Positions 1 through 42,265 of a stretch of DNA of 42,265 nucleotides are shown piece after piece. The notes below the pieces were generated by a model, which saw only the letters and a program-made list of their open reading frames with translations, was not told the DNA's origin and ran no database searches. A program made the position numbers and the translations under genes. This stretch comes from Phenylobacterium sp. (GTDB lineage Bacteria; Pseudomonadota; Alphaproteobacteria; Caulobacterales; Caulobacteraceae). The stretch spans positions 1 through 42,265 of the forward strand of contig NZ_JAUSBZ010000067.1 in the NCBI RefSeq assembly GCF_030651755.1. Direction: 5' to 3'. Positions within the stretch are counted from its first letter, which is position 1. Every line of letters begins with the position of its first letter.

Positions 1-78
1 GTCCGCCACCGGCACGCCCGCCTCCTGCTCCCGCAGGATCCCAATGATCTGCTCTTCCGTGAACCTTGATCGCTTCAT
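1..78 (-). CDS. IS3-family transposase OrfA, N-terminal fragment
   Basis: The minus strand from 78 encodes MKRSRFTEEQIIGILREQEAG and a few more residues before the window ends. This is the start of the helix-turn-helix OrfA of IS3-type transposases, which binds the terminal repeats and is normally fused to the DDE catalytic OrfB by frameshifting. Only 26 residues are visible. The reading frame is intact as far as it can be seen; whether the whole element is active cannot be judged. Confidence 0.8.
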   Translation of the reverse strand, partial: MKRSRFTEEQIIGILREQEAGVPVAD

Positions 79-136
79 TCGTCCGTCCTTCCATGGGGCG
101 GACTCTAGCTATTTCTGGCTGAGTTTCAGGGGGTCA
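1..136 (-). mobile_element. IS3-family insertion sequence, one end only
   Basis: The element runs off the left edge. Its inner end is placed at 136, where the minus strand begins TGACCCCCTGAAA, typical of an IS3-type terminal repeat, 58 bases upstream of the orfA start. The other end, orfB and the flanking target duplication lie outside the window, so the exact boundary is inferred. It interrupts the acetyltransferase gene that follows. Confidence 0.7.
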
Positions 137-373
137 CGTCATGACCCCGCACCAGCCGAGCACCTCACCGTCCGAGCGCCGCTCGACGCAAAACCGGCCA
201 TAGCCCAGGCGATCGAAGGTCTCCTCGACCCGCGCCAGCCGGGCGTCGGCCTCCTCAGGGCTCAGCACGCCGCCCAGCCATTCCATCACCTGCGGGTCGG
301 CGCAGATGGCGTGAAAGGCGGGGCGGTCGTCTTCGCGCCAGCGCCGTAGAACGAGCCGCTCGGTGTCGATCAT
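134..373 (-). pseudogene. GNAT-family N-acetyltransferase, truncated by the IS
   Basis: The 79-residue product begins MIDTERLVLRRWREDDRPAF, the classic first strand and helix of RimJ/RimL-type GNAT acetyltransferases, which transfer acetyl from acetyl-CoA to a protein N-terminus or small amine. Family members are about 160-180 residues. This one stops just after the GWCGV strand, before the acetyl-CoA binding loop (Q/RxxGxG/A), so it lacks the catalytic core. The stop codon is the first TGA of the inserted IS end at 136-134. The break is therefore seen directly; the target substrate cannot be inferred. Nothing in the window supplies the missing C-terminal half. Confidence 0.75.
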
Positions 374-412
374 GGGGCGAGCCTAGGGCGCAAGCTCGGT
401 CCCCGCCAGGGT

Positions 413-1291
413 TCAGGCCGGCCGCGGTCCCGTGAGATCGCCATAGAGGTCGGTGCGGCGATCCCGGAAGAAGCCCCAGGCGGCCCGGTGGGTGGTCAGG
501 AAGTCCAGGTCGAACTCGGCGGCCAGCACCCCTTCCTCGTCAGCGCCGAACTCGGCCACCAGGTCTCCGCGGTGATCGGCGATGAAGGACGAGCCATAGA
601 AGCGCTGGCCGCCGCCGGGATAGTCCGCCCAGGGTTCGAACCCCGTGCGGTTGGCGCCGACCACCGGGATCACGTTGGAGACCGCATGCCCCTGCATGGC
701 CCGGCGCCAGGGGGCGGCGGTGTCCAGGGTCTCGTCATGGGGCTCAGAGCCGATGGCGGTGGGATAGAACAGCACCTCGGCGCCCATGAGCGCCATGGCC
801 CGGGCGGCCTCGGGGTACCACTGGTCCCAGCAGATGCCGACGCCGACCTTGCCGAACCGGGTGTCCCAGACGCGGAAGCCCGTGTCGCCGGGGCGGAAAT
901 AGTACTTCTCCTGATAGCCCGGCCCGTCGGGGATATGGCTCTTGCGATAGACGCCCATGGGCGAGCCGTCGGCGTCGATCATCACCACGCTGTTGAAGTA
1001 GTGCGGGCCTTCGCGCTCATAGATCGAGATCGGCAGGACGATCCCCAGCTCAGCCGCCAGGGGGGCGAGCGCGGTGACGCAGGGGTGCTCGCGCCAGGGA
1101 TGGGCTGTGGAGAACCAGCGCTCCTCCTGGGTCACGCAGAAATAGGGGCCCTGGAACAGCTCGGACGGCAGGATCACCTGGGCGCCCTGGCCGGCGGCCT
1201 GCCGGATGAAGTCGGCGGTCTTCTTGATGTTGGCGGCGAGGTCCAGATCATAGGCGGTCTGGATGGCGGCGACCTTGATGATGCGGGCCAT
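413..1291 (-). CDS. aguB: N-carbamoylputrescine amidase
   Basis: This is a nitrilase-superfamily hydrolase of 292 residues. It converts N-carbamoylputrescine to putrescine, CO2 and ammonia in the cytoplasm, the second step from agmatine. The catalytic triad is visible as E44 (PSELF), K117 (YRKSHIPDG) and C154 (GICWDQWYPE), and the last motif is typical of the AguB branch. The start ATG at 1291 shares one base with the stop of aguA, so the two are translationally coupled and form one operon. Length is normal for the family. Function is supported both by motif and by the partner gene. No terminator was recognised after the stop. Confidence 0.93.
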   Translation of the reverse strand: MARIIKVAAIQTAYDLDLAANIKKTADFIRQAAGQGAQVILPSELFQGPYFCVTQEERWFSTAHPWREHPCVTALAPLAAELGIVLPISIYEREGPHYFNSVVMIDADGSPMGVYRKSHIPDGPGYQEKYYFRPGDTGFRVWDTRFGKVGVGICWDQWYPEAARAMALMGAEVLFYPTAIGSEPHDETLDTAAPWRRAMQGHAVSNVIPVVGANRTGFEPWADYPGGGQRFYGSSFIADHRGDLVAEFGADEEGVLAAEFDLDFLTTHRAAWGFFRDRRTDLYGDLTGPRPA

Positions 1292-2301
1292 CAGGCGGGC
1301 TCCTGCTGGGTGATGCAGTGGAAAGAACCGCCGCCGGTGAGGATGGCGGCGGACGGCAGGCCGATGACCTCGCGCCCAGGAAACACGGTCTTGAGGGCCT
1401 CCATGGCCATCTCAGCCGGACGCTGCGCATAGGTGGGCACGATCACCGCCCCATTGGCGATGATGAAGTTCATGTGCGAGGCCGGCACGTAGTCGCCCTC
1501 AGCATTCTCGATCCAGCCGGGCGAGGGAATCCGCACCACCTTCAGCCGCTCACCTCGAGCATCCGTCATGCCAGACAGGCGCCGGGCGGCGTCGTCATAG
1601 GCGTCCATATTGGGGTCGCCGCGGCCGTAGGCGACGGGACAGACCACCACGCCGGGGGCCACGAACCGGGCCAGATTGTCCACATGGCCGTCGGTGTGGT
1701 CATTCTGCAGACCGTCCCCCAGCCAGAGGGTCTTCCGGACCCCAAGGGCCTCGGAAAGCGCAGCCTCGGCGGCCTGTTCGCTCCAGCCGGGATTGCGGTT
1801 GGAATTCAGCAGGCACTGGCCGGTGGTGAGCACCGTGCCGAAGCCGTCATGGTCCAGCGCCCCGCCTTCCAGGATGAAGTCGTTGGCCGCCAGCGGCAGG
1901 CCGGCGTGATCGGCGATCTGACCGGCCACGGTCTCGTCATGGGGATAGACATACTTGCCGCCCCAGCCGTTGAAGCGGAAACCCCGCGCGCTCCAGCCCT
2001 CGCCGTGGCGGGCGAAGATCGGGCCAGTGTCCCGCAGCCAGATGTCGCCGAAGGCGCCGGCTGTGATCTCGATCCCGGCCTCATCGCCCAGCCGGCGGCG
2101 GGCCTCGGCCTCCCCCTCGGGCGAGCCGGTCATCAGCCGCACACGCTCGGCCCCAGGCCCGGTGAGGGCGCGGGCCAGGGCGGCCACCTCGGCCTGGGCC
2201 TGGGCGTAGTCCTCGCCCCAAAGATCCTCATGGCTGGGAAAGCCCAGCCACATGGCCCGGTGCGGCGCCCACTCGGCAGGAACGATCAGGGGCATGGCCA
2301 T
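1291..2301 (-). CDS. aguA: Agmatine deiminase
   Basis: The 336-residue protein hydrolyses agmatine to N-carbamoylputrescine and ammonia. Members of this guanidino-group modifying family carry a nucleophilic Cys in a C-terminal GGG(S/N)xHC motif; here it is C329 in GGGSFHC. The NDHTDGHVDN segment holds the substrate-binding acids and the general-base His. I prefer the ATG at 2301 (MAMPLIVPAEW), where homology begins. The frame stays open to 2361, but the extra 20 residues look unrelated and would place the start close to the preceding terminator. Transcription must begin in the roughly 65 bases between that terminator and the gene. It is coupled to aguB downstream, together giving putrescine synthesis independent of ornithine decarboxylase. 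Confidence 0.92.
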   Translation of the reverse strand: MAMPLIVPAEWAPHRAMWLGFPSHEDLWGEDYAQAQAEVAALARALTGPGAERVRLMTGSPEGEAEARRRLGDEAGIEITAGAFGDIWLRDTGPIFARHGEGWSARGFRFNGWGGKYVYPHDETVAGQIADHAGLPLAANDFILEGGALDHDGFGTVLTTGQCLLNSNRNPGWSEQAAEAALSEALGVRKTLWLGDGLQNDHTDGHVDNLARFVAPGVVVCPVAYGRGDPNMDAYDDAARRLSGMTDARGERLKVVRIPSPGWIENAEGDYVPASHMNFIIANGAVIVPTYAQRPAEMAMEALKTVFPGREVIGLPSAAILTGGGSFHCITQQEPA

Positions 2302-2367
2302 CTCGCGGTTAAAGGTGGAGGCCAGATGGAGGCGGGCGCCCCCGGCGTCAAGCAGCACCACGCCAAC

Positions 2368-2399
2368 AAAAAAGGGCGGCCGCGTCTCCGCGACCGCCC
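2368..2399 (-). terminator. Rho-independent terminator of the TonB-receptor gene
   Basis: Read on the minus strand, an 11-bp GC-rich stem (GGGCGGTCGCG paired with CGCGGCCGCCC, loop GAGA) is followed by TTTTTT. It lies 20 bases after the receptor stop codon and insulates aguAB from it. Confidence 0.9.
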
Positions 2400-2420
2400 C
2401 TTCATTTGAGTGCGCCTGAC

Positions 2421-4964
2421 TTAGAACTCAGCGTGCAGGGTCAGCACGTAGGTCCGGCGGTAGCCGGGCTGGGCCAGGGCGGTCCCCGTCAGGTTGGCGG
2501 AGATGTCGCCCAGGAAGCGCTCGTCGAAGAGATTGCGGACGTTGGCCTGGATGTAGGTCCGCTCAAGACCGAAGGTGTCCAGTTTGAACCGGACATCCAG
2601 GTCCCAGAGCGAGTAGCCTGGGAACTTCTCGGTGTTGACCAGGTTCGACCAACGATCGCCGACGAACTTGCCCTGGACGCCGAAGCTCACCAGTTCGATG
2701 GGGTCAAACTGAACCCGGACCCCACCCTGAAGCTTCGGGATCTCGTAGAGAGACTTGCCCTTAGTCTGCAGCGTCAGCCCCGCGCTGGCGCCGGGAATAT
2801 TGTTTTGGATTTCGGACTCGATGTAGGAGGCCGAGGCATAGACGCTGAGTTCTTCAATCGGCTTGTAGCCGATTTGGCCGTCAATACCCCAGAGCTGCAC
2901 ATCGCCCACGTTCTGCGAGAAGGCGATGCCCGCAGGTTCGTCGAAGACGCGCTCAATGCGGTTGCTGAAGTCATTCCGCCAGATCGAGAGCGCGCCCATC
3001 ACCGTTGGGGTGGTGTAGCGCAGGCCAAGATCGTAGGCGGCGGCTTCTTCGGGGCCCGGATCGACATCGTCCCGATCATAAAGATCGTCCGTCCGCGGCG
3101 CCGACAGGGTCTGGGCGTAGGAGGCGAACACCGTCAGGTCGGGCGTGAGGTCGAAGCTGACGCCGACGTTCGGCAGCACCTTGTTGTACTCCCGCTCGAA
3201 CGAACGGGGGCGCGCATAGAAGGGGCTGTTGGCGGCCGTCGTGTTGAAGAAGGCGCGGTAGGCGGCGAGGTTGGCGCCCGTCAGCGCCTGCGCGCCAGAG
3301 CCGGTGCCGGCCAGCGCCGATGTCGGGAAGACCACCAGGGGATTGCCCGAGCCGTCATTGGTCCCCGGCACAACGAAGCCGCTCTGGGTCGTGCAGTAGG
3401 CGTTGAACGTGTCACGCTGGAAGCAGAAGTTGGTCAATTCGCGCTTGAAGAAGGGCGCGCGCAGGCCAGCGTTGAGCAGCAGGCGGTCTTCGACGAAGCG
3501 GCCGCGATACTCCAGAGCCACCTGATTCAGCAGGGCGACTGAAGCCCGGTCACGTCGCCGGAGATTGGTGCCGTCGGGGAGCGCAACTTGGCGGCCGTAA
3601 CCGTCCTTGCCAGCGAACACATCCTCGACATTGCCATTGGCGTCGATGTAGCCGGCGTCGCCGGTCTGGCGATGCTTGGCCCGGTCAAAGGTGTAGGCCA
3701 TCCGGACGCTCTGGTTGTCCGCGAACTTCCAGATCAAGGACGAGCTGACGCCATAGCGGCGGGTGTTGGTGGTGTTGGGACGATACAGATAGACAGTGTC
3801 GAGGAAGTCCCCGTCGCCGTTCAAATCCACGCCCAAGGCGCTGGAGTTGCCGATGAGCTGGCGATCGGTCTCGGAGAAGGCCGCGACGCCGCCGCCGTTC
3901 GCCAGGACATACTGGAAGGACGGGTCGACCGTCAGGGTCAGGCTGTCGCTCAGATTCCAGCTCGAGAGACCGCGAATATTGCCGGTGTTCGAGGGATTGA
4001 TGTTGAAGTCATAGTAGCTGGTCGGGCAGTTGGCGGCTGAATCGGCTTGAACTGTGCCAGCCTGGGGAGTCGGACGCACGCAGTTGCTGGGGCTGACCAT
4101 CCCAGTGTCGGGCAGACCTGCAGCCGTGACACCCTGGCGGTTGAAGGTCGCCAGATTGATGCGGTTGATGAAGTTGTTGCGGTTTTCGTTGTAGTGGAAG
4201 ATCAGGCTACCCTGACCTACGACACCAAATTCCTGGTCGATCCGCGCGTTGAACTGCTTCTTTTCGATCTCGCCCGGCGCCTTCAGCGGCGAATTGTGGG
4301 GCTTGAACAGATCATTGGTGGCGTAGAGGCCGGAAATCCAAGCCCGAGTGCCAAAGGGGCCGATCGCGCCGGTTTCCACGGTCGCGTAATAGCGTTGGAA
4401 GTTGTTCGAACCACCCGCCACCTGGGCGCGGACGCCGAAGTTTTCCGATGCGCGCCGGGTGACATAGTTGATCGTGCCACCAGCCGCAGCGGCGGTGGGG
4501 CTGTCAACGTCCGTAGTGCCGAGATTGACCGTCGCCCGGGCGATCAGGTCAGAGTCGAGCTGCTGGTTGGGATAAATCTGGTAGTTGCCGCTGTCGTTCA
4601 GCGGGACGCCATCCTGCAGAAGCGCAACGCGCTGCGAGTCGAAGCCGCGAACGGTCAGATCGCCGCCGGCGGAACCAAAGGCGTCATTGTTCGTGAAGTT
4701 GACGCCCGGCAGCAGATTGATGGAGTCCAGGACCGTGAGGCCCGGGGCCTGACGGGAGATGAACTCTTCGGTGATAGACGAACGGGACTTGGGTTCGGTC
4801 TCAGCGACGATCGCGCCGTCCAGGCCGCGCGGCCCCCCGCCGGTGACAACCAGCTCTTCCACCACCGTGGTGCCGGTCGATTGCGCCAGCACAGGGCTGG
4901 TGATGAGAAGGCCTGTCGCGGCCGCCGTCGTTGCGCACAGCAGGCGCTTGAGCGTCATATTCAT
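2421..4964 (-). CDS. TonB-dependent outer-membrane receptor
   Basis: The 847-residue protein is an outer-membrane gated channel that imports a ligand using TonB energy. It has a signal peptide ending near SPVLAQ (residue 28), a TonB box-like VEELVVTG at about 35-42, a plug domain (about 60-170, including LLPGVNF and VRGFDSQRVALLQDGVPL) and a long beta-barrel ending in a C-terminal aromatic (HAEF), as needed for Bam-dependent insertion. The ATG at 4964 has an AGGGG element about 11 bases upstream. The ligand is unknown. No extracytoplasmic sigma/anti-sigma pair or transport operon is adjacent. Neighbours are divergent (glycosyltransferase) or behind its terminator, so it is probably monocistronic. 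Confidence 0.9.
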   Translation of the reverse strand: MNMTLKRLLCATTAAATGLLITSPVLAQSTGTTVVEELVVTGGGPRGLDGAIVAETEPKSRSSITEEFISRQAPGLTVLDSINLLPGVNFTNNDAFGSAGGDLTVRGFDSQRVALLQDGVPLNDSGNYQIYPNQQLDSDLIARATVNLGTTDVDSPTAAAAGGTINYVTRRASENFGVRAQVAGGSNNFQRYYATVETGAIGPFGTRAWISGLYATNDLFKPHNSPLKAPGEIEKKQFNARIDQEFGVVGQGSLIFHYNENRNNFINRINLATFNRQGVTAAGLPDTGMVSPSNCVRPTPQAGTVQADSAANCPTSYYDFNINPSNTGNIRGLSSWNLSDSLTLTVDPSFQYVLANGGGVAAFSETDRQLIGNSSALGVDLNGDGDFLDTVYLYRPNTTNTRRYGVSSSLIWKFADNQSVRMAYTFDRAKHRQTGDAGYIDANGNVEDVFAGKDGYGRQVALPDGTNLRRRDRASVALLNQVALEYRGRFVEDRLLLNAGLRAPFFKRELTNFCFQRDTFNAYCTTQSGFVVPGTNDGSGNPLVVFPTSALAGTGSGAQALTGANLAAYRAFFNTTAANSPFYARPRSFEREYNKVLPNVGVSFDLTPDLTVFASYAQTLSAPRTDDLYDRDDVDPGPEEAAAYDLGLRYTTPTVMGALSIWRNDFSNRIERVFDEPAGIAFSQNVGDVQLWGIDGQIGYKPIEELSVYASASYIESEIQNNIPGASAGLTLQTKGKSLYEIPKLQGGVRVQFDPIELVSFGVQGKFVGDRWSNLVNTEKFPGYSLWDLDVRFKLDTFGLERTYIQANVRNLFDERFLGDISANLTGTALAQPGYRRTYVLTLHAEF

Positions 4965-5170
4965 GAGTAGATATCCCCTTTTGACCCGTCGGGCCCGCCT
5001 TCAACGGACCGCCCCTAGATTTGTCCGTCCTATACGCCGAAATCCGCTGGTATTAGGTGATGGATTTATGACGGCCCCGACCTGTTGTTGCGGCGCCACA
5101 CACAGGGGCGCCTGGGGCTTTACAGCGCCTCTTGCACGGGCAACGGTCCGCGCGGTTTCGGGAGCCGTCC

Positions 5171-6706
5171 TTGTCCAACTCGCCCTCTGATCCGTCCCTG
5201 TCCGCCTGGCGTATGGCGCTATGGATCACCGTGGCCCTGACCGCGGTGCGACTGGCGGCGATCTTCATCACCCCCCTGGAGCTCTATCCCGACGAGGCGC
5301 AGTACTGGCTTTGGTCGCGGACACTCGATTTTGGCTACTTCTCCAAGCCGCCCATGGTGGCCTGGAGCATCTGGGCGACCACCCTGGGCAGCGACGCCGA
5401 GCCCTTTGTGCGCCTGTCAGCGCCGCTGTTTCAGGCGACGACGGCCCTGGGCGTCTTCATCCTGGCGCGGCGGCTCTATGGGGCGGAGGTCGGCCTGGCC
5501 GCCTGCGTCCTCTATCACCTGATGCCTGGGGTTCAGCTCTCCTCGGCCGTGGTCGCCACCGACGCGCCCCTGCTGGCGGCCCTGGTCTGGGCCCTGGCGC
5601 TCTATGTTTACCTTCCGCAGGCGGAGGGACGGCGGCGATGGGTCGCAGCCGGGGGGGCGGGTGTCCTCCTGGGTCTGGCCTTCCTGTCGAAGTATGCGGC
5701 CATCTACGCCCTGATCGGGGTGGGATTGCATCTGGTCCTCAGCCGCGAGGCCCGCCGGGTCTGGACTCCGGGCGTCATCGCCGCGGCGGCTGGCGCCGCC
5801 CTCCTGGTCATGGCGCCCAATCTGATCTGGAACGCCCGGCATGGCTTTTCCACGGTCACGCACACGGCCGCCAACGCCAACTGGCGCGCGAGCGACCTCT
5901 TCCACCCCGGCGCCATGCTGGAGTTTCTCGGCTCCCAGTTCGGGGTGTTCGGCCCCATTCCCTTCGCGGTGTTGGTCGGGGGCGCGGTCCTGCTGGCCTG
6001 GCGGCGGCGACTGACGGCGGCGGACATCACCCTGCTCTGCTTCGCCCTGCCGCCTTTTCTCATCGTCACGCTCCAGGCCCTGCTCAGCCGGGCCAACGCC
6101 AACTGGACGGCGGCGGGCTATGTGGCCGGCGTCATCCTGGTGGCCGCCTGGCTGCTGCGTTGGCGGGCAAGGGGCTGGTTCATCGCCGCCCTCGCCACGC
6201 AAGGCGTGCTGGCGGCCGCCTTCCTGGCCTTCGTCATCTCGCCGGACCTGGCGGAACGGGCAGGGATGGCCAATGGGTTCAAGCGCGCCAAGGGCTGGTC
6301 GCAGATGACCGAGGCCCTGACCAACCGGGCCATGCACGACCTGCGGGTCTCCGCCATCGCGGTGGATGACCGCTTCATGTTCAACGCCGCGGCCTATTAC
6401 GGCCGGAACTATTTCGCCCGGCCGGACGCCGCGCCCCTGCGGATGTGGGTGCGCACCGCCAGCCCGCAGAACCAGGCCGAGGCCGAGACGCCCCTGAGCT
6501 CGGCCGACGGCGAGCGTATCCTGGCCCTGAGCCTTGAGCCCGACTTCACCCCGGAGATGAAGGCCGACTTCGCCACGGTCGGCGAGGTGGAGTTCGTCAA
6601 TGTTCGGCTCGACCGTGAGCGAAGCCGGCGGGCGGAGATCTTTGTCGGCGAGGGCTTCGCCCCTCAACCGCGGGACCCGGTCACCGGCCTGCCCATACGG
6701 CCTTGA
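5171..6706 (+). CDS. GT39/ArnT-like membrane glycosyltransferase
   Basis: This multi-pass protein of about 511 residues is of the PMT/ArnT (GT-C) type, which moves a sugar from a polyprenyl-phosphate donor to an acceptor on the periplasmic side. The first periplasmic loop has the diagnostic acidic motif YPDEAQYW followed by GYFSKPP, as in ArnT and related dolichyl/undecaprenyl-P-sugar transferases. About ten hydrophobic segments follow, then a soluble C-terminal part. I chose the TTG at 5171 because GGGAG lies 6 bases upstream; the open frame continues to a TTG at 5132, and an ATG at 5212 is a third option. The acceptor (lipid A, a lipid or a protein) cannot be told. The 3' end overlaps the convergent msrA by 26 bases. 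Confidence 0.82.
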   Translation: MSNSPSDPSLSAWRMALWITVALTAVRLAAIFITPLELYPDEAQYWLWSRTLDFGYFSKPPMVAWSIWATTLGSDAEPFVRLSAPLFQATTALGVFILARRLYGAEVGLAACVLYHLMPGVQLSSAVVATDAPLLAALVWALALYVYLPQAEGRRRWVAAGGAGVLLGLAFLSKYAAIYALIGVGLHLVLSREARRVWTPGVIAAAAGAALLVMAPNLIWNARHGFSTVTHTAANANWRASDLFHPGAMLEFLGSQFGVFGPIPFAVLVGGAVLLAWRRRLTAADITLLCFALPPFLIVTLQALLSRANANWTAAGYVAGVILVAAWLLRWRARGWFIAALATQGVLAAAFLAFVISPDLAERAGMANGFKRAKGWSQMTEALTNRAMHDLRVSAIAVDDRFMFNAAAYYGRNYFARPDAAPLRMWVRTASPQNQAEAETPLSSADGERILALSLEPDFTPEMKADFATVGEVEFVNVRLDRERSRRAEIFVGEGFAPQPRDPVTGLPIRP

Positions 6707-7283
6707 TCGCCCGCTCACGGCCGCAGCCGGTCTTGTAGGCCTGGTAGCGGCCGGGATTCTTCTCAGCGAAGTCCTGATGATAGGCCTCGCCCATCCAGAA
6801 ACGGGCGGCGGGACGAATCTCGGTGGCCACCGGCTTGCCCAGGGTCCGGGCCACCTCGCCCTTGACCCGCAGGGCTGCGTCGCGCTCGACGCCGGTCGAG
6901 TAGAAGACCGCCGTGCGATAGGAGGGCCCCTGATCGCAGATCTGCCCGTTGGGATCGGTGGGGTCGATGCGACGGAAGAAACCCATGGTCAGCTGTTCAT
7001 AGCTCAGCCGCGCCGGGTCATAGGTCACCTGAACCGCCTCAAGATGCCCTTGGTGATCGCGATAGGTGGGATTGGCCTTGGCGCCGCCGGCATAGCCCAC
7101 CACCACATCAACCACCCCGGGGATCTGCTCGAGCTCGTGCTCCACCGACCAGAAGCAGCCGCCGGCGAAGATCGCCGTGCTGTGGCCAGCCTTCGGAGCT
7201 GGCGGCGCCTGGGCCGGGGCGGCCGCGGCGGTAAGCAGGGCGAGCGGGCCGAGCACCATGGCCGCCAGGGTCTTGGTCTTCAT
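6681..7283 (-). CDS. msrA: Peptide-methionine (S)-S-oxide reductase, exported form
   Basis: The 200-residue protein reduces methionine-S-sulfoxide in oxidised proteins. The catalytic GGCFW motif has its Cys at about residue 43, and a resolving Cys sits in the C-terminal YKTGCG. The N-terminus (MKTKTLAAMVLGPLALL, ending AAPAQA) is a signal peptide, so the enzyme probably works in the periplasm or on the outer side of the inner membrane. I start at the ATG at 7283, which has GAGAGG 6 bases upstream, rather than at 7331, which would add 16 non-homologous residues. The last 26 bases overlap the convergent glycosyltransferase gene. Its electron donor (thioredoxin-like protein) is not in the window. 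Confidence 0.92.
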   Translation of the reverse strand: MKTKTLAAMVLGPLALLTAAAAPAQAPPAPKAGHSTAIFAGGCFWSVEHELEQIPGVVDVVVGYAGGAKANPTYRDHQGHLEAVQVTYDPARLSYEQLTMGFFRRIDPTDPNGQICDQGPSYRTAVFYSTGVERDAALRVKGEVARTLGKPVATEIRPAARFWMGEAYHQDFAEKNPGRYQAYKTGCGRERAIKAVWAGR

Positions 7284-7354
7284 GGACGTCCTCTCCGAAG
7301 TGCGCGCAGCCTCAGAGGCCTGACGCTCCATCTCTGAGCGCCCCTTGAACTAGG

Positions 7355-7999
7355 TTACGCGCCAGGCGCCTCAAAGGACGCTTCGGTCTTGGCCCGAATC
7401 TCGTCCAGCCCGACTCCATCGGCCAATTCCAGCAGCCGGAGAGGCGATCGCCCGCGATTCACCTCAAAGACGCCCAGGTCGGTGATGATCAGGTCCACCA
7501 CCCCTTGGCCGGTCAGCGGCAGGGAACAGGCGTTCACCAGTTTGGGCGCGCCGGACTTCTCGGTGTGCTCCATGACGATGACCACGCGCTTGACGCCGGC
7601 CACCAGGTCCATGGCCCCGCCCATGCCCTTGACCATCTTGCCCGGCACCATCCAGTTGGCCAGGTCCCCATTGGCGGCCACCTGCATGGCGCCCAGGATC
7701 GACAGGTCGATGTGCCCGCCGCGGATCATGGCGAAGCTATCGGCTGAGGAGAAATAGGAGGATGAGGCCAACTCGGTGATGGTCTGCTTGCCGGCGTTGA
7801 TCAGGTCGGCGTCCTCTTCCCCCTCAAAGGGAAAGGGGCCCATGCCCAACATGCCGTTTTCGCTCTGCAGGGTGACCTCGACGCCATCGGGGATGTAGTT
7901 GGCCACCAGGGTCGGAATGCCGATGCCCAGGTTCACATAGAAGCCGTCCTGCAGTTCGCGGGCCGCACGGGCGGCCATCTGGTCCCTTGTCCAGGCCAT
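7355..7999 (-). CDS. scoB: 3-oxoacid CoA-transferase, subunit B
   Basis: The 214-residue beta subunit of a family I CoA-transferase carries the catalytic glutamate in the [10 protein letters not shown] motif (E47), which forms the glutamyl-CoA thioester. With subunit A it probably moves CoA from succinyl-CoA to acetoacetate, the entry step of ketone-body use. The start ATG overlaps the stop of the A gene by one base (TGATG), typical for this operon. Sequence motifs match the succinyl-CoA:3-ketoacid type better than the 3-oxoadipate type, but that distinction needs an alignment. No terminator was recognised downstream. Confidence 0.9.
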
Positions 8000-8733
8000 C
8001 AGACTTCCCCTCCGGCGGCGGCGCCCTCGACGGCCTTGGGCCGCGTGGTCACTCGCTCGATGCGTTTCTCGAAGGCCGCGCCCTGGAAGATGGCGTCCAC
8101 ATAGATGCCCGGCGTGTGGATGTGGTCCTTGTCCAGGTCCCCAGGCGCCACCAGGCGCTCCACCTCGACCACCGTCCTGGCGCCGGCCGTGGCCATCATC
8201 GGATTGAAGTTCCGGGCGGTCTTGCGGAAGACCAGATTGCCGGCGGTGTCGCCCACATCGGCCTTGATGATGGAGAGGTCAGCGGTGAGGCCGCGCTCCA
8301 TCACATAGAGCTCGCCGTCGAACTCGCGGACTTCCTTGCCCTCGGCGACCAGGGTCCCGACGCCGGTCTTGGTGAAGAAGGCCGGTATGCCGGCGCCGCC
8401 GGCGCGGATGCGTTCGGCCAGGGTGCCCTGGGGATTGAACTCCAGCTCAAGCTCTCCGGAGAGATAGAGCTGCTCGAACAGCTTGTTCTCACCCACATAG
8501 GAGCTGATCATCTTCTTGATCTGCCGGTTCTCCAGCAGGACGCCCAGGCCGAAGCCGTCGATCCCGCAATTGTTGGAGATGACCGTCAGGTCCTTCGCCC
8601 CGTGGGCACGGATCGCTGCGATCAGATTCTCAGGAATGCCGCAGAGGCCAAAGCCCCCGGCCATGATGGTCATGCCGTCGAACAGCAGCCCTTCCAGGGC
8701 CTCGCCGGCGTCTTTGCGAACCTTGTTTGCCAT
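7999..8733 (-). CDS. scoA: 3-oxoacid CoA-transferase, subunit A
   Basis: The 244-residue alpha subunit shows the glycine-rich CoA-binding segment [13 protein letters not shown] (about 26-38), followed by SNNCG and the [10 protein letters not shown] region seen in succinyl-CoA:acetoacetate CoA-transferases. It forms the heterotetramer with the downstream subunit B, to which it is translationally coupled. Together they activate acetoacetate for thiolysis to acetyl-CoA; this could tie in with polyhydroxybutyrate or amino-acid breakdown, which is inference. The ATG at 8733 is the only plausible start in frame. Confidence 0.9.
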
Positions 8734-8774
8734 GGCCCCATACTACGCCGCAGCGCAGCAATTGGGAAAGTCCT

Positions 8775-8805
8775 GAAAACCGGCGACCCTATGGGGGCCG
8801 CCGGT
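8775..8805 (-). terminator. Rho-independent terminator of the OmpA-lipoprotein gene
   Basis: On the minus strand ACCGGCG pairs with CGCCGGT around an additional short inner stem and is followed by TTTC. It lies 30 bases after the lipoprotein stop. A second perfect hairpin (CTGATCGA/TCGATCAG, 8819-8838) overlaps the stop codon itself. Confidence 0.65.
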
Positions 8806-8834
8806 CTCAGGTCACGTCCTGATCGATCGTTCGA

Positions 8835-9509
8835 TCAGTTGGTCAGGGGCCGCAGGATGATCTCCACCCGACGGTTCTGGGCGCGGCCCTCAGGGGTCGC
8901 GTTGGTGGCGCGGGGCTCATTGATCCCACGGCCGGCCACATAGAGACGATCGGGCATCACGCGGCCGCGGCTGACCAGATAGTTGGCCACCGAGCCCGCA
9001 CGGCGCTCGGACAGGGCCTGATTGTAGGCCGCAGCGCCGGTGGAATCGGCGTGACCGATCACATCCACCAGGGTCTGGGGATAGGCGTTGATGGTGCGGG
9101 CGACGTCGTCCAGCACGGTGTAGAACCGCGGCTGAATGTCTGACTGATCGACGGCGAAGGTCACATCGCCGGGCATGTTGAGGATGATGTTGTCGCCCTG
9201 ACGGGTGACGTCCACGCCCGTGCCGGCCAGCTGCTGACGCAGTTCGGCCTGCTGGCGATCCATGTAGCTGCCAGCCGCCGCCCCGGCGAGGGCGCCGACG
9301 CCGGCGCCGATCAGGGCGTTCTTGCGGCCCTCAGAGCTCTTGTTGGTGTTGGTGAGATAGCCGAGCGCCGCGCCGCCCAGGGCGCCAGCCAGGGCGCCGG
9401 TGCCGGTGTTGTTTCGGACCTGCTGGCCCGTATAAGGGTCTGTGGTGGCGCAGGCGGTAAGGGCGAAGGCCCCGAGAAGCCCCACCGAGGCTGCGGTCAG
9501 GTGACGCAT
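8835..9509 (-). CDS. OmpA-family outer-membrane lipoprotein (YiaD-like)
   Basis: The 224-residue precursor has a lipobox LTAC with the lipidated Cys at residue 20. A glycine-zipper stretch follows (about 35-85, GALAGALGGAALG and a second similar block). A C-terminal OmpA/MotB peptidoglycan-binding domain (about 110-222) contains DVIGHADSTG and ends with NRRVEIIL. The protein therefore anchors the outer membrane to peptidoglycan. A perfect EcfG-type promoter lies 33 bases upstream, so it is probably induced by general stress although it sits 18 kb from the stress island. It is monocistronic, with its own terminator. Confidence 0.9.
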   Translation of the reverse strand: MRHLTAASVGLLGAFALTACATTDPYTGQQVRNNTGTGALAGALGGAALGYLTNTNKSSEGRKNALIGAGVGALAGAAAGSYMDRQQAELRQQLAGTGVDVTRQGDNIILNMPGDVTFAVDQSDIQPRFYTVLDDVARTINAYPQTLVDVIGHADSTGAAAYNQALSERRAGSVANYLVSRGRVMPDRLYVAGRGINEPRATNATPEGRAQNRRVEIILRPLTN

Positions 9510-9541
9510 CTGGTCTCTCCATAGGTTGATAGCGCTACAGC

Positions 9542-9567
9542 AACGCTAGGCCAGCTTAATAAGTTCC
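9542..9567 (-). promoter_or_regulatory. EcfG/SigT-type promoter for the OmpA lipoprotein
   Basis: On the minus strand GGAAC (9567-9563), 17 bases, then CGTT (9545-9542). Both elements match the general stress response consensus exactly, and the expected transcript start lies about 25 bases before the start codon. Confidence 0.82.
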
Positions 9568-9623
9568 GATATGGCGCTTTTAAGTCCGCCCCCGCCGGTC
9601 ACATCTCGCTCAAAGGCCCAATC

Positions 9624-10559
9624 TTGACAGCTGACTCCATCTCACCGGTCTCATTCAACGCCTTCGAGGCCGACTTTGAAGGCTTCGCCCAGGCCCTGGG
9701 GGACTCCTTCACCCGTTACGGGTTCGCGGTGATCAGCGACCACCCCCTGGCGCAGGGCCAGATTGACGGGACGCTGGAGGCCGCCAAGGCCTTCTTCGCC
9801 CTGCCCGAGACCGCCAAGCGGGCCTATGTGGTCGGCCAGGGCGGGCAGCGGGGCTACACCCCGTTCGGGGTGGAGACCGCGAAGGGGGAGGCGCACCACG
9901 ACCTCAAGGAGTTCTGGCACATGGGCCGCGACCTGCCTGCGGGTCACCCCTATGCCGGGTTCATGCCGCCCAATGTCTGGCCTGCGGAGGTTCCGGAGTT
10001 CCAGCCGCAGGTGAGCTGGCTCTACAACGCCCTGGACGCCATGGGCCTGAAGGTTCTGGAGGCCCTGGCGGTCTATCTGGGGCTGGATCGACAGTTCTTC
10101 GACCCCACGGTGAACGACGGCAATTCTGTGCTGCGCCTGCTGCACTACCCGCCCACCGCCGGCGACGGCCCGCACATTCGGGCCGCGGCCCATGAGGACA
10201 TCAATGTCATCACCCTGCTGCTCGGCGCCGAGGAGGCCGGGCTGGAGGTGCGACGCCGGGACGGCGGCTGGCTGGCCATCAACCCGCCCCCAGGCGCCCT
10301 GGTCTGCAATATCGGCGACATGCTGCAGAGATTGACCAATCACCGCCTGCCCTCGACCACCCACAGGGTGGTCAATCCGGCCCCTGAGCGACGCGGGGTC
10401 GCCCGCTATTCGACGCCCTTCTTCCTGCACTTCAATCCAGACTACGAGATTCGCACCCTGGCCGGCTGCGTGGATACGGACCATCCTGATCGCTACCCCG
10501 AACCGATCACCGCCGACGGCTACCTCCAGCAGCGCCTGCGGGAGATCAAGCTGCTTTAG
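9624..10559 (+). CDS. 2-oxoglutarate/Fe(II) oxygenase, isopenicillin-N-synthase-like
   Basis: The 311-residue protein belongs to the non-haem iron dioxygenases. The iron triad is visible as H190-x-D192 (AAHEDINVITLL) and H247 (STTHRVV), and the 2-oxoglutarate-binding RxS is R261-Y-S263. The N-terminal DIOX_N part (GFAVISDHPL) is complete. Such enzymes hydroxylate, desaturate or cyclise small molecules; the substrate here is unknown, and no biosynthetic cluster is next to it. The start is a TTG at 9624 with AAAGG 8 bases upstream; the first in-frame ATG is far inside the domain. The gene stands alone between two divergent or separate units. Confidence 0.88.
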   Translation: MTADSISPVSFNAFEADFEGFAQALGDSFTRYGFAVISDHPLAQGQIDGTLEAAKAFFALPETAKRAYVVGQGGQRGYTPFGVETAKGEAHHDLKEFWHMGRDLPAGHPYAGFMPPNVWPAEVPEFQPQVSWLYNALDAMGLKVLEALAVYLGLDRQFFDPTVNDGNSVLRLLHYPPTAGDGPHIRAAAHEDINVITLLLGAEEAGLEVRRRDGGWLAINPPPGALVCNIGDMLQRLTNHRLPSTTHRVVNPAPERRGVARYSTPFFLHFNPDYEIRTLAGCVDTDHPDRYPEPITADGYLQQRLREIKLL

Positions 10560-10646
10560 CGGCATCTGGATTTTTGGCGCCGCCACAGAAATTTAACCGG
10601 CTGTGCGCGACTCTGCCCGATCACCAGGAGGCAGACGCTCAGGTCC

Positions 10647-13118
10647 ATGGTCGATTTCCCAGCCGCCATTGAGGCTCGCGCCCGTAAGATCGCGGTGATG
10701 GACGCCCTTGACCTTGCGTCGCTGAAATCGCCTTTCGAGCGGATCGGCCGACTGGCCCGGGCCCTGATGGGAGGGGGGCTTGGGGATGTGATTCTCGTCG
10801 ACGGAGACCGGACCTGGCACGCCAGCGCCGGGGAGGGGTTCACCCAGCAGGTCCGCCAGGGTCAGTCCTTCGCCGCCTACGCCGCCCAGTCCGAGGACGT
10901 CCTGTGGGTCGCAGACACCCATGCAGATCCCAGATTCGCCGATCATCCCTATGTGACGGCGGAGCCCCATGTGCGGTTCTTTGCCGGCGCGCCCATCCTG
11001 CTGGCCGACGGCTCGACGCTGGGAGCCGTCGTCGTCGCCGGAACCGAGATTCGCCCCTTTGATTCCGCAGTGGCGGACTGCCTGAAAGACATGGCCGCCC
11101 TGGCGGCGGGCGAGTGCCGTCGCCATCAGGCGGTCACGGACCTGGCGCAGGCCCATCTGCAGACCCAGGCGGCCAGGACGCTGATGGCCGCCTTCGTCGA
11201 AACCGCGCCGGTGGCCCTGTGCCTGACCGACGCCGACATGCGGATCATCCAGGCCAGTCCCCGCTGGCGGGCCGAGCGTGGACTGACCGAACCCCTGGGG
11301 CATGTGCTCTACGACATTCATCCCCGCACAGCGCGCTGGCGGTCGGTCTATGAGAAGTGCCTGCAGGGCCAGCCGGCCCAGTATGACCGGGTGTCCGTGG
11401 AGACCGCCACGGGGGACCCACGCTGGTTGCGGGTCGAGATCTCCCCGTGGAGGGACGCCGCCGGTGCGGTCGGGGGTCTGCTGATCATGTCGGTGGACAT
11501 CACCGATTCCGTTGTCGCCCTGGAAGAGGCGCAGCGCTCGGAGGAGCGTCTGAAATTCGCCCTGGAGATCGGCGACCTGCAGATGTGGGAGATGGACTAC
11601 CGGCGCAGCATCCTCACCGCCGCCGGCGCCAAGTCGATGCATGGGGGGGCGACCTTCCGAGATGTCGACCGCGGAATATGGGACGCTGTCCACGCCGCAG
11701 ACCGTCCCAGACTGATGGCCGCGTGGGATCGGCATATTCGCCGCGACGAACCCTTCCGCGAGACCTACCGGCTCGTCCCGCCAGATGGCGGCCGCGCTCG
11801 CTGGGCGACCTCTGCGGCCCGGGCGTTCAAGGACGCCGAAGGGCGCATCGAGCGGGTGATCGGCGTCATTCGGGATATCGACCGGCAGAAGCAGGACGAA
11901 CTGGAACTGCTGCAGGCCAAGGAGGCGGCTGAGGCCGCCAATCAGGCCAAGAGTGAGTTCCTGGCCAATATGAGCCATGAAATCCGCACGCCCCTGAACG
12001 GCGTCATGGGGGTGGCCGGCGCCCTGGCCCGCACAGAGCTGGCGCCTCGCCAGGCCGAGATGGTCGGCCTGATCGAGACCTCGGCCCAGACTCTTGAGAC
12101 CCTGCTCTCGGACATTCTGGACCTCGCCCGGATCGAAGCTGGACGCCTGGAGCTGCGTCCCGAACCGTTTGATCTGGCCACATCCGTCGCCGCCTGCGCC
12201 GCCCTCTTCCAACCGAGCGCCGAGGCCAAGGGCCTTGAATTCCGCGTAACCATCCACCCTGGAGCCCAGGGCGCCTACGAGGGCGACGCCGCCCGGCTTC
12301 GCCAGATCCTGTCCAACCTGTTGGGCAATGCGGTCAAGTTCACCACCCAGGGCCAGGTGAGCCTTGAGGTGCTGGCCGAGCGGGGAGAGACCGGGTCGCG
12401 GCTGATCTTCCAGGTCGCCGATACCGGCATCGGTTTCGATGAAGCCACCCGCCAGCGCCTGTTCAGCCGCTTTGAGCAGGCCGACGGCTCCATCACCCGA
12501 CGCTTCGGCGGGACCGGTCTTGGCCTGGCCATTTCAAGGTCCCTGGCCGAGGCCATGGGGGGAAGCCTGACGGCGGAGTCAACGGGCGGCGAAGGTTCCG
12601 TCTTCGTCCTGAGCCTGGACCTGCCGCGTTGCGCCGGCGCCGTCGAGGTCTGGGAAGACCAGGCCGCCGAGGCCGCCGCCCGGGCGCCCCTGGACGGAAT
12701 GAGAGTGCTGCTGGCCGAGGACCACCCGACCAATCGCCGGGTGGTGGAATTGATCCTGGGGGCGGCGGGCGTCCAGCTGACCTGCGTCGAGGACGGCGCC
12801 CAGGCGGTGGAGGCCTGGGACTCCGGCGCCTATGATCTGGTGCTGATGGACATGCAGATGCCAGTGATGGACGGCCTGACCGCCATTGGCGAGATCCGTC
12901 GGCGGGAGCAGGCCAGCGGCCGCGCCCGGACCACCATCTATACGCTCACCGCCAACGCCATGCGTGAGCATGGCGCCGCCGCCGCCACAGCCGGAGCTGA
13001 CGGCCATGTGACCAAGCCGGTCACCGCCGAGCGCCTGTTGGCGACTGTTGATGAGGTCTGGGCCGCCCGACGCCCCGATGGGGCCGGCGAAGGCGCCCTG
13101 CAGGCCGCCGTCAGTTAA
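10647..13118 (+). CDS. Hybrid sensor histidine kinase with GAF, two PAS and a receiver domain
   Basis: The 823-residue cytoplasmic protein has, in order, GAF (about 20-155), PAS (about 178-290), a second PAS/PAC (about 297-412), a short coiled coil, HisKA with phospho-acceptor H444 ([12 protein letters not shown]), HATPase (about 540-660, N-box [23 protein letters not shown]) and REC (about 685-805) with D735 ([12 protein letters not shown]) and K790. No membrane segment is seen, so the signal is probably intracellular. All catalytic residues are present. Phosphate probably flows to H444, D735 and then an HPt protein; ChpT in this window is one candidate partner, purely by inference. The ATG at 10647 has only a weak AGG close by, and the better AGGAGG is 15 bases away. 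Confidence 0.93.
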
Positions 13119-13210
13119 AGACCTGATGGCATTGAGGGCGCGCCCGACATCGCGGCCCATCTACGCGCCTTTTGATCGAGGAAGGGGGGCGGTCCACGGG
13201 CCGCCCAGCC

Positions 13211-14767
13211 TCACTTGGTCAGGCGCAGGTTGTCGATGGAGCCGGCGATGGCGTCGAATGCGGCGCCCAACTGGGCCACGTTCTGGACGTCAAAGAACTT
13301 GTCGGGGTCGGTGGCGCAGTCGCGCAGCAGGGCGCTGGAGCCGGTCTTGACCTCCACCCGGACGGTATAGAGGACAATCTCCTTGTCCTTGATGTTCTTG
13401 CACAACAGAGCGAGGCGATCGTCCATCCTTTGGGCGCGCGCGCTGTTGGAGCCGCTGGTCATGCCAAGGAGGCCCTGCCACATATAGCCCAGACCATTGT
13501 AGCGCGATGCGTTGTGGTTGGAGACCGATCCATAGACATTGTCGCCGTCGGTCATCAGGATGATTATCTTACGGTGGTTCTTTGTGCCATAGGCGACGCC
13601 GTCCGCCAGGGGCGCATTGGGCGACAGGGTGTGCCAGCCCCAGACCAGTCCCATGGGGATGTTGGTCTCACCGACCGCGACCATCCCGTCGATGGCGGTC
13701 TTCAAGGCGTTCATATTGGTGGTCAGCGGCATGATCGGCTGCAGGTCGCAGCCCTGGTTGGGGCCGCCGCCGCTGGGGGTGGCGTTGTTGTATTTGGCGA
13801 CGTTTCCCTGGCGTTGCTGACTGGTGCCGGTGTTTCCGTCGCTCAGATAGTTGTTGTAATAGGGCGTCCACCAGGTCCCGTTGTCCGGCTCATCCGGAGC
13901 GAAGTAGGGCACGAAATAGCTGTTCACATTGCCCGAATAGGGCGCGGTGTCCTGGACATCGAAGGGCTGGCGTCGGCTCTCGACACATCCGCCCCAGACC
14001 TGACCGCCCTTCATGGATTTCAGGACGGCGAACCGGTCGGTGTTGATGGTGGTGAAGATGTCCACGCCGGCCGCGCCGTGGCCGCGGGCGCGGCTGTCCA
14101 CCCAATTGGGAATGCCGGGGCCGGTCCGGGTCGAGGTGTTATAGTTAGTCAGGCTTACGGCCGGGTACACCCGCACGGTGCTGGAAAAGGGCACCAGGGA
14201 AATCTGGATGGGGTCCTTGGCGGTGCTTCGCTGGCCGGCGGCATGCAGCTTGTCCACCAGATCCTTGGCCGCGCTCTTCAAGGTGGTCATCTTCGTCCCG
14301 GCCATGGAGCCGGTGGTGTCCAGGACAAGGGCGACCTCGAGCCGGTCCATGGCCCGCAGCACCTCGGCGCCGGCCTTGACGTTGCCGTGCTGGAAGAAGC
14401 CGGTCGCCACCGCCATGGGCGTCATCTCGGCCGAGGCCACCACCTTGGGACCATCCAGCACGAAGCTTGAGGTGATCAGGGCCGAGCCGGGGAAGGCGGT
14501 CAGATTGGCCTTCAGGGCCCGCTGACCGACCTCGTTGATCTCCTGCTGGGTCTGAGCCGAGGACCGGGCGGCGAACAGGGCCGCGGCGTCCAGGGCGTCC
14601 TGCAGCTTCTGCTTCTGATTGGCGCCGAGATAGAGATCGAACACGCCCAGGGTCAGCGGCGCCAACAGCACCAGGGCCACGGCGAAAATGATCGCCGCCG
14701 CCCCGCTCTCGTCGCGGGCGCCCGATTTCAGCCGGGCCGTCAGGCCCTTGAGGATAGAGGTTCGCAC
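13211..14767 (-). CDS. TadG-like pilus-associated protein with von Willebrand A domain
   Basis: The protein of about 518 residues begins with a Tad-type leader: a basic stretch, ESGAAAIIFAVALVLLAPLTLG as a membrane segment, then a hydrophobic helix QDALDAAALFAA typical of TadE/TadG pseudopilin-like proteins. A von Willebrand A domain follows (about 145-500) with the metal-ion site VALVLDTTGSMAGTKM and a long insert rich in Asn, Tyr and Gly. It is probably an envelope protein linked to tight-adherence pili or secretion, but no other tad/cpa gene is nearby. The start is a GTG at 14767, preceded by GAGCGGGG; the frame is open to 14878, but the added residues are unlike a leader. An imperfect hairpin at 13187-13206 lies after the stop. 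Confidence 0.82.
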   Translation of the reverse strand: MRTSILKGLTARLKSGARDESGAAAIIFAVALVLLAPLTLGVFDLYLGANQKQKLQDALDAAALFAARSSAQTQQEINEVGQRALKANLTAFPGSALITSSFVLDGPKVVASAEMTPMAVATGFFQHGNVKAGAEVLRAMDRLEVALVLDTTGSMAGTKMTTLKSAAKDLVDKLHAAGQRSTAKDPIQISLVPFSSTVRVYPAVSLTNYNTSTRTGPGIPNWVDSRARGHGAAGVDIFTTINTDRFAVLKSMKGGQVWGGCVESRRQPFDVQDTAPYSGNVNSYFVPYFAPDEPDNGTWWTPYYNNYLSDGNTGTSQQRQGNVAKYNNATPSGGGPNQGCDLQPIMPLTTNMNALKTAIDGMVAVGETNIPMGLVWGWHTLSPNAPLADGVAYGTKNHRKIIILMTDGDNVYGSVSNHNASRYNGLGYMWQGLLGMTSGSNSARAQRMDDRLALLCKNIKDKEIVLYTVRVEVKTGSSALLRDCATDPDKFFDVQNVAQLGAAFDAIAGSIDNLRLTK

Positions 14768-14930
14768 GTCTGCGCCCCGCTCATGCTTAGGTTTCAAGAC
14801 GGCATGATGGGCGCTCAGGGTAAACGAACCCTCCGCAGAACACGGTAAACAAGCCCTGCCCCCGATTGACGGGGACATGGGCCTGGGGCTCCACTAAACC
14901 GCTGCAAAAGGCGAGGGCGGGGGAAAGCTG

Positions 14931-17900
14931 ATGACGCCGAGCGACGAAACGCCCACGGAAACGGCCCATGAGCCGGTGGGTCCCGACAGCGCCCCCCCGG
15001 CCCCGAAGGCGCCCTGGTGGCGCACCTTTGGCCGCCGAATGACCCAGGGTCGCGGCCCCGTGGTTCTGGCCGGCGTGCTCATCATCGTCGCCTTTGGCAG
15101 CGGTTTCCTGACCGCCAAAGGCGTGGACATCCTGAGCATCCCCCGGGCGGCGGTGTCCGGCGGCGAGGTCCTGCCCGGCGGCTGGTCCCTGTTCGGCCGC
15201 CCCCGGGCGGCGGATGCGCCCCGGCGGGGAGAGCCCATGCCAGAGGGCTTCGCCGTTTGGCGCACCCGGGTCGACACCACCGGCGCCCAGCCCAGGGCCT
15301 GCGTGGAAATGAGCCGCCCCCTCGATCCCGAGGCCTCCTATGGCGACTTCGTCCTGGTCTCCCCGGACCTGGGTGAGACGCCGGCCATCGCCGTGCAGGG
15401 CTCCGAGCTCTGTCTGGCCGGCCTGGGCTTCAGCGAGCGGCGGGTCACCCTGCTCAAGGGGCTGCCGGCCCGGGGCGGTGAGACCCTGGCGGCGAACGCC
15501 GACATCGACTTCACCTTCGGAGAAAAGCCGCCCTTCGTCGGCTTCGCCGGCGACGGGGTCATCCTGCCCCGGGAGGATTCAGACGGGGTCGGCATTGAGA
15601 CGGTCAATGTCACCCGCCTGCAGGTCGAGGTCTGGCGCGTCGCCGACCGCAATCTCGTGCGCACATCGATCAGCGCCCCGGAGCCCACCGCGGAGGGAGA
15701 GTGGCCCTATGACTGGGGCTCAGACAGCCCCGACCAGGAGGGCCAGAAGGTCTGGACCGGTGAAATCGCCGTCGCCGGCGAGGCCGGGCGGCGGAGCACC
15801 ACGGTCTTCCCCCTGGGCGCCGTCCTGCGGGAAATGAAGCCCGGGGGCTATGTGATCCGGGCCCGCGACGCCTCGGGCGGGCGCAGCCTGACCGGTGGGG
15901 ACGACGGAAATCCGCCTGCCCAGGCGCGGCGATGGATCATGTTCACCGACCTGGCCCTGAGCGCCTATGCCGGCGCCGAGGCCACCGACGTGGTGGTCCG
16001 ATCCCTGAAATCCGCCCGACCTCAGTCCGGGCTGCGTGTCGCGCTTGTGGCGGCCAATGGCGAAGACCTGGCTGAGGCGCGCACTGACGGCCAGGGCCGG
16101 GCCCAGTTTCCCGCCGCCCTGAGCAAGGGGAGCGGCGCCCTGCGTCCCAAGATGATCATGGCCTATGGTCCCCAGGGCGACCTGGCGGTCCTGGACCTCG
16201 ACCGGCCCCCTGCGGACCTGTCGCGCCTCGGCGTGGGCGGCCGTATCGAGACCGCTGCGGTCAGCACCTCCGGCCGGGCCGCGGGCGCGGTGGTGGACGC
16301 CTATCTCTACGCCGATCGGGGGGTCTACCGCCCTGGCGAAACCGTCCATCTGAACGCCCTGCTGCGCGACCGTGAGGCCCGAGCCGTCAAGGATCGGAAG
16401 GGCGCCATCGTGGTCCGCCGGCCCTCGGGCGTGGAGTTCCGTCGCTACGCCTTCGACGGCGCGCCCCTGGGGTCGGCCGCCGCTGACATCGCCCTGCCCC
16501 GCAGCGCCCCCCGCGGCCGCTGGCGGGCGACCCTGGAGATCGAAGGGCTGGAGAGTCCGGCCGGGGAGGTCACCTTCTCCGTCGAGGACTTCGCCCCCCA
16601 GCGTCTGGCGGTCACCGCCACCGGACAGGAGGCCAGCCCCGTCGCCGTCGGACAGAGCCGCAATCTCGATATCAGCGCCCGCTTCCTCTATGGGGCGCCG
16701 GGTTCTGGCCTGCAGGCTGAGGGCGAAGCCAGGCTGCGGGTTGATCCCAATCCCTTCCCGGCCTTCGAGGCCTATCAGTGGGGCGACCAGCGCGAGCCCT
16801 TCCAGGAGCTGTTCGTCGACCTGGGCCGCACCGTCACGGACGGCGACGGCCGGGCGATCATCACCTTGCCGCCGCAGGCCCAGGACAGCGCCCAGCCCCT
16901 CGTGGCGGCGACCACGGTCAGCGTCTTTGAGCCCGGCGGACGCCCGGTCCGGGAGTCCCTGAACCTCAAGATCCGGCCTCGCTCGACCTATCTGGGGGTC
17001 AAGGTTGATCAGGCCGAGGCCGCCCGCGGCGGCGATCCTACGGTCAGCCTCGACCTGATCGCCGTCGATCCCACCGGCCGGCGCATCGCCGCCCCTGGGG
17101 TCACCTGGCGCCTGGTGTCGGAAAACTGGGACTATGACTGGTTCCAGCAAGACGGCCGCTGGCAGTGGCGACGGACCAGCCGTGACACCCTGGTCGATCA
17201 GGGCACGGTCAATCTCGCCGCCGGCGAGCCGGCCCGTCTGAGCCGTCGATTGGGCTGGGGGGACTACCGGATCGAACTCACCGGGCCGGACGGCGCAGCC
17301 AGCGTCATCCGCTTCACCTCCGGCTGGGGCGCGCCGGCAGAGGATGTCGAAGCCCCCGACATCGTCCGGGTCAGCGCCGGCGACCGGACCTACGCCCAGG
17401 GCGACACCGTCGAGATCACCCTGAAGCCGCCCTATGCCGGCGAGGTTCAGGTGGCCGTGGCCACCGACCGCGTGCTCGACTTTCGCACCCTGACCGTGGG
17501 CGCGAACGGCGCCACCGTGCGCTTCCAGACCAACGCCGCCTGGGGGGGCGGGGCCTATGTGATGGTCACGGTCGTCCAGCCCCGGGACCCTGTCCAGACG
17601 CCCAAGCCCCGACGGGCGCTGGGCCTGGTCTATGTCCCCCTCGACCCAAAGGGCCGCAAGCTGGAGGTCGATCTGGGCACGCCGGAGAAGGTTGGCGCCC
17701 GGGACGCCCTCTCGGTGCCCGTCACCATCCGCGGGGCCGGCCTGGGGCAGCGGGTGCGCGTCACCCTGGCGGCTGTCGATGAAGGCATACTGCGCCTGAC
17801 GAAGTTTGAGAGCCCCGACCCGGCCAAATGGTACTTCGGCAAACGGGCCCTGGGGGTCGACTATCGCGACGACTATGGCCGGCTGCTGGACCCCAATCTG

Positions 17901-20009
17901 GGGGCGCCGGCCAATGTGAGCTTTGGCGGCGATGAGATCGGCGGCGAAGGGCTGACGGTCACGCCGATCAAGACCGTCGCCCTGTGGTCCGGTGTCGTGG
18001 AGACCGGCCGGGACGGCAAGGCGACCATCCAACTGCCCGCCCCCGACTTCAACGGCGAGCTGCGGCTGATGGCCGTGGCCTGGACCGACGACGCCGTCGG
18101 CTCGGCCTCCAAACCCCTGGTGGTGCGCGAGCCGGTGGTGGCCGAGCTGGCCCTGCCCCGCTTCCTGGCGCCGGGCGACAAGGCCTTCGCCACCCTGGAG
18201 CTGCACAATATCGAGGGCCGGGCTGGCGAATATATCGCCCAGCTGACCGGCGAGGGGGGCGTTCTGGCTCCCTTCCGCAAGGCCTATCAGCTGATCATCG
18301 GCCAGCGATGGGCCGAGCGCGTCCCCCTGGAGGCGCCGCGCACGGCAGGCATTGGCAAGGTCAGCCTGGCTGTGACCGGGCCCGGCTTCTCCAGCACCAG
18401 GGACTATCCGTTGGAGACCCGGCTGGGCTGGGGCCGGGTGACGCGGACCACGGTGGCCCTGCAACAGCCCGGAGCCGTTTTCACGCCGACGCCGGACCTG
18501 CTGGCCGGACTGGCGGCGGGGGATGCGACCCTTCAGGTCAGCTATTCTCCGTTCCGCGGCTTCGACCCGGGGCCGATCGCGGTGTCCCTGCTGCGCTATC
18601 CCTATGGCTGCACAGAGCAACTGGTCTCGGCGGCCTATCCCCTGCTGTACGCCGCCAACGTCTCCCAGGACCCCAGGGCGCGGCGCTCCAGCGCAGGGCT
18701 GAACGCTGCGGTCAGTCGATTGCTGGATCGCCAGACCCTGGATGGCGCCTTTGGCATGTGGCGCGCTGGCGACGGGGAGGCTGACGCCTGGCTCGGCGCC
18801 TACGCCACCGACTTCCTGATCGAGGCCCAGAAGGCCGGCGCCCCGGTGCCGGCCGCGGCCCTGGACCGGGCCTTGGGGGCCATGCGGCACATCTCCCGGC
18901 CTGACGGCTGGGCCAACATCTCCTACCGGCTGGAATATCCCCGCTGGTGGGCAGGTTCGCCCCAGGCCTCGGAGGTCGCGACGGCCACCATGCGCCGCCG
19001 GGCTTCGGCCTATGCGCTCTATGTCCTGGCCAAGGGCGGTCGTGGCGACCTGGGTCGCCTGCGGTGGTGGCACGACGTGCAGATGAAGACCGAGGCCTCG
19101 CCCCTGGCCAAGGCGCATGTGGGGGCCGGTCTCGCCCTGATGGGCGACAAGGCCCGCGCCCGTTCATCCTTCCGCCAAGCGGTCCGTTCATTGAACTATC
19201 GCGAGGAGAGCGACTGGTATCAAAGCCCGCTGCGGGACCTCGCCGCGGTGATCGCGCTGGCCTATGAGGCCGGGGAGACCGAGATCGCCCGCGAGCTACA
19301 GGGCCGGCTGGAAAACGCCGTCACCGACCCCGAGGCGCTCAACACCCAGGAGCAGGCGAGACTGTTGCAGGCGGCCAACGCCATGATGGCGGCGGCCGGT
19401 CCCCTGAAGATCGAGGGCGCCGGCGCCATTCCCCTGGCCGCCGTGGCCGGCGGACCCCGCTGGGCGGTGGGCAAGCTGGCGGAGTCCCGCTTCACCAATT
19501 CCGGTGAAGGCGAGGTCTGGCGCACGGTGACCGTCACCGGCGCCCCGGTGGCGGCCCCAGCGGCGACCAGCAATGGCCTGACCTTGCAGAAGCGCCTGTT
19601 GAGCTTCACCGGCGGGGCGGTCAACCCAGCTGACCTCACCCAGGGCGACCGGGTGATCATCATCGTCTCGGGGCGGGCCCAACAGGCGCGCTCCATGGCC
19701 CTGGTGATCGACGATCCGCTGCCGGCGGGCTTCGAGATCGAGACGGTGCTCGGCCCGGACGACGCCCAGAGCGGGCCCTTCCGCTTCCTGGGCGCGCTGT
19801 CCTCGGCCGATGTCCAGGAGGCCCGGGATGACCGCTATGTGGCGGCCATGGACCTGCCCGGTCGTGAGGACTTCGCCTTCGCCTATGTGGCGCGGGCCGT
19901 CACGGCGGGGGACTTCCTGCTGCCCGGGGCCGAGGCTCGGGACATGTACCGGCCGGCGGTCAACGCCCGCACCAGCGTCGGGCGCACGGTCATCGCGCCG
20001 GCCCAGTGA
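14931..20009 (+). CDS. Bacterial alpha-2-macroglobulin with thioester motif
   Basis: The 1692-residue protein is an envelope protease trap of the YfhM/ECAM type. A membrane anchor lies at about 43-65 (VVLAGVLIIVAFGSGFLTA) in place of the lipoprotein signal of the E. coli protein, so it stays in the inner membrane and faces the periplasm. Macroglobulin domains follow, including the YRPGETVHL motif near residue 463. The CxEQ thioester motif CTEQ occurs at 1227-1230 within YPYGCTEQLVS, then the helical thioester domain and a C-terminal receptor-like domain. The stop overlaps the pbpC start (GTGA), as in the widespread A2M-PBP1C pair. That pairing suggests guarding or repair of peptidoglycan when proteases enter. 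GGGGGAAAG precedes the ATG. Confidence 0.93.
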   Translation: MTPSDETPTETAHEPVGPDSAPPAPKAPWWRTFGRRMTQGRGPVVLAGVLIIVAFGSGFLTAKGVDILSIPRAAVSGGEVLPGGWSLFGRPRAADAPRRGEPMPEGFAVWRTRVDTTGAQPRACVEMSRPLDPEASYGDFVLVSPDLGETPAIAVQGSELCLAGLGFSERRVTLLKGLPARGGETLAANADIDFTFGEKPPFVGFAGDGVILPREDSDGVGIETVNVTRLQVEVWRVADRNLVRTSISAPEPTAEGEWPYDWGSDSPDQEGQKVWTGEIAVAGEAGRRSTTVFPLGAVLREMKPGGYVIRARDASGGRSLTGGDDGNPPAQARRWIMFTDLALSAYAGAEATDVVVRSLKSARPQSGLRVALVAANGEDLAEARTDGQGRAQFPAALSKGSGALRPKMIMAYGPQGDLAVLDLDRPPADLSRLGVGGRIETAAVSTSGRAAGAVVDAYLYADRGVYRPGETVHLNALLRDREARAVKDRKGAIVVRRPSGVEFRRYAFDGAPLGSAAADIALPRSAPRGRWRATLEIEGLESPAGEVTFSVEDFAPQRLAVTATGQEASPVAVGQSRNLDISARFLYGAPGSGLQAEGEARLRVDPNPFPAFEAYQWGDQREPFQELFVDLGRTVTDGDGRAIITLPPQAQDSAQPLVAATTVSVFEPGGRPVRESLNLKIRPRSTYLGVKVDQAEAARGGDPTVSLDLIAVDPTGRRIAAPGVTWRLVSENWDYDWFQQDGRWQWRRTSRDTLVDQGTVNLAAGEPARLSRRLGWGDYRIELTGPDGAASVIRFTSGWGAPAEDVEAPDIVRVSAGDRTYAQGDTVEITLKPPYAGEVQVAVATDRVLDFRTLTVGANGATVRFQTNAAWGGGAYVMVTVVQPRDPVQTPKPRRALGLVYVPLDPKGRKLEVDLGTPEKVGARDALSVPVTIRGAGLGQRVRVTLAAVDEGILRLTKFESPDPAKWYFGKRALGVDYRDDYGRLLDPNLGAPANVSFGGDEIGGEGLTVTPIKTVALWSGVVETGRDGKATIQLPAPDFNGELRLMAVAWTDDAVGSASKPLVVREPVVAELALPRFLAPGDKAFATLELHNIEGRAGEYIAQLTGEGGVLAPFRKAYQLIIGQRWAERVPLEAPRTAGIGKVSLAVTGPGFSSTRDYPLETRLGWGRVTRTTVALQQPGAVFTPTPDLLAGLAAGDATLQVSYSPFRGFDPGPIAVSLLRYPYGCTEQLVSAAYPLLYAANVSQDPRARRSSAGLNAAVSRLLDRQTLDGAFGMWRAGDGEADAWLGAYATDFLIEAQKAGAPVPAAALDRALGAMRHISRPDGWANISYRLEYPRWWAGSPQASEVATATMRRRASAYALYVLAKGGRGDLGRLRWWHDVQMKTEASPLAKAHVGAGLALMGDKARARSSFRQAVRSLNYREESDWYQSPLRDLAAVIALAYEAGETEIARELQGRLENAVTDPEALNTQEQARLLQAANAMMAAAGPLKIEGAGAIPLAAVAGGPRWAVGKLAESRFTNSGEGEVWRTVTVTGAPVAAPAATSNGLTLQKRLLSFTGGAVNPADLTQGDRVIIIVSGRAQQARSMALVIDDPLPAGFEIETVLGPDDAQSGPFRFLGALSSADVQEARDDRYVAAMDLPGREDFAFAYVARAVTAGDFLLPGAEARDMYRPAVNARTSVGRTVIAPAQ

Positions 20010-22099
20010 CGGCCGGCGCCGCCATCAGGGCCTGGGGCCGGCGAACGGCGGAGTCCCCCGTCGTGATCCGGGGCCTGACACTGGCCCTGATGGGCGCCTT
20101 GGGGCTTCAGGTCGCAGCGCTTGGCCTGGACGCCCTGTCGCCCCCGGACATGTCACGGGGGGCGGACGCCTCGCCCGTGGCCCTCGACCGCCGGGGCGCC
20201 TGGCTGCGCGCCCTGCCCGTGGAGGACGGCCGCTGGAGAATCCGCGCTGATCTGGCCCGGACGGATGCGAGCTTTGTCGAGCGCCTGATCGCGGTGGAAG
20301 ACGCCCGCTTCTGGCGCCACCCAGGCGTCGATCCCCTGGCGGTGTTCCGGGCCGCCGGCTCGGCGGCGCTCACCGGGCAGGTTTCCTCCGGCGCCTCCAC
20401 CCTCACCATGCAGACCGCCCGCCTGCTGACGCCCCGTCCCCGCACGCTGAGCGCCAAGCTGGTGGAGATGATCCGCGCGGTGCAGATCGAGGCGCGGCTG
20501 TCGAAACGCGAAATCCTGGCCCTCTATCTGACGCTGGCCCCCTATGGCGGCAATCTGGAGGGCGTTCGGGCCGCCAGCCTCTCCTATTTCGGCCATGAGC
20601 CAGCAAGCCTGACCCCTGGCGAGCAGGCCCTGCTGATCGCCCTGCCCCAGTCGCCGGAGGCCCGCCGGCCAGACCGGCGGCCCGAGGCGTCCCGCCGGGC
20701 CCGGGACCTGGTCCTCGACAAGATGGTTCGGGCAGGCGTGCTGAGCCCGGTGGAGGCCGCCGAGGCCGCCGAGGAGCCGATGCCAGGCCGCGCTCCCTTC
20801 CCGGCCCTGGCCTGGCATGCGGCGGGCGAGTTGGCGCGCAGCGCCCGGTCCGATCAGGCCTCAGTCATCTCAACCCTGGACGCCGGCCTCCAGTCCAGGC
20901 TTGAACCCCTTGTCGCCCGCGCCGCCCGGGCGCAGGGGCTCGAGGCCACCGCAGCGGTGATGGTGGTGGAGCTGGACGGGCGGGCGGTGCGCGCCTCGGT
21001 CGGCTCAGCGGGCCTGGATCGGGCCGGCGGGTGGATCGACATGACCCGCGCCCTGCGCTCGCCCGGCTCGGCGCTGAAGCCCTTCATCTACGCCATGGCC
21101 TTCGAGCAGGGCCTGGCGGCGCCCGACACCCGTATGGCGGACGCCCCGCGGCGATACGCCGACTACCAGCCCGAGAATTTCGACCGGGTCTTTCACGACC
21201 AGGTCACCGCGCGAGAAGCCCTGACCCACTCGCTGAACGTGCCGGCCGTCGACACCTTGGCGCGCCTGGGGCCGGCGGCCTTCGAGGGTCGGCTTGAGGC
21301 GGCCGGGGTTCGACTTTGGCGGCCCAGGGCTGAAACCCGGGACGCAGGTCTGGCCATCGCCTTGGGGGGAGTGGGCGTCACCTTGCGGGATCTGGCCGTC
21401 CTCTACGGCGCCTTGGGCGACGGCGGCCTGGCGCGGCCCCTGTCCTGGACCGAGGCCCAGGCCCAGGCGCAGCGCGAAGAACGGGGGGTGCGGCTGGTGA
21501 GCCCCTCCGCCGCCGATGAGGTTCTGGCTATCCTGCGTGAAACCCCGCCGCCGGCCGGGGTGACCCCCGCCGCCCTGAGCCAGGGCCGCCCGCTGATGGC
21601 CTACAAGACCGGCACCTCCTACGGCTTCCGCGACGCCGTGGCGGCGGCTGTGGTCGGCGGCTATGTGATCGTCGTCTGGAGCGGCCGCGCCGATGGGGGC
21701 GCCCGGGCGGGGCTGACCGGTCGGGACGCAGCCCTGCCCTTGCTGTTCGAGGTGGCCGACCTGCTGCAGGCCCCGCCGGCCGCAGCGCCGCCCCTGGCGC
21801 CCCGCGCCGCGCCGGTCGCCCTGGACGACCAGACCCGCGCCACCGAAGGCCCCCGGCTGATCTTCCCACCGGACGGGGCTGTGGTGCAGGTGGACGCCTA
21901 TGGCCCGGCCTCCCGGGGCCTCGTCCTGGCCGCCAGCGGTCAGGATCTGTCCTGGTATGTGGCCGGTCGCCCCCTGACCCCTGATCCGCTCAGCGGCCAG
22001 GTGCTGTGGCGACCCGATGGGCCGGGCTTTTACGACTTGAACGTCGTCGACGGCGCCGGCCGCACCGCCCGCGCGCAGGTGCGTATCCGCGGCGGCTAG
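20006..22099 (+). CDS. pbpC: Penicillin-binding protein 1C
   Basis: The 697-residue inner-membrane protein is a bifunctional peptidoglycan synthase. After a membrane anchor (about 20-38) it has a GT51 glycosyltransferase domain with VEDARFWRHPGVDP near residue 97. The transpeptidase domain contains S355-A-L-K, SLN at about 410, and K534-T-G-T-S. A C-terminal BiPBP_C domain (about 610-695) is typical of PBP1C. It starts at a GTG overlapping the macroglobulin stop by four bases, so both are made from one message. The two products are thought to cooperate in periplasmic defence of the cell wall. The last four bases overlap the convergent carbonic anhydrase gene. Confidence 0.94.
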   Translation: MTAGAAIRAWGRRTAESPVVIRGLTLALMGALGLQVAALGLDALSPPDMSRGADASPVALDRRGAWLRALPVEDGRWRIRADLARTDASFVERLIAVEDARFWRHPGVDPLAVFRAAGSAALTGQVSSGASTLTMQTARLLTPRPRTLSAKLVEMIRAVQIEARLSKREILALYLTLAPYGGNLEGVRAASLSYFGHEPASLTPGEQALLIALPQSPEARRPDRRPEASRRARDLVLDKMVRAGVLSPVEAAEAAEEPMPGRAPFPALAWHAAGELARSARSDQASVISTLDAGLQSRLEPLVARAARAQGLEATAAVMVVELDGRAVRASVGSAGLDRAGGWIDMTRALRSPGSALKPFIYAMAFEQGLAAPDTRMADAPRRYADYQPENFDRVFHDQVTAREALTHSLNVPAVDTLARLGPAAFEGRLEAAGVRLWRPRAETRDAGLAIALGGVGVTLRDLAVLYGALGDGGLARPLSWTEAQAQAQREERGVRLVSPSAADEVLAILRETPPPAGVTPAALSQGRPLMAYKTGTSYGFRDAVAAAVVGGYVIVVWSGRADGGARAGLTGRDAALPLLFEVADLLQAPPAAAPPLAPRAAPVALDDQTRATEGPRLIFPPDGAVVQVDAYGPASRGLVLAASGQDLSWYVAGRPLTPDPLSGQVLWRPDGPGFYDLNVVDGAGRTARAQVRIRGG

Positions 22100-22707
22100 T
22101 AGAGGCGGGCCACATCCTCAGGCCCGCTGCAGGTGACGTTCATGTCGTTCACCAGTCCGTCGGAGAGAGCGTAAACCCATCCGTGCACGCTGATCGGCTG
22201 GCCCCGCAGCCAGGCCTCGCGGATGAAGACGTCGGAGGCCACATTGCGCACTTGGCGGATGACGTTCAGCTCGCACAGGCGGTCGTGGCGGGCGTGCTCG
22301 TCCATGGCTTCCAGTTCCGCCCGATTGGCGGCGTAGACCTCGCGGATCGGATGCAGCCAGTGATCCACCAGCCCGCGCCGCTGGCCATCGATGGCGGCGA
22401 CCACGCCCCCGCAGCCGTAGTGGCCCACAACCATGATGTGCTTCACCTTCAGCACGTCGACGGCGAACTGCAGCACCGACAGGTAGTTGGCGTCCTGGGG
22501 CGGGGCGAGGTTGGCCACATTGCGGTGGACGAACAGCTCGCCCGGATCGAGGCCGACAATCTCATTGGCGGGCACCCGGCTGTCGGCGCAGCCGATCCAG
22601 AGATATTCCGGGCTCTGCTGGCCCACCAGGCGCTGGAAGAAGCTGGGGTCGACCGCGAGCTTGCCTTCCGCCCAGGCGCGGTTGTTGTCCTTCAGGTGGT
22701 CGAGCAT
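22096..22707 (-). CDS. Beta-class carbonic anhydrase
   Basis: The 203-residue cytoplasmic enzyme interconverts CO2 and bicarbonate. The zinc ligands are C40, H96 and C99 (CADSR and HYGCGG), and the D42-R44 dyad that gates the active site is present. I take the ATG at 22707 (MLDHLKDNNRAW), which has AGGGGC 7 bases upstream; the frame extends ten residues to 22737, but homologues begin at MxxLxxNNxxW. The gene converges on pbpC with a four-base overlap and has no clear operon partner. Confidence 0.93.
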   Translation of the reverse strand: MLDHLKDNNRAWAEGKLAVDPSFFQRLVGQQSPEYLWIGCADSRVPANEIVGLDPGELFVHRNVANLAPPQDANYLSVLQFAVDVLKVKHIMVVGHYGCGGVVAAIDGQRRGLVDHWLHPIREVYAANRAELEAMDEHARHDRLCELNVIRQVRNVASDVFIREAWLRGQPISVHGWVYALSDGLVNDMNVTCSGPEDVARLY

Positions 22708-22745
22708 CTTAGTGGCCCCTCGCCCTACGCTATACAAGTCCGGGA

Positions 22746-23390
22746 TCAGGCCGACGCCGGGGCGTCTGGCTGTCGATCGGGATGGGCGGCCACAAAGGCG
22801 GGAAGCGTCTGGGCCGCCGCAGCCGCGGCCCTTATGGCGGGATAGGGCGAAAGGTCCACCCCATAGCGCTCGGCCGAATAGACCTGGGGGACCAGGCAGC
22901 AGTCGGCCAGTCCAGGGGTCGACCCAAAGGCGAAGCCATCGCCGTGACGGGCGACCATCGGCTCCAGAGCCTCAAACCCCTCATGCATCCAGCGGGCGAC
23001 CCAGGTCTGCCGGTCGGCTTCGCTGACGCCGAAGGCCGCCAACTGCTGCTGGATTCGCAGATTGTTCAGGGGGTGGATGTCGCAGGCGATGATCCCAGCC
23101 ATGGCCCGGACCACCTGACGTCCCGCCGGATCAGCCGGAAGCAGCGAGGGCTGCGGGTGCGTCTCATCCAGCCATTCCATCAGGGAGAGGCTCTGGGTCA
23201 TGGCCGTGTCCCCATCGACCAGCATCGGGGTCAGACCCTGGGGGTTTTGTTGGAGATAGTCGGCGGCCCGCTGCTCGCCCTTCGGCAGGCTCACGGGGAT
23301 GTAGTCATAGGCCAGGCCTTTGAGCCCAAGCGCGATGCGAACCCGGTAGGGAGCGGTGGCCCGCCAGTAGCTGTAGAGGGTGAGCCCCAT
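22746..23390 (-). CDS. Maleylpyruvate/maleylacetoacetate isomerase (zeta-class GST fold)
   Basis: The 214-residue protein is glutathione-dependent and turns maleylpyruvate or maleylacetoacetate into the fumaryl isomer. The thioredoxin-like half (1-80) contains NPQGLTPMLVD and TQSLSLMEWLDE, and the helical half includes the MAAI-specific ACDIHPLNNLRI. The usual Ser-Ser-Cys/Ala active-site stretch before YRVRIAL is here RATAPYRVRIAL, so Thr stands where the catalytic Ser is expected. The ATG at 23390 lies two bases after the hydrolase stop, so the two form one operon. With a short fumarylpyruvate-type hydrolase, the gentisate route (NagL-like) is a better guess than tyrosine breakdown, but no ring-cleaving dioxygenase is in the window. 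Confidence 0.87.
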   Translation of the reverse strand: MGLTLYSYWRATAPYRVRIALGLKGLAYDYIPVSLPKGEQRAADYLQQNPQGLTPMLVDGDTAMTQSLSLMEWLDETHPQPSLLPADPAGRQVVRAMAGIIACDIHPLNNLRIQQQLAAFGVSEADRQTWVARWMHEGFEALEPMVARHGDGFAFGSTPGLADCCLVPQVYSAERYGVDLSPYPAIRAAAAAAQTLPAFVAAHPDRQPDAPASA

Positions 23391-23392
23391 GG

Positions 23393-24073
23393 TCAGACCA
23401 CCTTGAAGCTGAGTTCGCCGACGCCCTCGACGGCGCCCTGGACCAGATCGCCCCGGGCGATGGGGCCGACGCCCTCCGGCGTGCCGGTGAAGATCAGGTC
23501 GCCGGGGGCCAGCCGCCAAAGACGCGAGGCCTGGGCGATGATCTCGGCGACATTCCAGATCATGTCGGACACCACCGCGTCCTGACGGGCTTGGCCGTTG
23601 ACGGTGGCCGATATCCGCCCCTGGGGGGTTGGACCGCTCCAGCGGCGGATTGCTGAAATGGGCGCGGACTGATCGAATCCCTTGGCGGCGTCCCAGGGAT
23701 GGCCCTTGTCCTTGGCGGCGGCCTGCAGATCGCGCCGGGTCAGGTCAAAGCCCACCGCATAACCGAAGACGAGGGCCAGGGCCTGGTCCACCGGCACGTC
23801 GGCGCCGCCGCTGGCCAGGGCCACGACCAGTTCCACCTCATGATGGAGATCCTGAGTCAGGGGCGGATAGGCCACCTCGGCGCCCGCCCCCACGAGGGCG
23901 TCGGCCGGTTTGGCGAAGAAGAACGGCGGATCGCGATCATCCCCACCCATTTCCGCGCGATGGGCCGCGTAGTTGCGGCCGACGCAGAGGATGCGGCGAA
24001 CGGGAAACACCACGGGCTCTCCCAGCACGGGCAGGGTGACAGGGGTCGGCGGCGAGATCGCGTGTTCGGTCAT
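23393..24073 (-). CDS. Fumarylpyruvate hydrolase-like FAH-family enzyme
   Basis: The 226-residue protein is a short fumarylacetoacetase-family hydrolase that cleaves a C-C bond of fumarylpyruvate or a similar diketo acid. Metal ligands are visible as E79 and E81 (LHHEVELVVAL) and D110 (GFDLTRRDLQ), preceded by the conserved CVGRNYAAH and FFFAKPADAL. The signature GDLIFTGTPEGVGP is near the C-terminus. Its size (true fumarylacetoacetases are about 420 residues) and the adjacent isomerase suggest the last two steps of a gentisate-type pathway. A more promiscuous oxaloacetate decarboxylase role is possible, as for many short FAH proteins. Confidence 0.88.
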   Translation of the reverse strand: MTEHAISPPTPVTLPVLGEPVVFPVRRILCVGRNYAAHRAEMGGDDRDPPFFFAKPADALVGAGAEVAYPPLTQDLHHEVELVVALASGGADVPVDQALALVFGYAVGFDLTRRDLQAAAKDKGHPWDAAKGFDQSAPISAIRRWSGPTPQGRISATVNGQARQDAVVSDMIWNVAEIIAQASRLWRLAPGDLIFTGTPEGVGPIARGDLVQGAVEGVGELSFKVV

Positions 24074-24100
24074 GCCGAAGGTCTATTCCGGGCCTCAGCC

Positions 24101-24132
24101 AAAGAAAAGGCTCCCGCCGGGAGGCGGGAGCC
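24101..24132 (-). terminator. Rho-independent terminator of the DUF4142 gene
   Basis: On the minus strand a perfect 10-bp stem (GGCTCCCGCC with GGCGGGAGCC, loop TCCC) is followed by TTTTCTTT. It lies 25 bases after the DUF4142 stop and separates it from the hydrolase operon. Confidence 0.9.
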
Positions 24133-24156
24133 TGATCATTGTAGAGAAAGCCGAGC

Positions 24157-24750
24157 CTACATGGCCGAGAGGCGGTCCTGGATCGCCTTGGCTTCGTCCA
24201 GGTGCTGCTGGATCGACGGGGCTGTGGCCGCAGCGAAGGCCTGCAGGCCCGGGGTGTCGCCGTCGTTGGCATAGCGCTGCATCAGGTTGAGCGCCGACTG
24301 ATGGGCGTCGACCTGCATGTCGATATACTTCTTGTCGAAGTCGGCGGCGTTGGCTTCCCGCAGATCGTTGACCTTGCGGCTCACGTCCTCGTCCGGGGTG
24401 GTGGGGAGGGTGATGGCCTGGCCAGTGGCGCCCACGGCGGTCTGCAGATCCTGAGTGGTCCGGGTGTGGGCGTCGACCATCTTGCGGGCGAAGGCCTTGA
24501 CGTCATCATGCTGGGCGCGCTCGACGGCGAGTTGCGAGCTGCGGATTTCAAGCATGTCGCTCTGGGCCGCCAAACGGGTGAAGTCGGGGGCGGAGGCCTC
24601 GTCGGCAGGGGTCGGAATGGTGGCGGCGGGATTGGCGTCAGGCACGACGCTCTCGGCCGGAGCGGTGGCGGACTGGTCGGCCGGCTGACCGCAAGCGGCG
24701 AGCGAAAGCGCGGCGATCGCGGCGCCCGCGATAAGCAGGTGGCGAGTCAT
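24157..24750 (-). CDS. DUF4142 lipoprotein
   Basis: The 197-residue precursor has a lipobox LAAC with Cys at 20, a low-complexity Ala/Pro/Thr linker (21-55) and a DUF4142 domain (about 56-195). This is a helical ferritin-like fold of unknown function found in many periplasmic stress proteins. DUF4142 genes often belong to the general stress regulon in alphaproteobacteria. Here a near-consensus EcfG promoter lies about 62 bases upstream. The gene is monocistronic with its own terminator. No metal-binding set typical of ferritins was identified by eye. Confidence 0.85.
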   Translation of the reverse strand: MTRHLLIAGAAIAALSLAACGQPADQSATAPAESVVPDANPAATIPTPADEASAPDFTRLAAQSDMLEIRSSQLAVERAQHDDVKAFARKMVDAHTRTTQDLQTAVGATGQAITLPTTPDEDVSRKVNDLREANAADFDKKYIDMQVDAHQSALNLMQRYANDGDTPGLQAFAAATAPSIQQHLDEAKAIQDRLSAM

Positions 24751-24811
24751 GTGAACTCCTGGGACGTTGACAAAATCAGACGCCGCATCCGAACGATGTG
24801 GCTGCCGTCAA

Positions 24812-24836
24812 AACTCACGACGCCGTGATCTGTTCC
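24812..24836 (-). promoter_or_regulatory. Possible EcfG-type promoter for the DUF4142 gene
   Basis: On the minus strand GGAAC (24836-24832), 16 bases, AGTT (24815-24812). The -35 and spacing are exact and the -10 has one change from CGTT. Position fits the DUF4142 gene. Confidence 0.45.
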
Positions 24837-24855
24837 CAGAAAGTCGGAATCATCC

Positions 24856-26064
24856 ATGACCGAAACCGCCGCCGCCGGCCCCTTGAGTGGGCTCAGGGTC
24901 ATAGAGATGGGCACCCTGATCGCTGGTCCCTTCTGTGGTCAGATCCTCGGGGATTTCGGCGCCGACGTGATCAAGATCGAAGATCCGCGCAAGGGCGACC
25001 CCATGCGTCAGTGGGGCCGCAGCCTGCCGCAGGGCCTGTCGCCCTGGTGGCCGGTGATCGGCCGCAACAAGAAGTCAGTTGGCCTGGACCTCCGCCAGCC
25101 GGAAGGGCAGGACATCGCCAGGACCCTGATCGCCAAGGCCGATGTGCTGATCGAGAACTTCCGCCCCGGCGCCATGGAGAAGTGGGGGCTAGGCTATGAG
25201 GTCCTTGCGGCGACGAACCCGGGTCTGGTGATGGCGCGCATCTCGGGTTACGGCCAGACGGGGCCGCTGTCAGGGCGGGCTGGATATGGCTTGATCGGCG
25301 AGGCCATGGGCGGCCTGCGCCACATCACCGGCGAACCGGATCGGCCGCCGGCGCGGGCCGGCATCTCCATCGGCGACAGCCTTGCGGCCATGCATGCGGT
25401 GATGGGAATCACCATGGCGCTGCACGCCCGCCACAGCACCGGCAAGGGCCAGGTGATCGACGCGGCCCTCTATGAGAGCGTGCTGGGCGTCATGGAGAAC
25501 CTGGTCACAGAATATGACCTGACCGGCTATGTGCGGGAGCGGTCCGGCTCGATCCTTCCAGGCATCGCGCCCTCCAACGCCTATCCCTGCGCAGGCGGCG
25601 ACATGGCGGTGATCGGCGGGAACGGCGACACCGTCTTCGCCCGCCTTTGCGAGGCCATGGGCCAGCCCGATCTGGCCACGGACCCTCGCTTCGTCACCCA
25701 CGCCGCCCGCGGCCAGCGACAGGGGGAGTTGGACGAGATCATCGGCGCCTGGACCTCAGGCCTGACCCTGGAGGATCTGTTGGCCCAGCTTGAACGCCAT
25801 GGTGTTCCGGCCGGGCGCATCTATCGCGCGCCCGACATGCTGGTGGATCCGCACTTCATCGCTCGGGAGGCGATCATCAGTGTTCCGCATCCGGTCTTTG
25901 GGGAGATCCAGATGCAGAACGCCTTCCCCAAACTGTCCGCCACGCCCGGCAAGGTCCGTTGGCCTGGACCCGAATTGGGCGCCCATACAGATGAGGTGCT
26001 GCAGGATCTGGCCGGTCTGTCGACCAACGCCCTGGCGGAGCTGCGCGCCCGCGGCGTGATCTGA
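24856..26064 (+). CDS. CaiB/BaiF family (type III) CoA-transferase
   Basis: The 402-residue enzyme moves CoA between carboxylic acids by an aspartyl-CoA intermediate. The nucleophile is D174 in SIGDSLAAM. The N-terminal MGTLIAGPFCGQILGDFGADVIKIE (about 18-42) and IENFRPGAMEKWGLGYE (about 99-115) are the family signatures. The length is normal. Substrate cannot be assigned; formyl-, succinyl- and carnitine-type relatives share these motifs. An adjacent acyl-CoA dehydrogenase or hydratase, which would help, is missing. It converges on the HWE kinase with a gap of only three bases and has no recognisable terminator. The ATG at 24856 has weak ribosome binding (TCGGAATC). Confidence 0.9.
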   Translation: MTETAAAGPLSGLRVIEMGTLIAGPFCGQILGDFGADVIKIEDPRKGDPMRQWGRSLPQGLSPWWPVIGRNKKSVGLDLRQPEGQDIARTLIAKADVLIENFRPGAMEKWGLGYEVLAATNPGLVMARISGYGQTGPLSGRAGYGLIGEAMGGLRHITGEPDRPPARAGISIGDSLAAMHAVMGITMALHARHSTGKGQVIDAALYESVLGVMENLVTEYDLTGYVRERSGSILPGIAPSNAYPCAGGDMAVIGGNGDTVFARLCEAMGQPDLATDPRFVTHAARGQRQGELDEIIGAWTSGLTLEDLLAQLERHGVPAGRIYRAPDMLVDPHFIAREAIISVPHPVFGEIQMQNAFPKLSATPGKVRWPGPELGAHTDEVLQDLAGLSTNALAELRARGVI

Positions 26065-26067
26065 CCC

Positions 26068-27471
26068 TCAGTCTCGAGGGGTCAAGAGATCAGCGACCGC
26101 AGCCGTCACCTGGGTGACGTCATAGGGCTTGCGAATGACAGGGGCGTCGAAGCCGCTTGGCGCTCCGCCAGCATCCCCATAGCCGGTGGCGAAGACGAAG
26201 GGCACGCCCCGTTCGGCCAAAATCTCGGCCACGGGACTCACCGAGAGACCATTGAGGTTGGCGTCCAGGGGCTGGTCAAGGAGGGCCAGGGCCTCTTCCA
26301 ACTCATAGGCCGGCCCCACCACGAGGGCGCCGGCCTCTGACAGACCTGTCTCCAGCTCCATGGCCAGCAGGGCCGCATCTTCGACGATCAGCACCCGCGC
26401 GCCAGCCAGATTCACCGGCCCGGCCGGTCCGGCCGCCGTCTCCGGCGCGCGCCGCGCCGGGGTCTCTGGAATGGTGTCGGGACGCGCGACGACAGCGGCG
26501 GCGCCGGCCTCAAGAAAGGCCCGTGCGCCCGTGGGGGGGAAGTCCAGCCGGGTCTGGCCGTTGAGTTCCCGCCGGGTCACCTGGCTCAGAAGGGTGGCGC
26601 CAAATCCGGTCCGCAGGGGCGGCGAGACCACCGGCCCGCCAGACTCGGTCCAATCAAGGGTGAAGCCCCCCGATGGGCTAGCGCGCCAGGCGACGTCAAC
26701 CTGTCCGGTCTCGACCGAGAGGGCGCCGTATTTCAGGGCGTTGGTGGCCAGTTCATGCAGGGCCAGGGAAAGGGCGTTGGCCGCCCGAGGGGTCAGAAAA
26801 AGCTCCGGGCCCGCCCAGCGGGTCTGGCTTGGCGCCAAGCCCCCAAGCTCGGCGGCGACCAGATGATCGATGGCCGCGCCCCGCCAGCGGGCCGCCGTCA
26901 GCAACTCGTTGGCCGACCCCATGGATTTCAGGCGACCGAGAAAGGTCTGCAGAAAGCCGTCCATGGATGATGTGCGCTTGGCGGTCTGAACCGCCAGGGC
27001 CTGGACGGTCGCCAGGACGTTTTTCACCCGATGGTCGATCTCGGCCATCAGGGCATGGCGCTGCTGCTCTTCAACCTTTCGGGCGGTGATGTCCTCGACA
27101 ATGCCGATGACCCCTTGGATGTCGCCCTCATCGTCGCGGATTCGTTGGCCGACGATGCGCAACCAGACGACAGGGTGGTCCGGGCGGGGCGCAGCGCGGC
27201 ATTCCACCTCATAGCGGTCGGCCCCTTCAAAGCCTGCGAGCATCTGGCCCAGGGTGTCTTCGAGGTCGTCTGGGTGAATGCGCGGCAGCAGGGCCCGCCC
27301 CCCATCGGCAGGCAAATAGCCCGATGGGCCGCCCGTAATGGCCGCCATGCGCTCGCTGACAATGCAGAAGTCGCCAGGAACATCATACTGGAACTCCCCC
27401 AGACCCGCGGTCTGAAGCGCCAGCTCAAGATGCTCCATTGTCAGGCGCGCGCGCCTCGGATCAGCGGCCAT
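26068..27471 (-). CDS. HWE-family sensor kinase with PAS and a shortened receiver domain
   Basis: The 467-residue soluble protein has PAS/PAC (about 12-132), an HWE dimerisation region with phospho-acceptor H147 (EIDHRVKNVLATVQ), an HWE-type ATPase (HELATNALKYGAL near 239, WTES near 274) and a C-terminal REC (about 358-465) with D365 and K448. HWE kinases such as PhyK and LovK feed PhyR, and the gene borders the stress island, so an input to the general stress response is a fair inference. The receiver appears to lack about five residues around its phosphorylated Asp: PLDANLNG stands where relatives have LDAAxLDxNLxG. The start may be 27471 or the ATG at 27438 (MEHLELALQ), which begins the PAS homology. 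Confidence 0.88.
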   Translation of the reverse strand: MAADPRRARLTMEHLELALQTAGLGEFQYDVPGDFCIVSERMAAITGGPSGYLPADGGRALLPRIHPDDLEDTLGQMLAGFEGADRYEVECRAAPRPDHPVVWLRIVGQRIRDDEGDIQGVIGIVEDITARKVEEQQRHALMAEIDHRVKNVLATVQALAVQTAKRTSSMDGFLQTFLGRLKSMGSANELLTAARWRGAAIDHLVAAELGGLAPSQTRWAGPELFLTPRAANALSLALHELATNALKYGALSVETGQVDVAWRASPSGGFTLDWTESGGPVVSPPLRTGFGATLLSQVTRRELNGQTRLDFPPTGARAFLEAGAAAVVARPDTIPETPARRAPETAAGPAGPVNLAGARVLIVEDAALLAMELETGLSEAGALVVGPAYELEEALALLDQPLDANLNGLSVSPVAEILAERGVPFVFATGYGDAGGAPSGFDAPVIRKPYDVTQVTAAVADLLTPRD

Positions 27472-27557
27472 GCATAAAGCCTAGCGCCGGGTGGCGCCGG
27501 AAGCGACAAGAACCGTGCAGCTGATGCGAAGATTTGTCGCAGCTTGGCCTGGAACCT

Positions 27558-27583
27558 GGAACCGCGCTGGCCTATGTGACGTT
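27558..27583 (+). promoter_or_regulatory. EcfG/SigT-type promoter for the DUF883 gene pair
   Basis: GGAAC (27558-27562), 17 bases, CGTT (27580-27583): an exact match to the general stress consensus, 55 bases before the start codon. A second GGAAC begins seven bases earlier at 27551 but has no matching -10. Confidence 0.85.
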
Positions 27584-27637
27584 GTGGCAGAGCCCTGTGC
27601 GAGGCGTGCGGGGACCTCGAACCTCAGGAGATACTGC

Positions 27638-27955
27638 ATGTCGAACGCTGCTGAACGCGCCACAAGCGAGGCCAAGGCCGCCGCCACCTCTGCGGCTGCG
27701 TCCGCCCAGGTTCTGGCTGAAGACGCCCAGCGCACCTTCCGTGACGCGGCCCACCATTTTGAGCGCGCCGTCCAGGAAGGCGTAGAGCAAATCCGCGCCC
27801 AGTCGCGCGCCTATGCCGACACCGCCGGTGAACAGATCGAAGAGGCCCAGCGCTACGTGGTCGAACACGTGCGTGAACGTCCCCTGGCCGCCACTGGCGT
27901 CGCCGTGGGTCTTGGCGTGGTCATCGGCATGCTGCTCGCGGGCGGCCGCCGTTGA
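27638..27955 (+). CDS. DUF883 (YqjD/ElaB-like) tail-anchored stress protein
   Basis: The 105-residue protein is mostly a charged, Ala-rich amphipathic helix (1-80, EAKAAATSAAASAQ..., HVRERPLAATGVAVGLG). It ends in a single membrane segment with GxxxG and a short basic tail (GGRR). This is the YqjD/ElaB architecture; in E. coli such proteins sit in the inner membrane and bind ribosomes in stationary phase. The ATG at 27638 has AGGAG 7 bases upstream; the frame is open further upstream, but that part overlaps the promoter. The stop overlaps the next start by four bases. An exact EcfG promoter precedes it. Confidence 0.85.
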   Translation: MSNAAERATSEAKAAATSAAASAQVLAEDAQRTFRDAAHHFERAVQEGVEQIRAQSRAYADTAGEQIEEAQRYVVEHVRERPLAATGVAVGLGVVIGMLLAGGRR

Positions 27956-28350
27956 TTGAAAAGGCGCTTATCGCCGTCATCGCACTGGCCGCCCTGTCGG
28001 CCCTGACCGTTCTCTGTGTCGGGGCTGCGGGGTTCGCTCTGTTCGCTGTGCTGGATGGACCCCTGGGTCCGGCGGGGGCCGCGGGCGTTGTGGCCCTGGT
28101 CTGCGCCCTGCTTTTGCTGGTCGCCGTCTTTGCGGTCCGCGGTAAGGGTCCTGCCCTGCCCGCGGCGCTTCAAGATGATGACAGTCTCGCCGCCCGGGCC
28201 TTCGAACTTGCAAGGCAGCATCCGATGGCGGCCAGCGGCGCGGCTCTCCTGGCCGCCCTGGCGGCCGGAGTGTTGGCTGTGAAGAACCCCAAGGTGATCG
28301 CCACCGCCCTCAGCGCCTATCTTGCAGGTCGGTCGTCAGGTCGCCATTAG
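27952..28350 (+). CDS. Small membrane protein, holin-like (phage_holin superfamily)
   Basis: The 132-residue protein has two adjacent membrane helices at about 5-32 and 42-62 (VVALVCALLLLVAVFAV), a short polar loop (RGKGPALPAALQDDD) and a third hydrophobic stretch at about 94-110. It resembles the small holin-like or DUF1469-type proteins that commonly follow DUF883 genes (YqjD-YqjE-YqjK arrangement in E. coli), which is the main reason for the call. It starts at a TTG that overlaps the upstream stop (TTGA). It is co-transcribed from the EcfG promoter. Function is unknown; lysis is not implied. Confidence 0.72.
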   Translation: MIEKALIAVIALAALSALTVLCVGAAGFALFAVLDGPLGPAGAAGVVALVCALLLLVAVFAVRGKGPALPAALQDDDSLAARAFELARQHPMAASGAALLAALAAGVLAVKNPKVIATALSAYLAGRSSGRH

Positions 28351-28373
28351 GCCCCCGGCCCGCCCCATCTGAG

Positions 28374-28412
28374 CATTCTCCGACCATCCTGCAGAGGACA
28401 GGTCGGAGAATG
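28374..28412. repeat. Perfect 12-bp inverted repeat between holin-like gene and sodB
   Basis: CATTCTCCGACC (28374-28385) and GGTCGGAGAATG (28401-28412) enclose a further TCCT-GCAG-AGGA hairpin. There is no T-run on either strand, so it is a weak intrinsic terminator at best. It may be an RNA hairpin or an operator. A second small hairpin (GGCCAC/GTGGCC, 28418-28433) follows. The 185-base gap 28351-28535 holds no gene that I can see. Confidence 0.7.
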
Positions 28413-28535
28413 TTCGAGGCCACCAGTGTGGCCGCGACTGTAGCCAAGCCACGGCGCCCGCCCCATCTGCCAGGCCATCCGTAGCGCGCCCAACTGGCGC
28501 GTCGTTCGCCGTTAAGCCTCCCCATAGGATGACAC

Positions 28536-29174
28536 ATGTTCAAGCTTCCGGACCTTCCCTACGCCTATGACGCCCTTTCGCCGGTGATCTCGGCGCAGAC
28601 CATGGGCTTCCACCATGACAAGCACCACGCCAAGTATGTGGACACGCTCAACGACCTCCTGAAGGCTGCTGGCGAAACCCCGGCGACCCTGGAAGAGGTG
28701 GTGAAGGCCGCCGCCGGCGACCCCGCCAAGAAGAAACTCTTCAACAACGCCGCCCAGACCTACAACCACACCTTCTTCTGGACCTGCATGATCGGCGAGA
28801 AGCAGCAGCCGCAGGGCGATCTGGCCGCCGCCATTGATCGGGACTTCGGTGGGCTGGACAAGCTGAAGGAGGCCTTTGTCACCGAGTCGGTGAACCATTT
28901 CGCTTCGGGCTGGGGCTGGCTGGCCGCCGAGGGCGACAAGCTGAAGGTGCTGTCGACCCATGACGCCGACGACCTGCTGACCCATCAGGGCCTGACGCCG
29001 CTGCTGACCTGCGATGTGTGGGAGCATGCCTACTATCTGGACCACCAGAACGATCGTAAGGCCTTCGTGGAAGCCTGGTTCGACAACCTGCCTCACTGGA
29101 CCTTCGCCGCCGCCCAGTACGATGCGGCCCGGGGCAAGGGTCAGGCTTGGCGCCACCCGGTTCCCGCATATTGA
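28536..29174 (+). CDS. sodB: Fe/Mn superoxide dismutase
   Basis: The 212-residue cytoplasmic enzyme converts superoxide to oxygen and peroxide. Metal ligands are H26 (FHHDKHH), H78 (YNHTFFW), D160 and H164 (DVWEHAYYLDH). The pattern around residue 70 (AAQTYNHTFFW) favours the iron type. AGGAT lies 5 bases before the ATG. No EcfG promoter was found upstream, which sets sodB apart from its neighbours on both sides. The 3' side has a strong terminator, inside which the next stress promoter is placed. Confidence 0.95.
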   Translation: MFKLPDLPYAYDALSPVISAQTMGFHHDKHHAKYVDTLNDLLKAAGETPATLEEVVKAAAGDPAKKKLFNNAAQTYNHTFFWTCMIGEKQQPQGDLAAAIDRDFGGLDKLKEAFVTESVNHFASGWGWLAAEGDKLKVLSTHDADDLLTHQGLTPLLTCDVWEHAYYLDHQNDRKAFVEAWFDNLPHWTFAAAQYDAARGKGQAWRHPVPAY

Positions 29175-29192
29175 TCAGGATCGTTCAAGCCG

Positions 29193-29217
29193 GGAACGGC
29201 CTACAGTCAAGCACGTT
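29193..29217 (+). promoter_or_regulatory. EcfG/SigT-type promoter for the first DUF1328 gene
   Basis: GGAAC (29193-29197), 16 bases, CGTT (29214-29217). It lies between the sodB stop and the sodB terminator; the predicted transcript start (about 29224) falls inside the left arm of that terminator. Confidence 0.85.
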
Positions 29218-29218
29218 G

Positions 29219-29256
29219 AAATCCCGCGGCCTCCGACGGCCGCGGGATTTCTTTTT
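29219..29256 (+). terminator. Rho-independent terminator of sodB
   Basis: A perfect 13-bp stem (29219-29231 with 29238-29250, loop TCCGAC) is followed by CTTTTTG. RNA from sodB carries the full hairpin. RNA from the promoter at 29193-29217 would start within the left arm and keep only a shorter stem. Confidence 0.9.
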
Positions 29257-29293
29257 GCCGGGGCCAACGCCCCCTCTCACAGGAGCATGACAG

Positions 29294-29464
29294 ATGCTGA
29301 ACTGGGCCCTGATCTTTCTGGTGGTCGCCCTGATCGCCGGCCTTCTTGGATTCACCTCGATCGCCGGCACAGCCATCGGCATCGCCAAGATTCTGTTCGT
29401 CGTTTTCCTGGCGCTATTCCTGGTCTCGGCGATCATGCACATGGTGCGCGGCCGCCGGGTCTAG
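29294..29464 (+). CDS. DUF1328 small membrane protein (first copy)
   Basis: The 56-residue protein [20 protein letters not shown]... has two membrane helices separated by a Gly-rich turn ([13 protein letters not shown]) and a basic tail (RGRRV). This is the DUF1328/YtjA family, tiny inner-membrane proteins of unknown function frequent in stress regulons. AGGAGCATGACAG precedes the ATG. It has its own exact EcfG promoter. Its stop (TAG) and that of the convergent phosphoesterase gene share the palindrome CTAG at 29461-29464. A second DUF1328 gene lies at 33550-33723. Confidence 0.9.
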
Positions 29465-30246
29465 CTCCGGCGGCGGTCCAGGGACCAGGTCCGGTATGCC
29501 TCGAACTGGCTGCCGGACCAGGTCATGGCCTTCACCCTGATGGCCTCGGGGTCGACCTCGATCATATTGAAGCTGGCGGCCACACCACGTTCGCGCACCG
29601 ACAAGGTTCCGCAGCCCACCGCATAGGTGCGCTCGTCCGCAAAGGGATAGGGCAGGGCGAAGGGGGCGTGCACATGTCCCGAAAGAACAAGATCCACCTT
29701 GGCCTCACTGAAGGCGCGGGCGGCGTCCCTGCCCCCCCAGACCTTGGCGGTCATCGGCCCGGCGATCATCTCCGTCAGGGGATGATGCAGGGCCACGAGG
29801 CGGAGGTGGGTGGCCGGCGCCCCGTCGAGGATACTGACCGCCGTCCGGACCTGATCACGGGAGATTTGCCCCTTTGACCAGTTGAACCGCCACTGCGCGC
29901 CCCGGGCTGTATTGATCCCCGCCACCACCAGCTGGTCGTCGATATGAGACTGGCTCCAGGCGGGACCAATGATCCGCTCGAAGCGGGAAAACGGCGCGAA
30001 AAGCCGCTCGATCCAGGCGAGATAGGGGGCGTCATGGTTACCCGGGGTGACCAGCCACGGTCGCGGCAGCTGCTCCAGCCAGTCCCGCGCCGCTTCAAGT
30101 TCGCCCACCTCGGCAAAGCGGGTCACGTCACCGGTGACCAGCACCAGGTCTGGGGGGTCGCTCTGCAGCAGCGCCGTAGCGGCCTCCACCGCCGGCAGGT
30201 TTTCGTCGCCGAAATGAATGTCCGAAAGCTGGGCGATCCTGATCAT
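29461..30246 (-). CDS. Calcineurin-like metallophosphoesterase
   Basis: The 261-residue soluble protein has all metal-binding motifs of the Ser/Thr-phosphatase/CpdA group: DIH (residues 9-11), GDVTRF (about 39), GNHD (about 69), a histidine in ALHHPL (about 153) and GHVH (about 190). CpdA-like enzymes hydrolyse cyclic nucleotides, others sugar or lipid phosphates; the substrate is not evident. The start overlaps the stop of the lipid-kinase-like gene by four bases, so it is the last gene of a three-gene operon read from a stress promoter at 31654-31630. A phosphatase next to a lipid kinase hints at phospholipid headgroup or signalling turnover (inference). Confidence 0.88.
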
Positions 30247-31163
30247 GCCGCCCCCGAATTTGCCACACCCATCATCACCGCCTTCTCGGCGCCGGCGGGC
30301 TCATCGGGGGGGGCCAGCACCCGGGCGACATGGGGGACGAAGGTGACGTCGGCGAAGGAGCCGACCTGTACGGTCTCGCCATCCAGCAGGGCCGGAATGC
30401 TCCGCGGCGCCCATACCCGAGCCTTGCGGCACAGTCCCAGGTCAACGGCCGGATCGTCGCGCCAATCGCCGACAGCCGCATGAAGGCCCAGGCGAAAGGC
30501 TTCCAGCGCCCCGTTCAGGTCGAGGCCCGCGGCCTCGAGCGCCTGCTCGTCGTCAGACAGCCGTCGACTGGCCGTCGGACACAGGAAGATCACCGCCTCG
30601 CCCTTCTGCCGGGGACCATCGCCGATCACATAGCGGAGTCGGCTGGAGAAGGCTCTTGACCAGGCGGTGCGGGCCCGCTGCAAGGCCAGCCTCGCCTTGC
30701 CCTCGCGCATGGCCTCACGGGCCGGCGCCCAAAGGGCGGGCGTTCCCAGGATAGCGGCCACAAGGAAGAGCTTTCCGTCCACAGCTCCCCCAGCCAGCGG
30801 ACGTTCGACCCCGTTTTCGAGAATATCGGCCAGGGCCTCCTGCCAGGGCCGAGCGCCATAGATGGCGTGGGGGAGCATGTTCATGGTCCCTCCGGCGAGG
30901 GGCGCAAACAGTGGACCGTCCGGTCCGCACATCTCGGCCGCCGCCCGCGCGGTGCCGTCGCCGGCGACCACGGCGAGCAGGTCTGGGCCAGAGTCGAGGG
31001 CTGTCCTCAGGCAGCGCTCCAGATCGCCGGACGAAGAGGCGCACACCCTCGCGCTTAGCCCATAGTTCGCCAGGATCGCCTCGGCCTCCATCGGCGCGGT
31101 CTCCGACACGCTGCCAGACGCCAGGTTGAGAACCACTTCTATCTTGCGCACGCCCCCGATCAC
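30243..31163 (-). CDS. Diacylglycerol/lipid kinase family protein
   Basis: The 306-residue protein carries the DAGK catalytic fold: NLASGS (residues 13-18, for the usual NPxSG), VVAGGDGT written here VVAGDGTARAAAEM (about 65-78), and LAGGTMNMLPHAIYG (about 88-102), where most relatives have LGTxNxxA. The nucleotide-binding GDGT is intact; one Gly of the usual GGDGT is replaced by Ala-Gly. It probably phosphorylates a lipid such as diacylglycerol or a sphingoid/undecaprenol-like alcohol, but relatives also include pure scaffolds. The GTG at 31163 has TAAGG 7 bases upstream and lies 9 bases after the preceding gene. Middle gene of the stress operon. Confidence 0.85.
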   Translation of the reverse strand: MIGGVRKIEVVLNLASGSVSETAPMEAEAILANYGLSARVCASSSGDLERCLRTALDSGPDLLAVVAGDGTARAAAEMCGPDGPLFAPLAGGTMNMLPHAIYGARPWQEALADILENGVERPLAGGAVDGKLFLVAAILGTPALWAPAREAMREGKARLALQRARTAWSRAFSSRLRYVIGDGPRQKGEAVIFLCPTASRRLSDDEQALEAAGLDLNGALEAFRLGLHAAVGDWRDDPAVDLGLCRKARVWAPRSIPALLDGETVQVGSFADVTFVPHVARVLAPPDEPAGAEKAVMMGVANSGAA

Positions 31164-31172
31164 CGCGTGGCC

Positions 31173-31595
31173 TTAGAGATTCTGTTCAGGAGGGATGACG
31201 GCCGGCGCTTCGCCGTCCAACGGCGCGGTGGGGGTGGAGCTTCCCTGCTGATCGCGTCCGGCGCCGCTGATCACCGCACCGGCCTCGTCAGCGGCGGCGC
31301 GCAGGGTTGGTTCGGCGCGATCGGCCGCGACCGCAAGTTTCTGGTCCACCACCTCACCGCCCTTGCCGAACGAGCCGTACCAGGCCGCCACGCCCAGAAC
31401 CGCGCCCCCGGCCAGGGCAAAGACGCCGATCAACAGATTGCGGATCGGATGGCTACGGCGGCGGCGCTCAGCGCGCTGGCCCTCAAGGAGCCCCTGCTCA
31501 TACGCCCTTTCCACATCCCGCGGACCTACAGCGATCGGATCCACAGCTTCCGCCGGAATGCCCGTGTGCCGGGGACGTCCAAATCGAGGCCACAT
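31173..31595 (-). CDS. Small single-pass membrane protein, unknown function
   Basis: The 140-residue protein has a cytoplasmic part rich in Arg and Glu (VERAYEQGLLEGQRAERRRRSHP), one membrane helix (about 49-72, LLIGVFALAGGAVLGVAAWYG), and an Ala/Glu-rich periplasmic tail ending in PPEQNL. I do not recognise a family. The start was chosen at 31595 (MWPRFGRPRH), which has GGAG 8 bases upstream; the open frame to 31679 overlaps the promoter and is unlikely. It opens the three-gene operon with the lipid kinase and phosphoesterase, driven by an exact EcfG promoter, so a role in envelope stress is plausible. Confidence 0.75.
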   Translation of the reverse strand: MWPRFGRPRHTGIPAEAVDPIAVGPRDVERAYEQGLLEGQRAERRRRSHPIRNLLIGVFALAGGAVLGVAAWYGSFGKGGEVVDQKLAVAADRAEPTLRAAADEAGAVISGAGRDQQGSSTPTAPLDGEAPAVIPPEQNL

Positions 31596-31629
31596 TTGAG
31601 GCGCTCCATAATTAATCTGCGGCCAAGCT

Positions 31630-31654
31630 AACGGCGGGGACTGCCCTCGGTTCC
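31630..31654 (-). promoter_or_regulatory. EcfG/SigT-type promoter for the lipid kinase/phosphoesterase operon
   Basis: On the minus strand GGAAC (31654-31650), 16 bases, CGTT (31633-31630), 35 bases before the first start codon. It is divergent from the promoter at 31697-31722. Confidence 0.85.
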
Positions 31655-31696
31655 CGCCGCCCCCTCCCGAAACGGTCAAGCTTGTGTCGCGGGAGG

Positions 31697-31722
31697 GGAA
31701 CCTGACCGAGTGGATGGACGTT
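31697..31722 (+). promoter_or_regulatory. EcfG/SigT-type promoter for the glycine-zipper lipoprotein
   Basis: GGAAC (31697-31701), 17 bases, CGTT (31719-31722), exact consensus, 34 bases before the ATG. Confidence 0.85.
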
Positions 31723-31755
31723 TTGTTGTCGGCACAAGCTCAAGGAGAGCCTGAA

Positions 31756-32100
31756 ATGATGAAATCTCTTATCGCTGTCGCAGGCGCGGGCCTCTTGGCC
31801 GCGGCCTGCACTTCGACCGGAACCGTGGAGCGTAACGCCGCTGGCGGCGCCGCCCTCGGCGCCCTCGCCGGCGCTGTGATCGGCAACAATGTCGGTTCGG
31901 GCAGCGCGGCTACGGGCGCGGCCATCGGCGCCGTCGCCGGCGGCGCGGCCGGGGCCTACAAGGGCTGTCGCGAAGATGGCGGCTGCGGCGCCAATGTTCC
32001 TAATCGGCGTCAGTACTATGACGAGCGCGCCGGTCGGTATTATTTCTATGACTCAGCCAGCCAGCGCTACTACTGGGAAGATGGTCAGCCCCGCTATTGA
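31756..32100 (+). CDS. Glycine-zipper outer-membrane lipoprotein
   Basis: The 114-residue precursor has lipobox LAAAC (Cys 18), a glycine-zipper hydrophobic stretch (about 29-67, GGAALGALAGAVIG and GAAIGAVAGGAAG) and a Tyr-rich C-terminus (YYDERAGRYYFYDSASQRYYW). Similar small zipper lipoproteins of the OsmB/SlyB sort are induced by osmotic or stationary-phase stress. The zipper is like that of the OmpA lipoprotein at 8835-9509, which lacks the Tyr tail. AAGGAG precedes the ATG at 31756; the frame is open to 31684, but that part contains the promoter. It has its own terminator. Confidence 0.88.
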   Translation: MMKSLIAVAGAGLLAAACTSTGTVERNAAGGAALGALAGAVIGNNVGSGSAATGAAIGAVAGGAAGAYKGCREDGGCGANVPNRRQYYDERAGRYYFYDSASQRYYWEDGQPRY

Positions 32101-32131
32101 TCGGGACTGAAGTTTAAAGAAGATCAGGAAT

Positions 32132-32159
32132 GGGCGGTCAGCAAGCTGGCCGCCCTTTT
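32132..32159 (+). terminator. Rho-independent terminator of the glycine-zipper lipoprotein gene
   Basis: GGGCGGTCAGC pairs with GCTGGCCGCCC (one G-T pair, loop AA), followed by TTTTC; it lies 31 bases after the stop. Confidence 0.85.
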
Positions 32160-32205
32160 CGTGTGCGCGGCCGGCATGGTCCGCGTCTAGAGGGGTGATG
32201 GGACG

Positions 32206-32655
32206 ATGCGAGCCAAAACATATGCCGTCGCAGGGGCGCTCTGTGTCACAGGCGTTCTGCTGTTGGGGGGCTGTCAGAGCTGGCGGCAGGGCCTGGCCCT
32301 GGACAATCGCTGCGAGCCGGTCACTGCGGAAATCTATTTTGAGCCGGACTCCGCTGAGCTGGGCCCCGAGGCTCGGGGTCTGATCGCCGAGACGGCTCGG
32401 CGTTCAAGCGAATGCGTGGTTGAGGCGGTCGAGGTCCTGGGGTTGGCGGACGCCAGCGGCGCGGCGGACGCCAATCTGGTTCTGTCCCAGGCGCGCGCCG
32501 CCGCGGTGGCCGAGGCCCTGACCGCTGCGGGCCTTCCCGAAGCCGCCTTCGACACTCGGGCCGCGGGTCAGGCCGGGGCCGTCACCACCGATGGTGTGAA
32601 CCGTCCCATGCGACGCCGGGTGGAGATCGTTCTGCGGATGGCCAACCCTTCCTGA
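32206..32655 (+). CDS. Small OmpA-like lipoprotein
   Basis: The 149-residue precursor has lipobox LLGGC (Cys 23) and one OmpA-like domain (about 40-145): IYFEPDSAELGPEA, a diverged centre with LGLADASGAAD for the usual GHTDxxG, and the end RPMRRRVEIVL. It could bind peptidoglycan, though the altered core motif makes this uncertain. The ATG at 32206 follows GATGGGACG; an upstream EcfG element was not found, unlike its neighbours. It lies between the terminator of the previous gene and the candidate sRNA on the other strand. Confidence 0.85.
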   Translation: MRAKTYAVAGALCVTGVLLLGGCQSWRQGLALDNRCEPVTAEIYFEPDSAELGPEARGLIAETARRSSECVVEAVEVLGLADASGAADANLVLSQARAAAVAEALTAAGLPEAAFDTRAAGQAGAVTTDGVNRPMRRRVEIVLRMANPS

Positions 32656-32666
32656 GCCTGGCGGCG

Positions 32667-32701
32667 ACAGAAAGAGAGTGGCGGACCCGAAGGGTCCGCC
32701 A
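32667..32701 (-). terminator. Hairpin with pyrimidine tail, probable end of the sRNA
   Basis: On the minus strand TGGCGGACCC pairs perfectly with GGGTCCGCCA (loop TTC) and CTCTCTTTCTG follows. The tail is poor in consecutive T, so termination strength is doubtful. It also lies 23 bases after the plus-strand OmpA-like gene and could serve that gene. Confidence 0.5.
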
Positions 32702-32796
32702 AGTGGGTATCATCGAGAAAAGGGGGGGTGCGGAGGCGGCAGACTGGCGGAGTATCGCCAGCCTCAAGTCGGGGGGGGCGTCGCCGCCTCCGCAGG
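32667..32796 (-). ncRNA. Candidate stress-induced small RNA, GsrN-like
   Basis: This gene-free stretch on the minus strand starts about 7 bases after an EcfG-type -10. A perfect 12-bp stem pairs TGCGGAGGCGGC (32794-32783) with GCCGCCTCCGCA (32740-32729). Inside it lie an unpaired C8 run (32778-32771, flanked GACG and GACTTG) and a perfect 6-bp hairpin (CTGGCG/CGCCAG, 32761-32744). After the stem comes a second C run, CCCCCCCTTTT (32728-32718). The RNA would end at a 10-bp hairpin (32701-32679, loop TTC) followed by CTCTCTTTCTG. GsrN, the general stress sRNA of Caulobacter, is known for exposed C-rich loops that pair with G-rich leaders. Length (about 130) and details are estimates; primary sequence identity was not checked. 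Confidence 0.62.
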
Positions 32797-32802
32797 TTGA
32801 AT

Positions 32803-32827
32803 AACTCGCCGCTTCCGAACCCGTTCC
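32803..32827 (-). promoter_or_regulatory. Probable EcfG-type promoter for the candidate sRNA
   Basis: On the minus strand GGAAC (32827-32823), 16 bases, AGTT (32806-32803); the only departure from consensus is A for C in the -10. Confidence 0.55.
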
Positions 32828-32886
32828 ACCCGTCGCTCACTTTTTTGCGCCTGCCTGTCTCCGCCCCATCTGAGCGCAAAGCACGG

Positions 32887-32911
32887 GGAACAGAGGCCGG
32901 GCGCCTGCGTT
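32887..32911 (+). promoter_or_regulatory. EcfG/SigT-type promoter for two small membrane proteins
   Basis: GGAAC (32887-32891), 16 bases, CGTT (32908-32911), exact consensus, 45 bases before the ATG at 32957. It is divergent from the sRNA promoter 60 bases away. An inverted repeat TTTGCGC/GCGCAAA (32844-32880) lies between them. Confidence 0.83.
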
Positions 32912-32956
32912 CTTTCCATAGCGAAGCCTGTGCTTTGTATTGAACGGGGCTGGCGG

Positions 32957-33160
32957 ATGATCCGAGGCTACATCGCAGCCCATGGGGGGCTCGCCTATCT
33001 TGAGACGCCCTCTCGCAGGGCGGCGGTCGCCCATCGGCGGGCCGCAGCACTCACCGCGATTTTGACCATGGCCAGCGCCGTCGGCCTGCTCGTCGCGGTC
33101 ACGCGGGACGATCCCGGCGGTCCCGCGCCGCCGGCCCCCTTCCCCTTCGTACGCCTCTAA
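32957..33160 (+). CDS. Small single-pass membrane protein, unknown function
   Basis: The 67-residue protein has a basic amphipathic N-terminal half (ETPSRRAAVAHRRAAALTA), one membrane helix (about 34-53, LTMASAVGLLVAVT) and a Pro-rich tail. I do not recognise a family. The ATG at 32957 has only a loose GGGG-rich site; the open frame to 32930 begins downstream of the promoter, so a slightly longer product is possible. It is the first gene after an exact EcfG promoter and is followed at 16 bases by another small membrane-protein gene. Confidence 0.62.
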   Translation: MIRGYIAAHGGLAYLETPSRRAAVAHRRAAALTAILTMASAVGLLVAVTRDDPGGPAPPAPFPFVRL

Positions 33161-33176
33161 GCCAAGGAAGCCCCTC

Positions 33177-33452
33177 ATGGCCCAAACGCCTGAAAACGAC
33201 GCCCCGAAGATCCCTGCGACCCCAGCGCGCCAGGGCGCCTTGGGAAGGCCGGTCATGGTCGTGCTGCTGGTTTCTGTGACCCTGGCCTTTGTCGGCCTGA
33301 TGGCCGCCTGGCTTTTCCGGGCCGATGATCTGGCGGAGGGCGACGCCCACGCTGGCCGGCAGGCCACCGACGCCGCGATGTTCGAGCAGGACGCCCCGGC
33401 CCCTCGCATCGCCGAGGACGACGGATCGGATGGCCCCAGCACCGCCCCCTAA
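33177..33452 (+). CDS. Small single-pass membrane protein, unknown function
   Basis: The 91-residue protein has a polar Pro-rich N-terminus, one membrane helix (about 26-47, VMVVLLVSVTLAFVGLMAAWLF) and an acidic C-terminal tail (EGDAHAGRQATDAAMFEQD...), probably periplasmic. No family is recognised. AAGGAAG lies 7 bases before the ATG. It is likely co-transcribed with the preceding gene from the stress promoter and ends at a strong bidirectional terminator. Confidence 0.7.
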   Translation: MAQTPENDAPKIPATPARQGALGRPVMVVLLVSVTLAFVGLMAAWLFRADDLAEGDAHAGRQATDAAMFEQDAPAPRIAEDDGSDGPSTAP

Positions 33453-33475
33453 ACCCGGCGGCCCGGCGTCCAATG

Positions 33476-33515
33476 AAAAGCGGCCCCCGACCGGTTGGTC
33501 GGGGGCCGCTTGTTT
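33476..33515. terminator. Bidirectional Rho-independent terminator
   Basis: A stem of about 14 bp (33479-33492 with 33497-33510, loop GGTT) has AAAA on its left and TGTTT on its right. It can stop plus-strand RNA from 33452 and minus-strand RNA from the second DUF1328 gene. Confidence 0.88.
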
Positions 33516-33549
33516 CGTCCCAAAGCCCCTGAGAAGGGGATTCGGGTGG

Positions 33550-33723
33550 TCAAACGACCGACTGACCTCGGATAGCCCGGACCACAAAGCTGGCCACCAG
33601 CAGCACGAGGAAGATGACGAACAACACCTTGGCGATGGTCGCCGCCAGGCCCGCCAGGCCCATAAAGCCCAGATAGCCGGCGCCCAGGGCCAGAACTGCG
33701 AAAACGATCGCCCAACCTAGCAT
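33550..33723 (-). CDS. DUF1328 small membrane protein (second copy)
   Basis: The 57-residue protein MLGWAIVFAVLALGAGYLGF... ends in VVRAIRGQSVV and has two membrane helices around GLAGLAATIAK. It is the same family as the gene at 29294-29464 and clearly paralogous, with similar spacing of the MLxWA start, the Gly turn and the RG tail. AAGGA lies 8 bases before the ATG. An exact EcfG promoter lies 61 bases upstream. Function unknown; co-regulation of two copies suggests dosage or partner specificity. Confidence 0.9.
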   Translation of the reverse strand: MLGWAIVFAVLALGAGYLGFMGLAGLAATIAKVLFVIFLVLLVASFVVRAIRGQSVV

Positions 33724-33783
33724 GGCGTTGATCCTTCGAGCTTAGGGGGCGCCGGCCAGATGGGCCAACGCCTATCCCCCTGA

Positions 33784-33808
33784 AACGCTCTCTGGCCCGC
33801 GCTGTTCC
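33784..33808 (-). promoter_or_regulatory. EcfG/SigT-type promoter for the second DUF1328 gene
   Basis: On the minus strand GGAAC (33808-33804), 16 bases, CGTT (33787-33784). It sits directly at the foot of the hairpin that follows phyR. Confidence 0.85.
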
Positions 33809-33813
33809 AATGG

Positions 33814-33844
33814 CCCGGGCCGCTCCGATGGGAGCTGGCCCGGG
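33814..33844 (-). terminator. Hairpin after phyR, possible terminator
   Basis: CCCGGGCC-GCTCC (33814-33826) pairs with GGAGC-T-GGCCCGGG (33831-33844) with one bulge. It lies 10 bases after the phyR stop; the lack of a T-run makes intrinsic termination uncertain. Confidence 0.45.
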
Positions 33845-33853
33845 GGTCTCGGA

Positions 33854-34654
33854 TCAGGCCGCGACTTTGGCCTTGCGACGGGGATGGAAAAAGAGCGCTT
33901 GTCCAATGGCCGCCTTCACCGTTTCCGGCTGGAACGGCTTGGTGATCAGGAAGGTCGGCTCTGGACGTTCGCCGGTCAGCAGGCGCTCGGGGAAGGCGGT
34001 GATGAAGATCACCGGAACGTCGAGCTCGGCCAGGATGTCCCTGACCGCATCAATGCCTGACGATCCATCGGCCAGCTGAATGTCGGCCAGGACGAGACCC
34101 GGGCGATTGCGGCTCACGGCGTCCACGGCCTCGGTCCGGGTGGCGGCGATATCCACCACGGTGTGACCAAGCTCCTTCACCAGGGCTTCGATATCCGCCG
34201 CGATCACGGGCTCATCCTCAATGATGAGGACATCGGTGGCGAGTTCGGCGTCTATTTCGGACTGGGCCTCAGCGATCAACGCCCCAACCTCTTCGAAGGT
34301 CGCGCCGAGGATCTCTGCGGTTTCACTGTGGGTGAAGCCCTCCAGAGCCGTCAGCAGAAAGGCTTGGCGCGACCGCGGCGCGATGCGCATGAGGCGCGAA
34401 TTGGCGTCGTCATCGGCCAGGTCGCTCACCGCGCGCGACTCCAGCTGAGCCCCCGTGGAGCACCAGATGGCGTGGAACACATGGTAGAGGGCGACCCTGG
34501 GCGTCAGCCCCGCCTCCAAGACGCGTTCGCCGGCCGCAAGGGCCTCAAGGGCGACGCGGACATAATGATCACCAGTAGTTTGATCGCCGGTGAGCGCACG
34601 CGCATAACGCCGGACATAAGGCAGATGCGGCGCCAGTCGGGCTAGAAGACTCAA
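33854..34654 (-). CDS. phyR: General stress response anti-anti-sigma factor PhyR
   Basis: The 266-residue response regulator has an N-terminal sigma-like domain (about 1-125) that mimics EcfG and a C-terminal receiver (about 140-260). When D191 (LVLADIQLADG) is phosphorylated, the sigma-like part binds NepR and frees EcfG. The receiver has E146/D147, the FATGUY-type FITAFPERLLTG and K239 (LITKPF). I start at the TTG at 34654 (MSLLARLAPHLPYVRRYARAL), which has GGAGG 5 bases upstream and gives the usual length; the frame is open to 34684. It is divergent from nepR-ecfG, with overlapping EcfG promoters between them. Confidence 0.96.
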   Translation of the reverse strand: MSLLARLAPHLPYVRRYARALTGDQTTGDHYVRVALEALAAGERVLEAGLTPRVALYHVFHAIWCSTGAQLESRAVSDLADDDANSRLMRIAPRSRQAFLLTALEGFTHSETAEILGATFEEVGALIAEAQSEIDAELATDVLIIEDEPVIAADIEALVKELGHTVVDIAATRTEAVDAVSRNRPGLVLADIQLADGSSGIDAVRDILAELDVPVIFITAFPERLLTGERPEPTFLITKPFQPETVKAAIGQALFFHPRRKAKVAA

Positions 34655-34729
34655 TGACCCCTCCCGTAGAGCAAGGATGAACACGCGAGCGCGAATGGTG
34701 CGACCGCGTTTGATCCATCAACGGCATAA

Positions 34730-34754
34730 AACGTCGCCGGAGGGAACCGGTTCC
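34730..34754 (-). promoter_or_regulatory. EcfG/SigT-type promoter of phyR
   Basis: On the minus strand GGAAC (34754-34750), 16 bases, CGTT (34733-34730). Its -35 is one half of the palindrome GGAACCGGTTCC (34743-34754). Confidence 0.88.
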
Positions 34755-34768
34755 CCCCGTCTTGCGTT
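34743..34768 (+). promoter_or_regulatory. EcfG/SigT-type promoter of nepR-ecfG
   Basis: GGAAC (34743-34747), 17 bases, CGTT (34765-34768). Its -35 is the other half of the same 12-bp palindrome, so the two promoters overlap back to back. Confidence 0.88.
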
Positions 34769-34831
34769 TTCGACATTCTCACATCGGGCGGCTTTGTTTA
34801 GCCCGAAGGAACTCGACGGGGGGCCGAGCGT

Positions 34832-35086
34832 TTGAGCGATCAGAACGACAGCATGAAGGGGCGATCACCGCCAAAGCGGGACGCCGGGGAAATGATTCAA
34901 CATCAAGCTGAGCCGCAGGCGACCGGACCAGACGTCAGCGCTGCGGCGCTGGACGAGGCGCGGTTGCGCCAGCAAGCCATCGGCGTTCGCCTACGACAGA
35001 TGTTCGATGAGGTGGTCAACGAACCTGTGCCTGATGAGTTTCTCGACATCCTTCGCCGTGCGGACAAGTCGGCGGAGAAGGGCTGA
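34832..35086 (+). CDS. nepR: Anti-sigma factor NepR
   Basis: The 84-residue protein binds and silences EcfG until phosphorylated PhyR takes it away. The diagnostic core is at about 50-76: IGVRLRQMFDEVVNEPVPDEF and LDILRRAD. The N-terminal third is polar and probably disordered, as in known NepR proteins. The start is a TTG at 34832; an ATG at 34853 would give 77 residues and cannot be excluded. A G6 run lies just upstream. The stop shares one base with the ecfG start, coupling anti-sigma and sigma synthesis. Transcribed from its own EcfG promoter, giving positive autoregulation. Confidence 0.94.
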   Translation: MSDQNDSMKGRSPPKRDAGEMIQHQAEPQATGPDVSAAALDEARLRQQAIGVRLRQMFDEVVNEPVPDEFLDILRRADKSAEKG

Positions 35087-35679
35087 TGGTTGACCGCAGT
35101 CCCCGAGACCCGGCGTTGGACAATGCGTTCAAGGCCGAGATCGTCACCTTGATCCCGCATCTGCGCGCCTTCGCCCGCACCCTGTGTGGCGACGCCACAG
35201 CCGCCGACGACCTCGCCCAGGACGCCATGATGAAGGCTTGGGACGCGCGCGCCAGCTTCCAGATGGGCACCAATATGAAGGCCTGGACCTTCATGATCCT
35301 GCGCAATCAGTTCTATTCGGAGAAGCGTCGCTCCTGGCGTCAGAGCCAGCTTGACCAGGAGGCCGCCGAACGGACCCTGGTGGCGGTGGATGATCCCGAA
35401 GCCCCCGTGGCCCTGGACGAACTGCGGTTGAGCCTGGGGATGCTGCCGCCCGAACAGCGGGAAGCTCTGATTCTCGTCGGCGCGGGCGGGTTCGCCTATG
35501 AAGAGGCCGCCGAGATCTGCGGTGTGGCCGTGGGCACGGTGAAGAGCCGTGTCAGCCGGGCCCGGCGAGCCCTGCAATCCATCCTCGAGGCCGGCGCCTA
35601 TGACCGCGATGGCGGCGCGGCCGGTGATGCGATGCGGTCTATCCTGGCCGACGCCGAGCGTCTCAGCACCGCTCGCTGA
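35086..35679 (+). CDS. sigT: ECF sigma factor EcfG/SigT of the general stress response
   Basis: The 197-residue sigma factor directs RNA polymerase to GGAAC-N16/17-CGTT promoters. Region 2 spans about 15-85 (LIPHLRAFARTLCGDATAADDLAQD, MKAWTFMILRNQFYSEKRR), and region 4 spans about 115-170 (LPPEQREALILVGAGGFAYEEAAEI, VGTVKSRVSRARRAL). No extra C-terminal domain is present, as expected for EcfG. The start overlaps the nepR stop by one base. It lies 20 bases before phyK. The many matching promoters around it make the assignment unusually firm. Confidence 0.96.
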   Translation: MVDRSPRDPALDNAFKAEIVTLIPHLRAFARTLCGDATAADDLAQDAMMKAWDARASFQMGTNMKAWTFMILRNQFYSEKRRSWRQSQLDQEAAERTLVAVDDPEAPVALDELRLSLGMLPPEQREALILVGAGGFAYEEAAEICGVAVGTVKSRVSRARRALQSILEAGAYDRDGGAAGDAMRSILADAERLSTAR

Positions 35680-35699
35680 CGGCCCGGGGGGGCTGGGAC

Positions 35700-37412
35700 A
35701 TGAATGAAGATCCCTGGGCCGCCCTCGGCACCATTCGCGTACGGCTGATCGCCGCCATGGCGGCGGCTCTGCTTCCCGTCCTGGTTCTAGGCGCCATCCA
35801 GACGAGCCTGGCCTTCCATCATGAGGCCGAACGGGTTCGCGAGACCCTGGGCTCGGCCGCCCAACGCAGCGCGGCCGACGCACGGGCCCGCATGGAGTCT
35901 GCCGACATTCTGCTTGAGACGCTGGCGCCCGGCTCGGTGGGGTTCGCCTGCGCCCAGCGGCTGGGCGAGGTGACCGAACGGATACCCGGTTACGCCAACC
36001 TCATTCGGTTTGATCGGTCAGGTCGGGTCGCCTGCGCAGCCGGCAACGTGCCCTCTGACCCGGCTCGCGGGGACCGGCCCTGGTTCAGTCAGGTTCGCAA
36101 CACCGGTGACATGGTGATCACCCGCGACCCTGGAGTCAGCTATTCCGAAGCTCCGGCCCTGATGGCCGTGGTGCCCGCCTATACCGCCGCCGGGGAGTTC
36201 GATGGAGCCCTGGCCGCCATCATCTCTCTCTCAAGCCTGCAACCAAACACCGCGGCGGCGGCGCTCCCGGAAGGCGCCGAGGTCGCGCTTCTGGACGGCG
36301 CAGGCAACTATCTCAGCCTGACCGATCCTGCAGCCTTCGGGCCGCCTCCAAGCGGCTGGCAGGCGCGGACCCAGGCGGTCGGATCTCATGTCTGGTACGC
36401 CAATGCGGGCGGGGAGCGCCGGGTGCACATCGCCGCCCCCCTGGTCGGCGAAAGCCTGTTCGTCATTCTCTCGGCAGAATCGCCCAGTCTGTTTTCGTGG
36501 GCGCGTCTTAACCCGCTGACCGGGCTCGTCCTGCCCCTGTTGACCTTCGCCCTGGTCCTGGGATCGGTGTTCGTCGCCGTGGACAGGGTCGTGGTGCGCT
36601 GGCTGATCTATCTGCAACGGATCGCGGGCCTGTACGCCCGAGGACGGCTCACCGTTCGCCCGGCCCAGGTGGAGGACATGCCGTCAGAAATCCGCGATCT
36701 GGCGGAGGCGATGGAGAATATGGCCGACGCCATTGTCGGCCGAGACGCCTCCCTGAAGGACTCCCTGGCCCACAAGGACGCCCTGATGCGGGAGATCCAT
36801 CATCGGGTGAAGAACAATCTCCAGGTGATTTCCAGCCTGCTCAGCATGCAGCAGCGGGCCTTGAGCGATCCTGGCGCGCGGGCGGCCATGTCCGACACGC
36901 GCCAACGGATTTCCGCCCTCGCCCTCGTCTATCGCGCCCTTTATCAGGGACCCGACCTGAAGCGGGTCGATCTGCGCCCCTTCCTTGAGGAGCTAACCGC
37001 CCAGCTGGTGGCGGGGGAATCGATGCATGGACCGGCGGTCCGCACCGAGCTTCATGCCGACACCCTAATGATCGATCCTGATCGCCTGGCGCCCTTGGCC
37101 CTGTTCGCTGTCGAGGCCATCACCAACGCCCAGAAGCACGCCTTCTCGGGACGCGGGGGGACGCTTGGGGTCGACTTCCGCGTGAAGGGAGAGGAGGCGG
37201 TTCTGGAGATCGCCGATGACGGAGTGGCCAGCGATCAGGCCCTGGCCGGGACCGGGGTCGGTAGAACCTTGATGACGGCCTTTGCGCGCCAGCTCCGGGG
37301 CCGGTCTGAACTGGTGCGAAACCCAGCCGGCGGCGTGACGGTGCGCCTGGTCTTCCCCGTCCCTGAGCCCGGAAATCAAAGCGTGCCGGCTGGGAACCAG
37401 CAGGTCGCCTGA
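35700..37412 (+). CDS. phyK: Membrane sensor histidine kinase PhyK
   Basis: The 570-residue inner-membrane kinase acts on PhyR. A first membrane helix (about 14-36), a periplasmic sensor region of Cache-like type (about 37-265) and a second helix (about 273-298) are followed by a HAMP-like linker and a HisKA_2/HWE-type domain with H368 in REIHHRVKNNLQVISSLL. The ATPase domain (about 465-560) contains VEAITNAQKHAF and IADDGV. Its position after ecfG matches C. crescentus phyK. A run of seven G (35686-35692) lies 7 bases upstream of the ATG and doubles as the ribosome-binding area. The last codons contain the promoter of the next small gene. Confidence 0.93.
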   Translation: MNEDPWAALGTIRVRLIAAMAAALLPVLVLGAIQTSLAFHHEAERVRETLGSAAQRSAADARARMESADILLETLAPGSVGFACAQRLGEVTERIPGYANLIRFDRSGRVACAAGNVPSDPARGDRPWFSQVRNTGDMVITRDPGVSYSEAPALMAVVPAYTAAGEFDGALAAIISLSSLQPNTAAAALPEGAEVALLDGAGNYLSLTDPAAFGPPPSGWQARTQAVGSHVWYANAGGERRVHIAAPLVGESLFVILSAESPSLFSWARLNPLTGLVLPLLTFALVLGSVFVAVDRVVVRWLIYLQRIAGLYARGRLTVRPAQVEDMPSEIRDLAEAMENMADAIVGRDASLKDSLAHKDALMREIHHRVKNNLQVISSLLSMQQRALSDPGARAAMSDTRQRISALALVYRALYQGPDLKRVDLRPFLEELTAQLVAGESMHGPAVRTELHADTLMIDPDRLAPLALFAVEAITNAQKHAFSGRGGTLGVDFRVKGEEAVLEIADDGVASDQALAGTGVGRTLMTAFARQLRGRSELVRNPAGGVTVRLVFPVPEPGNQSVPAGNQQVA

Positions 37413-37417
37413 CCGTT
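37393..37417 (+). promoter_or_regulatory. EcfG/SigT-type promoter inside the end of phyK
   Basis: GGAAC (37393-37397), 16 bases, CGTT (37414-37417). It straddles the phyK stop codon (37410-37412) and lies 40 bases before the entericidin-like gene. Confidence 0.84.
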
Positions 37418-37457
37418 AAGCTTGGCGAAGTCGCCTTCCCTCAAATCGGAGACACCC

Positions 37458-37595
37458 ATGCGCAAGCTCTTCCTCCTGGCCGCCTTGACCGCCAGCCTCG
37501 GCGTGACCGCCTGCAACACCATCTCTGGCGCTGGCCGGGACGTGGGCGCCGCTGGTGACGCGGTCACCCGCACCGCCGAAGAAGCCAAGAATTAG
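37458..37595 (+). CDS. Entericidin-like small lipoprotein
   Basis: The 45-residue precursor MRKLFLLAALTASLGVTACN... has a signal peptide with lipobox VTAC (Cys 19). The mature part, NTISGAGRDVGAAGDAV followed by TRTAEEAKN, matches the EcnA/EcnB entericidin pattern (NTxxGxGxDVxxxGxAV). Such peptides are outer-membrane or periplasmic lipoproteins induced in stationary phase; a toxin role was proposed for EcnB in E. coli. CGGAGA lies 5 bases before the ATG. It has its own exact EcfG promoter and a strong terminator, so it is expressed as a separate short message. Confidence 0.9.
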   Translation: MRKLFLLAALTASLGVTACNTISGAGRDVGAAGDAVTRTAEEAKN

Positions 37596-37640
37596 GACTG
37601 TCAAAAGGCTGGCCCCACAGGGGCCACGCTGTCTGATCGA

Positions 37641-37676
37641 AAAACCCCGCCCGGCTCAGCCGCGGCGGGGTTTATT
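37641..37676. terminator. Bidirectional Rho-independent terminator
   Basis: AAAACCCCGCC (37641-37651) pairs with GGCGGGGTTT (37664-37673) around an inner CGG-CTCA-GCCG hairpin. TTTATTT follows on the plus strand and TTTTT on the minus, so it can stop both the entericidin-like gene and the cheR-like operon. Confidence 0.9.
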
Positions 37677-37699
37677 TCAGGACAGAGAGTGATGGTGTC

Positions 37700-38527
37700 T
37701 CAGGCGGCGGCGCGGTCTGTGGCGCTGAGCGCGAAGAGGCCCGGCGCCCCTTCGACCTGTCTCAGGGGCTCAGCGCCGGCGACCGGATCTTCATCTACGC
37801 CGAACACCACCTGACCACCCGGGTTCAGAGCCGCCGCAAGGTTCTCGACCAGACGCTGACGGGCCGGCTCGATCATGCCGCCGATCACATTTCGACAGAA
37901 GATCAGATCGAATCCCCGCACCCGCGACAGGTCGCCGATGAGATTGAGCCGGCGCCAGCGGATGGATTGGCGCAGTTGGGGGGAGATGACCCACATGTCG
38001 TCGACCTTTTCGAAGTGTCGGACCAGACTGCGGATCGGAAGTCCCCGTTGCACCTCAAACTGGGTGTAGAGCCCGCTTTGAGCTTTTTCCAAGGCCCGCT
38101 CCGAAAGGTCTGAGCCAAACAGCTCGAAGCGCGCGTCGGGCCACTGACCGGCCATGTCGTCCACCAGCATGGCCAGGGAGTGCACTTCCTGGCCCGTTGA
38201 ACAGGCCGCGCTCCAGATTCGGATCGGCTGCTCGCCACGACGGCGCGCCAGTTCGGGCGCCTGAACCTCACGGAAATGGTCGAAGGGCGTGCGATCGCGG
38301 AAGAAGCTCGTGTCCCCGGCGGCCATGGCCTCGACAATGGCCCAGATCAGCCGATCCTCACGTTGCGCCCGCAAGCCCGTCATGAGGTCGCCGATACTGT
38401 CAAAACCCTCGCGCCTGGCCACGGCCCCAAGGCGGGTTTCAATCAGATAGTCCTTGGCCGGATCCACCTTTTGCCCCGAGCGGGCGGCGCAAAGCTGGGC
38501 GACGAGTTCGCGATCTTCAGGCTTCAT
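37700..38527 (-). CDS. CheR-type protein-glutamate methyltransferase
   Basis: The 275-residue protein has the CheR N-terminal helical part with TSFFRD (about 74-79) and the SAM-binding domain with IWSAACSTGQEVHSL (about 104-118), LFGSDLSERALEKA and FDLIFCRNV. It should methylate glutamates of chemoreceptors or other signalling proteins. No receptor, CheA or CheB is nearby, so it is not part of a complete chemotaxis cluster. Its ATG overlaps the stop of the receiver gene by four bases. The location between the stress genes and chpT matches C. crescentus, where its role is, as far as I know, unclear. Confidence 0.9.
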   Translation of the reverse strand: MKPEDRELVAQLCAARSGQKVDPAKDYLIETRLGAVARREGFDSIGDLMTGLRAQREDRLIWAIVEAMAAGDTSFFRDRTPFDHFREVQAPELARRRGEQPIRIWSAACSTGQEVHSLAMLVDDMAGQWPDARFELFGSDLSERALEKAQSGLYTQFEVQRGLPIRSLVRHFEKVDDMWVISPQLRQSIRWRRLNLIGDLSRVRGFDLIFCRNVIGGMIEPARQRLVENLAAALNPGGQVVFGVDEDPVAGAEPLRQVEGAPGLFALSATDRAAA

Positions 38528-38889
38528 GCCAGGCCTGCCTGGGCGAACTTGGCGGCGATGATCTCGCTGTCGAAGGGCTTCATGATGTACTCATCTGCGC
38601 CGCTCTCCAGGGCCTCTCGGATGGCGCCCAGCTCGTTTTCCACCGTGCAGAAGACGACCTTGGGCGCCGCGCCGCCGGGCTCCATGCGCAGACCACGCAG
38701 AAATTCCAGGCCGTTCATGACCGGCATGTTCCAGTCGAGCAGCACCACCTCGGGCATGGTGGTTCGGCACCAGGCAAGCGCCTCCGCCCCGTCAGCAGCC
38801 TCAGCCACATCGAAGCCGAGGTCCTCCAGGATCCGGCGGGCGACCTTTCGGATCACCCGGCTGTCATCGACGATGAGGCAGGTCCTCAA
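38524..38889 (-). CDS. CheY-like single-domain response regulator
   Basis: The 121-residue receiver contains D8/D9 (IVDDS), phospho-acceptor D52 (VLLDWNMPVMNG), T82 (FCTVENE) and K104 (YIMKPFD), all needed for function. There is no output domain, so it works by protein contact, for example with a flagellar or kinase partner. It starts at a TTG at 38889 with GGGAG 9 bases upstream. It is translationally coupled to the cheR-like gene. A link to ChpT, 94 bases upstream, as phosphodonor is possible but unproven. Confidence 0.9.
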   Translation of the reverse strand: MRTCLIVDDSRVIRKVARRILEDLGFDVAEAADGAEALAWCRTTMPEVVLLDWNMPVMNGLEFLRGLRMEPGGAAPKVVFCTVENELGAIREALESGADEYIMKPFDSEIIAAKFAQAGLA

Positions 38890-38983
38890 CGAAATTTACT
38901 CCCAACCAGACCCCCTTAGTTTTCGGGCCTGCTGGTTAAGGAGCCGTATGGTTTTGATCTTTAGCTGGGACCGGACGCCCGTT

Positions 38984-39673
38984 TTAGGGCGCCAGGGCGG
39001 GGATGACCGCGGCAAAGGTGGCCTTGTCCCCCTCGGCCTCTGCATACACTCGGCCGCCGGCGTCAGTGAGGAAGAGGTGCACATAATAGGCCTGGACCCA
39101 ATGGCCGTGGAGCGCGCCGTCCGGCAGCCGCTCACCGCGAAGCCCGGCGGCGACCTCGGGGCGAAGCCTGGCCTTGGGGCCCACCGATTCAGCGGCGATG
39201 ACGGTGCTTTGCCCGTCCTGGGCGGCCTTGAGCTGGACCGTCCCCCCCAGGGGGAGGGCTGCGCCGGCCATCTGGGCGATATTCAGCACGGCGCGGGCCG
39301 AGGCCTTGTCCAGGCTGGCGGCCTCCACCGCCCATTCCAGCTGGGCGCGTTGATGAGCGAAGACGCCCTGGGCGAGTTTCTCCAGCTCCCGCGGGTCAAA
39401 AACCTCTGCGGAGGACGAGGCGCCGAAGGCGACCCGGGTGAAGGACAGCATTTCGGCCAACTTGCGGCCTGAGGCCGCGATCAGGCCCATGGCGTCCTCA
39501 CGCATGTCCTGGGCGTCTGGATCCTCCAACAGATCGAGGCCAGATACGATCGCACTGACCGGGCTGATGAAATCGTGGCACATGCGCGCCGCCAGATAGG
39601 CGGCGATCTGCGCCGCTGCGGGCTGCGGCCCATGACCCTCTGTAGAGTCGGCGGGGGTGTCAGGATCTGTCAT
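38984..39673 (-). CDS. chpT: Histidine phosphotransferase ChpT
   Basis: The 229-residue protein carries phosphate from the hybrid kinase CckA to CtrA and CpdR in the cell-cycle relay. Its dimerising helix hairpin has H33 in AARMCHDFISPVSAIVSGLD, the residue known to be phosphorylated in Caulobacter ChpT, and the second half is a degenerate, non-ATP-binding Bergerat-like domain (HPTransfase). The sequence around LIAASGRKLAEML and FTRVAFGAS is highly characteristic. The ATG at 39673 gives the standard length. It connects cell-cycle control physically with the stress genes in this neighbourhood. Confidence 0.95.
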   Translation of the reverse strand: MTDPDTPADSTEGHGPQPAAAQIAAYLAARMCHDFISPVSAIVSGLDLLEDPDAQDMREDAMGLIAASGRKLAEMLSFTRVAFGASSSAEVFDPRELEKLAQGVFAHQRAQLEWAVEAASLDKASARAVLNIAQMAGAALPLGGTVQLKAAQDGQSTVIAAESVGPKARLRPEVAAGLRGERLPDGALHGHWVQAYYVHLFLTDAGGRVYAEAEGDKATFAAVIPALAP

Positions 39674-39715
39674 CGCCCGCAGATTGGCGTGATTGCACGG
39701 GCCTGAACAGAGCCT

Positions 39716-39931
39716 CTAGATGGCCTTTTCGAAGGTCCAGGGGTCTTGAGGCGGAGCGAGTCGCACCGGCGAAAGCTCCGCGGCGGGCGGGCTATAGGCC
39801 AGGCGGCTGTTAGAGGTCTTTCCGCCAAGACTGATGGCCAGATACCCCATGAAGCCGACGAAAAAGGCGAAGACGCCGATCCACAGGAGGGCGCTCAAAG
39901 GGTTCGGCCGGGCGACAAGGCTCTCTTCCAT
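39716..39931 (-). CDS. Small single-pass membrane protein, unknown function
   Basis: The 71-residue protein has an N-terminal charged stretch, one membrane helix (about 13-34, [23 protein letters not shown]) and a Pro-rich C-terminal tail ([21 protein letters not shown]). I do not recognise a family. It is probably real because of its codon-compatible third-position GC, proper membrane segment and position 42 bases before chpT on the same strand. It may be co-transcribed with chpT. No EcfG element was seen upstream. Confidence 0.65.
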
Positions 39932-39989
39932 GTCGACCTAACTCGCCGGACTGCAGCTTGGTTGCAGCCGGGGTTGAGGACGCCCCATA

Positions 39990-40042
39990 TGCGACTCGTT
40001 CTTATTGCGGACGACGTCAGATCGTCGTAAGAATAACTCGCA
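39990..40042. other. Large hyphenated palindrome upstream of an orphan terminator
   Basis: TGCGA-N5-TCTTA (39990-40004) and TAAGA-N5-TCGCA (40028-40042) are exact reverse complements, and ACGACG/CGTCGT (40011-40028) lies between them. The minus-strand stretch TGCGAGTTATTCTTA loosely resembles a Fur-box-like repeat. It could be an operator pair or the 5' fold of a small RNA. The 305-base gap 39932-40236 contains no gene I can support apart from this and the terminator below. Confidence 0.55.
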
Positions 40043-40106
40043 ACAAGCAAGTCCCCGCGGACTTCTCTTGTCTGCGCACCCTCGGCGTTCCTCCCCGCCA
40101 GGCTCT

Positions 40107-40138
40107 CGCCCCGCCCGCCCCCGGGCGGGGCGCCTTTT
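40107..40138 (+). terminator. Strong plus-strand terminator without an upstream gene
   Basis: A perfect 11-bp stem CGCCCCGCCCG / CGGGCGGGGCG (loop CCCC) is followed by CCTTTTCC. The flanking gene on the left points away, so whatever it ends must begin inside the gap. Confidence 0.75.
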
Positions 40139-40236
40139 CCGCCCTGACCAGGCGGGCTATCGCTGGACTGTATGTCGCGACGAATTGGGTTCATAAGCGC
40201 AACAAGGATAATTGCCGCAGACCAAGGAGGCGCGCC

Positions 40237-41427
40237 GTGGCCCTGGATTCCGGAGACACTCAGAAAACATTCCGCTGGGAAGACCCGCTGGATCTGGCCA
40301 GCCGGCTTTCGGAGGATGAGCGCATGGTCTGGGACGCCGCCCGGGCCTATTGCCGCGACAAGCTCCTGCCCCGGGTGGTCTCGGCCTATGCCGAGGAGCG
40401 CTTCGACCGCGAGATCATGACGGAGATGGGGGCCCTGGGTTTTCTTGGCCCGACCATTCCTGAGGAATACGGCGGCGCCGGCGTCAATCATGTGGCCTAT
40501 GGGCTGATCGCCCGGGAGGTCGAGGCGATCGATTCCGGCTACCGGTCGGCCATGAGCGTGCAGTCCTCGCTGGTCATGTACCCGATCTACGCCTTCGGCT
40601 CTGAAGCCCAGAAGCAAAAGTACCTGCCGGGCATGGCCAAGGGGGAGATCATTGGCTGTTTTGGCCTGACGGAGGCCGACGGCGGCTCCGACCCCGCCTC
40701 CATGCGCACCGTGGCCAAGAAGGTGGACGGCGGCTTCGTTCTCAACGGGGCCAAGATGTGGATCACCAACAGCCCGATCAGCGATGTGGCCCTGGTCTGG
40801 GCCAAGCTGGACGGCGTGATCCGGGGCTTCCTGGTGGACCGGGACTCAGACGGCCTGACCACGCCCAAGATCAACAACAAGCTCTCCCTGCGCGCTTCGG
40901 TGACCGGCGAGATTGCGCTGGCCGACGTTTTCGTGCCGGAAGACCAGATGCTGCCTGGGGTTTCCGGCCTGCGGGGGCCGTTCTCCTGCCTGAACAAGGC
41001 CCGCTACGGCATCGCCTGGGGGGCCATGGGAGCCGCCGAGTTCTGCCTGCACGCCAGCCGGGACTATGTGGCCAGCCGCCAGGTGTTCGGAAAGCCTCTG
41101 GCCGCTAGGCAGCTGGTGCAGAAGAAGCTGGCTGACATGCAGACTGAGATCGCGCTGGGCTTTGAAGGCGCCCTGGCGCTGGGCCGGCTCATCGATGAGG
41201 GCGCGTGGGTGCCTGAGGCCATCAGCCTGATGAAGCGCAACAACTGCGGCAAGGCCCTGGCCATCGCCCGGGAGGCCCGGGACATCCACGGCGGGAACGG
41301 CATCAGCGGCGAGTACCACGTCATGCGGCACGCGGCGAACCTGGAGACCGTCAACACCTATGAGGGCGCCCACGACGTCCACGCCCTGATCCTGGGCCGG
41401 GCCATCACCGGCGAGAACGCCTTCTAG
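40237..41427 (+). CDS. gcdH: Glutaryl-CoA dehydrogenase
   Basis: The 396-residue FAD enzyme oxidises and decarboxylates glutaryl-CoA to crotonyl-CoA in lysine/tryptophan breakdown. Signature segments are [15 protein letters not shown] (about 142-156) for FAD/substrate contact, [10 protein letters not shown], the catalytic-base region [15 protein letters not shown] near residue 375 (Glu in TYEG), and RDIHGGNGI. Among acyl-CoA dehydrogenases the FRWEDPL start and the IPEEYGGAG...YR(S)AMSVQSSL pattern point to the glutaryl type. The GTG at 40237 has AAGGAGG 6 bases upstream; the frame is open to 39958, but that segment contains the terminator. Confidence 0.93.
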
Positions 41428-41452
41428 GAGGCCATGCGGGCGCCAAGGGCGG

Positions 41453-41484
41453 CCTGGGGCGTTGTAACCGCGCAGCGCCCCAGG
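41453..41484 (+). promoter_or_regulatory. Hairpin covering part of the exoD ribosome-binding site
   Basis: CCTGGGGCG (41453-41461) pairs exactly with CGCCCCAGG (41476-41484). The last three bases of the right arm belong to the AGGAG site (41482-41486), 6 bases before the ATG at 41492. Translational control is possible but unproven. Confidence 0.4.
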
Positions 41485-41491
41485 AGCCCCC

Positions 41492-42082
41492 ATGACTGAA
41501 ACCCCGAGAAGCCTCGACGAGGTGGTGCTGTGCGTCTGCGAGGCCGCCAGCGCCGCCGAGGGCAAGATCACCCTGGAAGAGGTCCGCGACGCCATCGGCG
41601 GCCGGGCCTATGGGCCGCTGTTGTTCATGGCCGGCCTGATCACCATGACTCCGGTCAGCGCCGTGCCCGGAGTCCCGTCCATCCTGGCCCTGACCGTCGT
41701 GCTGATCGCCGGCCAGATGCTGGTGGGCAGCGATCAGGTCTGGCTGCCGCGCTGGCTGCTCAGGCTGAAGGTCAAGGGCGAGTCCCTGGAGAAGGGCGCA
41801 CGACGGGCGCGGAAGCCGGCGCAACTTCTGGATCGCCTGGTCCGTCCGCGGCTCTTGGCCATGACCCAAGGGCCTGGGCGCAAGGGCGTGGCGGTGATCT
41901 GCGTCCTGGTTGGCCTGATGACGCCGCCCCTGGAATTGATCCCGTTCTCGACCGCCATTCCCGCGGCCACGATCACGGTCTTTGGGTTGGGCCTGACCGC
42001 CCGGGACGGGGTGGTTGTGCTGGTCGCTCTCAGCATCGGTGTCGTGGCGATCAGCCTGGTCGGCTGGGCGGTGCTTGGCTGA
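41492..42082 (+). CDS. ExoD-family membrane protein
   Basis: The 196-residue protein matches the ExoD family (exopolysaccharide synthesis, named in Sinorhizobium). It has a soluble N-terminal helix, then hydrophobic segments at about 42-60 (YGPLLFMAGLITMTPVSAVPGVP), 62-80, 131-150 (VAVICVLVGLMTPPLELIPFS) and 158-195. The motif MTPxxxxPGVPS in the first membrane part is typical. The biochemical role is not settled. The gene lies 64 bases after gcdH with a hairpin over its ribosome site, and a bidirectional terminator follows. Confidence 0.87.
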   Translation: MTETPRSLDEVVLCVCEAASAAEGKITLEEVRDAIGGRAYGPLLFMAGLITMTPVSAVPGVPSILALTVVLIAGQMLVGSDQVWLPRWLLRLKVKGESLEKGARRARKPAQLLDRLVRPRLLAMTQGPGRKGVAVICVLVGLMTPPLELIPFSTAIPAATITVFGLGLTARDGVVVLVALSIGVVAISLVGWAVLG

Positions 42083-42101
42083 GGAGGTGATCGGACAGCA
42101 G

Positions 42102-42134
42102 AAAGCCGCCGGACGTGGTGCGTTCGGCGGCTTT
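42102..42134. terminator. Bidirectional Rho-independent terminator
   Basis: AAAGCCGCCG (42102-42111) pairs with CGGCGGCTTT (42125-42134), with GACG/CGTT extending the stem. It ends exoD and can end the tRNA transcript from the other side. Confidence 0.8.
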
Positions 42135-42143
42135 GAGTTGATT

Positions 42144-42220
<77 letters not shown>

Positions 42221-42265
42221 GCAGATGGTTTGGCGCGTGGAGGTGCGCCGTATTGTGCTGGCAAG

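Follow-up and report, generated by a model that had tools for sequence, protein, structure and literature searches.

A highly probable GsrN ortholog beside the general stress response genes of a Phenylobacterium genome

The locus and the fold of its minus-strand RNA

The window (the whole stretch of DNA analysed, 42,265 nucleotides of a Phenylobacterium contig) carries an OmpA-family lipoprotein gene (32206–32655, plus strand) and genes of the general stress response (GSR), and an sRNA locus lies on the minus strand in the gap between them. All of the GSR genes are on the promoter side of the sRNA. They encode the response regulator PhyR (33854–34684, minus strand; PF22029, PF22233 and PF00072), the NepR anti-sigma factor (34832–35086, plus strand; PF18557), a sigma factor with Sigma70_r2 and Sigma70_r4_2 domains (35086–35679, plus strand), for which the name EcfG is suggested by its position behind NepR, and a histidine kinase with a HisKA_2/HWE domain match (35700–37412, plus strand) that is PhyK-like by position. 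The EcfG-type sigma factor is the presumed activator of the sRNA.

An earlier sequence-only reading of this segment had described a promoter, a closed stem with an exposed cytosine run, further hairpins and a likeness to the GsrN sRNA of Caulobacter. The EcfG (sigma-T) type promoter, GGAAC-N16-AGTT, was recovered by motif scan at 32827–32803 on the minus strand. Behind it lies the gsrN homolog (32679–32793, minus strand), of which 32679–32791 is an Rfam match, while the 5' end at 32793 is placed by reference to Caulobacter vibrioides; the RNA proper would thus run from about 32793 to 32679 plus a tail, or about 115 nt. The 12-bp closing stem is perfect, as claimed, with its 5' arm TGCGGAGGCGGC at 32783–32794 pairing throughout with the 3' arm GCCGCCTCCGCA at 32729–32740, both on the minus strand and both evident from sequence and alignment. 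The Rfam model takes in nine of the 12 base pairs, and the RNA would take in 11 provided that it starts at 32793. Within the stem, the fold leaves a C8 run (32771–32778) unpaired in a 5' loop, GACG-C8-GACTTGA, which is presumed to be an mRNA-pairing seed. The claim of a perfect inner hairpin stood for the hairpin itself (32741–32764, from fold and alignment), and its perfection did not, since one of its 9 base pairs is G-U. The second C run, C7, is present at 32722–32728, where it begins the 3' single-stranded segment, and the terminal hairpin is a 10-bp terminator stem at 32679–32701 followed by the pyrimidine-rich tail CTCTCTTTCTG. The fold of the Rfam-matched RNA has an energy of -54.8 kcal/mol, compared with a mean of -36.2 kcal/mol for shuffled sequences (z -6.3), and none of 200 shuffles was as stable.

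Promoter-type sites were also counted across the window. The pattern GGAAC-N16/17-NGTT occurs 14 times (2621–37417) versus 1.07 expected, a number reached by none of 100 shuffles, and nine of the 14 sites fall between 31630 and 37417. These include sites ahead of phyR (34730, minus strand), nepR (34743 and 34808, plus strand) and gsrN, and there is a further site at 32887 (plus strand) on the same strand as a small conserved ORF (33177–33452). From its sequence the interval 31630–37417 resembles a GSR regulon island, and some of the sites, which lie in genes, may be there by chance.

Identity with GsrN and conservation in the Caulobacteraceae

When the whole window was compared with Rfam at gathering scores, two matches were obtained, one to a tRNA and one to RF01529 (CC3552, Caulobacter sRNA). 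The latter covers 32679–32791 on the minus strand and the full length of the model (positions 1–106), with an E-value of 7.2e-11, and it was the only match when the whole genome was searched with RF01529. The sequence-only reading had proposed a covariance model search with GsrN as a check; with RF01529 taken as GsrN, the locus scores 77.8 bits, where the gathering threshold is 50.

Among the RF01529 homologs is L087, which we take to be C. vibrioides DSM 9893, and to which L086 (genome G130) is near-identical. L087 has C6 in its loop, and with its start set two bases before the model and its end at that of the model it is exactly 106 nt long and carries C53, T54 and T64; of five start offsets tried, this was the single one that fitted the published GsrN. 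In Tien, Fiebig and Crosson 2018 (PMC5869019), GsrN is ccna_R0081 of Caulobacter crescentus; its nucleotide numbering runs to 106, its 5' loop contains six cytosines, and cleavage around C53 gives a stable 5' isoform of 51–54 nt, the cloned ends being T54 and T64. A target site predicted there, UCGGGGGGCG, is the reverse complement of CGCCCCCCGA in the L087 loop. Although the names CC3552 and Rfam are absent from the text of that paper (PMC5869019), the length, C6 loop, C53, T54 and T64 of L087 fit the publication, and we therefore infer, with little latitude, that RF01529 and GsrN are in all likelihood the same RNA.

Conservation was assessed in an alignment of 81 sequences, comprising the window and 80 relatives drawn from the best matches listed among 208 RF01529-positive genomes (40 from the window's own genus, g1; 15 from g22, the genus taken to hold C. 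vibrioides; 15 from g3; and 10 from other genera). The loop ACG-C(5–10)-GAC was found in all 81 rows and its longer form GACG-C(5–10)-GACTTGA in 76, with the columns flanking the loop 96–100% conserved. Within the loop, C8 occurs in 34/41 g1 rows and C7, C9 or C10 in the rest, while the run is C6–C9 in g22 and C5–C8 in g3. Behind the stem, three of the 41 g1 rows (the window, L065 and L067) have C7 and one (L048) has C6; elsewhere the run is C3–C5 (the other 37/41 g1 rows), C3–C6 (g22) or C2 (14/15 g3 rows). Given these lengths, C8 is a feature of the family and C7 a local expansion, so that conservation of the two C runs, which the sequence-only reading had put forward as a check, held for the first and failed for the second. 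The C7 run at 32722–32728 is a clade-limited variation in homopolymer length that could reflect slippage without function.

The same reading had called for alignment of this gap in related genomes and for covariation of the stem arms. In the 81 sequences the window's structure pairs in 95.2% of cells, compared with 37.1–50.6% when partners were slid by 1–3 positions, although the structure tested derives from one of the aligned sequences, that of the window, which favours it over the slid versions. Changes on both sides were seen in 22 of 31 pairs versus 2–9 in the slid controls (kinship uncorrected), which bears out the expected covariation.

The promoter and the neighbouring genes are widely kept as well. 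With L101 left out because its upstream sequence was cut, the loose pattern GGAAC-N15..18-NGTT was found in 78 of the 80 remaining rows, the window among them; in the other two, L122 and L123, GGAAC is present without NGTT at the right distance. The -10 element is AGTT in 8/41 g1 rows (the window, L065, L067, L048 and four other rows) and, unlike that of the window, CGTT in 15/15 g22 rows. PhyR, NepR and EcfG were found within the fetched flanks (up to 5 kb a side) of 70 of the 80 relatives, made up of 39/40 in g1, 12/15 in g22, 14/15 in g3 and 5/10 in other genera. The ten misses comprise L100, L101 and L104, where the promoter side extends for less than 700 bases, the C. vibrioides-type L086 and L087, and L049, L091, L099, L103 and L122, in whose full flanks the three proteins were not found.

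These data bear on three other ways of reading the segment. The RNA might be an EcfG-regulated, C-rich sRNA that resembles GsrN by convergence, as proposed in Rhizobiaceae. Outside the Caulobacteraceae, C-rich loops have been predicted close to the GSR locus and downstream of EcfG promoters, and BLASTn with GsrN gave nothing there (PMC5869019). However, the full-length covariance-model match, together with a near-invariant loop and a stem that can be aligned across 81 Caulobacteraceae sequences, makes convergence very improbable. It is just as hard to uphold that the structure belongs to the flanking gene for an OmpA-like lipoprotein, as its bidirectional terminator and leader, with no separate RNA: the hairpin lies beyond that convergent gene, which ends at 32655, and could serve both, but the sRNA has its own promoter and a conserved stem-loop upstream of the terminator, and L086 and L087 keep the sRNA in fetched flanks that gave no match to an OmpA-like or GSR protein.

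That the segment is part of a minus-strand protein-coding gene is scarcely credible. Two ORFs are open, one across the sRNA (32568–33050) and one beside it (32837–33442), and tblastn matches to the former were obtained in 7/40 genus relatives, but these coincide with the sRNA and its conserved nucleotides. Because neither ORF has a Pfam match, and because the lengths of the homologs fall into all three classes modulo 3 (22, 25 and 34 of 81), the region is non-coding, in line with the earlier claim that no gene covers it. Given instead the Rfam match, the GsrN loop, the promoter sequence, the terminator, the genomic neighbours and the alignment with C. vibrioides, the window RNA is, with high confidence, an ortholog of GsrN, the sRNA of the alphaproteobacterial general stress response, so that the proposed likeness to GsrN is upheld and goes beyond mere resemblance.

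Co-occurrence with PhyR and with katG

RF01529 was matched in 208 of 299 genomes of the family with an E-value no higher than 0.001, and 201 of these exceeded the family cut-off, in a search with stricter filters and 12 candidates scored per genome, so that some negatives may be misses. When the 18 RF01529-negative genomes of the window's genus were searched again (123 candidates), 9 weak matches (E up to 1) and none over the cut-off were obtained. A loose loop pattern was also tried as a counter of the RNA; it matched 228/299 genomes, many of the matches listed being other sequence, and the covariance model was used instead.

The PhyR sigma-like domain (PF22233) was matched in 277/299 genomes at E 0.001 and in 265 over the cut-off, numbers that include other sigma factors. 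PhyR was therefore counted where the best PF22233 match fell below 1e-12, a limit set post hoc from a gap between 1.9e-10 and 2.3e-15, with two genomes outside the listed matches counted as negative. On this basis GsrN and PhyR were both present in 206 of the 299 genomes and both absent in 57, while 34 had PhyR only and two (G004 and G050) GsrN only; the corresponding numbers in the window's genus were 55, 14, 4 and 0. Fisher's test gave 1e-34 for all genomes and 8e-12 for the genus, values that are too favourable because kinship is left out of account. The window's PhyR found a near-full-length match in 4 of the 18 genus negatives, one of them a genome that is 81% complete. RF01529 was not matched in 34 of the 240 genomes with PhyR, so that some GSR-bearing relatives either lack the RNA or have copies that escaped the search.

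Individual genomes added further observations. L154 (G178), a genus relative without an RF01529 match, has a PhyR 82% identical to that of the window, and on its reverse strand, from about 2317 and just behind PhyR, carries an EcfG-type promoter, a terminator and a fragment similar to the gsrN 3' arm, but no C loop; from its sequence this locus is perhaps an eroded or replaced gsrN. Four g3 genomes (G151, G155, G159 and G204) have two RF01529 matches each. In genus g14, 0/25 genomes had a PF22233 match of PhyR strength or an RF01529 match (two of the 25 by elimination), a pattern suggesting that this genus lacks the GSR.

In the sections of the paper drawn on here, katG is the GsrN target tested in most depth, and its pairing is described as involving seven loop nucleotides including four cytosines (PMC5869019). 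The catalase-peroxidase model TIGR00198 was present in 194/299 genomes at E 0.001, and in this genome katG lies in fragments on two contigs. No association between GsrN and katG was found in the genus (both 36, GsrN only 19, katG only 13, neither 5; p 0.77), where four of the katG negatives were assigned by elimination, being absent among the matches listed. Since 19 of the 55 GsrN-positive genus genomes show no KatG match (some are drafts, so a few may be assembly gaps), these data suggest that katG is not what keeps GsrN.

Among 21 katG leaders (80 nt before the start), GTCGGGG occurs in five: L149 and L150, which are C. vibrioides-type leaders and fit the described pairing, L141, L142, and L152, where it lies at -78, far from the start. 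It was not found within 80 nt upstream of katG in this genome or in its nearest relatives L133, L134 and L135. The predicted duplex between loop and katG leader was equalled by 19% of shuffles, but the comparison lacked discriminating power, as the C. vibrioides-type controls L149 and L150, which carry the site, did no better than shuffles (38 and 40%); across the 21 leaders, L142 alone reached 0.01 of shuffles. In this comparison the shuffles preserved dinucleotides approximately, G026 and G140 were given the window's loop, and the start in L137 was set too far upstream, a later one being used in the count of GTCGGGG.

Proposed role and relation to known systems

The traits ascribed to GsrN include protection from peroxide and hyperosmotic stress, and in the GSR stress leads to phosphorylated PhyR, through which EcfG is freed from NepR. 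In this organism EcfG would then transcribe gsrN from its own promoter. The RNA would fold so that the stem presents the unpaired loop GACG-C8-GACUUGA and the 3' end forms an intrinsic terminator, and the loop, by analogy with Caulobacter, may pair with G-rich mRNA leaders and alter their translation or stability. For C. crescentus an effect of Hfq on GsrN has been reported (PMC5869019). For the present organism we infer transcription, processing, targets and phenotype.

As GsrN occurs almost only with PhyR, has no tie to katG in the genus and has here gained a second long C run, one might tentatively propose that it persists as a GSR output and not as a regulator of katG, that its core target is one other than katG, and that C7 provides its clade with an extra seed for G-rich leaders; we regard this as possible but on balance doubtful. 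The absence of a katG tie makes the conserved target of GsrN a testable question.

Homologs of GsrN have been described in Caulobacter, Brevundimonas and Phenylobacterium, where they usually neighbour ecfG, nepR and phyR (PMC5869019). The detection is correct, yet what was detected is the ortholog of an sRNA already known, from a family in which orthologs had been reported earlier. This genome is confirmed to carry the published stress sRNA with its structure intact. Three points extend the sections of the paper considered here (PMC5869019): the C7 run is specific to one clade, the RNA and PhyR tend to be absent together, and no tie to katG was seen.

The GsrN-like sRNAs of Rhizobiaceae share with the window RNA an EcfG promoter, a place near the GSR locus and an exposed cytosine-rich 5' loop, which the text of that paper calls cytosine-rich and a figure legend G-rich; they were predicted there by position, promoter and expression rather than through homology to the GsrN sequence, and are likened by description (PMC5869019). 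Compared with the RF01529 model, the window RNA is seven bases longer, mostly in the enlarged loop of the inner hairpin and in the C7 run. With GsrN of C. crescentus it has in common an EcfG/sigma-T-type promoter, a C-rich 5' loop and a terminator formed by the terminal hairpin; to these the alignment with the C. vibrioides homolog adds the stem, the inner hairpin and the single-stranded segment on the 3' side. It differs in having C8 in the loop where C. crescentus has C6, and, relative to C. vibrioides, in having C7 instead of C4 in the 3' segment and AGTT instead of CGTT at -10. Finally, whereas gsrN of C. crescentus is an exception in lying apart from the GSR locus (PMC5869019), gsrN in the window stands beside that locus, as it does in most relatives.
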